From Deltaproteobacteria bacterium (GTDB lineage: Bacteria > Myxococcota_A > UBA9160 > UBA4427), in assembly GCA_029261855.1 (NCBI GenBank), contig JAJDAN010000082.1, forward strand, positions 1-41,419: 41,419 nt of DNA, in the 5' to 3' direction. The notes below the pieces were generated by a model. The model was not told where the DNA came from. It was given only the letters and a program-made list of their open reading frames with translations, and did not search any database. Positions 1 through 41,419 of this stretch are shown here, in pieces. Within the stretch, counting starts at the first letter, position 1. Each line of letters begins with the position of its first letter. The position numbers were made by a program, and so were the translations under genes.

Positions 1-1
1 G

Positions 2-208
2 AGCATGGCCGAGGTGTGCGCGCTGCTGGCCGAGGCCGGCGTCCCGAGTTCGCCGAGCTACTCCGCAGCCGACATCGAGCGGGACCCCCACGTCGCCGAG
101 CACCAGATGCTGCTGTCCGTCGAGCGTCCCGACGAGGGCCCACCGCTCCGAATCGCCGGCAATCCCATCAAGTTGTCGGACGCCCCTCCGACCCAGGCGA
201 CGCACTGA
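2..208 (+). CDS. CaiB/BaiF family CoA-transferase, C-terminal fragment (5' end outside window)
   Basis: This is the C-terminal part of a class III (CaiB/BaiF) CoA-transferase, a family that moves CoA between acyl acids. The reading frame is open from the window edge and ends at a TGA at 206-208. The visible segment has the family's late motif, with AGVPSSPSYSAADIERDPHV followed by LRIAGNPIKLSDAPP. The normal end of these proteins (LGEHTDEVL and following) is missing from this frame but is encoded right after it one frame away, so the gene appears frameshifted here (see the next entry). The ATG at position 5 is internal to the family alignment and is not a real start. The gene is convergent with the DUF1329 gene that follows. 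Family assignment is confident; substrate is unknown. Confidence 0.8.
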   Translation, partial: SMAEVCALLAEAGVPSSPSYSAADIERDPHVAEHQMLLSVERPDEGPPLRIAGNPIKLSDAPPTQATH

Positions 209-366
209 CCCTCGGCGAACACACCGATGAGGTGCTGACCGAGGAGCAGGGCCTCAGCCCGGGTGAGCTGGCCGCGCTACCCGACGAGGGGATCACCGCG
301 TCGCAGGAGCAGCCCGAGCTTTCCCCTCTCAGCGGCGACCGACTCGCCGCAGAGAATCCGGCGTGA
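199..366 (+). pseudogene. Out-of-frame C-terminal tail of the CaiB/BaiF CoA-transferase
   Basis: Read in the frame starting at 199, this stretch encodes LGEHTDEVLTEEQGLSPGEL followed by AALPDEGIT. That is the expected extreme C-terminus of CaiB/BaiF proteins. It lies in the -1 frame relative to the gene ending at 208, so one missing base between about 190 and 205 would explain the break. The frame then runs past the usual family end to a stop at 364-366, overlapping the 3' end of the opposing DUF1329 gene by 38 bases, so the native stop may also be lost. Either the gene is decaying or the assembly has a 1-base error; sequence alone cannot decide. Confidence 0.7.
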
Positions 367-1711
367 AGAAGCTCTCATTCGGGATGTCGCCGCTTCGTCC
401 CGCCAGGAAGTCGTCCGGCTCTTCTTCGGTTTTCAGACCGTCCACCACGTAGCGACCGGCGACCAGGTCGTAGGTGATCGTACCCTGCAGGTTGCACGTC
501 GGGACCTCGGGGAGATGCGTCAGGAAGCCCTCCTGAACTCGCCACAGCTCGCCCTGTTTGTCGTACATGTCTTCGACCAGGGCCAGCCAAGTATCCTCGT
601 CGAGATAGAACCGCCGCTTTGCGTAGACGTGGCGCTTGCCGGCGGCCACCGTCGCCTCGACGACCCAGACACGATGCAGCTCGTAGCGGATCAGGTCGCG
701 CTGCGGGTACTGGCCACTCAGGATCTTCTCGTACTTCAGCCCCGTGCCGTGATTGATCGCGAAGACGTTGTAGGGGACGTACATCTCCTGTTTACCGACG
801 AGCTTCCAGTCGAAGCGATCGATGATCCCAGTGAACATGCGGGACTGATCCGTCGTCATCAGACCTTCGGTGCCGGCGAGCGGGTTGTCGTAGGCGACGG
901 TCGGCGCCCGCCTCACCCGACGCTGCCCGGGGTTGTAGATCCAGGCGCGGCGTTGGTCGTTCACCATCTCGTGCACCAGGACGACGCTGCCGGCGAGACG
1001 CGGCGGGCTCAGTCGTTCGACCACCGCCAGGGTCGAGCGCCCCTTGGCCTCGTCGCTGTCCGCGATGTTCGGCTTGAAGATCAGGGGGTCCGACGTGAGC
1101 CGGAACTGCGACACCGTCATGTCGCCCGAGCGGGTCGGCGCGATGACTGCATTGTTCTCGACCCAGCCCTCGGACACGAACGAGTAGATGTGATTCCAGA
1201 TGGCCTCGGCCCCGTTCTGGGGGATCGGGAACAGTACGGGATGCCAGCCGGCGACGAGATAGACGCGATCCTGGTCGAGGCGTGCGGTCGTGGCGTTCTT
1301 GCGGGTCGCTTCGTAGATCCAGTCAGGGTGGCCACAGCTGCGTCGGGTCGGGTAGATGTCCATCCGGTAGCCGGGCTGGGTCGCGAACAGAGCCTGCTGT
1401 CCCGCCGACAGCTTGTCCCGGTACTGGTCGAGGTTGCTGGCGTCGATCGAGAAGAGCGGACGATCGTCGGCGAATAGATCGATGCGCGGCCCGCCCCGTT
1501 TCCAGTCGGGCGACGGCGTCTTGATGCCGCCGGTCCACTCGGGGATGCTGCCGTCGTCGTTGGCCGCACGCTCGGCACCGATCGGGGTCAGGTCCTGCCC
1601 GAGACGTGCGGCCTGCTGCTCGTCGACTTCCGCCGATGCCGCAAGCGGAAGCGCGCACAGCGCGAGCGCGACCCTACACGGCGCCAGTGCGCCGAGGACG
1701 ATGCGCTTCAT
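329..1711 (-). CDS. DUF1329 family envelope protein (460 aa)
   Basis: DUF1329 proteins are exported envelope proteins of unknown biochemical role, usually encoded beside DUF1302 barrels. The start at 1711 is preceded by an excellent ribosome site (gaggagggg) and gives MKRIVLG, a hydrophobic segment and an ASA cleavage site before EVDEQQAARL. An upstream ATG at 1756 would add 15 residues but has no such site. Family features are the N-terminal LTPIGAERAANDDGSIPEWT, a central RRAWIYNPGQRRVRRAP and the C-terminal YLDEDTWLALVEDMYDKQG. It lies 34 bases after the DUF1302 gene on the same strand, so the two are almost certainly one operon. The fold of the family suggests a lipid or lipoprotein handling role in the periplasm, but this is inference. 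Confidence 0.9.
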   Translation of the reverse strand: MKRIVLGALAPCRVALALCALPLAASAEVDEQQAARLGQDLTPIGAERAANDDGSIPEWTGGIKTPSPDWKRGGPRIDLFADDRPLFSIDASNLDQYRDKLSAGQQALFATQPGYRMDIYPTRRSCGHPDWIYEATRKNATTARLDQDRVYLVAGWHPVLFPIPQNGAEAIWNHIYSFVSEGWVENNAVIAPTRSGDMTVSQFRLTSDPLIFKPNIADSDEAKGRSTLAVVERLSPPRLAGSVVLVHEMVNDQRRAWIYNPGQRRVRRAPTVAYDNPLAGTEGLMTTDQSRMFTGIIDRFDWKLVGKQEMYVPYNVFAINHGTGLKYEKILSGQYPQRDLIRYELHRVWVVEATVAAGKRHVYAKRRFYLDEDTWLALVEDMYDKQGELWRVQEGFLTHLPEVPTCNLQGTITYDLVAGRYVVDGLKTEEEPDDFLAGRSGDIPNESFFTPDSLRRVGRR

Positions 1712-1745
1712 TGCCCCTCCTCGTCCGGCTCGTCCGGACCCCGCT

Positions 1746-3584
1746 TCAGAATGCATACGAGACGCTGAGCCCGAAGAAATCGCGGTCGTTGCTGCCGTTC
1801 CGCTGGCCGCCCCCGAACGAGTTCGAGTAGGACACGACGCTTTTCCAGCGCTGCAGGTAGTTGAACTCGAGGCTGAGCCCCACCTGCATCACGTCCTCGT
1901 TGTAGCCCGCCTCGCTGGACGGCGTGATCCCGGCGACGTCGTGCCGGAACGCGACCACCGGCGACACCGCAATGGGGCTGCCGAGGAAGCGTTCGTAGTT
2001 GGCGGCGAGGCGCAGCTGGTAGCCGCCGCCCGTCTCGTCCGGACGGCCGACGCCCAGAGGACCGGCGTAGGCGCTGCGGCCACCCTTCAGCTGCGGGTAG
2101 TGGGTGACCCCGAACTCGGCGATGAAGTTCATCTCGGATGCCCCGAGTGCGGATACCAGCAGTCCCCCGAAACGGTTCCCCGGACCGAAGACGTAGAGCG
2201 CGTTCGCGATGACCACCACCCGGTCGAGACGCCGGGCGCCGTCGACCTTGGCCGGGGCGGGCGGCGGCGTCAACAGATCGAGCACGAAAGCCGTGACCTG
2301 GGGGCCCGTATTCAAGGGCGTGGGCTGATCGAAGCGATACGAAGCCTCGAAGCCCAGTGCCCAATCCGCGACCACGGTGTTGAGACTGAGCCCGACGAGA
2401 TCGATGTTGTTCTTGTACTCCACGATGTAGCCCGCGTCGCAGCCCGGTTTCGGGGCGCCACCGGTCATCGTGTCGCCACACAGCGCGATGTTCAGCTCGC
2501 TGCCGCGGTAGCTCACCGTCGGGAACTTGTCGTGCAGCCGGATGTAGTAGGCCGCGAACTCGGTCTCGATGGAGTCGAGGTAGTAGCGGAGCGCTGCCCC
2601 GAACTGACCCTGGTCGCGCGCGTCCTTGCGGCGAAGCAGCGGGAATCCGTACGGGAAGGTGGCCAGGGCGCTGCCCCCGTTCGGACAGCCCATGCCCCGG
2701 TCGAAGTCGGGCGTGCCCTCGTCACCGCAGTTGCCGAAGTTCGTGTACTGTGCTTCGGCGCCGCGACTTACCAGATCGCTGGTCGAGAAGAAGGTGCCGA
2801 CGGGATCGATCAGCGTCTTCCGCCAGATCATCTGGTAGTAGGCCTCGATGCTCAGCTGGTCGTAGATCGTGGTGCTCAGTCGCACGATTGGAGCCGGCAA
2901 CAGCGCGTCGCGAAGCTCCGAACCCGCGAGCCGGATCTTCGTCACGTCCAGGGTACTGATGGCATTGATGCCTCCCTGGGTGAAGATGCTCTCGCCCCAG
3001 TTCAGCACCTGGTTGCCGACGCGCACGTCGGAGAAGCGGTCCCAGGCCTCGAAGCTCGCATACGCGTACGCGTCCAGGAAGAAGAAGTGCGCTCCGACCA
3101 CGCCGCTCTGCAGTACGCTGGATCGGAAGCGCTGCTCGCGATCCAGCGGCGTGCGATCGCCATAGCTCCGCTGCCCCTGGATGGCGTCCCCGAAGTAGCT
3201 GAACCGAACGAAGGCGCCGAACTCGCGCCAGTCGACCTGCAGGTCGTGGGTCGCTTGGGCGAGGACCGAGAAGAACTGCCCCTTGCCGTAGTTGAGGTTG
3301 CCGTCGTCGCTGTTGATCAGGCGACCCTGCGTGCCGAGGGAGTTGTCGCGATTGCAGCCCCCGTTGATGGTCGCGATCTGCTTGCAGTCCCGGCTCTGGG
3401 TTCGCAGGCTGGTGCTGAGGGTCAGGGACGAGTCGAGAGTGGCATCGACCTCGCCCCACTTCCAGTCGGCGGCGCCGGCGATGGGGGCCCAGAGGAGCAG
3501 CGCGACGTACAAGGGAACGAGCAGTATCCGGCCGGGGCGATGTGCGCCGACCTCGCGACGAGTAGATGCAATTCTGTCGCGCAT
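1746..3584 (-). CDS. DUF1302 family outer-membrane beta-barrel protein (612 aa)
   Basis: Predicted outer-membrane barrel, probably a channel or receptor for a hydrophobic compound. The N-terminus has a positively charged region, a hydrophobic core and an AGAA cleavage site near residue 38, then ADWKWGEVDATLDSSLT. The family signature is clear: VRVGNQVLNWGESIFTQGGI followed by NAISTLDVTKIRLAGSELR. The protein ends in Phe (SVSYAF), as BamA-assembled barrels do. The ATG at 3584 follows a gggagggg ribosome site. It leads an operon with the DUF1329 gene and is divergent from the RND-propeller fusion gene at 3724, with 139 bases between them that must hold both promoters. DUF1302, DUF1329, an MMPL transporter and a YCF48 protein commonly occur together in proteobacteria; their joint function is not established. 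Confidence 0.9.
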   Translation of the reverse strand: MRDRIASTRREVGAHRPGRILLVPLYVALLLWAPIAGAADWKWGEVDATLDSSLTLSTSLRTQSRDCKQIATINGGCNRDNSLGTQGRLINSDDGNLNYGKGQFFSVLAQATHDLQVDWREFGAFVRFSYFGDAIQGQRSYGDRTPLDREQRFRSSVLQSGVVGAHFFFLDAYAYASFEAWDRFSDVRVGNQVLNWGESIFTQGGINAISTLDVTKIRLAGSELRDALLPAPIVRLSTTIYDQLSIEAYYQMIWRKTLIDPVGTFFSTSDLVSRGAEAQYTNFGNCGDEGTPDFDRGMGCPNGGSALATFPYGFPLLRRKDARDQGQFGAALRYYLDSIETEFAAYYIRLHDKFPTVSYRGSELNIALCGDTMTGGAPKPGCDAGYIVEYKNNIDLVGLSLNTVVADWALGFEASYRFDQPTPLNTGPQVTAFVLDLLTPPPAPAKVDGARRLDRVVVIANALYVFGPGNRFGGLLVSALGASEMNFIAEFGVTHYPQLKGGRSAYAGPLGVGRPDETGGGYQLRLAANYERFLGSPIAVSPVVAFRHDVAGITPSSEAGYNEDVMQVGLSLEFNYLQRWKSVVSYSNSFGGGQRNGSNDRDFFGLSVSYAF

Positions 3585-3723
3585 GCATTACCCCTCCCTC
3601 TGGCGGGGCCATCGTAACCCGCTTTCGAGCCGTCTGGACAGCTCCGTCGCACGAGCGTCGACTGTGGCAGTAGGAGACGGGCGCACGGAGCGGGCTCGCG
3701 CGGGGTCACCGAGGAATGAGCCG

Positions 3724-6700
3724 ATGACCGAGGCCATTGAACGGCTTCTGTTCCGCTTCCGCGGAATCGCGCTGATCGTGCTGGGCCTGTTCACCGTCGT
3801 GATGGCCGGCTTCGCCGGCCAGATCCGTCTGGAGACCTCCTTCGAGAAGCACCTCCCGCTCGGACACCCCTACATCGGCACCTTTCTCGAGTACCGCAGC
3901 GAGCTCGTCGGCGTAAACCGTGTGGTGCTCGTCCTCCGCGCGAAGCAGGGAGACATTTGGGACGTCGACTACCTGCGCAAGCTGTCCGAGGCGACGGATG
4001 CCCTCACCTTCATGCCCGGCGTCGACCGCCGGACCGTCACGTCACTCTGGACGCCGAACATACGGACCATCGAGATCACCGAAGAGGGAATGGTCGCAGA
4101 GGACGTGATCGGCGGAGAGGTCACGATTGAGAATCTCGAGGTGGACGAGGTCGCTCGGATCAGGGACCGGGTCATCCAGGCAGGCCTCGTCGGCCGCCTC
4201 GTCTCGAACGACTTCAGCGCCGCCATGGTGGTGGCCGAGGCCCTCGATGTGTCAATCGGCGGCCAGCAGAGCAGCGTGCTCGAGCTGGCCGACCGCCTCG
4301 AGGAGCTGCGCGCGCAGCTGAGCGACGACGAGTACGACGTCCATCTGCTTGGCTTCGTGACCATGACCGGCTTCATCGCGCGGGGCGCGCGGACGGTGGT
4401 GATCTTCTTCGTGGTCGCTTTCCTGCTCACGGGAGCTGCCGTCCACCTGTACTGCCGTTCGTGGAAGCTGACGGCCCTGCCCTTGCTGTGCTCGCTCGTC
4501 TCCGCCGTGTGGCAATTCGGCGCGATGCGGATCCTGGGCTACGGGGTCGATCCCCTTGCCATCCTGGTGCCATTCCTCGTCTTCGCGATCGGCGTTTCCC
4601 ACGGCATCCAACAGATCAACCTGATCGGCGCGCGCATCGTCGCCGGGGACGACGCGCAGACTGCGGCGCGGGCGGCCTTTCGCGGCCTGCTCGTGCCAGG
4701 CTCGATGGCACTGGTCACAGATCTCGTCGCCTTCGTGACGCTCGTCCTGATCCCGATCCCCATGGTACAGGACCTCGGCGTCACGGCGGCCATCGGCGTC
4801 GCCTTCAAGGTGGTCTCGAACCTGCTGTTGCTCCCGGTGATCGCCTCCTACCTGCAGCTGGATGGGAGCTTCGCGGAACGAACACGCGGCTCGCGCGCGA
4901 TGGTCGCGCGCATCATGGGTATCGTCGGACAGCTGGCGGAGCCACGGCACGCAGCGCGCACCCTGGCCGCCTTCGCGATCGTTCTCGGCCTCGCCGCCTG
5001 GCAGGGTGCTGGACGTCACATCGGAGACCTGCACGCCGGCGCGACCGAGCTTCGCCCCGAGTCGCTCTACAACCAGGACGCGGAGCTGATTGTCGAGAAG
5101 TTCGATCTCGGTCTCGACGTACTGCTCGTCGTCGCCGAGACCCATCCCCAGTCGTGCATCGACTACGAAACCCTGGCCTATATAGACCGCTTCACCTGGC
5201 ACATGCTGAACGTTCCGGGGGTTCTATCGGGCATGTCGGCGCCTCTCGTCGCCAAGGCCATCAACGCTGCGTGGAACGAAGGAAATCTCGCGTGGCGTTC
5301 CCTGCCGCGCGACCGCTACGCGCTCGTCCAGGCAACGTCGTCGATCCCGTCGGCGCTCGGGGTCGTGAACGCCGACTGCACCCTCATGCCCATCTCGCTC
5401 TACACGAGCGACCACCGGGCCGAGACCATCACTCGGGTCATGCAGGCCGCCCGGGACTTCCGCAACCAGAACCCCAGCGACCGAGTGAACCTGAGACTGG
5501 CCAGCGGAAACATCGGGATCCAGGCGGGGACCAACGAGGCTCTCGCACGCTCGGAGTTTCCCATGATGCTCTACGCCTACGCGAGCGTCGTGTTCCTCGT
5601 GCTCCTGACCTACCGTAGCCTGCGCGCCGTAATCTGCTGCACACTGCCGCTGACCGTCTCCACCTTCGTCGGATACTGGTTCATGAAGGAGCTGCAGATC
5701 GGCGTCAAGGTCGCGACCCTGCCCGTCATGGTGCTCGCCGTCGGAATCGGCGTCGACTACGCGTTCTACATCTATGCGCGGCTGCAGCAACACCTGGACG
5801 CGGGCCTGGACGTCACGACGGCCTACAAGCGAGCGCTGCTGGAGACGGGCAACGCCGTGGCCTTCACCGCCGTCACCCTCGCAGTCGGTGTGGCCACCTG
5901 GTCGGCGTCGCCCCTAAAGTTCCAGGCCGACATGGGCGCCCTGCTCTCGTTCATGTTCGTCATCAACATGCTGACGGCGGTGACCCTGCTGCCGGCGCTG
6001 GCGGTGATGCTCGATCGCTTGTGGCCATCCCGCACTCCGGTCGCGGCGGGCCTCTTCCTGCTGGCGCTGATCATGCCGCGCGACCTGCATGCGGAGACCG
6101 ACCTCGCGACCAGCGCGGCCGAGCCCTCACCCATCGCCGCAAAGACCCTGCTCCTCGACGCGACCTGGGCCGGCGATCGCGCCGTCGCTGTAGGCGCATG
6201 GGGACATGTCCTCCTTTCCGACGATGCGGGCGTCAGCTGGCGTCAGGCTTCGTCGGTGCCCACCCGCGCAGTCCTCACCGGTGTCAGCTTCGCGGACGAG
6301 CACCTCGGCTGGGCGGTCGGCCACGACGGGGTCGTGATCCACACGCGCGACGGTGGGGAAAGCTGGACGCTGCAACGAGCGGCCCCGGAAGAGGACACCC
6401 CCCTCTTCTCCGTCCTGTTCGACGACCCCTTTCGCGGCACTGCGGTGGGCGCCTTCGGTCTTGCGATCCGAACAGTGGACGGCGGAGCGACCTGGACGCG
6501 CTTCGAGGTGGCTGACTCGCAGACGCCCGACGAAGAGCTGGCGGATCCGCACCTGGCCCGGCTCTTCCGGGCACCGGACGGTGCCGACTACATCGCCGCC
6601 GAGCGCGGAACCGTCTACCACGCCGATCCGGCGGCCACCTCCTTCCGCGCACTTGCGACCGGGTACGACGGCTCGCTGTGGGGGGGACTCGCGCTGCCGG

Positions 6701-7020
6701 ACGGGGCACTGCTCGTCTTCGGACTGCGTGGCCACGTCTTCCGCAGCGACGACCGGGGCGATAGCTGGGAGCGCATCGAGGTTGCGACCCACCAGTCCCT
6801 AGGCGGCGCGGCGATGCTCCCGGACGGCGCCATCTTCATCGCCGGGCTTGGGGGTAGCGTCGCCAGGAGCCTCGACGCGGGAAGAAGCTTCGAGGTCTTC
6901 ACACGAGAGAGCCGGCGCGGCGCGCGTGCGGTGCTCGCGACGGGCCGTGAGCGACTTCTGCTGTTCGGAGAAGGCGGCGTCGAGGCCTTCGAACTGCCTC
7001 CCCCGGCCCCTACGCGCTAG
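3724..7020 (+). CDS. RND/MMPL family transporter fused to a YCF48/BNR-repeat propeller (1098 aa)
   Basis: Residues 1-765 form an RND transporter of the MMPL/HpnN type: TM1 near 15-35, a periplasmic domain, TM2-6 near 220-395, a second periplasmic domain and TM7-12 near 615-760. The TM10 motif GIGVDYAFYIYA carries D678, expected for proton coupling; the matching TM4 position is GVSHGIQQIN (S292, H293). Around 766-790 lies an extra hydrophobic stretch ending PRDLHAETD, which looks like a former signal peptide. Residues 791-1098 are a YCF48/sialidase-like propeller with five Asp-box motifs (DDAGVSW, RDGGESW, VDGGATW, DDRGDSW, LDAGRSF). In related clusters these are normally two genes. The start at 3724 follows a gagga ribosome site; the open frame further upstream is noncoding. 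Substrate unknown, probably lipophilic. Confidence 0.88.
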   Translation: MTEAIERLLFRFRGIALIVLGLFTVVMAGFAGQIRLETSFEKHLPLGHPYIGTFLEYRSELVGVNRVVLVLRAKQGDIWDVDYLRKLSEATDALTFMPGVDRRTVTSLWTPNIRTIEITEEGMVAEDVIGGEVTIENLEVDEVARIRDRVIQAGLVGRLVSNDFSAAMVVAEALDVSIGGQQSSVLELADRLEELRAQLSDDEYDVHLLGFVTMTGFIARGARTVVIFFVVAFLLTGAAVHLYCRSWKLTALPLLCSLVSAVWQFGAMRILGYGVDPLAILVPFLVFAIGVSHGIQQINLIGARIVAGDDAQTAARAAFRGLLVPGSMALVTDLVAFVTLVLIPIPMVQDLGVTAAIGVAFKVVSNLLLLPVIASYLQLDGSFAERTRGSRAMVARIMGIVGQLAEPRHAARTLAAFAIVLGLAAWQGAGRHIGDLHAGATELRPESLYNQDAELIVEKFDLGLDVLLVVAETHPQSCIDYETLAYIDRFTWHMLNVPGVLSGMSAPLVAKAINAAWNEGNLAWRSLPRDRYALVQATSSIPSALGVVNADCTLMPISLYTSDHRAETITRVMQAARDFRNQNPSDRVNLRLASGNIGIQAGTNEALARSEFPMMLYAYASVVFLVLLTYRSLRAVICCTLPLTVSTFVGYWFMKELQIGVKVATLPVMVLAVGIGVDYAFYIYARLQQHLDAGLDVTTAYKRALLETGNAVAFTAVTLAVGVATWSASPLKFQADMGALLSFMFVINMLTAVTLLPALAVMLDRLWPSRTPVAAGLFLLALIMPRDLHAETDLATSAAEPSPIAAKTLLLDATWAGDRAVAVGAWGHVLLSDDAGVSWRQASSVPTRAVLTGVSFADEHLGWAVGHDGVVIHTRDGGESWTLQRAAPEEDTPLFSVLFDDPFRGTAVGAFGLAIRTVDGGATWTRFEVADSQTPDEELADPHLARLFRAPDGADYIAAERGTVYHADPAATSFRALATGYDGSLWGGLALPDGALLVFGLRGHVFRSDDRGDSWERIEVATHQSLGGAAMLPDGAIFIAGLGGSVARSLDAGRSFEVFTRESRRGARAVLATGRERLLLFGEGGVEAFELPPPAPTR

Positions 7021-7022
7021 CT

Positions 7023-7158
7023 GCTAGCACTCAATCTCCGCGACCTTCACCCTCCGGTCCGGGGGCCGCGGATCTCGGGCACTATCGGCGCTCTCGCCCC
7101 CCTCGAAGCTGCACCGGCTTTGCGATCGCTTAGCTCTCGCGGGTTTGCTTCTCGCTAG
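7023..7158. repeat. Dispersed intergenic repeat, family A, copy 1
   Basis: This fills the gap between the convergent RND-propeller and metF genes. Two blocks are shared with the copies near 19.9-20.2 kb: GCTAGCAC then ATCTCCGCGACCT at 7023-7046, and CTCCGGTCCG, GGGCCGCGGATCT, GGCACTATC and TCTCGC at 7052-7097. A further match (CTCTCGCGGGTTTG) lies at the right end. The roughly 45-base hairpin segment present between the blocks in the other copies is missing here. The metF stop codon lies inside the right end. No ORF is seen in it. Confidence 0.75.
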
Positions 7159-8057
7159 CCCAGGCCCAGGTTTCGGTAGATCTCTTTTGCGGCTTCGGAC
7201 TTGTTGAGGGTGTAGAGGTGGATTCCGGCTATGCCGTGGTCGAGGAGGTCTCGGCATTGTTCGGTGGCCCAGTGGGTTCCGACTCGTTCGACGGCTTCGT
7301 CGTCGTTGCAGCGGGCGATGGCCTTTTGGAGGGCGGCGGGGAAGCGGGCTCCGAGGGCTAGCTCTGCCATTCTCTTCATGCCGGCTGCGGTGGTGATGGG
7401 CATGATGCCGGCGACGATGGGGACGTCGATGTTGGCCAGGGCGCAGCGTTCTCGGAAGTCGTCCAGGTCCCGGTTGTCGAAGAAGAGCTGGGTGACGATG
7501 TAGTCGGCTCCTTCGTCGACCTTCGCCTTCAGGTGATCCATCTCGATCAGGCGGTTGGGGGTCGCGGGGTGACCTTCCGGGAAGCCGGCGACCCCGACCC
7601 CGAAGCCCTTGGCGTCCGGGTGGGCGCCGCTGTCGTTGAAGCGGCGAATGAAGCGGACCAGATCGGCAGCGTGCTGGAAGGCGTCGGCGCTGCGGTCATA
7701 GCTGGACGAGGCGGCCGAGGCGGCGGGCGGATCGCCACCGAGCGCCATGATGTTTCCGACGCCGGCCTCGGCGTAGCGGGTCAGGATGTCCTGGATCTCG
7801 GTCTCGTCGTGCAGCACGCAGGTGAGGTGCGGGATCGGATCCAGCGACGTCGTGGTCTTGATGCGCACCACCAGGTCGTGGGTGAGGTCGCGGGTCGACC
7901 CGCCGGCCCCATAGGTCACGGAAACGAAGTCGGGCCGCAGGGCCTCGAGGTCGGTGATGGCGCGAAAGAGCGATTCGGCCCCGCGCGCGGTCTTCGGCGG
8001 GAAGAACTCGAAGGACCAGGCGGTGTCGTCGCCTGCGTAGACGTCGCGTGCATGCAT
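7155..8057 (-). CDS. metF: 5,10-methylenetetrahydrofolate reductase (300 aa)
   Basis: MetF reduces 5,10-methylene-THF to 5-methyl-THF with a bound flavin, supplying methyl groups to methionine synthase. The protein is a single TIM-barrel domain of normal bacterial length. Visible family motifs are WSFEFFPPKT, with E17 as the expected catalytic Glu, VSVTYGAGGSTRD, NIMALGGDPP, GVAGFPEGHP, DYIVTQLFFDN and VPIVAGIMPI. The ATG at 8057 starts MHARDVYAGDD; the open frame continues upstream through xth without being coding. It lies 11 bases downstream of xth and probably shares the speA-xth-metF transcript. Its last codons and stop fall in a repeat (family A copy 1), so the C-terminal residues may differ from orthologues. 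Confidence 0.96.
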   Translation of the reverse strand: MHARDVYAGDDTAWSFEFFPPKTARGAESLFRAITDLEALRPDFVSVTYGAGGSTRDLTHDLVVRIKTTTSLDPIPHLTCVLHDETEIQDILTRYAEAGVGNIMALGGDPPAASAASSSYDRSADAFQHAADLVRFIRRFNDSGAHPDAKGFGVGVAGFPEGHPATPNRLIEMDHLKAKVDEGADYIVTQLFFDNRDLDDFRERCALANIDVPIVAGIMPITTAAGMKRMAELALGARFPAALQKAIARCNDDEAVERVGTHWATEQCRDLLDHGIAGIHLYTLNKSEAAKEIYRNLGLG

Positions 8058-8068
8058 GGCGGGGGATC

Positions 8069-8884
8069 TTACCGGCTTCGCCCCAGGGCGGCCGCGTCGA
8101 TCTCGACGCCGATCGGGCAGTGATCGGACCCGCGGACCTGGTGCTGGATGAAGGCACTGCGGACGAAGCGCATGGCTGCCGGCGACGCGAGCACGTAGTC
8201 GATGCGCCAGCCGACGTTGCGTTCGCGGGCGCCCATGCGCTGGCTCCACCAGGAATAGTGGCCCGGGCCTGGCTCGAAGTGACGGAAGCTGTCCACCCAG
8301 CCCGCGGCGAGCCAGCGGTCGAGTTCGGCTCGTTCTCGCGGCAGGAAGCCGCTGGTGTTCTTGTTGCCCTTGGGGCGGGCCAGGTCGATCTCGGTATGGG
8401 CCGTGTTGAAGTCGCCCATCACGAGTACGCGGTAGCCGCTGCGGCGGAGCCCCTCGACCCGCTCGAAGAGCGTGCGGTAGAAGGCCAGCTTGTAGGCGAC
8501 GCGGCCGTTGTCCCGGTCCTTGCCGTTGCCATTCGGGAAATAGCCGTTGACGACGACGAGGCGTCCGAAGCGCGCGATCTGCAGGCGGCCCTCGCAGTCG
8601 AAGCGTCGCGCACCGAGCGCGGTCTCGAGCGCGTCGGGCTTGCGTCTCGAGAAGAGCCCGACGCCGCTGTAGCCCTTCCGTTCCGCGGGCTGGTAGTGGA
8701 CGTGCCAGCGGCCGTCGAGGGTCTTGGGTTGCAGCCCGCTCGGCAGGTCGTCGGGCAGGGCGCGTACCTCTTGCACGCCGACGATGTCGGCTCCCGACCG
8801 CCCGAGCCAGCGGGTGAAGCCCTTGCCGGCGGCCGCTCGGAGCCCGTTCACGTTCCAGGACAGGATGCGCAGTGTCTCGCTCAT
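8069..8884 (-). CDS. xth: Exodeoxyribonuclease III / AP endonuclease (271 aa)
   Basis: This enzyme of the endonuclease/exonuclease/phosphatase superfamily cuts DNA at abasic sites and trims 3' ends in base-excision repair. Conserved catalytic elements are present in order: ILSWNVNGLRA (N11), IVGVQEVRA (metal ligand E39), VVVNGYFPNG (Y115), LVMGDFNTAHTEIDL (D158, N160), GWRIDYVLAS, and the C-terminal GSDHCPIG (D254, H255). Length is normal for the family. It lies 13 bases after speA and 11 before metF, so it is probably co-transcribed with both. No strong ribosome site is visible before the ATG at 8884, consistent with translational coupling. Confidence 0.95.
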   Translation of the reverse strand: MSETLRILSWNVNGLRAAAGKGFTRWLGRSGADIVGVQEVRALPDDLPSGLQPKTLDGRWHVHYQPAERKGYSGVGLFSRRKPDALETALGARRFDCEGRLQIARFGRLVVVNGYFPNGNGKDRDNGRVAYKLAFYRTLFERVEGLRRSGYRVLVMGDFNTAHTEIDLARPKGNKNTSGFLPRERAELDRWLAAGWVDSFRHFEPGPGHYSWWSQRMGARERNVGWRIDYVLASPAAMRFVRSAFIQHQVRGSDHCPIGVEIDAAALGRSR

Positions 8885-8897
8885 GCAAGCACCGGCG

Positions 8898-10799
8898 CTA
8901 GTCGTCCTCGAGGTAGGTGTAGTCCTGCAAAGCGCGAGCGTATCGCTTGCGCAGGAGTGCCGCGTCCTGGATGCTGAGTTCTCCCGTGCGCAGGGACTTC
9001 TCCGTTGCGCGCCGCACGTGCTCGGTCAGCGACTTGGGGTCGTACTGCACGTAGCGCAGCACGTCGGATACGTCGTCGCCTTCGACCACGTGGTCGATGG
9101 AGTAGCCGCCGTCGGGCTCGAGCCGGACGTGCACGGCGTCGGTATCGCCGAAGAGGTTGTGCAGGTCTCCCAGGATCTCCTGGTAGGCGCCGACGAGGAA
9201 CACTCCGATGGAATAGGGCGAGCCGTTCGGCGGGTGTAGCTCGAGCACGGGCTTGGGCTCGCGGTCCCCGATGAACTGGTCGATCTTGCCGTCGCTGTCG
9301 CAGGTGAGGTCGACGAGCACGCCGAGCCGCGAAGGCCGCTCGTCGAGACGATGGATGGGCATCACCGGGAAGAGCTGCTTGACCGCCCAGGAATCCGGCG
9401 CCGACTGGAAGACCGAGAAGTTGGCGTAGTAGGTGTCGGCGAGCTGCACCTGGAGATCTGCGAGCTCCTCTGGCGGTGCTTCCAGGCCTTCGGCCTCCTG
9501 CAGGATGCGTCCGAAGCAGCACAGGGCCAGACGCTCGGCGCGGCCCCGGTCCGCCAGCCCGAGGTAGCCGAGGGAGAAGAGGGTGGTCGCTTCCTCGCGC
9601 AGCTCGAGGGCGTCGTTGTAGGCCTCTTGCAGGTGGTCCGCCTGCACGGCCTCCCACACGTCGAGCAGGTCCCGCAGGACCTTCGGCGCGCCTTCCTCGA
9701 GAGGCGGCGGCGTCCGGTCCTTCACGACCTCGTTCACCTCGAGGACGTCGAACACCAGCACCGAGTGGTGGGCCGTCATCGCGCGGCCGGACTCGGTCAC
9801 GATGTCCGGGACGGGAATGCCCGCGTCGTCGCAGGCTTCCTTGAGGAACGCCACCACGTCGTTGGCGTATTCCTGCAGAGAGTAGTTCTTCGACGAATGA
9901 GACTGGCTGCGGGTACCGTCGTAGTCCACCGCCAGGCCGCCGCCGACGTCCACCATCCCCAGGCGTGCGCCCATCTGGTGCAGGCCGACGTAGACCCGAC
10001 CCACTTCCTTGAGAGCTTCCTTGTGGGCCTGGATGGAGGTGATCTGCGAGCCGATGTGGGAATGCACGAGCTCGAGGCAATCGAGCATGTTCTCGCTGCG
10101 CAGTCGGTCGGCGGCCGCGACGATCTCGTCGGGCGTGAGCCCGAACTTCGAGCGCGGCCCGCCGGACTCGAGCCACCTGCCCGCACCGCGCGCGGACAAG
10201 CGCGCGCGAAGCCCCAGGCAAGGCCGGATGCCCAGCTCGCGGCTGGTCTTGATGACGAGATCGAGTTCGCGGTAGCGATCGATCACGATCACCGGGTGCC
10301 GCCCCAGGCGTTGGGCCAGCAGCGCCATTTCGATGTACGCCTTGTCCTTGTAGCCGTTGCAGATGATCAACGCGCCCGGCGTCTCGAGCACCGACAGGGC
10401 GATGAGCAGCTCGGGCTTGCTGCCCGCTTCGAGCCCGATCCCCGCCGAAGCGCCGTACTCGACGATTTCCTCGACGACGTGGCGCTGCTGGTTGACCTTG
10501 ATCGGGTACACGCCGCGGAAGCGCCCCGCGTACTCGTATTCTTCGAAGGCGCGGTCGAACGCGTTCACGATGCCGCGCACGCGGCTGGCGAGGATGTCCG
10601 AGAAGCGAATCAGCATGGGACTGCGAAGGCCCCGGTGCTTGAGGTCGAGCACGAGGGAGTGCAGATCGATGCGCGGCCCTTCCGTCCCTGCCGGACCGAC
10701 CACGACGTTGCCCTGCTCGCTGACCGAGAAGAAGTCGCCCCCCCAGCTGTCGACGCTGTACAGGGCGAGGCTGTCCTGGAAGGTCCAATCCTTCGACAT
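8898..10799 (-). CDS. speA: Biosynthetic arginine decarboxylase (633 aa)
   Basis: SpeA decarboxylates arginine to agmatine, the first step of the agmatine route to putrescine, using PLP. The N-terminal alanine-racemase-like barrel carries the PLP lysine in GVYPIKVNQ (K101), then GLEAGSKPELL, ELVHSHIGSQI and MVDVGGGLAVDYDG. The C-terminal part has the active-site Cys in LVDLTCDSDGKI (about C500) and GVFLVGAYQEILG. The length matches the long biosynthetic ADC family (about 630-660 aa), not diaminopimelate decarboxylase. The ATG at 10799 gives MSKDWTFQDS, the usual family start; the open frame upstream of it runs antisense-free through hisS and is not coding. A purine-rich, G-tract region lies directly upstream on the opposite strand. 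Confidence 0.96.
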   Translation of the reverse strand: MSKDWTFQDSLALYSVDSWGGDFFSVSEQGNVVVGPAGTEGPRIDLHSLVLDLKHRGLRSPMLIRFSDILASRVRGIVNAFDRAFEEYEYAGRFRGVYPIKVNQQRHVVEEIVEYGASAGIGLEAGSKPELLIALSVLETPGALIICNGYKDKAYIEMALLAQRLGRHPVIVIDRYRELDLVIKTSRELGIRPCLGLRARLSARGAGRWLESGGPRSKFGLTPDEIVAAADRLRSENMLDCLELVHSHIGSQITSIQAHKEALKEVGRVYVGLHQMGARLGMVDVGGGLAVDYDGTRSQSHSSKNYSLQEYANDVVAFLKEACDDAGIPVPDIVTESGRAMTAHHSVLVFDVLEVNEVVKDRTPPPLEEGAPKVLRDLLDVWEAVQADHLQEAYNDALELREEATTLFSLGYLGLADRGRAERLALCCFGRILQEAEGLEAPPEELADLQVQLADTYYANFSVFQSAPDSWAVKQLFPVMPIHRLDERPSRLGVLVDLTCDSDGKIDQFIGDREPKPVLELHPPNGSPYSIGVFLVGAYQEILGDLHNLFGDTDAVHVRLEPDGGYSIDHVVEGDDVSDVLRYVQYDPKSLTEHVRRATEKSLRTGELSIQDAALLRKRYARALQDYTYLEDD

Positions 10800-10815
10800 C
10801 GCGCGCTCTCGATTC

Positions 10816-10862
10816 GGGGGTTGCGAGGGTGGGGTGCGTGGGGTGGGAGGGATGGAGGTGGG
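10816..10862 (+). other. G-tract cluster with G-quadruplex potential upstream of speA
   Basis: In the 116-base gap between hisS and speA, the plus strand has seven runs of three to five G (10816-10820, 10827-10829, 10831-10834, 10840-10843, 10845-10847, 10849-10851, 10860-10862) with short loops. This meets the usual four-tract G-quadruplex pattern. The Gs are on the template strand for speA, so any effect would be on DNA or transcription and not on the speA mRNA, which is C-rich here. Confidence 0.5.
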
Positions 10863-10915
10863 TGGAGGTGCGTTGAGCGGAGCCGGCTTCTTCACGGGGC
10901 GCTCGGCGGCGCATA

Positions 10916-12196
10916 CTAGCTCGTCAGCTTCTCTTCGCGCTGCTCGCCGCTGGCCAGGTCGCGGACGGTGGCAACGCCGCGGGCCGCCTCGTCCGGCCCG
11001 ATGAGCCAGACCCGAGCCGCCCCGCTCTTGTCGGCGTCGGCCATCACCCGCTTGAGCCTCGGCAAGCCGAGCACCAGGTCCACGCGTTGTCCCTCCCGCC
11101 GGAGCCGCTCGGCCAGCCGTACGGCGGCGGGGCGCTCTGCCTCTTCCAGGGCAAAGACGACCGCGTCGATGGCGAGCGGCAGGTTCGGAAGCAGCCCCTT
11201 GTCGGCCAACAGCTCGCTCAGGACCACGTCGCCCATCCCGAAGCCGGCGGCGGGGAGAGGCGGGCCGCCCAGGGTCTCGAGCAGGCGGTCGTAGCGACCC
11301 CCTCCACAGATCGAGCGCAGGGTGCCCTCGGTGTCGAAGGCCTCGAAGACGATGCCCGTGTAGTAGGCCAGTCCTCGCACCGTCGCGGCGTCGAAGCACA
11401 CGCTGTCCGCCACCCCGTAGGCGTCCAGCAGGTCGAAGAGGCGGCGGATCTCCGCCAGCGGCTCCGAACCCTTGGGAGCGTGTTGCGCGGCGTCGTCGAG
11501 GTGGGTGGCGCCCAACATGGCGATCACGTCCGCCGCAGCGCCGGGTGTGAGCCGGACCAGCCCGCCGGCATCGGTCAGCTGGTCGGTCACTGCGTCGGGC
11601 CCGATCTTCGCGATCTTGTCGATGATCACGCACAGGGGCGCGAAGGCCTCGGGGCGGTCGCGCAGCGGCCCCGCCCGCAGCGCCTCTTCGACGAGCGCCC
11701 GACTGTTGACTTTCAGCGTCACGTGCTGGCGGTCGAGCCCGACCGCGTCGAAGAGCTGGAAGCAGGCCGAGATGAGTTCGGCCTCGGCGGTGACCGAGGG
11801 CTCGCCCCAGATGTCCATGTTCCACTGGTAGTGCTCGCGCTTGCGGCCGCGTGTCATGCGTTCGTAGCGCCAGCACTGCGGGATGCTGAACCAGCGCAGG
11901 GGCAGGCGCAGACCGCCCGCGCGGGCCTGCACCATGCGCGCGAGAGAAGGGGTGAATTCGGGCCGCAGGGCGAGATGTCGGTCGTGCAGCTCGAAGTGGT
12001 ACAGCTGGTCGACGATCTCTTCGCCCGCCTTGCGGATGAAGAGCTCCGCAGGCTCGAGCATGGGGGCGTCGACCTGCTCGAAGGCGAAGCGTGACGCGAC
12101 GGCGCGAAAGTGGTCGAAGAGCCACTCGCGTTGGCGAAGCTCGTCGGGGTAGAAATCGCGTGTTCCGCGTACGTTCTGGAAGCCGCCCTTGCTCAC
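10916..12196 (-). CDS. hisS: Histidyl-tRNA synthetase (426 aa)
   Basis: HisRS charges tRNA-His. Class II motifs are visible: motif 1 region FEQVDAPMLEPAELFIRKAG, motif 2 LRWFSIPQCWRYERMTRGRK followed by REHYQWNMDIWG, the histidine-binding RGLAYYTGIVFEAF, and GGGRYDRLLE with the motif 3 region GFGMGDVVL. Residues from about 330 form the anticodon-binding domain, so this is a true synthetase and not HisZ. The motif 2 sequence (RGRKREHYQWNMDI) resembles eukaryal and archaeal-type HisRS more than the E. coli type. The start is GTG at 12196 with no Shine-Dalgarno match, so a leaderless or weakly initiated message is possible. It is divergent from the VCBS lipoprotein and 116 bases upstream of speA. 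Confidence 0.95.
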   Translation of the reverse strand: MSKGGFQNVRGTRDFYPDELRQREWLFDHFRAVASRFAFEQVDAPMLEPAELFIRKAGEEIVDQLYHFELHDRHLALRPEFTPSLARMVQARAGGLRLPLRWFSIPQCWRYERMTRGRKREHYQWNMDIWGEPSVTAEAELISACFQLFDAVGLDRQHVTLKVNSRALVEEALRAGPLRDRPEAFAPLCVIIDKIAKIGPDAVTDQLTDAGGLVRLTPGAAADVIAMLGATHLDDAAQHAPKGSEPLAEIRRLFDLLDAYGVADSVCFDAATVRGLAYYTGIVFEAFDTEGTLRSICGGGRYDRLLETLGGPPLPAAGFGMGDVVLSELLADKGLLPNLPLAIDAVVFALEEAERPAAVRLAERLRREGQRVDLVLGLPRLKRVMADADKSGAARVWLIGPDEAARGVATVRDLASGEQREEKLTS

Positions 12197-12299
12197 GCGG
12201 GGAGGGATAACACGGCTGCCGGTGCGCTGCCGGTTTCGTGCCCCCCCTGCGCGACCCTGCTAAAAAAGCGGGCCAACACACGCTCGGAGAGGTTCAGTC

Positions 12300-13550
12300 A
12301 TGAAGTCCCACCGGATGAACACCCGTCTCGTTCTCTGTGTCCTCCTGGGCGCGACGTTGGCCGTCGGTTGCGGCAGTGCCGCCCCGGACGACCCGAAGGC
12401 GCTGGCGCTCTCGCTGGCGCAGTTCGCCGCGAAGCCGGGCCCCGGTGGGGCGCCCCAGCCGCTGCCCGCCCGTGTCGAGTTCCTGACGCCCCAGGCCGAC
12501 GGCTCCTGGAAGCTGACGACCCTCGACGATGCGGACAGCAACGTCTTCCACAAGGCGATGGAGTACGACGGCAAGCTGCTGACGGCCGCAGGATCCGCAG
12601 CGGCGCTGAAGCTGTGGACCCGCGACGCTTCGGGGAAGCTGACGGCAGAGACGATCTGGACGAAGGATTTCGGCGGCAAGTTCAGCCGCATGCGCGACGT
12701 CGAGGTGGGCGATCTGTTCGGAGACGGCCGTCCAGCCCTGGCGGTCGCGACCCACGACCAGGGCGTGGTGGCGACGGTCCAGCGGGATGCGACCGGGGCC
12801 TTCACGGTGACCGAGATCGACGAGGAGCCAGACACCTTCGTGCACGAGATCGAGATCGGAGATCTCGACGGCGACGGCGTCCTCGAGGTGTACGCGACCC
12901 CGAGCGAACCGAACCGGCTGGATGGCTCGGAGCAGTCGGGCTTCGTCGCGCGCTATGTGCCGAAGACCGGCGAGGGCCGCAAGATCGTCGCGGATCTCGG
13001 CACCCGGCACGCCAAGGAGATCCTCGTCGACGACGTCGACGGCGACGGCCGCGACGAGCTGTACGTCGTCGTCGAAGGCAAGCTCGACAAGGAGACCAAC
13101 GCCCTCGAGCACGGCGTCGAGATCCGCCGCTACGACGCCGATACCGACCCGGCCGAGGGTGTCGTCATTGCCGAGATCCGCGACCGTCTGACCCGCTTCC
13201 TGACGGTGGGTGACGTCGACGGCGACGGACAGAAGGAGATGGTGGCTGCGGCCTTCCAGAGCGGCCTGTGGCTGCTGCGGCCGGGAGAGCCCGGCCAGAA
13301 GTGGAAGGTCAGCTCCATCGACCGCAGCTCCGGCGGCTTCGAGCATGCTGCGATCCTGACGGACCTCGACGGCGACGGCCGCGACGAGCTCTACGCCGCC
13401 AGCGACAAGCACAACGAGGTCCGTCGCTATGTCTGGGATCCGGAAAAGAAGCGCCTGGTGCGCGAGGTGATCTACAAGCGCAAGGCGGGGGGAGGGGTCT
13501 TTACGTGGAACCTCATGCCCGTCTCCGGCACGCTCGTCCCGGCGGAGTGA
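12300..13550 (+). CDS. VCBS/FG-GAP repeat lipoprotein (416 aa)
   Basis: Predicted exported lipoprotein folding as a beta-propeller with calcium-binding loops. The signal peptide ends in LAVGC, so C24 is the likely lipidated residue. Five loops of the type GDLDGDG or DVDGDG recur through the protein (GDLFGDGRPA, GDLDGDGVLE, DDVDGDGRDE, GDVDGDGQKE, TDLDGDGRDE), each followed by a hydrophobic strand, as in FG-GAP/VCBS repeats. Such proteins often mediate adhesion or protein contacts on the cell surface or in the periplasm, but no specific role can be read here. The ATG at 12300 follows a ggagagg ribosome site. The gene stands alone, divergent from hisS and convergent with the nucleoside phosphorylase gene. 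Confidence 0.85.
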   Translation: MKSHRMNTRLVLCVLLGATLAVGCGSAAPDDPKALALSLAQFAAKPGPGGAPQPLPARVEFLTPQADGSWKLTTLDDADSNVFHKAMEYDGKLLTAAGSAAALKLWTRDASGKLTAETIWTKDFGGKFSRMRDVEVGDLFGDGRPALAVATHDQGVVATVQRDATGAFTVTEIDEEPDTFVHEIEIGDLDGDGVLEVYATPSEPNRLDGSEQSGFVARYVPKTGEGRKIVADLGTRHAKEILVDDVDGDGRDELYVVVEGKLDKETNALEHGVEIRRYDADTDPAEGVVIAEIRDRLTRFLTVGDVDGDGQKEMVAAAFQSGLWLLRPGEPGQKWKVSSIDRSSGGFEHAAILTDLDGDGRDELYAASDKHNEVRRYVWDPEKKRLVREVIYKRKAGGGVFTWNLMPVSGTLVPAE

Positions 13551-13575
13551 AGCCCGAGCCCCAGAGCTGACCCCG

Positions 13576-13637
13576 CCTCTAGCCCCCGGCCTCTAGCCCC
13601 CGGCCCCTAGCCCCCGGCCCCCGGCCCCTAGCCCTGG
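13576..13637. repeat. Tandem repeat, 14-bp unit CCTCTAGCCCCCGG
   Basis: Three 14-bp units (13576-13589, 13590-13603, 13604-13617; the third begins CCCC) are followed by a 7-bp half unit and a 13-bp degenerate unit ending at 13637. The array lies between convergent genes and overlaps the last codons of the nucleoside phosphorylase gene, whose TAG stop comes from the repeat's CTAG. The minus strand carries many G4-G5 runs, so the 3' end of that transcript could form RNA G-quadruplexes. The copy pattern looks like replication slippage. Confidence 0.85.
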
Positions 13638-14425
13638 ACGGGCGGGCTGCTTTCCGCGAGCCGCGCCATGGCGTCGCCGGCCACGTCGATGCACGCCGCC
13701 ATGTTGAGGTCGAGGTCGATTTCCGCCGGGCCGGGCCATGGCGTGCGGTCGGATACGACACAAACGCAGCCGGCGCGCAGGCCGAACAGGCCCGCCAGGG
13801 TGAGCAAGACGCCGGATTCCATCTCGCAGTTCAGGACACCGGCCGCCTGCATGTCGCGGATGCGGGTCTCGAGGTGGCTCGGCCAGTAGCCTCCGACGCT
13901 CATCGATTGCATCGATCCGTCCGCGCCGAGCACCGCGTTGCGGGCGTAGAAGGCGTCGAGCGACCAGGTGATGCCCGCGTGCACGGTGTGCCGGTGCTCG
14001 TGCGCGGCCTCGAGCAGCCTGCTGACGATCTCGTGATGCGCGACTGCCGGATACTCGGGGATCACGTAGCTGCGAGACGTACCGTCGTCGCGCACGGCCC
14101 CGGTGGTCACCACCAGATCGCCGAGGGCGAGACTTTCCGCCAGGCCGCCGCTGTTCCCGATCCGGATGAAGGTGTGTGCGCCCAGCTTCGCGAGTTCTTC
14201 CAGCACCACCGCTGTACTCGGAGCGCCGATCCCGGTGGACGCCGCCGTGACCCGGAGTCCGTTTCGCTGGCCCGTCACGATGCGGTACTCGCGGACGTTG
14301 CAGACTTCACGGGTCTCGGTCCAGGACGCGGCAATGCGCGCGACGCGTGACGGGTCGCCGCACAGGAAGACGTGCTGTGCGATGTCGCCCGGTCTGCATC
14401 CGGTGATCGGTTGTGCGTCGCTCAC
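13628..14425 (-). CDS. Nucleoside phosphorylase, uridine phosphorylase-like (265 aa)
   Basis: A PNP/UDP-family phosphorylase that would split a nucleoside with phosphate into base and ribose-1-phosphate. Family motifs are FLCGDPSRVARIA (phosphate-binding GDP loop), ASTGIGAPSTAVVLEEL, FIRIGNSGGL, the ribose-binding LNCEMESGVLLTLAGL and the late VVSDRTPWPG. The layout and spacing match E. coli uridine phosphorylase more closely than PNP or MTAP, but specificity cannot be fixed by eye, so no symbol is given. The C-terminus (AESSPPVQG) is encoded within or next to a 14-bp tandem repeat and may be poorly conserved. The gene is divergent from the giant DUF1302-type gene and convergent with the VCBS lipoprotein. 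Confidence 0.88.
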   Translation of the reverse strand: MSDAQPITGCRPGDIAQHVFLCGDPSRVARIAASWTETREVCNVREYRIVTGQRNGLRVTAASTGIGAPSTAVVLEELAKLGAHTFIRIGNSGGLAESLALGDLVVTTGAVRDDGTSRSYVIPEYPAVAHHEIVSRLLEAAHEHRHTVHAGITWSLDAFYARNAVLGADGSMQSMSVGGYWPSHLETRIRDMQAAGVLNCEMESGVLLTLAGLFGLRAGCVCVVSDRTPWPGPAEIDLDLNMAACIDVAGDAMARLAESSPPVQG

Positions 14426-14567
14426 GTCGTCGCGCTCCTTTCGAACGTCGCGCCTCCGGCCCGAGTTCGAGTCGTAGACTTTTCACTACACACGCTTCCG
14501 AGCCTCGATTCGGGTCCGGCGAGGCCGTCCGGGGGATTCCGGCAACCCGCAGGTGGGCGGAATTTCG

Positions 14568-14597
14568 TTGTTTCTGTAGCGGCCTGCAGGGTATAAA
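14568..14597 (+). promoter_or_regulatory. Sigma70-like promoter upstream of the giant outer-membrane protein
   Basis: A -35-like TTGTTT (14568-14573) and a -10-like TATAAA (14592-14597) are separated by 18 bases. These are AT-rich islands in otherwise GC-rich sequence, in the 305-base gap between the divergent phosphorylase and DUF1302-type genes. Transcription would begin near 14604 and give a 5' leader of about 127 nt holding the hairpin at 14623-14666. Confidence 0.5.
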
Positions 14598-14622
14598 TGC
14601 CAGTGCCGTCATGCGGATCCGT

Positions 14623-14666
14623 GAAGCCCCCGCTTCGAGACGACCCCCGGTCGAAGCGAGGGCTTC
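14623..14666 (+). promoter_or_regulatory. Leader hairpin before the giant outer-membrane protein gene
   Basis: A 16-base arm GAAGCCCCCGCTTCGA (14623-14638) pairs with TCGAAGCGAGGGCTTC (14651-14666) with one mismatch and a 12-base loop. It sits downstream of the predicted promoter and 64 bases before the ATG at 14731. There is no T-run after it, so it is not a standard intrinsic terminator. It could stabilise the leader, act as an attenuator with a partner, or bind a protein as a DNA palindrome. Confidence 0.5.
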
Positions 14667-14730
14667 CGTTGTCTCAGGCGGTGGCTCATCCAGGGAGCCG
14701 AAGGTCCACGAAGCGCGAGTGGAGGAAAGT

Positions 14731-17700
14731 ATGAACGTCGGTAGTGCGGTTGGGTCGATCTCGCGGTGGAGCTGGGGCGTCGCCCTGATCCTGCTCCTCG
14801 CGTCTCCGGTACAGGCCTTCGAGGCCTTCGATGGCCGACTCCAGGCCCATGGCTTCTACGAGAGCCAGTTCCGAACGATGAACGCCGACTACTCCGAGGA
14901 ATGGGACGTCACCCAGTGGTACAACGTCTTCAACCTCGAGCTCGAGCTCGATCTGGTGCAGGACACCATTGGTGTTCTCGACCTGATGTCCGCGTACGTG
15001 CGCGCCGAGGTTCGGTACGACTGCATCTACTCCAGCGGCTGCGGGATGTTCCGCGGGATCAACACCTACGGCGACCGATCGAAGAGCCTGCCGCGCCGCC
15101 TCTCGAACGGAACCACCGTCACCGCGTCCGGTGAGATTCCCATATATCCCGACGGGCGGGCGTCCGGCTCGACCACCGATCCTGTGCCCCTGTCCGAAGT
15201 CGTGGGCTTCTCGGGCGTGTCCGACACCCCCGGACAGTTCATCACCGGGTCCGTCGTGCCGTGTGTCCCCACCAATCCGAACCAGAATCGCCCGGGCTTC
15301 AACTGCTGGCCGAGGGGTGACGACGGCGTCAAGCCCTTCGACTACGTGTTCGAGAACTTCAGCGACTTCCGCTTCACGATGGTCAACGTCAAGGGCGGTT
15401 CCGGATCGGGCGACCCGACCGCAGTGCTGGGCCCGTGGTTGCCGAAGAACGGGGTCTCGACGATCGGCACCCTGTCGGACCGCGTGAACCCCTTCGACAG
15501 CAGTCGCCTGAATCCGGTGCTGAACTGCCGCGTGACCGGCGGCGCCAACGCCGACTGCTTCAGCGGGCGCTCGCCGGGTAACGGCGCTCGCCCGTTCCGG
15601 CCGATCCCCGTCTACGCCGAAGACTTCACCAAGGCTGGGCCTCAGAAGGTCCAGGTGGTGGTCTACGACGACGCCACGAACCCGGCGCTTTCGAATCCCA
15701 ACGACCCGTCGACCTACCGCGTGATCGAGATCGATACAGCCCACAACCACGGTGACGAGCGCTTCACCGGCGGCGCGCGCGAGAAGTACGTCACGGTCAA
15801 CGTCCGCTTCCCCGGCGACGACCCCAACGCACCGCCGCCGGCGCGGACCGCCTACGACGCGCGCGATCTCCGCCGAGCCCAGACCGGCGCACCCCTGCCG
15901 AACCTCAACTACGCAGTCTTCAAGACGAGTGACCGGCTGCTCCAGGAGAACCCGGCCGCCGCGCAGCCGCCGACGAACCCGGTGATCCCTGGCCAGAGCA
16001 TCACGACCCGCACCGAGTTCGTGAACGGGCAGGTCGTGGAGAGCAGCGCGGCTTCCCAGGCGCGCGGTCTCTTCGTTCCCAGCAAGCCCCTGCGTGAGCT
16101 GATGCAGGGAGGCGACCTTCGCCCGGCCTGGCCCCTGAATCTGAGCGAGAACCAACGGGCCTGGAATCGCGGTCTGGCCCAGCAGGACGAGAAGGAGCTG
16201 AAGGAGGCCTACCTCGACATCGAGATGTTCGACAGCCAGCTGTGGCTGCGCATCGGCAAGCAGCAGATCGTCTGGGGCAAGACCGAGCTCTTCCGCACCA
16301 CCGACCAGTTCAACCCCCAGGATCTCGCGCTCGCCACCCTGCCGAGTCTCGAGGAATCCCGCATCGCGCTGTGGTCCGTGCGCGGGGTCTGGTCGTTCTA
16401 CGAAGTCGGGCCTTTCGAGGACGTGCGTCTCGAGCTGGCGGCCAACATCGACGACTACGAATCCAGTGACTTCGGTTCCTGCGGTGAGCCCTACGTGGTC
16501 AACGTCGTGTGTAGCGCCCAGTTCGGCGCCTTCGCCCACGGCTTCACCGGCGTCGGCATCATCGGGATCGAGAAGACGCCCGAACCGTGGCAGTCGCTCA
16601 AGGGTTGGGAAATCGGCGGCCGCGTCGAGTGGCGCTGGGATCGCTTCAGCTTCGCGTTGTCCGATTTCTGGGGCTACGCCGACCTCCCCGCCGTACGTCG
16701 ACAGAGCACCTACGAGCGCAATGTCGATCCGCAGACCGGCCGGCCGCTCGTCTACATGGGCGGCATCACCCCGGACGACCGACGGATCAATCACTCCGTC
16801 AGCTACGCGTCGGACGTCTCCAACCTCTGGAGTGGTCTCGGGAACGGAAACGATCCCTGGCAGGACCCGTACAGCGATCTGCGGGATCTCATCGCTGCCC
16901 AGCAAGCCAACCCCGGTGGCGTCAACGCCGGAACCCTGCCGTTCGCGCGCGACCCGGATTCCTATGTTGCGCGCGGGACCGCGAGTGACACATCGGGCGT
17001 CAGCCGTACGAACTGCGGCACGACGAAGGCCAACAACGGGACCACCAACAACAACATCCGCTTCAACCAGCCGGGCGTTGCGAACGTCCAGGGCACCCTC
17101 GACGGCGGCAGCGACTGCTTGACCGCCGGTCCCACGCAGCTGTTCGACTACATCGATCCGAACGGCCGACCGCGAACCGCCGACGGCGATCTGGCCACCG
17201 GCTTCGACCCCAATGACCCGAACTGCACGCCGGTCGACACCAACGGGGACGGCGTCCTCGAGGTCCCCTCGACCTGCTCCTACCAGCCGACCAACTCGCT
17301 CGACTCGCACCACGCGAACCTGACGATCTTCACCTGGCTGTGCTCCGCCACGGTGGGCTTCCTGACCCTCGACGAGACGGCCTGCGCGCAGACGGTCTTT
17401 GGCAGCACCGAGGAAGCCTCTTCCGGCATCGTCGTCGCCGAGGTGATCGGTCGCCTGCTGGGGGGCGATGCCACCCTGAACGCGCTGCTGATCATCGATT
17501 CCGATCAGACCTGCACGTTGCCGCAGAACACGCAGCCCTTCTGCGACGGGCCGAACGACAAGGGCTCGGCGTTCCTGCCCTTCGCCCTGCCGATCGTCCA
17601 GCTGAGCAACGACCCCGGCGATTTCGAAGACTTCCGGGGCGATCCGAGCAATCCGCAGGGTTGTATCGACTTCCAGTACACCGACCTTCCCCCGAGCCAG

Positions 17701-19887
17701 CAGGTTCCCTGCGGCGGTTCCCAGACCCCCATCACCTTCCTCGGAGCGACCCTCAGCCCCGAGCAGGAAGCCCTGCTCGGTTGCGGGCCCTTCTGGGGAA
17801 CCCAGTGCGACCAGTCGGGTATCGATCTGCTGAACATGGAGCCGAGCATCGTGCTCCAGGCCTTCGCCGGCGCCTCGGGCACCCTGGCGGCCATCGATCT
17901 CAAGCGCCAGGGGATCAGCCCGGCGGGTACGGCCATCATCGACCCGACGACGGGACTCGTGGCCCCCTTCAAGGACCCGAACGAGTACCGCACGGACGAA
18001 GGCCTGCAGCCCGGGACCCTGCCCTGGGAAGCGCTGGGAATCGGCGGCCCACTGTGCTCCACCGCAGACATCGGCGGCGACCTGTACCCCCGCGGCCAGG
18101 ACAAGATCGACGTCCCCGGCGGCGGCCAGGCAGCCCGTCCCGCCAGCCGCAAACAGGCGCTGCCCGGCTGTCACCGGAAGTGGATCGACCAGCAGAACGG
18201 CTACATCAACCGGTCCTGGGGCGCGCCCGTCTACATGGCCGACGGCAATGGCAACCTCGTCGCCGATCCGGTCAGCGGCCTGCCGCTGCAGCAGCGCGGT
18301 GCTTCGCAGTGCTCGGCTTCGGGGCAGACCTGCATCGACGTCGAGATCGACTACTTCTTCTACAGCGGCAACCCCGACCCCCTAGGCGTGCTGCGCACTC
18401 TGCCCGACGGCGACCTCTCTTTCCCGGACTCCGTCTTCTACCAGGACTACTCCACGCCCGGAAGCCAGAATCCGCTCTTCAGCGCGAACCGGCCCGCCGT
18501 CGGTCCCGGCCAGCCTTTCGCCGGCCGCCGCGCCGTCGCCGCAGGCGCCGGTGGCCCGGGCAACCCCGAGCTGATCGTTCCGTTCGCGAGCGAGCTCGCC
18601 GGCTTGTCGTGGAACTTCCAGATGATCGGCGTCGCGTTCTCCGGTGAATTCGCCGACGCCCTCGAGACCGTCGGCGATCTGGCCGACCCGGACCGCGCTG
18701 GCTGCGATCCGAACGGTGTCGAATCCGCGCGCCGCCGCTGCGGCGCGCGACTCGAAGGTGGCTCCATCGCGACCGGTGCCTTCAACAACCCCCAACGCGT
18801 CGGCGCGAATCGCCGCTACGTGGCCCAGATGCTCTACGGCTACTGCGGGTCGGACTACGGGGTGATCGACCCCACCACCGGGCGCGGCACCTGCCGCATC
18901 GACGATCAGGTGAATCCGATCGCCCAGCTGCAGCTCTTGTATCTGGCCTCGGGCGTCAACCCGAACGATCCCATTGCGACCCAGGAGTTCCTGGACACGC
19001 TGCAGTTTCCCGACGTCGCTCTGGTGGCCTCGGAGGATCCGACCGCCGACCCGGACCAGTACAACGGCATCGGCCCCCTCTTCGAGGGCGACCTCCCGGC
19101 GACCGGTGAGCACAACATCATCCGGAACCAGCACTGCAGCTTCATCACGCCCCAGTACTGCAGCACCGTGCGCAACTTGTTCTTCCTGGCCGGCCTGAAG
19201 CGCAACACCCTCGCCGCGGGCGGCAACGGCGCCTACGGAAGACGCACCATGCAGTGGCACGCCGGCGGCGAGATCACGCTCTACGTGCCGAAGCGCAACG
19301 TGCTGGGCTTCGCGATGGACTTCGCCGAAGACCGCAGCAAGGCCAACTTCAGCGTCGAGACCACCTGGATCGAGAACGTGCCCACCGGCGATGCCGACCG
19401 CTGGGACAACTCGAAGCGCACCGACGAATTCAACCTGACGGTCTCCGTCGACCGCCCGACCTTCATCAACTTCATCAACCCGAACCGCACCCTCTTCATC
19501 AACAGCCAGTGGTTCTTCCAGTACCGCCGCGGCGTGAAGAAGGGCTTCGGCGGCAACGGCCCCTTCAACGCACTGGCCACCCTGACGGTCTTCACCGGCT
19601 ACTTCCAGGACCGCCTCAACCCGAGCATCACCTTCGTCCACGACATCCAGTCGGCCTCAGGCGGCGTGCTCCCCTCGATCAGCTACCGCTTCACCGAGAA
19701 CTTCCAGGCCACCGTCGGCATGGCAATGTTCTACGGCCGCGTGCAACGAGCCGACATCCCGACCAACGGCATCGGCCCGCCCAGCAACGAGCAGGGAGAC
19801 TGGGCCTACCAGGGAGGAGCCGAGAACGGCCTCTCGATCGTCAGGGACCGGGACGAGGTGTACCTGAGGTTGCGGTACACGTTCTAG
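14731..19887 (+). CDS. Giant cysteine-rich DUF1302-type outer-membrane beta-barrel protein (1718 aa)
   Basis: Start at 14731 follows a strong ggaggaaag site and gives a signal peptide ending PVQAFEA (near residue 30). The early segment FEAFDGRLQAHGFYESQFRT and a block near residue 505 (LWLRIGKQQIVWGKTELFRT, then TDQFNPQDLALATLPSLEES) are characteristic of DUF1302 barrels; GWEIGGRVEWRWDRFSFALS near 627-646 is another strand region. The C-terminus ends YLRLRYTF with the terminal Phe typical of barrels. Usual family length is about 500-700 aa; here long Gly/Asn/Pro/Asp-rich insertions roughly triple it, with about 30 cysteines and a DTNGDGVLEV calcium-loop-like motif. These are probably extracellular loops stabilised by disulfides and metal. 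Together with the DUF1329 lipoprotein at 20318 it forms a second DUF1302/DUF1329 module. Ligand unknown. Confidence 0.82.
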   Translation: MNVGSAVGSISRWSWGVALILLLASPVQAFEAFDGRLQAHGFYESQFRTMNADYSEEWDVTQWYNVFNLELELDLVQDTIGVLDLMSAYVRAEVRYDCIYSSGCGMFRGINTYGDRSKSLPRRLSNGTTVTASGEIPIYPDGRASGSTTDPVPLSEVVGFSGVSDTPGQFITGSVVPCVPTNPNQNRPGFNCWPRGDDGVKPFDYVFENFSDFRFTMVNVKGGSGSGDPTAVLGPWLPKNGVSTIGTLSDRVNPFDSSRLNPVLNCRVTGGANADCFSGRSPGNGARPFRPIPVYAEDFTKAGPQKVQVVVYDDATNPALSNPNDPSTYRVIEIDTAHNHGDERFTGGAREKYVTVNVRFPGDDPNAPPPARTAYDARDLRRAQTGAPLPNLNYAVFKTSDRLLQENPAAAQPPTNPVIPGQSITTRTEFVNGQVVESSAASQARGLFVPSKPLRELMQGGDLRPAWPLNLSENQRAWNRGLAQQDEKELKEAYLDIEMFDSQLWLRIGKQQIVWGKTELFRTTDQFNPQDLALATLPSLEESRIALWSVRGVWSFYEVGPFEDVRLELAANIDDYESSDFGSCGEPYVVNVVCSAQFGAFAHGFTGVGIIGIEKTPEPWQSLKGWEIGGRVEWRWDRFSFALSDFWGYADLPAVRRQSTYERNVDPQTGRPLVYMGGITPDDRRINHSVSYASDVSNLWSGLGNGNDPWQDPYSDLRDLIAAQQANPGGVNAGTLPFARDPDSYVARGTASDTSGVSRTNCGTTKANNGTTNNNIRFNQPGVANVQGTLDGGSDCLTAGPTQLFDYIDPNGRPRTADGDLATGFDPNDPNCTPVDTNGDGVLEVPSTCSYQPTNSLDSHHANLTIFTWLCSATVGFLTLDETACAQTVFGSTEEASSGIVVAEVIGRLLGGDATLNALLIIDSDQTCTLPQNTQPFCDGPNDKGSAFLPFALPIVQLSNDPGDFEDFRGDPSNPQGCIDFQYTDLPPSQQVPCGGSQTPITFLGATLSPEQEALLGCGPFWGTQCDQSGIDLLNMEPSIVLQAFAGASGTLAAIDLKRQGISPAGTAIIDPTTGLVAPFKDPNEYRTDEGLQPGTLPWEALGIGGPLCSTADIGGDLYPRGQDKIDVPGGGQAARPASRKQALPGCHRKWIDQQNGYINRSWGAPVYMADGNGNLVADPVSGLPLQQRGASQCSASGQTCIDVEIDYFFYSGNPDPLGVLRTLPDGDLSFPDSVFYQDYSTPGSQNPLFSANRPAVGPGQPFAGRRAVAAGAGGPGNPELIVPFASELAGLSWNFQMIGVAFSGEFADALETVGDLADPDRAGCDPNGVESARRRCGARLEGGSIATGAFNNPQRVGANRRYVAQMLYGYCGSDYGVIDPTTGRGTCRIDDQVNPIAQLQLLYLASGVNPNDPIATQEFLDTLQFPDVALVASEDPTADPDQYNGIGPLFEGDLPATGEHNIIRNQHCSFITPQYCSTVRNLFFLAGLKRNTLAAGGNGAYGRRTMQWHAGGEITLYVPKRNVLGFAMDFAEDRSKANFSVETTWIENVPTGDADRWDNSKRTDEFNLTVSVDRPTFINFINPNRTLFINSQWFFQYRRGVKKGFGGNGPFNALATLTVFTGYFQDRLNPSITFVHDIQSASGGVLPSISYRFTENFQATVGMAMFYGRVQRADIPTNGIGPPSNEQGDWAYQGGAENGLSIVRDRDEVYLRLRYTF

Positions 19888-19892
19888 GCTGC

Positions 19893-20064
19893 GGCTGCGA
19901 ACGCCGCTAGCACCACATCTCCGCGACCTGCTCCCTCCGGCCGTTCTCGCCGTACGGGAGTACGGCTGCGGTGGCCTCCGGTCCGCGGGCCGCGGATCTG
20001 CGGCACTATCAACGTTCTCGCGGGTTGGTGCTGCGAACGCCGCCGCACCGCATCTCCGCGACCT
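19893..20064. repeat. Dispersed intergenic repeat, family A, copy 2 plus a partial copy
   Basis: The unit begins GCTGCGAACGCCGCTAGCACC, runs through ATCTCCGCGACCTGC (to about 19932), a hairpin segment and a second conserved block at 19976-20021 (CTCCGGTCCGCGGGCCGCGG, then ATCTGCGGCACTATC and TCTCGC). The hairpin at 19949-19966 is GCCGTAC, loop GGGA, GTACGGC. A partial unit (GCTGCGAACGCCGC, GCATCTCCGCGACCTG) follows at 20030-20064. It begins 6 bases after the stop of the giant barrel gene. No coding sequence is seen. Confidence 0.8.
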
Positions 20065-20222
20065 GGCTGCGAACGCCGCTAGCACCGCGTCTGCGCGACC
20101 TGCTCGCTTCGGCGACCTCGGCGTACGGGGGTACGCCTTCGGCCGCCTCCACTCCGCGGGCCGCGAATCCACGGCACTATCAACGTTCTCGCGGGCTGGT
20201 GCTGCGAACGCCGCCGACTAGC
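20065..20222. repeat. Dispersed intergenic repeat, family A, copy 3 plus right flank
   Basis: A second full unit in direct orientation with copy 2: GGCTGCGAACGCCGCTAGCA from 20065, a hairpin at 20120-20137 (GGCGTAC, loop GGGG, GTACGCC) and the block at 20147-20192 ending GGCACTATCAACGTTCTCGC. It is followed by another GCTGCGAACGCCGC partial start at about 20200. Relative to copy 2, one stem base pair has flipped from C-G to G-C with both sides changed, so pairing is kept. Confidence 0.8.
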
Positions 20223-20256
20223 GCTGCACGAGAGAGTCGTACTGAGAGCTGCCTGG

Positions 20257-20299
20257 AAAAGGACCGGAGGAGCTGGGCCTCCCCCAACCGATCCGGTCC
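20257..20299 (-). terminator. Intrinsic terminator of the DUF1329 lipoprotein gene
   Basis: Read on the minus strand, GGACCGGA (complement of 20292-20299) pairs perfectly with TCCGGTCC (complement of 20261-20268), with a short nested stem in the loop, and is followed by TTTT (complement of 20257-20260). It begins about 18 bases after the stop codon of the DUF1329 gene. The T-run is short, so efficiency may be modest. Confidence 0.6.
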
Positions 20300-20317
20300 C
20301 GGACCTCTCGTTCGCTC

Positions 20318-21847
20318 TTATCTTCCCTTGCCGAGGTTGTCTGCTGAGGTCATCTGGCGTCGCTCGGCGGTGCTGAACGGGGTGGAGCGGAGATCGTAGG
20401 ATTCTCGTCTCCAGCCTCCTCCTCCGGCGAGGGCGTTGTAGTAGAACGAGGCAACGGGCTCGAAGATGCTGGCGGGGAAGCCCCCGGGCCATTCGGGGTA
20501 GGCGGGGACATCGCCGGTGAAGCGGTGGGCCAGGATGCCGATGTCGAGCAGCCGGCGGCGGCCGGTGCGGGTGACCCAGTACAGGGGTTGCTGGGTCTGG
20601 CGGTCGATCCAGATCTCGAGGGTGCGGACGTCGGAGCCCGGCAACTTGAGCGCGCCTTCGATGATCACCGCGTAGCGGATGTCCCAGCGGTCGCTTGCGA
20701 CGGACAGACCACTGAAGCCGTAGTTGCGCTTCGGGTCGAGGGGATAGCCGGCGTAGGCCGTGTTGAGCGGCGCGAGGACCGTCTGCTCGCCCAGATAGCG
20801 CCAGTGGTAGGCGTTGGGGCGCAGGGTCACCCCCGTCAGGCCGTGTCCCTTGTCTTCGGTGATCGCGATGTTCAAGCCGGCCGTGGGCGAGATGGTGCCC
20901 GATGCGCCGCCGATGGCCATTCCGCCGCCGGCGCCTTCACCACCGCCCATGTAGTTGGGGACGTAGAGCCCGTCGACCCAGCCCGCGCCCGCCCGGCGCT
21001 GCTTCCGCATGGCCGGGACGTACACGAAGATGTCGTCGGGCTCTTCCCAGTTCTCTTCGCTCTCCTCGCTGCGGAACTGGCGCCAGGCCAGGTGGCGCGC
21101 GTCGAAGGGGGTCGCGAATTCTCCGCCGGCCGCCCAGACCATGTCGCCGTCGTCGTCCCGGGTCGAGTAGCCGGATTCCGGGTGGTCGGCCCGATGTCCG
21201 GTCTGCAGGAAGAAGAGGTCGCCCTCGTAGGTGAGGATGCCGCCGGTTCGGGCTGGGAGTTCGGTGATCCGGAAGCTGCCGCGGAAGCCTGCTCCTCGGT
21301 ACCGCTGTTCGAGGTTCCAGGCCCACTTGACGGCCGACTGGGGGTCGCGTCCGTCGATGTCGTCCGGGGGGAAGGGGAGGCCGGCGGTGTAGTTCTGCAG
21401 GTTGCCGTCGTCGTCGACGCGCGGTTCACCGCGGAAGAGCTCGGTGGCCGTCTTGTAGGGGCCGAAGACCGGGTAGCGCGCGTGGCAGTCACCGATCTCC
21501 ATGCGCATGCCCTCGTAGAAGAAGACCTCGCGGTGCTGCCAGATCACCGGCGGCAACAGCCGTCGCAGCATCAAGAGCTGGTCGGCTTCGACGGCCATGC
21601 CCTCTTCGAGCATCACGGGCACCGCGTCGACGAGCCCCTTGCCCTCTTCGAGCAGCGGAGCACCCACCACCGAGGGGCACTCTCCGCTGGGCGGCGGCTC
21701 GCTGACGCGCGGGGCGAGGTCCGGTCCCTCGGTCGGCAGTGTCGGCCGGGAACCGGTCCCGCAGGCGAGCGCCGACAGGACGAGCAGGGAAGCGACGGCG
21801 ACGGGGATGATCGTCGCCAGTGGGAATTGCGTGCGGAAGCGCGCCAC
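20318..21847 (-). CDS. DUF1329 family lipoprotein (509 aa)
   Basis: A second, divergent DUF1329 protein. It starts at GTG 21847, directly after a near-perfect aggaggg ribosome site. The N-terminal hydrophobic segment ends SALACG, so C29 is the probable lipid-bearing Cys. Family features are DIFVYVPAMRKQRRAGAGWV, LNTAYAGYPLDPKRNYGFSG and LEIWIDRQTQQPLYWVTRTG. Its long N-terminal part (residues 30-130, with Pro-rich TEGPDLAPRVSEPPPSGECP) is not shared with the shorter paralogue at 329-1711. It is tail-to-tail with the giant DUF1302-type gene and head-to-head with the sensor kinase gene, 76 bases away, so the two-component system may control it. Biochemical role unknown. Confidence 0.87.
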   Translation of the reverse strand: MARFRTQFPLATIIPVAVASLLVLSALACGTGSRPTLPTEGPDLAPRVSEPPPSGECPSVVGAPLLEEGKGLVDAVPVMLEEGMAVEADQLLMLRRLLPPVIWQHREVFFYEGMRMEIGDCHARYPVFGPYKTATELFRGEPRVDDDGNLQNYTAGLPFPPDDIDGRDPQSAVKWAWNLEQRYRGAGFRGSFRITELPARTGGILTYEGDLFFLQTGHRADHPESGYSTRDDDGDMVWAAGGEFATPFDARHLAWRQFRSEESEENWEEPDDIFVYVPAMRKQRRAGAGWVDGLYVPNYMGGGEGAGGGMAIGGASGTISPTAGLNIAITEDKGHGLTGVTLRPNAYHWRYLGEQTVLAPLNTAYAGYPLDPKRNYGFSGLSVASDRWDIRYAVIIEGALKLPGSDVRTLEIWIDRQTQQPLYWVTRTGRRRLLDIGILAHRFTGDVPAYPEWPGGFPASIFEPVASFYYNALAGGGGWRRESYDLRSTPFSTAERRQMTSADNLGKGR

Positions 21848-21923
21848 GAGCCCTCCTGTCGGGGTGGCCGCCTATACTACCGGAGCCGCGCGTCGGAATA
21901 CGAGGGCGTCCGGGGGAGACTTC

Positions 21924-22841
21924 ATGTCCGGTCGATCGACGGTCACACCGCTCACGATCGCGATCGTGTTGATGTTGCTGCTGGTGAGTCTCGCCGTTGG
22001 CTGGCAGGTGCTGGTGTGGAGCGACCGCCCCGACGCGACACCTTCGCTTCGCCCCAGCGACTGGCTGTTGCTCGTGCTCGGCAGCCTCTTCTTTCTGGTG
22101 GTGATGATCGGTCTGGTGTGGATGTGCGTCTGGCTGGTGCGCGAGATTCGCCTCAACCAACGGCAGCGCGCGTTCCTCGACGCCGTGACCCACGAAATGA
22201 AGACGCCGCTGGCGTCGTTCCGTCTCTATCTGGACACCCTTCGTCGCCACGACCCGGAGCCTGCGAAGCGCGATGAGTTCCTGCTGCGGATGCGTGAGGA
22301 CCTCGACCGCCTCGATGCCACCGTCGGCCAGGTGCTGGCGGCGGCCCGGGCCGAAGAAGTCAAGCGCGTGGTGATCGACGAGCGGGTCGATCTGGTCGCG
22401 GTGATCCGGCAGTGCATCCGCGATGTTCTCGAGCGCCACAAGCTGCCGCCGGAAGCGGTCAGCCTGGCCGTCGAGCGCGAGAGCCAGGTGCGCGGCGAGG
22501 AAAAGGAACTCTCCCTCGTCTTCGCGAACCTGCTCGAGAACGCGGTGAAGTATTCCGAGGACCCGGTCGAGGTCCGGGTCGAGGTTTCCGGAGCGCGGGA
22601 GGGTCGCGTTCAGGTCGCAATCGCCGACCGTGGGATCGGGATCCCGCGCGGTGAGCTGCGGAAGATCTTCCAGCGCTTCTACCGGGCCGGGCGCGACGTC
22701 CAGCGACAGGTGGCCGGTCTCGGTCTCGGGCTCTTCGTGGTGCGCAGCCTCGTCCGTCGGCACGGTGGGCGCGTGGTGGCCAGCAGTGAGGGTGCCGGCC
22801 GCGGCAGTCGCTTCGTCGTCACCCTCAAGGCGGCCACATGA
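21924..22841 (+). CDS. Membrane sensor histidine kinase with minimal periplasmic loop (305 aa)
   Basis: HisKA/HATPase_c kinase. Two membrane helices (about 9-31 and 48-72) flank only about 16 periplasmic residues, and there is no HAMP or PAS domain, the layout of intramembrane-sensing kinases. The H-box is AVTHEMKTPLASFR (phosphorylated H90); the ATPase domain has NLLENAVKYS (N206), ADRGIGIP, FQRFYR and GLGLGLFVV. The ATG at 21924 follows a gggggag ribosome site. Its stop overlaps the start of the response-regulator gene (ATGA), so the two are translationally coupled. The 76-base gap to the divergent DUF1329 gene holds a -10-like TATACT at 21873-21878 but no clear -35 match. The stimulus is probably a membrane or accessory-protein signal. 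Confidence 0.95.
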   Translation: MSGRSTVTPLTIAIVLMLLLVSLAVGWQVLVWSDRPDATPSLRPSDWLLLVLGSLFFLVVMIGLVWMCVWLVREIRLNQRQRAFLDAVTHEMKTPLASFRLYLDTLRRHDPEPAKRDEFLLRMREDLDRLDATVGQVLAAARAEEVKRVVIDERVDLVAVIRQCIRDVLERHKLPPEAVSLAVERESQVRGEEKELSLVFANLLENAVKYSEDPVEVRVEVSGAREGRVQVAIADRGIGIPRGELRKIFQRFYRAGRDVQRQVAGLGLGLFVVRSLVRRHGGRVVASSEGAGRGSRFVVTLKAAT

Positions 22842-23539
22842 AGGGGCGCATCCTGATCGTCGAGGACGACGCGCATATCGCCGACGGGCTGCGCTTCAAC
22901 CTGGAAGCGGAGGGCTACGACGCAGTCGTGGCGGCGGACGGCCGGGAGGGCGTCCGGTGGCTCACCGAGGTGGAAGAGCGCTTCGACCTCGTCATCCTCG
23001 ACCTGATGCTCCCCGAGATGAGCGGCTTCGAGGTCGCGCGCCGGACGCGCGCAGCGGGCAACTACGTCGCCATCCTGATCCTGACCGCCAAGGACCATTC
23101 GAGCGACATCGTCCGCGGTCTCGAGGAGGGCGCGGACGACTACCTGACCAAACCCTTCCAGCTCGACGAGCTGCTGGCGCGCGTGCGCGTGCTGTTGCGG
23201 CGCCGCCGTTGGGACGGTGCGGGCGGTAGTGAGGTGACCCCACCCTTCCAGTTCGGCGACGTGACCGTGCACTTCGATCGCTTCGAGCTCGAGTCACCTC
23301 GCGGGGACGTGTCGCTGACGACGCGTGAGATGGGTCTCTTGCGCGCGCTGGTGTCGCGCGAGGGCGAGGCGGTAACGCGCGGTGAGCTGCTCGAAGAAGT
23401 GTGGGGCCTCCGGCCCGACACCCAGACCCGGGTGATCGACAGCTTCATCGTCCGTTTGCGTCGCTACATCGAACCCGATCCGTCGCGCCCGCGCCACATC
23501 ATGTCCGTGCGGGGACATGGTTACCGCTTCATGCGTTGA
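22838..23539 (+). CDS. OmpR/PhoB-type response regulator (233 aa)
   Basis: Partner of the preceding kinase. The receiver domain (1-120) has the acidic pair in VEDDAH (D10, D11), phosphoacceptor D55 in LVILDLMLPEM, T83 and K105 in DDYLTKPFQLDELL. The C-terminal winged-helix DNA-binding domain (about 135-233) shows LTTREMGLLRALVSREGEAV, the recognition region TRVIDSFIVRLRRYIEPD and the terminal SVRGHGYRF of the Trans_reg_C family. Its ATG at 22838 overlaps the kinase stop by four bases. Targets are not known; the divergent DUF1329 lipoprotein gene is the nearest candidate. Confidence 0.96.
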   Translation: MKGRILIVEDDAHIADGLRFNLEAEGYDAVVAADGREGVRWLTEVEERFDLVILDLMLPEMSGFEVARRTRAAGNYVAILILTAKDHSSDIVRGLEEGADDYLTKPFQLDELLARVRVLLRRRRWDGAGGSEVTPPFQFGDVTVHFDRFELESPRGDVSLTTREMGLLRALVSREGEAVTRGELLEEVWGLRPDTQTRVIDSFIVRLRRYIEPDPSRPRHIMSVRGHGYRFMR

Positions 23540-23602
23540 TCGCGTTCCGTCCGAAGTCGATGGAGGTTGTGGGACCCCGTCGACTCGTGCGACCCTCGGG
23601 AC

Positions 23603-24448
23603 GTGACCGATCCCATTCGAATGCACGTCGAACCGACTCTTCGCGAGCCCGTGCTGGTTCTCGCGTTTGGCGGATGGAACGACGCGGGCGATTCGGCGAC
23701 GACCGTGGTCCGCTACGTCGACGCGGCCATCCATTCGGTGCCCCTCGCCGAGATCGACGCGGACGAGTTCTTCGACTTCACCGTGCGCCGGCCGGAAGTG
23801 ATCCAGCGACCGGCCCCGAAGCGTATCCGGATCGGCGATTCGGGTGTCGGAGAATACGAGAGCGGAGCCCAGGGCTCGCCACGTGAACGCGTCATCGTCT
23901 GGCCCCACACCGAATTCCGCTACGGGTCGATCGACGAGACCCGCGAGATCATCACGGGCATCGGCGCCGAGCCGCACCTCCGTTGGGGGCACTACTGCGA
24001 CTCGGTTCTCGATCTGTGTCGTCGTCTCGGCGTCGCGCGGGTCTATCTGCTGGGCGCCTACCAGGCCGACGTAGTCTATTCACAGCCGGTGCAGGTGACG
24101 GGCTTCGCGACCCGGGAAGAGGAGCTGACCGAGCTGGCGGTGACGGCGTCGGACTACCAGGGCCCGACGGGCGTAATCGGCGTGCTCGGCGCGCGCTTCG
24201 AGGAAGAGGGCATCCCCGTCGTCAGTCTGTGGGCCGGGCTACCGCACTACATCAACGCGACCCCGAACCCGCGAGGCGCACTGGCCCTGCTCCAGAAGCT
24301 CGCCCACTGCCTCGAGCTCCAGGTGGACGATCAGCCCTTGCAGGCAAGCGCAGCCGAGTTCGAAGAGAAGATCAACAAGCTCGTCGCCAGCGACCCCGAA
24401 CTCTCGGAATACGTCCGTCAGCTGAAGAAGAGAGAGTTCGCGAACTGA
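23603..24448 (+). CDS. PAC2 family protein (281 aa)
   Basis: Resembles the PAC2 (proteasome-assembly-chaperone-like, formerly DUF75) ATP-grasp-associated family, mostly known from actinobacteria and archaea. Recognisable parts are PVLVLAFGGWNDAGDSATTV, SIDETREIITGIGAEPHLRW, VARVYLLGAYQADVVYSQPV, and the late GIPVVSLWAGLPHYI followed by NATPNPRGALALLQKL. Function in bacteria is not established. The start is uncertain: GTG 23603 is chosen because it adds a short polar N-terminus before MHVEPTLREPVLVLAF; ATG 23621 is an alternative, and a TTG at 23567 sits too close to a ggagg to use it. It follows the response regulator by about 60 bases and may be co-transcribed. A repeat element lies downstream. 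Confidence 0.8.
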   Translation: MTDPIRMHVEPTLREPVLVLAFGGWNDAGDSATTVVRYVDAAIHSVPLAEIDADEFFDFTVRRPEVIQRPAPKRIRIGDSGVGEYESGAQGSPRERVIVWPHTEFRYGSIDETREIITGIGAEPHLRWGHYCDSVLDLCRRLGVARVYLLGAYQADVVYSQPVQVTGFATREEELTELAVTASDYQGPTGVIGVLGARFEEEGIPVVSLWAGLPHYINATPNPRGALALLQKLAHCLELQVDDQPLQASAAEFEEKINKLVASDPELSEYVRQLKKREFAN

Positions 24449-24490
24449 GGCCTGTTGGGTTCACCCAAGTGCCTCCCGGCTACGACGTCG

Positions 24491-24605
24491 CTTGGGTGCG
24501 GGTCGAGGGGAGGGCAAGCGACGACTGGCGGTACGCAATCGGCCCGCGAAGGAACGACTGCGAAAGGTGGGAGGAGCGGCGCTCCCCTCGACACGGACCC
24601 CTGGC
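24491..24605. repeat. Inverted-repeat element, family B, copy 1
   Basis: A 115-bp element closely matching the one at 39727-39844 along its whole length (for example GGGCAAGCGACGACTGGCGG and CGCGAAGGAAC, then GGTGGGAGGAGCGGCGCT). Its ends are imperfect inverted repeats: GGGTGCGGGTCGAGGGGAG at left against CTCCCCTCGACACGGACCCC at right. It lies between the convergent PAC2 and Trm112-like genes and contains no credible ORF. It looks like a MITE or REP-type element; it may also act as a bidirectional transcription barrier. Confidence 0.8.
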
Positions 24606-24616
24606 ACCCAACGCGC

Positions 24617-24865
24617 TCAGAGCTCGATCGATTCCTCGATCAACATCACCGGGATGCTGTCGTCGACGATGTAGAGGACCTTGCCGTCCTGGCGGAGGAG
24701 GCCTTCCTGGATCTCGGCTTCTACGGGGGATCCGCCCCGGTTGCGAAGCTTGCCGGCCTGGATGTCCGCGTTGAGGCGCGCGATCAGGTCGCTCGGTGCG
24801 GGGGCGACCGCTTGCTGGCTCTCGGGGCACACGAGGATCTCGAGCAGGTCCTGTCGAACGGGCAT
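24617..24865 (-). CDS. Trm112 family protein (82 aa)
   Basis: Small protein of the Trm112/YcaR (UPF0434) type. It begins MPVRQDLLEILVCPESQQAV, where the family has a LLEILVCP start, and ends VLYIVDDSIPVMLIEESIEL, the typical second half. Only one Cys of the usual zinc-finger-like set is visible, as in many bacterial members. In eukaryotes and archaea Trm112 activates methyltransferases; the role of bacterial members is less clear. It lies 42 bases downstream of the acyl-CoA dehydrogenase at 24908, same strand, so they could share a transcript. Confidence 0.88.
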   Translation of the reverse strand: MPVRQDLLEILVCPESQQAVAPAPSDLIARLNADIQAGKLRNRGGSPVEAEIQEGLLRQDGKVLYIVDDSIPVMLIEESIEL

Positions 24866-24907
24866 GTTGGGTTCTCCGGTCGCTAGAGGTCGCTAGAGAA
24901 GAAGAGG

Positions 24908-26137
24908 CTAGCGAAGCATTGCGGACGAGTAGTCGAGGATTCGGCGCGCCACGATCAGCTGATTGATCTGCTGGGTGCCTTCGAAGATGTCGTTGATCTT
25001 CGCGTCGCGCATCCACTTCTCGACGAGCAGCTTCTGGGACTGGCCGAGGGGGCCCAGGATCTGGACGGCCCGCTGGGTGATCTGGGTGACGGCGAGGCCT
25101 GCCTTGGCCTTGGCCATGGACGCCTCGAGGTTGTTCGGCTTGCCCTGTCCCATCATCTGCGCCGAGCGCCAGGTGAGCAGCCGCGCGCCCTGCAACTCGG
25201 CTTCCATCTCCATCACGTCGCGCTCGATGGCCGTCAGCTCGTGCGGTGCGGCGTCGTAGCGGATCGTCACGCCCTGACGCGCGAGCTCTTCCTTCAGGAA
25301 GTCGAGGGAAGCGCGACCCACACCGACGGCCATGGCGGCGACGATCGGCCGGCTGGCGTCGAAGGTGGCCATGGCACCCTTGAAGCCCTTGTCGCCGCTC
25401 GGCTTCTTCCCCTTGCCGCGAACCTCGGCGCTGCCGAGCAGGTTCTCGCGCGGCACCCGGCAGTCATCGAAGCGCAGCGTTGCCGTGTCGGAAGCGCGGA
25501 TGCCCATCTTCTTCTCGAGACCGACGAGCTCCATCCCCGGCGTGTTCGCGGGAACGACGAACGACTTGATACCGCCGCGCCCGGCGGACTTGTCGATGGT
25601 CGCCCACACCACGACGAAGCCGCCGTCGACCTGAGACGCGCCGTCGCCGGCGGTGCAGAAGATCTTCGTGCCGTTGAGCACCCATTCCTGGGTGGCATCG
25701 TCGAAGTCGGCGGTCGACTCGATGGCGGCGGAATCGGACCCCGCCCCCGGTTCGGTGATTGCCATGGCACCCCACACCGGGTGCGGGCTGCTCTTGAACG
25801 GCTCCATGAACTTCTCGCGCTGTTCGGGCGTACCCGCTGCACCGACCGCCGAGCCACCGAGTGCAGCCGTCGGCATGCGCAGGTACAGGCCGGCGTCTCC
25901 GAAGCACAGCTCTTCGGCCTGGATGCAGACGGTGACGAAGCCGTCTCCTTCTGCCGTCGGATCCCCCGGCGAGCCCTTGCGGCCTTCGTTCCACCAGAAG
26001 TCGACCCACTGCTGCGGCAGGTCGTGCTCGCGGGTGTCGGCCTCGCGCGAGACCGGGCGCATCTGCTCGAGCGCGATCTTGTTGTAGTGCTCGCGGGCGA
26101 GGACGCTGTTCTTGCTGAGCTCGAAGGAGATGGGCAT
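24908..26137 (-). CDS. Acyl-CoA dehydrogenase (409 aa)
   Basis: FAD-dependent dehydrogenase introducing a trans-2 double bond into an acyl-CoA. Motifs include AITEPGAGSDSAAIES (flavin and substrate loop), WVLNGTKIFCTAGDGASQ, FDDCRVPRENLLG, and the C-terminal RDAKINDIFEGTQQINQLIV, whose E386 is in the place of the catalytic base of short/medium-chain enzymes. The ATG at 26137 follows a tggag ribosome site; an ATG 12 bases upstream has none. The N-terminal ELSKNSVLAREHYNKIALEQ differs from standard FadE-type enzymes. It follows a second, distantly related dehydrogenase gene by 53 bases, so the two are probably an operon and may act on one pathway or form one complex. Substrate unknown. Confidence 0.93.
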   Translation of the reverse strand: MPISFELSKNSVLAREHYNKIALEQMRPVSREADTREHDLPQQWVDFWWNEGRKGSPGDPTAEGDGFVTVCIQAEELCFGDAGLYLRMPTAALGGSAVGAAGTPEQREKFMEPFKSSPHPVWGAMAITEPGAGSDSAAIESTADFDDATQEWVLNGTKIFCTAGDGASQVDGGFVVVWATIDKSAGRGGIKSFVVPANTPGMELVGLEKKMGIRASDTATLRFDDCRVPRENLLGSAEVRGKGKKPSGDKGFKGAMATFDASRPIVAAMAVGVGRASLDFLKEELARQGVTIRYDAAPHELTAIERDVMEMEAELQGARLLTWRSAQMMGQGKPNNLEASMAKAKAGLAVTQITQRAVQILGPLGQSQKLLVEKWMRDAKINDIFEGTQQINQLIVARRILDYSSAMLR

Positions 26138-26190
26138 TCGTGGCTCCATTCTGGAGAGGGCGAAGAGAGTTCTTCGCTTGGCAGAGGCTG

Positions 26191-27279
26191 TTAGAGCAGG
26201 CTCATGGCTTCGAAGCTCTGGAAGCCGCCCGCGTTTCGCAGATGCATTTCCGGCAGGTAGTCGCGGATGTAGCCGTGGCCGCCCAGCACCTGGACGGCGC
26301 CGTCGGCCACTTGCAACACCGTGCGGCGTGCCTTGTCGGACGCGAGCCGCGCTTCGCGGGTCACCGGCTTGCCCTCGTCGAGCAGGAAGGCGGCCTCCCA
26401 GGCCAGCAGTCGCGCTGCGTCGATCTCGATGGCCATGTCCGCCAGCTTGAAGGCGATTGCCTGCTTGGTGGCGATCGGCACGCCGAACGCTTCGCGTTCC
26501 TTGGCGTAGTCCCGGGCCAGCTCGAACGAAGCGCGGGCCATGCCGACAGCGGCGGCCGCCATGGCCACACGACCGCGATCGACCAGGGCGGCGATGTCGG
26601 CGCCGGCGGCGCCACCGAGTCGGGCGTCCTCGGGAACCCGGACCCCCGCGAGGGCAAGCTCTACGGTGGGCAGTCCCGCGAGCCCCAGGTTGCGTTCCGG
26701 GGTGGCGGTCAGGCCCTTCGCGCCACGCGGCACGACGAACGCCTGGGGACGGCCCTCGTCCGAGGCCACCACCAGCACCGGCCCGGACCCGTCGAGCCAG
26801 GGCACGAGGCACTTGGCGCCGTCGAGCACATAGCCGTCGCCGTCCTTGCGGGCCGTCGTCGTCGGGGCGAGGGGGTTGAAGTCAAAACGGGGTTCTACGA
26901 TTGCGAGGCTGCCCGGCTCGAACGAGTCGCTGCACAAGGTCGGGAGCAGGGACGCCTGCTGGGCCTCGGTGCCGTAATCGGTCACGGGGACCCCGAGCAG
27001 GGACGGGGAGAGGATGCCGATGGCCAGTGACAGGTCGCCCCAGGCGAGCTCCTCCGCGATCAGGCAGCTGGTCAGTGCGCTCCGCTCGCCGCCGCCGCCG
27101 TGGGTCTCGGGCAGACCGTTCGCCACCAGGCCCAGCTCGTGGGCCTGGGTGAGGACATCCTTCGACAGCGCGTGAGCTTCGTCGCAGGGACGCGATTCCG
27201 GCCGGACTTCGTTCACGACGAACTGACGGACGGTCTCGACGATCAGCGCCTGCTCGTCGGTGGGATCGAAGCCAATCAT
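26191..27279 (-). CDS. Acyl-CoA dehydrogenase family protein, short C-terminus (362 aa)
   Basis: Second acyl-CoA dehydrogenase, upstream partner of the one at 24908-26137. N-terminal DPTDEQALIVETVRQFVVNE, central LAIVEPRFDFN and VLDGAKCLVPWLDGSGPVLV, and C-terminal KREAFG-like segment AKEREAFGVPIATKQAIAFK and QVLGGHGYIRDYLPEMHLRN place it in the family. The final FEAMSLL aligns with FEGT of the partner, so the catalytic Glu (E357) seems kept, but the protein stops five residues later instead of about 23. The flavin-loop region is weak (VEPRFDF in place of TEPGAGSD). ATG 27279 has a strong aaggag site. It is divergent from actA, 288 bases away; that gap has a GGGGCAG/CTGCCCC inverted repeat at 27302-27332. 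Confidence 0.88.
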   Translation of the reverse strand: MIGFDPTDEQALIVETVRQFVVNEVRPESRPCDEAHALSKDVLTQAHELGLVANGLPETHGGGGERSALTSCLIAEELAWGDLSLAIGILSPSLLGVPVTDYGTEAQQASLLPTLCSDSFEPGSLAIVEPRFDFNPLAPTTTARKDGDGYVLDGAKCLVPWLDGSGPVLVVASDEGRPQAFVVPRGAKGLTATPERNLGLAGLPTVELALAGVRVPEDARLGGAAGADIAALVDRGRVAMAAAAVGMARASFELARDYAKEREAFGVPIATKQAIAFKLADMAIEIDAARLLAWEAAFLLDEGKPVTREARLASDKARRTVLQVADGAVQVLGGHGYIRDYLPEMHLRNAGGFQSFEAMSLL

Positions 27280-27567
27280 TCTCGCTCCTTGTGGGGATTT
27301 CGGGGCAGCGGTCGGGTCCGCGGTCCTGCCCCGGTCCGGACGGATGAGGACGGAAATCGCGGCGCAGTCTACCAGCTGCCCGGTCGACGCGCGCCGCGCG
27401 GAAGCGGCCTGTCGGTGCAACGATCCGATGCGTTTCTCGGCGTCAGGCCCCCCACGATACTGCGGACCGCGACCGCGGAGAGCCGGCCTCGCCCCGCTGC
27501 CCGCTGGTGCACGGCCGCCGAGATTCTCGTTCATCTGCGGCTCTTTGCTTCATCCATGAGGATCGAT

Positions 27568-28299
27568 ATGAGCCTGAACCGCAGGACGCACCGGCGCTGG
27601 CTGGTCACCGCGTGCCCGATCTTGGCCGCGGGACTCGCGATGTGCCTCTTCGCTGGCTCGGAGGCCGCCGCCGCGGAAGCCGCGGTTGCGGGGAGCGTGT
27701 GCGAAGCCCAGAAGCTGAAGGCCCAGAACGCGCTGGATCCGCATTTCGAAATCGAGATTCCGGCGGAATTCGACAAGCCCTTCCCGAGCCTGGACGCCTG
27801 CCTTTCCCACGAAGCCGCCTGGGACGAGAACAACGAAGGCCCGCGCCAGCCCATTCCCTTCAGCCACCAGCACCACGCCGGGAAGTTCGAGATCGACTGC
27901 CAGTACTGCCATTCCGGAACCGACCGGTCGCGCGCCGCCGGCGTGCCTTCCGTCCAGGTCTGCATGGGCTGCCACTCCCAGTTCCCCGCCGAGTACGACG
28001 AGTTGGAAGGGATCAAGATCCTCAAGCAGCACTGGGAAGAGAAGAAGCCGATCGAGTGGAATCAGGTCTACCGCCTGCCCGAGTACGTGAAGTTCCGCCA
28101 CAACCGCCACATCCAGTTCGGGCTCGACTGCCAGCAGTGTCACGGGCCCGTGCAGGACATGGAGCGCGTCTACGTCCAGCCCGACACCAACTGGAAGTAT
28201 TTCGTGCCGTCCCAGACCCTCGAGATGGGCTGGTGCATCCAGTGTCACCGCAAGGAAGAGCACAAGGCTTCGCTCGACTGCATGACGTGTCACCACTGA
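27568..28299 (+). CDS. actA: Alternative complex III subunit ActA, pentaheme cytochrome c (243 aa)
   Basis: First subunit of alternative complex III, a quinol-oxidising complex unrelated to bc1. Five CxxCH heme-binding motifs are present: C111-H115, C132-H136, C188-H192, C223-H227 and C238-H242, the last near the C-terminus (MTCHH). A signal or anchor helix spans about 10-35. The ATG at 27568 is chosen because gagga lies 5 bases upstream; an ATG at 27556 is in frame but lacks such a site. It opens a six-gene plus-strand operon whose order matches known act clusters. The heme chain would take electrons from the ActB iron-sulfur clusters and pass them to ActE or another cytochrome c in the periplasm. 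Confidence 0.93.
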   Translation: MSLNRRTHRRWLVTACPILAAGLAMCLFAGSEAAAAEAAVAGSVCEAQKLKAQNALDPHFEIEIPAEFDKPFPSLDACLSHEAAWDENNEGPRQPIPFSHQHHAGKFEIDCQYCHSGTDRSRAAGVPSVQVCMGCHSQFPAEYDELEGIKILKQHWEEKKPIEWNQVYRLPEYVKFRHNRHIQFGLDCQQCHGPVQDMERVYVQPDTNWKYFVPSQTLEMGWCIQCHRKEEHKASLDCMTCHH

Positions 28300-28369
28300 T
28301 CGCTGATGGCAACTGCGCAGATCTTCGCCTCCAATCCGATCGCAACCGCAATCACCCCGGGACCTACGA

Positions 28370-31300
28370 ATGCCTGATCTAGATCGTCGAGACTTTCTGA
28401 GACTGGTAGGACTGGGCGCTGGCGCCGCGGCGACCGCAGCCTGTTCGGATCCGGTCGAGAAGCTCGTTCCGTACGTCATCCAGCCGGAAGTCATTACGCC
28501 CGGCATTGCGGTGAACTACGCCTCGACTTGTCGCGAGTGCCCCGTCGCCTGCGGTCTGCACGTGAAGACGCGCGAGGGACGCCCCATCAAGCTCGAGGGC
28601 AACCCCGTCCACCCCATCAACCAGGGCAAGCTGTGCGCCCGCGGTCAGGCGGGCATCGGCCGGACCTATCACCCGGACCGCATCGAAGGCCCGATGGCGC
28701 GCGGCGCCGACGGCAACCTCTCGCCCGTGTCGTGGGAAGACGCCGAACGATTGCTGGCCGACAAGCTGCGGGCCGGCGGCAACAAGACCTGGGTGCTCGG
28801 CGCGAGTCGCGGACCCACGGTGGACGGCATCATCGATGCGGTCGTGTCCGGCGTCGGCGCCGGCGGTCGGATCGTCTACGAGACCTTCTCCCAGGACGGC
28901 CTGCGACAGGCCACCGCGCTGGTCTTCGGACGCCCGGTACTCCCGCTCTTCGACCTCTCGGGTGCGGATCTCGTGCTCGACTTCGGGTCCGACTTCCTCG
29001 ACGGCGCGCCGAACTCCATCGAGTACATGCGCCAGTTCTCGGACGCCCAGGACGTGGCGAAGCATCCCGGTGGCGGTGCCAAGATGATCACCGTCGGGCC
29101 GCGCCTGTCGATGACGGGCTCGAACGCCGACCAGTGGCTGCCCGCCCGCGCGGGTAGCGAGGGCATCATCGCCCTGGCGCTGGCCAAGGCCGTGGCCGAC
29201 CGCAGTGGTCGCAGCGTCTCGCCGGCGATCGCGTCGGCCTTGTCCGGAGCGACGGCGAACGTGGCGTCCGAGACCGGGGTCGATCCGGCCGCGTTCCAGA
29301 AGGCCGTCGACCTGCTGCTGCACGCGAAGTCGGCGGTGGCCATGCCGCCGGGCGTGGGCGCCACGGGCACTCAGGCGACCGCTACCGCCGCTGCGGTGCT
29401 CGTCTTGAACGCAGTGCTCGGCGCGGTCGGAAGCGCGGTCACGCTGCCCGAAGAAGAGACGGTCCCGGCCGCGGCGAACCAGGACGCCGTGCGGCGCCTG
29501 ACCGAGCACATGAAGGGTGGCAAGGTCGACGTGCTGCTCGTGCACGATGCGAACCCGGTCTACTCGGTGACGGGCGGACTCGGCTTCGCCGAGGCGATCA
29601 AGAAGGTCGGCTTCGTGGTGTCGTTCGCGTCGATGGTGGACGAGACGAGTGCGGTCGCCGACCTCGTTCTCCCCGACTTGACGCCCCTCGAGTCCTGGGG
29701 CGACGCGGAGCCCCGAAAGGGTATCCGGTCACTGCAGCAGCCGACGGTGCGCCCGCTCAAGGATGGTCGACCGCTCGGTGACGTACTGCTGGCGGCGGCG
29801 CGGACCGCGGGCGCAGCGGGTCTGCCCGACGGCAAGACGCAGGACGTCCTGAAGGCCAACTGGAGTGGCAGCAACTGGCGCCAGGCCCTCGATCGCGGCG
29901 GCGAATTCGCCCCCGCGGCGACGACGGGTGCAGCGGTGAGCGACGCCATCCAGGGTCTTTCCGTGGCGATGCCGAAGCTGCTGGGTTCCGGCGACTACGA
30001 CGTCGTCGCCTACGAGCACTCCTTCCTGGGTGACGGCCGCGGTGCCGCCATGCCCTGGTTGCAGGAGATTCCGGACCCGGTCACGAAGGCGAACTGGGTT
30101 TCCTACGCCGAGATCAGCAACGGCACGGCCGCGAAGCTGGGCGTCAAGTTCGGTGAGGTGATCCGGGTCGATACGGGCGCGGGTGCCGGCTCGATCGAGC
30201 TTCCGGTCTACCCCCGTGGCGGCGTGCGAGACGACGTGGTCGCCGTGGCCATCGGCCAGGGTCACACCGAAGGTTTGTACGCATCCATGGCGAACGACGG
30301 TGCGCCGGGCGTCGCGCGCGGTGTCAGCGTCCTCTCGGTGCTGCCGGACGTCTCGGACGAGGCAGGTGCCGGTGCGTTCCTCTCCACCAGGGCGTCGCTC
30401 TCGAAGACCGGCGGCTTCAGCCGCATTCCCCTCACGCAGTGGACCGACAACCAGCGCGGCCGCGAGCTCATCCCGGAGGTCTCGCTGTCGGCTCTGGCGG
30501 CCTCGAAGCCCAAGAGCTCGCACTTCGAGGCGGACGAGGGCGGCCACATGGACGGCCCGCCCTTCCAGTACGACATGGCCTACGACGCCTCGCCGGAAAG
30601 CGAGTACCGCTGGGGCATGACGATCGACAACGATCGCTGCACGGGCTGCTCGGCCTGCGTCGCCGCTTGCTACATCGAGAACAACATTCCGGTGGTCGGT
30701 CAGGAAGGTCAGACCCGGCGCCGGGACATGAGCTGGATCCGCATCGAGCGCTACATCGGCGACGGGGATGTGTCGGGCGGCTACGCGCGACGTCCGCACC
30801 CGGACGGCGAGCAGCTCGGCAAGGTCGACGTGCGCCAAGCGCCGATGCTGTGCCAGCACTGCGGCGCGGCACCCTGCGAGGCGGTGTGCCCGGTCATCGC
30901 GACCTACCACACGCCCGAAGGCATCAACGGCATGGTCTACAACCGTTGTGTGGGTACGCGCTACTGCGCCAACAACTGCACCTACAAGGTCCGCCGCTTC
31001 AACTACTTCGACTACAGCCGGGAAAACTGGCCCGGTCTGCTGGGCATGATGCTCAACCCGGACGTCACCGTCCGCGGACAGGGCGTCATGGAAAAGTGCA
31101 CCTTCTGCGTCCAGCGCATCGAGGCCGCGCGCCAGCCTGCGAAGGACCAGGGCGTGCCCATTCCCGACGGCGCAGTGCAGACTGCCTGCCAGCAGTCGTG
31201 CCCGACGAATGCCATCACCTTCGGCAACTCAAAGGACCCGAAGTCGGTGGTCGTTGCCAAGGCCAGTGACGAGAAGCGTTCCTACCACTCGCTGCAGATC

Positions 31301-31390
31301 CTGAACACGCGGCCCGCCGTCACCTATCTCAAGCAGGTGCGGCGGATCGCGGATGACTCGAGCCACGAGACGAAGAAGGGGAGTCACTGA
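28370..31390 (+). CDS. actB: Alternative complex III subunit ActB, molybdopterin-like and iron-sulfur fusion (1006 aa)
   Basis: Large peripheral subunit. It starts with a twin-arginine signal (DRRDFLRLVGLGAG) ending TAAC, so it is probably exported folded and lipid-anchored. Residues 40-700 resemble a molybdopterin oxidoreductase; four Cys (C54, C57, C61, C89) have the C-x2-C-x3-C-x27-C spacing of an N-terminal 4Fe-4S site. Residues from 750 form a ferredoxin-like B subunit with four Cys sets: CTGCSACVAAC (C757 on), CQHCGAAPCEAVC, CVGTRYCANNC, and KCTFC with CQQSC. Known ActB proteins carry three 4Fe-4S and one 3Fe-4S cluster in this half and no molybdenum. Start ATG 28370 lies 70 bases after actA; its stop overlaps actC by one base. 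Confidence 0.94.
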   Translation: MPDLDRRDFLRLVGLGAGAAATAACSDPVEKLVPYVIQPEVITPGIAVNYASTCRECPVACGLHVKTREGRPIKLEGNPVHPINQGKLCARGQAGIGRTYHPDRIEGPMARGADGNLSPVSWEDAERLLADKLRAGGNKTWVLGASRGPTVDGIIDAVVSGVGAGGRIVYETFSQDGLRQATALVFGRPVLPLFDLSGADLVLDFGSDFLDGAPNSIEYMRQFSDAQDVAKHPGGGAKMITVGPRLSMTGSNADQWLPARAGSEGIIALALAKAVADRSGRSVSPAIASALSGATANVASETGVDPAAFQKAVDLLLHAKSAVAMPPGVGATGTQATATAAAVLVLNAVLGAVGSAVTLPEEETVPAAANQDAVRRLTEHMKGGKVDVLLVHDANPVYSVTGGLGFAEAIKKVGFVVSFASMVDETSAVADLVLPDLTPLESWGDAEPRKGIRSLQQPTVRPLKDGRPLGDVLLAAARTAGAAGLPDGKTQDVLKANWSGSNWRQALDRGGEFAPAATTGAAVSDAIQGLSVAMPKLLGSGDYDVVAYEHSFLGDGRGAAMPWLQEIPDPVTKANWVSYAEISNGTAAKLGVKFGEVIRVDTGAGAGSIELPVYPRGGVRDDVVAVAIGQGHTEGLYASMANDGAPGVARGVSVLSVLPDVSDEAGAGAFLSTRASLSKTGGFSRIPLTQWTDNQRGRELIPEVSLSALAASKPKSSHFEADEGGHMDGPPFQYDMAYDASPESEYRWGMTIDNDRCTGCSACVAACYIENNIPVVGQEGQTRRRDMSWIRIERYIGDGDVSGGYARRPHPDGEQLGKVDVRQAPMLCQHCGAAPCEAVCPVIATYHTPEGINGMVYNRCVGTRYCANNCTYKVRRFNYFDYSRENWPGLLGMMLNPDVTVRGQGVMEKCTFCVQRIEAARQPAKDQGVPIPDGAVQTACQQSCPTNAITFGNSKDPKSVVVAKASDEKRSYHSLQILNTRPAVTYLKQVRRIADDSSHETKKGSH

Positions 31391-32763
31391 TGACGCCGCC
31401 TCCCGCAACCGCCGCGGTCGACATGATGCGGCCGACCACGGTCCCCCAGGACTCCCAGATCAATCGCGACGTCATGTCGGTGACCAAGGGCGTTTCCTGG
31501 CAATGGGGGCTGCTGCTCTCCATGGCCCTGATCGGCGTCGCCCAGGCGATCTTCACCCTGGCCTACCAGACCTACGTGGGCCTCGGCATCGCCGGCTACC
31601 AGTCGCCCGTCTTCTGGGGCGTCTACATCATCAACTTCGTGTTCTGGATCGGGATCGGCCACGCCGGCACCCTGATCTCGGCCATCCTCTTCCTGTTCCG
31701 CGCGAAATGGCGCAACGCGATCAACCGCGGCGCCGAAGCCATGACGGTCTTCGCGGTACTCACCGCGGCGCTGTTCCCGCTGATCCACATCGGGCGACTC
31801 TGGAAGTTCTACTTCCTCATCCCCTACCCGAACCAGCGCGCTCTGTGGGTGAATTTCAAGAGCCCGCTCCTGTGGGACGTGTTCGCGATCAATACGTACA
31901 TGTTGATCTCGATCATCTTCTTCTTCGTCGGCCTGGTCCCGGACATCGCCATCGCGCGCGACCGGGCCACCGGCATCAAGAAGGTCGCCTACACGCTGCT
32001 CGCCCTCGGTTGGCAGGGCACGGGGCGCCAGTGGAAGGCGCACAACCGCACGGTGCTGCATCTCGCCGGGCTGGCGACGCCCCTGGTGCTCTCGGTGCAC
32101 TCGGTCGTGTCCTGGGACTTCGCGATGTCCATCGTTCCCGGCTGGCACGCGACGATCTTCGCTCCCTACTTCGTCGCCGGCGCCATCTTCGGCGGCTTCG
32201 CGATGGTGCTCGTGGTGATGATCCCGGTTCGCCGGATCTTCCGCCTCGAGGCGTACATCACCGACTACCACTTCGACAACATGTCGCGCTTCATTCTCTT
32301 CACGTCGCTGATCTGCGGCTACGCGTACGGGGCGGAGTACTTCATCGCCTGGTACAGCGGTGTGGAGTTCGAGCAGACCTCGTTCTGGCTGCGCCTCTTC
32401 GGCCCCTACTGGCTGTCGACCTGGTTCATGATCAGCTTCAACGTGCTCTTCCCGCAGCTGCTCTGGATCAAGAAGCTGCGCACCAACGTGCCCTTCCTGT
32501 TCGTGCTGTGCGTGTTCATCAACATCGGCATGTGGTTCGAGCGCTACGTCATCATCATCACCTCACTTTCCCGTGAGTACATCCCGGCGGCCTGGGGTCT
32601 CTACATCCCGAGCCTGGCCGAGATGTCGATCCTGCTCGGGTCATTCTGCTGGTTCAGCATGTTCTTCCTGCTCTTCCTGAAGTTCCTTCCCATCATCGCC
32701 ATCGCGGAGATGAAGGAGCTGATCATTCACGACAAGGCGCACGCAGCGCAGGAGTCCCACTAA
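31390..32763 (+). CDS. actC: Alternative complex III subunit ActC, NrfD-like membrane protein (457 aa)
   Basis: Polytopic integral membrane subunit of the NrfD/PsrC family that provides a quinol-binding site and a possible proton path. About ten hydrophobic helices are visible, beginning at WQWGLLLSMALIGVAQAIFT and including GVYIINFVFWIGIGHAGTLI, TAALFPLIHIGRLWKFYFLI and VHSVVSWDFAMSIVPGWHAT, all typical of the family. Start ATG 31390 overlaps the actB stop in TGATG with a ggggag site upstream; stop at 32763 overlaps the actD start by one base. It is one of two homologous large membrane subunits (with ActF) in the complex. Confidence 0.95.
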   Translation: MTPPPATAAVDMMRPTTVPQDSQINRDVMSVTKGVSWQWGLLLSMALIGVAQAIFTLAYQTYVGLGIAGYQSPVFWGVYIINFVFWIGIGHAGTLISAILFLFRAKWRNAINRGAEAMTVFAVLTAALFPLIHIGRLWKFYFLIPYPNQRALWVNFKSPLLWDVFAINTYMLISIIFFFVGLVPDIAIARDRATGIKKVAYTLLALGWQGTGRQWKAHNRTVLHLAGLATPLVLSVHSVVSWDFAMSIVPGWHATIFAPYFVAGAIFGGFAMVLVVMIPVRRIFRLEAYITDYHFDNMSRFILFTSLICGYAYGAEYFIAWYSGVEFEQTSFWLRLFGPYWLSTWFMISFNVLFPQLLWIKKLRTNVPFLFVLCVFINIGMWFERYVIIITSLSREYIPAAWGLYIPSLAEMSILLGSFCWFSMFFLLFLKFLPIIAIAEMKELIIHDKAHAAQESH

Positions 32764-33266
32764 TGCCGACTCTGGTCAGCGTTTTCGACCTGCCGGACGA
32801 CACGGCCCTGGCGATTCGCAAGCTGAAGGGACGCGGCTTCGACGACCTCGAGTCGTATTCCCCCGCGCCCTTCGAGCAGATCGACGACGCCATTGACGAG
32901 CGACCGTCCAAAGTGCGTGCCTTCACACTGGTCGGCGGTCTCACGGGTGTCTTCACGGGCTTCCTGATGCAGATCTGGATGTCGTGGGAATGGCCCATCA
33001 AGATCGCCGGCAAGAACTTCGCATCGATCCCGCCCTACGTGATCATCGGCTTCGAGCTGACGATCCTGTTCGGGGGGATCCTCACCCTCATCGGCTTCCT
33101 GCTGGTCGGCCGCCTCTACCCGAGGCCGCTCGACAAGGCGTACAGCTCGCGCTTCTCGGCCGAGGAGTTCGGCATCGCCGTGACCGTCGGCGACCGCGAT
33201 GTGGCCGAAGTCGACGCCCTGTTGCGGAGCCTGTCCGCCAAGGAGGTCACGCTCCTCGATGACTGA
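32763..33266 (+). CDS. actD: Alternative complex III subunit ActD, DUF3341 (167 aa)
   Basis: Small membrane subunit of the DUF3341 family. The soluble N-terminal part (VSVFDLPDDTALAIRKLKGR) is an alpha-beta region, followed by two helices (about 52-72 and 92-114: FTLVGGLTGVFTGFLMQIW and PPYVIIGFELTILFGGILTL) and a C-terminal soluble segment SSRFSAEEFGIAVTVGDRD. This matches the ActD of known complexes, which packs beside ActC. The ATG at 32763 overlaps the actC stop by one base and follows caggag. Confidence 0.93.
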   Translation: MPTLVSVFDLPDDTALAIRKLKGRGFDDLESYSPAPFEQIDDAIDERPSKVRAFTLVGGLTGVFTGFLMQIWMSWEWPIKIAGKNFASIPPYVIIGFELTILFGGILTLIGFLLVGRLYPRPLDKAYSSRFSAEEFGIAVTVGDRDVAEVDALLRSLSAKEVTLLDD

Positions 33267-33870
33267 GTTCGCAATCCAGACGAAGCAGTCCGCCTCTCTG
33301 CGGCCGCTCACCGTTCTCGTCATGCTTGCCGTTGCCGCATCGTTCGGCTGCTGGGAGCAGATCGACGACGGCAAGTGGTTCCCGCAGATGAAGCGGCAGC
33401 CGGTCATCCAGGCCTTCGAAGAGGTGAAGTGGAACGACCAGATGCAGGGCTTCGTGCCGCCCGACGGCACGGTCCCGGTGGGAGGCTCGGCGCTGCCGGA
33501 CCTGGCCAGCATGGACATGGCGTCCCAGGATGCACTGCAGAACCCGAAGCCCGCCAGCCTCGAGTCCCTCAAGAACGGCGAGGTGGTCTTCGGCCGCTAC
33601 TGCCAGCCGTGCCACGGCCCGCTGGGCATGGGTGACGGGCTCGTCGCGGGGCCGTCTCCCTTCGCGCCCAACAACACCGGGCCCTTCCCGGTCGTCCTGC
33701 CCATCAATGGCCCCACCAGCATGGCCCGGGTCTTCTCGGACGGTCACCTCTACACGACGATCTCCCTCGGCCGCGGCCGGATGCCGAACTACGACCGCAT
33801 CCCGCCGATGGAGCGATGGGACATCGTCAACTACCTCCGCGAGATCAACGGTCAGGGAGTGCGACAGTGA
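33259..33870 (+). CDS. actE: Alternative complex III subunit ActE, monoheme cytochrome c lipoprotein (203 aa)
   Basis: Membrane-anchored cytochrome c. A hydrophobic N-terminus ends AASFGCWEQ, giving C31 as a probable lipid-bearing residue. One heme site, FGRYCQPCHGP, supplies C115, C118 and H119; M175 in GRGRMPNYDRIPPMERWDI is the likely axial ligand, and the tail MERWDIVNYLREI is the last helix of the fold. The ATG at 33259 overlaps the actD stop by eight bases and has aaggagg upstream. It is the probable electron exit of the complex towards a terminal oxidase. Confidence 0.93.
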   Translation: MTEFAIQTKQSASLRPLTVLVMLAVAASFGCWEQIDDGKWFPQMKRQPVIQAFEEVKWNDQMQGFVPPDGTVPVGGSALPDLASMDMASQDALQNPKPASLESLKNGEVVFGRYCQPCHGPLGMGDGLVAGPSPFAPNNTGPFPVVLPINGPTSMARVFSDGHLYTTISLGRGRMPNYDRIPPMERWDIVNYLREINGQGVRQ

Positions 33871-35186
33871 GCGCAGCCGGAATGGAGATCGAGAAGGCGA
33901 ACCCGCGCCCGTTGCCGCAGCCGCTCACGGCCATCTGCGCCGGAGCCGCGGTGTTGGGCGTCGTGGCGTTCGTGTACGGCCTGATGAACGATCCGCAGAC
34001 GGCCTGGCTCGCCTTCCACGCCAACTTCATCTACTTCGGGACCCTCGGGCAGGGCGGGCTGATCCTGGCCGCCATCTTCTGCACCGTGGGTGCTCGCTGG
34101 CCCGGTCCCTACCGGCGCATCGCCGAAGGGCTCGGGGCCTGGGTTCCGGTTACGGCCGTCCTCTCGGTCGTCGGCTACTTCGGGCGCCACTACATCTTCG
34201 AGTGGTCGCGCGAGGGCGCGGCGCACGGCAAGGCCGTATGGCTCAACGACGCACGGGTCTACGGCGCCGATGTCACGATCCTGGTGCTGCTCGCGATCTG
34301 GGCCCTGATCTTCCTGCGGACCTCGCTGCGTCCCACCCTGGGCGGCGGCTCGCCGGGTGCGACGGGCTTCGCGAAGACCTTGTCCGAGCGCTGGACCTCC
34401 GGCTGGAAGGGTGACCGGGAAGAGCGCGACGCGTCCGACGCCAAGCTCGGCAAGATGGCGCCGCCGATGATCCTGTTCTTCGCCATCGGCTTCTCACTGG
34501 TGATGTTCGACCAGGTCATGTCGATGGAGCAGCTGTGGTTCTCGAACCTCTTCGGTGCCTACATGCTGTGGGGTGGCATCGCTTCCGCGCTCTCCCTGAC
34601 GACCGTGATCGCCCTGCTGCACCGCAAGTCGCCTGGCTTCGAGGGTCAGATCACCGAGGCCCGGATGCACGACGCGGGCAAGTTGATCTTCGCCTTCGCC
34701 ATCTTCTGGCTCTATCTCTTCTTCGCCCAATACCTGGTGATCTACTACGGCAACCTGCCCGAAGAGACGATCTTCTTCCGGGACCGCCTGGGTCCGCAGT
34801 TCTTGATCGACAAGGGCTACACCGAGGCCGCGTTCGCGCTGTCGTGGACGGACTGGGACTTCAAGTGGGCGCGCCTGAACGAGGGCTGGGGCTGGATGTC
34901 GATGATCGTCTGGCTCTGCAACTGGATCATTCCGTTCTGGGTGCTCCTGGGACAGCGCCCCAAGAAGACCGTCTGGATCGCGGGCCCCGTCGCTTGTGCC
35001 GTCGTGGTCGGGTTCTGGCTCGAGCGCAACCTGCTGGTGTGGCCGTCCGTCGTGAAGGGCGACCAGCTGGCATGGCTCGGTCCCATCCAGATCGGTGTGC
35101 TGCTCGGCTTTGCCGGCGCCTTCGCACTGGTGTTCCTGGTGTACTCGCGGATCTTCCCGTCACTGGCGGTTCCCGAGCGCAGCTGA
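33867..35186 (+). CDS. actF: Alternative complex III subunit ActF, membrane protein (439 aa)
   Basis: Second large NrfD-related membrane subunit. Some ten hydrophobic helices are visible, for example ICAGAAVLGVVAFVYGLM, FIYFGTLGQGGLILAAIF, ILFFAIGFSLVMFDQVMSME and AFAIFWLYLFFAQYLVIYYG, with the family motif PEETIFFRDR. The GTG at 33867 is chosen: it overlaps the actE stop as GTGA and follows cagggag; ATG 33882 is an alternative 5 codons in. It closes the operon; no oxidase or actG-like gene follows before the rhomboid gene 120 bases later. Confidence 0.93.
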   Translation: MSAAGMEIEKANPRPLPQPLTAICAGAAVLGVVAFVYGLMNDPQTAWLAFHANFIYFGTLGQGGLILAAIFCTVGARWPGPYRRIAEGLGAWVPVTAVLSVVGYFGRHYIFEWSREGAAHGKAVWLNDARVYGADVTILVLLAIWALIFLRTSLRPTLGGGSPGATGFAKTLSERWTSGWKGDREERDASDAKLGKMAPPMILFFAIGFSLVMFDQVMSMEQLWFSNLFGAYMLWGGIASALSLTTVIALLHRKSPGFEGQITEARMHDAGKLIFAFAIFWLYLFFAQYLVIYYGNLPEETIFFRDRLGPQFLIDKGYTEAAFALSWTDWDFKWARLNEGWGWMSMIVWLCNWIIPFWVLLGQRPKKTVWIAGPVACAVVVGFWLERNLLVWPSVVKGDQLAWLGPIQIGVLLGFAGAFALVFLVYSRIFPSLAVPERS

Positions 35187-35195
35187 GCCCTGTCT

Positions 35196-35239
35196 CGTGG
35201 TGGTCTCGCGTGGTGGTCTCGTCCCGGTCACGCCGGGAC
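35196..35239 (+). other. 13-bp tandem duplication and hairpin after actF
   Basis: CGTGGTGGTCTCG occurs twice in tandem (35196-35208, 35209-35221). It is followed at once by GTCCCGG, loop TCACG, CCGGGAC (35221-35239), a perfect 7-bp hairpin. It begins 10 bases after the actF stop and could help end the act transcript, but no T-run follows, so a terminator call is weak. Confidence 0.35.
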
Positions 35240-35272
35240 TGGACGGCACGCTACCTTCGCGCAAATGACTGT

Positions 35273-35348
35273 ACGCTCGTAAGCATGCGCTCGTGACCAT
35301 CCGCTCATGACAGAGCCGAGAGAGCCGAGAGAGTCGAGAGAGTCGGAT
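35273..35348 (+). repeat. Two adjoining short tandem repeats across the rhomboid start codon
   Basis: Three imperfect 14-bp units (35273-35286, 35287-35300, 35301-35314; core GCTCGTGA or GCTCATGA) are followed by nearly four 9-bp units of the type GAGCCGAGA or GAGTCGAGA (35313-35348). The start codon of the rhomboid gene is in the third 14-bp unit. The 9-bp array is in frame and codes for three P/S-R-E repeats at the N-terminus. Confidence 0.75.
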
Positions 35349-36722
35349 GCGCGCTGGGAGCTTTCGCCTCGCGGATGCTTCGTGGCACTGGTCGAGGGCG
35401 GGGTCCTGCTCGGGCTCCGGCGTCGTGGACTCGAGACGCGCATGGTCCCCTTTGCGGAACTGACCCACGTCGAGGCGACGCGCCTGGGCGTGTGGCTGGC
35501 GACCACGAAGAGCACCCAGGTCATCCGCCGCAGCCTCTTCGTGCGCGACCGTGATCCCGACGAGCTGGTCCAGACGATCCGCTGGCGGCTGTCCGAACAG
35601 CCGGGCGGCGAAGCCCGGCTGGGCCGCATGCGCGCCATCGCGGAACGTGCACTCCGGCCCCGGCCGCGCCGCGCCACCGGCATTCTCGTGGCTCTCTGCC
35701 TGGCGGTGTTCGCCTTGCAGTGGCTCGACCCCTTCTCCATGCAGGTCGGTGTCTTCTATCCGGGTCTCGTGAATCTCGGTGAGTACTGGCGCATCGCCAC
35801 CGCCAACCTGATGCATGGGCTCGCCCTGCTGCCGCTACACCTCATCATCAACATGCTCTGCCTGCTCGCCTTCGGCCTGCTGGTGGAACGTCCCCTGGGC
35901 GCCGCGCGCACCTTCCTCGTCATGGGGGCCAGTGGCCTCGCGGCGATGCTTGCGAGCGCGTTCGCGGGCTACCAGGAAGTGCTCGGTGCGTCGGGGGTCG
36001 TGGCCGGGCTGGTGGGGTCCGTGTTGTGGCTCGAGTTCAATGCGCCCGCCGACCTGCCGGCCTGGTGGCGCGTCCCGCGTCGGATCCTGATCGTCGCCGT
36101 CGTATTGCAGGGTCTGCTCGACCAGGCGCTCCCGTTCATCGCGGCCGCCGCGCATCTGGGAGGTCTCGTCGGCGGCTTCCTCGCGACTCCCTTTGCGGTG
36201 ACCGGCGCCTTCGAAGGCCGGCCGCTCGCGCGCCCCCAGCGCATTGCGGCCGCGGTCCTCACCCTGTTCCTGGTCGCATCGGCATTCAGCGCGGGGCAGT
36301 TGCTGCGTCGGGATCCGGGCGCGCTGGCCCGGCACGGAGAGCGCCTGCTCGCGGTACCCGAGATCAACGCGAGCGCCCTGAACGACCTGGCCTGGCGCAT
36401 GGCGACCGAGACCGACGCGGATCCCGAGGACATGGCGGTGGCCGTGCGTCTCGCCGAAGTTGCGGTTGCGAAGACGAACCGGCTCGATCCCAACGTGCTC
36501 GATACCCTGGCCGAGGTGCTCTTTCTGAGCGGCGACGACCAGGCCGCCGTCTCGGTCATCGACGAGGCCATCACCCTGGCCAGCGGCGAGATCTACTTCC
36601 GCGAGCAGCGGCGCCGCTTCACCGGCGAACGCGCCGCCGACGACCGTCCCGACCCGCCAACCCGCTGGATCCGCCCGTCGCCGACCGGGCAGCACGACGG
36701 GGACCCCGCGCTCACCATCTAG
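35307..36722 (+). CDS. Rhomboid family intramembrane serine protease with extra N- and C-terminal domains (471 aa)
   Basis: Rhomboids cut membrane proteins within or near the bilayer. The core (about 125-300) has WRIATANLMHG, PLHLIINMLCL (H178, N182), EVLGASGVVAGLVGS with catalytic S229, and IAAAAHLGGLVGGFLAT with catalytic H283. Before it, residues 16-95 form a soluble domain (RWELSPRGCFVALVEGGVLL and on) that I do not recognise; after it, residues 310-440 contain one more helix and an alpha-helical, TPR-like part (LNDLAWRMATE, LDTLAEVLFLSGDDQAAVSV). No clear ribosome site precedes the ATG at 35307, and the start lies in tandem repeats, so the exact N-terminus is uncertain. Natural substrate unknown. 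Confidence 0.88.
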   Translation: MTEPREPRESRESDARWELSPRGCFVALVEGGVLLGLRRRGLETRMVPFAELTHVEATRLGVWLATTKSTQVIRRSLFVRDRDPDELVQTIRWRLSEQPGGEARLGRMRAIAERALRPRPRRATGILVALCLAVFALQWLDPFSMQVGVFYPGLVNLGEYWRIATANLMHGLALLPLHLIINMLCLLAFGLLVERPLGAARTFLVMGASGLAAMLASAFAGYQEVLGASGVVAGLVGSVLWLEFNAPADLPAWWRVPRRILIVAVVLQGLLDQALPFIAAAAHLGGLVGGFLATPFAVTGAFEGRPLARPQRIAAAVLTLFLVASAFSAGQLLRRDPGALARHGERLLAVPEINASALNDLAWRMATETDADPEDMAVAVRLAEVAVAKTNRLDPNVLDTLAEVLFLSGDDQAAVSVIDEAITLASGEIYFREQRRRFTGERAADDRPDPPTRWIRPSPTGQHDGDPALTI

Positions 36723-36816
36723 GAGCGTGACTCGAGATACAGCCTCGGGACACGACGACGCGAGGGTCTCGCGCAGACTGCGTCCTGGATCGGACTCCCC
36801 GTCCGGCGGGCACCCA

Positions 36817-37257
36817 CTACCTGGGCCGCTTCCCCGTACACGAGAGCGGAACTGCAACCAGCACGGCGGCTCGGTCCTCCACCCCGACCTCCATCTGAAC
36901 GCGATCCGCAAGGCCACTCTCGAGTTCCTGCCGGACGCGAACACGCGCCGCGTACTCCTCGCCGGCAATCGCGGTGAGCGGCACACTGCAGTAGCTCCAC
37001 ACAGTCCAGTTCACGTTGGGAACCGTCGTGTGGATGCGAACCCGTATCAGAAGCTCATGATCTCCCGGCAGGAGAGCCCACGTGCGCCCCGATGTCTGTT
37101 TGCCATCGATCTCGAGAATGCTCGCGTTGGTCCCTTCGCTGATCATGGCGACTTCGGCACGGGGGCGCGGGGCCCCCGAGTACAGCTGGGTGGGCGCCAC
37201 GGTACAGCCAGCAACGCTCGCGAAAGTGCCAAGCAGGGCGAGCGTAACGGGCTTCAT
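36817..37257 (-). CDS. Small lipoprotein of unknown function (146 aa)
   Basis: A clear type II signal peptide (MKPVTLALLGTFASVAGC) has lipobox VAGC with C18. The mature part starts TVAPTQLYSGAPRPRAEVAM and continues to ILEIDGKQTSG, a layout seen in proteobacterial lipoproteins with a PEGA-like strand region, but I do not recognise a named family. No strong ribosome site is seen before the ATG at 37257. It lies downstream of the MBL-fold gene on the same strand with the gap 37258-37289, and is convergent with the rhomboid gene; the 94-base gap 36723-36816 shows no gene or clear terminator. Confidence 0.7.
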   Translation of the reverse strand: MKPVTLALLGTFASVAGCTVAPTQLYSGAPRPRAEVAMISEGTNASILEIDGKQTSGRTWALLPGDHELLIRVRIHTTVPNVNWTVWSYCSVPLTAIAGEEYAARVRVRQELESGLADRVQMEVGVEDRAAVLVAVPLSCTGKRPR

Positions 37258-37289
37258 GAGCGTCGCATTCTACGCTGCACCCGATCCTC

Positions 37290-38255
37290 CTAGGGCGTGA
37301 TCTCGTCGCCGTCGTGGGCGACCACGACGCGGCCGGAAAAGGTCTCGGCGACGTGGCTCGTCACCTGGATGTCGTAGAAGGGCGGCGGCCGCATCTTGAT
37401 CAGGACCAGTGTGCCGACGTTCGTTCGGGAGGCCAGCTCGCCGATGTCGAGCAGCGAGCTGTGGATCGCGGCCTCGCGTCGCAGCCGTTCGGGGTCGGCG
37501 ACGACACCGGCCTCCTCGACATCCTCGGGCGGCGGGACATAGACGGCCTCGTGCACCAGCAGGTCGACTCCCTGGGCCCAGCTGCTCAACCGCTCGTCGC
37601 CCCAGCCGACACCCGACACCACCACGCTGTGGCCGCCGGCGTCGAAGCGCCAGAGCAGGGCCGGCAGCGGACCACCTTCCACAGCGGCGGCGCGGACGGA
37701 CAGATCGTCCCAGCCGGTCTCGAAGCCTTCTCCGGCCTCCGTCACCTCGACCTGCATGCCGCTCTCGGCCAGCTCCAGTGCGCCGCCCAGTCCGCGCTGT
37801 GAGCGCCGATAGGCTTCGAGAAGCTTCGTGACGAAGTCCCGGGTGCCGACCGGACCGAACACCTGGATGCCGTGCAGGCGGTCCTGTCGCCAGCCGGTAA
37901 AGAGCAGGTCGTCGAGGCCCATCAGGTTCTCGGGCATCAAGCTGGTGAGGAAGACGCGCGACGGCTGGGCGACCGGGATCTTGGACAGCCGAAGACCCTC
38001 TGCGACGCCGCGACCGACATCCACCAGCGAGACGCTCTTCAGCCAGGCGATCGCCGTGGTCGCCCCGAGCCGCTCGGGGTTCTCGTAGGGGCTGCCCGTT
38101 CCCACTGCGACGACCGTCAGCTCGTTGTACTGGCGCTCTTCCAGGGGCCCCACCAGCTCGCCCACCTCGGCCGCGCGCCAGATGACGCAGGACGCGACCC
38201 AGCCGACCGCGAGCACGACCGCAGCCAGGGTGAGGGCGAAGATCCGGAATCCCAT
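37290..38255 (-). CDS. Metallo-beta-lactamase-fold protein lacking metal ligands (321 aa)
   Basis: The order of strands matches RNase Z/arylsulfatase-type MBL hydrolases: VVAVGTGSPYENPERLGATT, SVSLVDVGRGVAEGLRL, GLDDLLFTGWRQDRLHGIQV with FGPVGTRDFVTKLL, DLLVHEAVYV, and AAIHSSLLDIGELASRTNVG with TLVLIK. The diagnostic HxHxDH is replaced: VFLTSLMPENLMGLDD (102-116) has no His. The SGD aspartate is replaced by SGVG (214-217), and the late LTH has become LIK (K287). H235 and H265 remain. It is therefore probably a non-catalytic member. An N-terminal helix (about 5-27) suggests membrane anchoring. ATG 38255 lies 22 bases after purU on the same strand. Confidence 0.82.
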   Translation of the reverse strand: MGFRIFALTLAAVVLAVGWVASCVIWRAAEVGELVGPLEERQYNELTVVAVGTGSPYENPERLGATTAIAWLKSVSLVDVGRGVAEGLRLSKIPVAQPSRVFLTSLMPENLMGLDDLLFTGWRQDRLHGIQVFGPVGTRDFVTKLLEAYRRSQRGLGGALELAESGMQVEVTEAGEGFETGWDDLSVRAAAVEGGPLPALLWRFDAGGHSVVVSGVGWGDERLSSWAQGVDLLVHEAVYVPPPEDVEEAGVVADPERLRREAAIHSSLLDIGELASRTNVGTLVLIKMRPPPFYDIQVTSHVAETFSGRVVVAHDGDEITP

Positions 38256-38277
38256 CAGGCGCCTCTCTTCATTTCGA

Positions 38278-39135
<858 letters not shown>

Positions 39136-39168
39136 GGGCGGCGGATTCTAGCGGCAATCCGGGGGCTT

Positions 39169-39197
39169 TTGACCCTTCCCAGGGCGTCCGATAAGTT
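39169..39197 (+). promoter_or_regulatory. Sigma70-like promoter of the 39.2-39.6 kb RNA candidate
   Basis: TTGACC at 39169-39174 matches the -35 consensus at five of six positions. A -10-like region GATAAGTT covers 39190-39197: TAAGTT gives a 17-base spacer, GATAAG a 15-base one. The -10 match is only moderate. It points away from purU towards a stretch with no plus-strand protein gene and a strong plus-strand terminator 360 bases further on. Confidence 0.55.
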
Positions 39198-39202
39198 CCC
39201 TG

Positions 39203-39602
39203 ACAGGGGGTCTCACTCACTCCCGAGTTGCGGTCCCGGCTGGCAGATGCTGGTTCGGGGGCGGAGCGGCCTGGAGGGGCGGGTACGGCGCCCACCCTGG
39301 ACGCCAGGATCGAAAGCGAGGTACTGGGCCTCGCTGGTCGTCTCTTCGCCGGCATGAGGAGGAAAGCAATTGCAAAGTAGCTGTACTACGGCGAGTGAGG
39401 TGACGGCGCTCTAGCAGCGCATCGATCCACGGTGCACCTCCTTCGGGAGGAACTGGGGCGCGTAGCACCCAGCGTCACCGTCCCCGAGAGCGCGGACTGC
39501 CGTAGCCGCCACGGGATATCAAGACCAGGATCCGCTCTCGGGGGTCCACTTTCATCGGGCCGGTCCTCTCGAACAGAGAGAGGACCGGCCCGTTTCTTTT
39601 TC
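39203..39602 (+). ncRNA. Candidate structured noncoding RNA of about 400 nt, class not recognised
   Basis: A promoter-like site, no plausible ORF and a strong terminator delimit a plus-strand transcript. Perfect helices can be drawn in order: CTCACTC (39212-39218) with GAGTGAG (39393-39399), a long-range closing stem; inside it GCGAGG with CCTCGC and others; GGTGACG (39399-39405) with CGTCACC (39473-39479), enclosing GCGCT/AGCGC (39406-39420) and GGTGC/GCACC (39431-39469) capped by CCTCC-TTCG-GGAGG (39437-39450); CCCCGAGAGC (39482-39491) with GCTCTCGGGG (39534-39543); and the terminator. This is three adjoining domains, one a branched junction with a UUCG tetraloop. It lacks the conserved cores of RNase P RNA, tmRNA, SRP RNA and known large riboswitches that I could test by eye. 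The 5' end is estimated from the promoter. Confidence 0.6.
39557..39602 (+). terminator. Strong intrinsic terminator
   Basis: A perfect 14-bp stem, GGGCCGGTCCTCTC (39557-39570) with GAGAGGACCGGCCC (39578-39591), loop GAACAGA, is followed by GTTTCTTTTTC. The T-run is on the plus strand only, so it ends plus-strand transcription. The only plus-strand unit it can serve is the RNA candidate, since purU upstream is on the other strand. Confidence 0.9.
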
Positions 39603-39726
39603 AGGGATTCCTTCAGTCGAGGCCTCTCCGTCCGGGGCCCCCATCGAGGGCACCCCGGCCAGTCCGAGGTCCGCGAATCCGCAGCGGCACCCTCGCGGGA
39701 CCCGGCTCTCTCGAATCGAGTAGCTG

Positions 39727-39844
39727 CTTGGGTCCGGGTCGAGGGGGAGGGCAAGCGACGACTGGCGGTATGCAATCGGCCCGCGAAGGAACTACTGCGA
39801 AGGGTGGGAGGAGCGGCGCTCCCCCTCGACCCGGACCCCTGGCA
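39727..39844. repeat. Inverted-repeat element, family B, copy 2
   Basis: A 118-bp element nearly identical over its length to 24491-24605. Its ends are a perfect 20-bp inverted repeat: GGGTCCGGGTCGAGGGGGAG (39730-39749) against its complement at 39819-39838, with 69 bases between. No transposase or credible ORF is inside, and no target duplication directly flanks it. The form suits a MITE- or REP-like element moved by an enzyme encoded elsewhere. Between the terminator and this element (39603-39726) I see only a weak resemblance to family A (GTCCGCGAATCCGCAGCGGC). Confidence 0.85.
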
Positions 39845-39849
39845 ATGAA

Positions 39850-39914
39850 GCGTGCGTCGCGGCGGCTCCCCCTCGACCCGGACCCCGTGCAACCCAGCAT
39901 GCGTCGCGGCGGCT
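39850..39914. repeat. Solo right end of family B between 18-bp direct repeats
   Basis: A second copy of only the right end, CTCCCCCTCGACCCGGACCC C, lies at 39866-39886. It is bracketed by GCGTGCGTCGCGGCGGCT (39850-39867) and GCATGCGTCGCGGCGGCT (39897-39914), which differ at one base. The second copy includes the 3' end of the cyclase gene. This looks like a partial duplication that joined the element's end to a copy of the gene's end. Confidence 0.7.
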
Positions 39915-40863
39915 ACTTGATGGCGAGGGGGTTGATGGGTGAGCCGACCGCACCCGTGATCGGGAGGGGCGGGGCCGTGAAGAGGAAGGCGTAGTTGCCG
40001 TCCTGGGCGCAGTCGTCGGCGAGGTCGTCCATGTGGAAGATCTCTCCGAACAGGACTCCCGTGTTTCGCAGGGAGATCATGTGCAGCGGTTGGAAGCAGT
40101 CGGGGGTCTCGTTCGGGATGACCTCGATGCCCCAGGTGTCGGTGCAGGCGGCGGCGACCTCTCGTTCGTAGAGCCAGCGTGCGCAGTGGATGGACAGTCC
40201 CGGGGCCGCGCCTCCGCAGTAACCCTCCCAGGACTTCTGCTGCAGACAGCGCGTCATCATGCCGGTTCGGACGAGCACGATGTCGCCGGATTCGACGGTG
40301 ACGCCGACGGCTTCGGCGCAGGCGTCGAGCTCCTCGGGCAGGATGGCCGTGCCGCCTTCGAGCCAGTCGAGGCCGCGGTGGCGCGGGATGTCGAGCAGGA
40401 CGCCGCGTCCGACCACGCCGTCCTTGATCTTGTCGATGCTGTTCTTGCGAGCGCCGCGACTGGTCACGAGCTTGATGTCGCGGCCGCCGTACATCAGGCC
40501 GTCGTAGAAGACGTGGGCGAGGGCATCCCACTGGGTGCCGCACTGCAGTGGCATCGTCACCGAGTCGTCTGCATAGCGGAAGCCGCCGGGCAGGAAGTCC
40601 TGGGCGCCGGCCAGGGCGTCGCCGCCGTCGGCGATCATGGTGTGGATCGGGTTGTGCCGTCCCCCCAGACCGGACTGCGGGCCCTTGTCGTCGAAGTTGA
40701 GCCCGCAGGAGATGACCTTGCCGGCGCGGGGCAGGGCGCACGCCGCGAGCACGCGTTCCGGTGTGATGAAGTTGAGGGTGCCGCGTTCGTCGTCGGGGCC
40801 CCAACGTCCCCAGTTCGAGTACTGCTCGCCCCACAGGCGCACGGTCTCGGCGTCGAGCTTCAT
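39913..40863 (-). CDS. Cyclase family protein / kynurenine formamidase-like hydrolase (316 aa)
   Basis: Member of the cyclase superfamily (PF04199), metal-dependent hydrolases including kynurenine formamidase. Visible parts are GRWGPDDERGTLNFITPERV, the metal-site region MPLQCGTQWDALAHVF, DIVLVRTGMM and GLSIHCARWLYEREVAAACT. In KynB the motif is HxGTHxDxxxH; here the first two His are Gln (Q107, Q111) while D113 and H117 are kept, a form seen in the longer 'cyclase' subgroup of bacteria and fungi. Substrate therefore unknown; kynurenine is not supported. The ATG at 40863 overlaps the kdsB stop (ATGA), so it is translationally coupled to kdsB. Its stop lies in an 18-bp repeat. Confidence 0.88.
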   Translation of the reverse strand: MKLDAETVRLWGEQYSNWGRWGPDDERGTLNFITPERVLAACALPRAGKVISCGLNFDDKGPQSGLGGRHNPIHTMIADGGDALAGAQDFLPGGFRYADDSVTMPLQCGTQWDALAHVFYDGLMYGGRDIKLVTSRGARKNSIDKIKDGVVGRGVLLDIPRHRGLDWLEGGTAILPEELDACAEAVGVTVESGDIVLVRTGMMTRCLQQKSWEGYCGGAAPGLSIHCARWLYEREVAAACTDTWGIEVIPNETPDCFQPLHMISLRNTGVLFGEIFHMDDLADDCAQDGNYAFLFTAPPLPITGAVGSPINPLAIK

Positions 40864-41419
40864 CTCGGGTTCTGCCCTCCGGTCTCGGTCAGCCCCTTCC
40901 GGAGCAGCGCCTCGACGGCGGCCACGTCACCCGGGACGTCGACGGGCGCGCTCTTCCAGCCCTCGACGACCGCCACGCGGATGCGGTGGCCGGCCTCGAG
41001 GGCGCGCAGCTGCTCGAGTTCTTCGGCCTGCTCGGCGGGCGTGCGGGGCAGCTTCACGAAGTCGAGCAGGAACTGTCGTCGGTAGACGTAGAGGCCGACG
41101 TGCTGCCAGGTGGGCGCCTTCGTGTCGGCGCGGTGATACGGGATGGGGCTGCGTGAGAAGTAGAGGGCGAAGCCCTGCTGGTCGATCACGACCTTCACGC
41201 GGTTCGGGTCGTCCCGTGCGTCGCCTTCGAGGGCGTGCACGACCGTCGACATGGAAGCGCTCTCGTCGGCGAGCAGCGCCTCGACGGCGGCGTCGATCAC
41301 GAAGGGCTCGATCAGCGGCTCGTCGCCCTGGACGTTGACGATGAGGTCGTGGTCGAGGTCCGCGGCGGCCTCCGCCAGGCGGTCGGTCCCGGTCGGGTGG
41401 TCCGGGCTCGTCATCAGCA
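40860..41419 (-). CDS. kdsB: 3-deoxy-manno-octulosonate cytidylyltransferase, 5' end outside window
   Basis: KdsB activates Kdo to CMP-Kdo for the inner core of lipopolysaccharide. The visible C-terminal three quarters have HPTGTDRLAEAAADLDHDLI, IVNVQGDEPLIEP, KVVIDQQGFALYFSRSPIPY, WQHVGLYVYRRQFLLDFV and the end TPAEQAEELEQLRALEAGH with VAVVEGWKSAPVDVPGD, all diagnostic. The frame is open to the right edge. The Met at 41414 corresponds to an internal position (the TSPDHPTGTDR segment of the family), so the true start is beyond the window. It is upstream of and overlapping with the cyclase gene. Confidence 0.95.
   Translation of the reverse strand, partial: LMTSPDHPTGTDRLAEAAADLDHDLIVNVQGDEPLIEPFVIDAAVEALLADESASMSTVVHALEGDARDDPNRVKVVIDQQGFALYFSRSPIPYHRADTKAPTWQHVGLYVYRRQFLLDFVKLPRTPAEQAEELEQLRALEAGHRIRVAVVEGWKSAPVDVPGDVAAVEALLRKGLTETGGQNPR

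Follow-up and report, generated by a model that had tools for sequence, protein, structure and literature searches.

Comparison with its relatives indicates that the window (the whole stretch of 41,419 nucleotides analysed here) carries a real RNA gene on the plus strand at 39204-39543. Our best explanation for this gene, to which we assign a probability of about 0.5, is that it encodes a single-copy, translated long form of the multi-phylum Ms_IGR-5 family, which would be switched by ribosome passage. Somewhat more tentatively, the family as a whole might represent a multi-phylum class of free-standing, ribosome-gated switches, that is, RNAs in which the translation of a fixed-length open reading frame (ORF), and not the peptide, would be conserved since it opens pseudoknots by which the ORF is clamped to the terminator domain.

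The conserved RNA (the long form, which runs from P1 through P6) was delimited at 39204-39543 (+) with R1, a full-length covariance model built from 40 homologues of the window's order, the window sequence being one of the 40 (cmsearch, 216.7 bits, E 2.8e-58), and the same model found a single copy in the window's genome. Of 61 relatives, 49 gave homologues in a BLAST search with the unit as query, mostly a single copy per genome, and a 23-base pattern (at most two mismatches) placed the RNA in 66 of the 91 genomes of the class. The same pattern matched 0 of 11 genomes in the class's second order, which R1, unlike the pattern, does match (f12). One genome, G021, carries two diverged copies (L014 and L072), with the ORF intact in both. 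The viral contigs searched for the RNA gave no match. The features of the gene and its flanks, all on the plus strand, are as follows.

39169-39174 and 39190-39195 (+): predicted promoter, with a -35 box TTGACC and a -10-like GATAAG read from the sequence; the GATA offset is conserved.
39206-39224 (+): P1 hairpin, with double changes at 4 of 6 pairs; its loop, CUCACUC at 39212-39218, provides the 5' strand of PK1.
39227-39267 (+): variable arm P2/P3, with double changes at 7 of 9 pairs in P2 and 4 of 5 in P3.
39316-39334 (+): P4b hairpin, with double changes at 4 of 6 pairs; its conserved CUGGG loop is retained in other classes.
39358-39366 (+): Shine-Dalgarno (SD) sequence GGAGGAAAG; SD-like sequence in 56/56 order homologues.
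39370-39414 (+): 14-codon ORF (MQSSCTTASEVTAL, then the stop), TTG start and TAG stop; frame, start and stop conserved.
39386-39392 (+): 5' strand of pseudoknot PK2, CUACGGC, within the ORF; partner at 39499-39505, compensatory changes in the order and across families.
39393-39399 (+): 3' strand of pseudoknot PK1, GAGUGAG, within the ORF; complementary to the P1 loop.
39399-39405 (+): 5' strand of P5, GGUGACG, within the ORF; partner at 39473-39479, double changes at 3 of 7 pairs, kept across phyla.
39455-39470 (+): P5b hairpin; 93% of cells paired, one-sided changes only.
39473-39479 (+): 3' strand of P5, CGUCACC; covariation, kept across phyla.
39482-39491 with 39534-39543 (+): P6 stem; 99% paired, double changes at 5 of 10 pairs, encloses P7 and P8.
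39492-39509 (+): P7, within P6; its loop (39499-39505) is the 3' strand of PK2.
39514-39518 with 39529-39533 (+): P8, within P6.
39556-39601 (+): downstream intrinsic terminator read from the sequence, a GC-rich hairpin with a T-run; absent in relatives.

The alignment of the 40 homologues comprises 74 pairs in 12 helices, and standard pairs fill 92.8% of its cells vs. 40-49% when the 3' partners are slid. The covariation check that the earlier note had called for revealed double-sided changes at 33 of the 74 pairs and a score reached by 0 of 500 shuffles, with the caveat that phylogeny is not fully removed from the shuffle and slid controls, the slid control retaining it. Several compensated pairs occur in each of P1, P2, P3, P4b, P5, P6 and P8, and P7 never varies, which is consistent with, and not proof of, its pairing. 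Overall, the aligned homologues strongly support the pairing of the RNA, and the independent, structured plus-strand RNA gene that the earlier note had proposed was borne out by both homologues and covariation. Two of the helices drawn there, P5 (GGTGACG/CGTCACC) and the 10-bp stem that corresponds to P6 (CCCCGAGAGC/GCTCTCGGGG), were recovered with covariation above chance. The folding energy of the single sequence gives weak support for an RNA gene (MFE z = -5.1 over 39203-39602, which includes the downstream terminator, and -1.7 for the RNA once that hairpin is left out). Just 5' of the SD, a CGCCG strand has two mutually exclusive partners in the order, CGGCG (P4, upstream) or UCUCGGUG 3' of the ORF (the three lie in columns 88-92, 154-159 and 265-270 of alignment A2), and the exchange between these partners represents a possible switch around the ribosome-binding site; the UCGGUG strand 3' of the ORF can pair locally too, so that both P4 and the alternative to it are tentative. 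An internal anti-SD that hides the SD was not consistently enriched. In acidobacterial loci L157, L161, L196 and similar ones, a hairpin 3' of the ORF contains a complement of the locus's own SD (CUCCUCCUUUCC or CUUCUUUCC), a feature that is not consistent across the acidobacterial group.

The two ends of the gene came out somewhat differently from how they had been drawn. At the 5' end, the promoter elements noted earlier, TTGACC and GATAAG, are both present, and the -10 can be regarded as conserved since 49 of 56 homologues have GATA at a near-fixed offset, 12-17 nt before the aligned 5' end, vs. 2 of 56 in a control stretch, whereas the TTGACC -35 is common only to the window and its sister genome. 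A transcript from this promoter would be ~340 nt long, judging from the sequence. At the 3' end, a T-run of at least four within 12 nt after P6 is found in 41 of 56 relatives, which argues for P6 as the family's terminator stem; this T-run is degraded in both the window and its sister genome, and the 14-bp terminator at 39556-39601 is, by the comparison made here, peculiar to the window's lineage. That is, the hairpin with its T-run, which had been taken as the terminator of the unit, does exist but is not the family's own, as the relatives end at P6 and a T-run.

The earlier note also saw no plausible ORF in the unit, and this view did not survive the comparison, as the SD and the ORF are kept in 56/56 order homologues, in each case with a start, a stop and 14 or 15 codons. 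The window's version reads TTG CAA AGT AGC TGT ACT ACG GCG AGT GAG GTG ACG GCG CTC TAG. Start codons (GTG 25, TTG 18, ATG 13; n=56) and stop codons (TAG 33, TGA 16, TAA 7; n=56) interchange within the order, in-frame length changes are multiples of three (e.g., L026), gaps of other sizes precede the start, and an SD followed by a start and by a frame that stays open into the core is found for frame 0 in 56/56 vs. 1/56 for each other frame. Across all groups, the 132 distinct ORFs start with GTG (51), ATG (51) or TTG (30) and stop with TAG (78), TGA (38) or TAA (16), never TGG; since stops were located by reading to the first one (and the Fisher value ignores relatedness), the fixed length counts more than the absence of TGG. 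This length is 12 codons in 42/42 actinobacterial loci and 11 in 20/21 acidobacterial loci, the tiny reading frame spanning 11-16 codons across the family. For an actinobacterial relative, published ribosome-profiling data show significant ribosome reads on MS_IGR-5 homologues in M. abscessus and M. smegmatis (PMC4974804). From the sequence comparisons, we consider it very probable that the RNA is translated. A structured noncoding RNA with an incidental ORF would be compatible with the strong covariation and the lack of peptide constraint (below), but it would leave unexplained the SD, start, frame and stop in 56/56 homologues, with interchanging start and stop codons and 3-nt in-frame length changes, as well as the ribosome reads on the actinobacterial relative just cited, and we regard this reading as highly improbable.

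What the translation produces appears to matter less. Under a micropeptide-messenger hypothesis, the peptide ending in E-V-A/V would be the product and the fold would only tune translation, and it is the case that GAG GTG (E-V) near the ORF end is kept in nearly all 132 distinct ORFs (GTA and GTT occur once each). However, the conserved E-V codons are the P5 strand, residue changes in the ORF track RNA pairing (GGC/GCC to GAC/GUC), and dN/dS is about 1 along the ORF, with values of 0.97-1.29 in the window's order, 0.70-0.89 in Actinobacteria and 1.0-1.9 in Acidobacteria (few sequences), the codon and dN/dS counts being made without phylogenetic correction on a very short ORF. Therefore, we view this hypothesis as improbable; translation, not the peptide, looks conserved across the sequences compared, and the peptide is probably a by-product. 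A text search of the literature for the peptide, covering few subscription journals, returned nothing relevant.

The Rfam search suggested in the earlier note gave no match at gathering score over the whole window; RF02471 (Ms_IGR-5) reached 18.4 bits vs. the gathering cut-off of 45 bits, and at E 0.001 it had no match in the window's whole genome, 14 control genomes being equally silent. RF02471 was the only recurring Rfam family in 20 short homologue loci (6/20, 18.8-26.7 bits), always spanning SD to terminator in the same register. Six of the actinobacterial loci tested are RF02471 above gathering, with the actinobacterial relatives at 48.7-109 bits, and none of the acidobacterial, myxococcal, spirochaetal or nitrospiral loci tested is. 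After its SD, the RF02471 consensus reads as an ORF (UUG AUU GAU UUA UGG ACA UGU GAG GUG GCU GCC CGC UAG), and the core common to Ms_IGR-5 and the window's RNA consists of the SD, an ORF with GAGGUGG, the CACC partner strand and the terminator. More specifically, the two share an extended SD, an ORF ending in ..EVAAx before the stop, a GAGGUGGC strand that pairs with CACC (P5) and a GC-rich terminator; Ms_IGR-5 differs in being ~184 nt long, with its promoter directly before the SD and without a 5' domain, whereas the window's form adds ~150 nt (P1-P4, PK1). We consider the assignment of the window's RNA to this family almost certain. Of the two options left in the earlier note, a new class was too strong a term and a diverged known RNA was close to the mark: by its sequence, the RNA is a strongly diverged, extended, translated relative of a described but unexplained sRNA. 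Excerpts of the respective papers report an Ms_IGR-5 transcript in S. lividans (PMC8079986) and M. smegmatis (PMC10454040) and an sRNA unit in S. avermitilis (PMC8780764), and neither these excerpts nor that of PMC4974804 give a function for it; the Rfam entry is for an sRNA, and no description of an ORF in Ms_IGR-5 was found in the literature searched. With the alignment, covariance models and ORF provided here, what Ms_IGR-5 does can be tested directly in M. smegmatis or Streptomyces, both of which have a known transcript.

The family extends well beyond the window's class. R1 matches other classes of the phylum (Myxococcota; f18, f27, f39 and f43, with E down to 4e-21), and 10/10 loci fetched from R1 matches outside the order have the ORF, typically after AAAGGAGGUGAUCC. 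R2, a core covariance model partly built from other phyla, matched 56 of 189 phylum genomes with one match each (window E 3.3e-9), and the further R2 matches inspected have SD and ORF in all but L318. A scan of an 84,980-species genome collection with the pattern AAGGAGGTGATN{22,34}GTGAGGTGG, which fixes the SD and GTGAGGTGG and leaves start, length and stop free, gave at least 80 loci, about 76 of the listed ones having start, short ORF and stop in place; four of those listed (L158, L175, L200 and L233) were rejected as false matches. The listed loci come from Actinobacteria (Streptomyces, Kitasatospora, Nocardia, Nocardioides, Brachybacterium and others), Pyrinomonadaceae and other Acidobacteria, deltaproteobacterial MAGs, one MAG each named Nitrospirales and Spirochaetia, and two named Wallbacteria; in 13 of the pattern-scan genomes R2 found one copy, and in one of them two. 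R1, trained on the window's order only, matched actinobacterial loci in register (E 2e-5 to 0.004), the Spirochaetia locus (E 0.002) and the Nitrospirales locus (E 2e-35), and such matches outside the order are a non-circular test of homology between these sequences. The acidobacterial loci are not matched by R1, and these are probably members based on their SD, ORF, CAGUUCACCG strand and terminator. Both Actinobacteria and Acidobacteria have the short form, with the -10 directly before the SD, and the window's order has the added 5' domain. A literature search for an earlier description of this wider family, covering few subscription journals, returned nothing relevant. Our results thus link an unexplained actinobacterial sRNA to RNAs of Myxococcota, a Nitrospirales MAG, a spirochaete MAG and probably Acidobacteria, and this multi-phylum spread implies an old, basic role.

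In other classes and phyla, the SD is often AAAGGAGGUGAUCC, which is fully complementary to the 16S 3' end; in Acidobacteria, the start lies 13-16 nt past GGAGG, which is long for efficient initiation. Many homologues match the 16S 3' end with a perfect complement of 13-14 nt, which, together with the ribosome reads on MS_IGR-5 (PMC4974804), would fit a dual-function regulatory RNA or 30S decoy, in which the SD and short ORF hold or titrate ribosomal subunits, or an alternative form of this idea, in which the RNA acts on mRNAs by base-pairing in trans and has its turnover controlled by translation. However, the window's own SD is short, and titration would not need the elaborate covarying fold of the long form; we judge the two forms, taken jointly, to be rather unlikely. 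Among dual-function sRNAs, VcdRP of Vibrio cholerae is likewise a free-standing RNA carrying a small ORF, and its small protein was reported to be functional (PMC8672173), whereas the peptide of the window's RNA is without sign of constraint.

Other known RNAs were considered as well. RNase P RNA class A (RF00010) and tmRNA (RF00023) have no match at the locus, and the genome's own copies sit on other contigs (C40, 251 bits, and C21, 159.8 bits, respectively), in agreement with the earlier note. tmRNA resembles the window's RNA in being a stable structured RNA of ~350 nt with pseudoknots and a short ORF, but the ORF studied here has an SD and a start codon, and Rfam matched no tRNA-like domain. 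6S RNA (RF00013) has no match in the window's genome and was found in 1 of 21 genomes checked (G037 only), a scarcity that may simply reflect the RF00013 model missing the 6S of other genomes. The 6S-bearing G037 (L041, G037:C644), 99% complete, is without the window's RNA in every search, which is one case. Subthreshold Rfam matches to plastid psbJ, mir-3158 and suhB fall on the hairpin at 39556-39601 or the flanks.

The 7-bp long-range stem drawn in the earlier note is present, and there are actually two such stems, CUACGGC with GCCGUAG (PK2) and CUCACUC with GAGUGAG (PK1). The PK1 pairing is perfect but invariant (40/40), so it is without covariation support, and PK2 has two compensated pairs among the 40 homologues of the order. 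Beyond the order, the ORF stretch was compared with its own terminator-hairpin region in 20 family representatives (Myxococcota and deltaproteobacterial MAGs), giving a mean run of 7.1 vs. 5.9 in the swaps, none of the 400 swaps doing as well; the 20 include one representative (L047) for which the wrong place was measured. The PK2 pairs differ widely in sequence (CUACGGC/GCCGUAG, GACGGUGA/UCACCGUC, UCGGUGA/UCACCGA, CAGUGAC/GUCACUG), and the comparison indicates covariation across families for PK2, which joins the ORF strand to the terminator-hairpin loop. In Actinobacteria and Acidobacteria, duplex energies computed over longer stretches were no better than those of swapped or shuffled partners, so that tethering to the terminator loop may be confined to Myxococcota and Nitrospirales.

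Under the ribosome-gated model that we favor, the gene's own promoter would give rise to the structured RNA, and its SD would load a ribosome that starts the 14-codon ORF, the strand of which would double as the 5' strand of PK2, the 3' strand of PK1 (partner: the P1 loop) and the 5' strand of P5. The start of PK2 lies 16 nt past the start codon, which is about where the footprint of an initiating ribosome should end; hence, initiation would be compatible with the fold. The elongating ribosome would then unzip PK2, PK1 and P5 in that order, providing two states, a ribosome-free clamped one and a translated open one, through which the RNA would report or respond to translation. Comparison of homologues shows the RNA structure, the covariation of PK2, the homology with the actinobacterial sRNA and an ORF whose SD, start, frame and stop are conserved although its peptide is not constrained; the switch step itself is what we infer, and a free-standing ribosome-gated switch has, in our estimate, about an even chance of being correct. 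Its output may be target pairing, a partner protein, RNA stability or 30S titration. The conservation of the RNA would then have a testable reason, namely the remodeling of a covarying fold by the passing ribosome.

Pairing of the ORF strand with the terminator hairpin, at its loop and flank, could also point to an attenuator leader, in which translation of the ORF controls terminator read-through into a downstream gene; as in translated attenuator leaders and uORFs, translation of the short ORF would compete with helices beside the terminator. Unlike these, the window's RNA has no conserved downstream gene. The RNA is divergent from purU, 68 bp apart (neighborhood at 37290-39135 of the window), and, as counted in the window's order only, purU lies beside the RNA in 40/56 loci and a metallo-beta-lactamase-like gene in 48/56. 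Downstream genes vary among the order loci, the adjacent downstream gene in the named loci is found on either strand (36 to 24), with no consistently co-directional gene, and in the window the RNA is followed by a second terminator and by no plus-strand gene. The variable downstream genes and mixed strands argue for a free-standing RNA, as the earlier note held in stating that it is not a simple leader, and make the attenuator slightly less probable, in our view, than even the micropeptide messenger. Finally, a repeat element at 39730-39911, between the RNA and the cyclase gene, combines a direct repeat of 47 nt with inverted arms of 23-31 nt (GGGTCCGGGTCGAGGGGGAGGGC / GCGCTCCCCCTCGACCCGGACCC).
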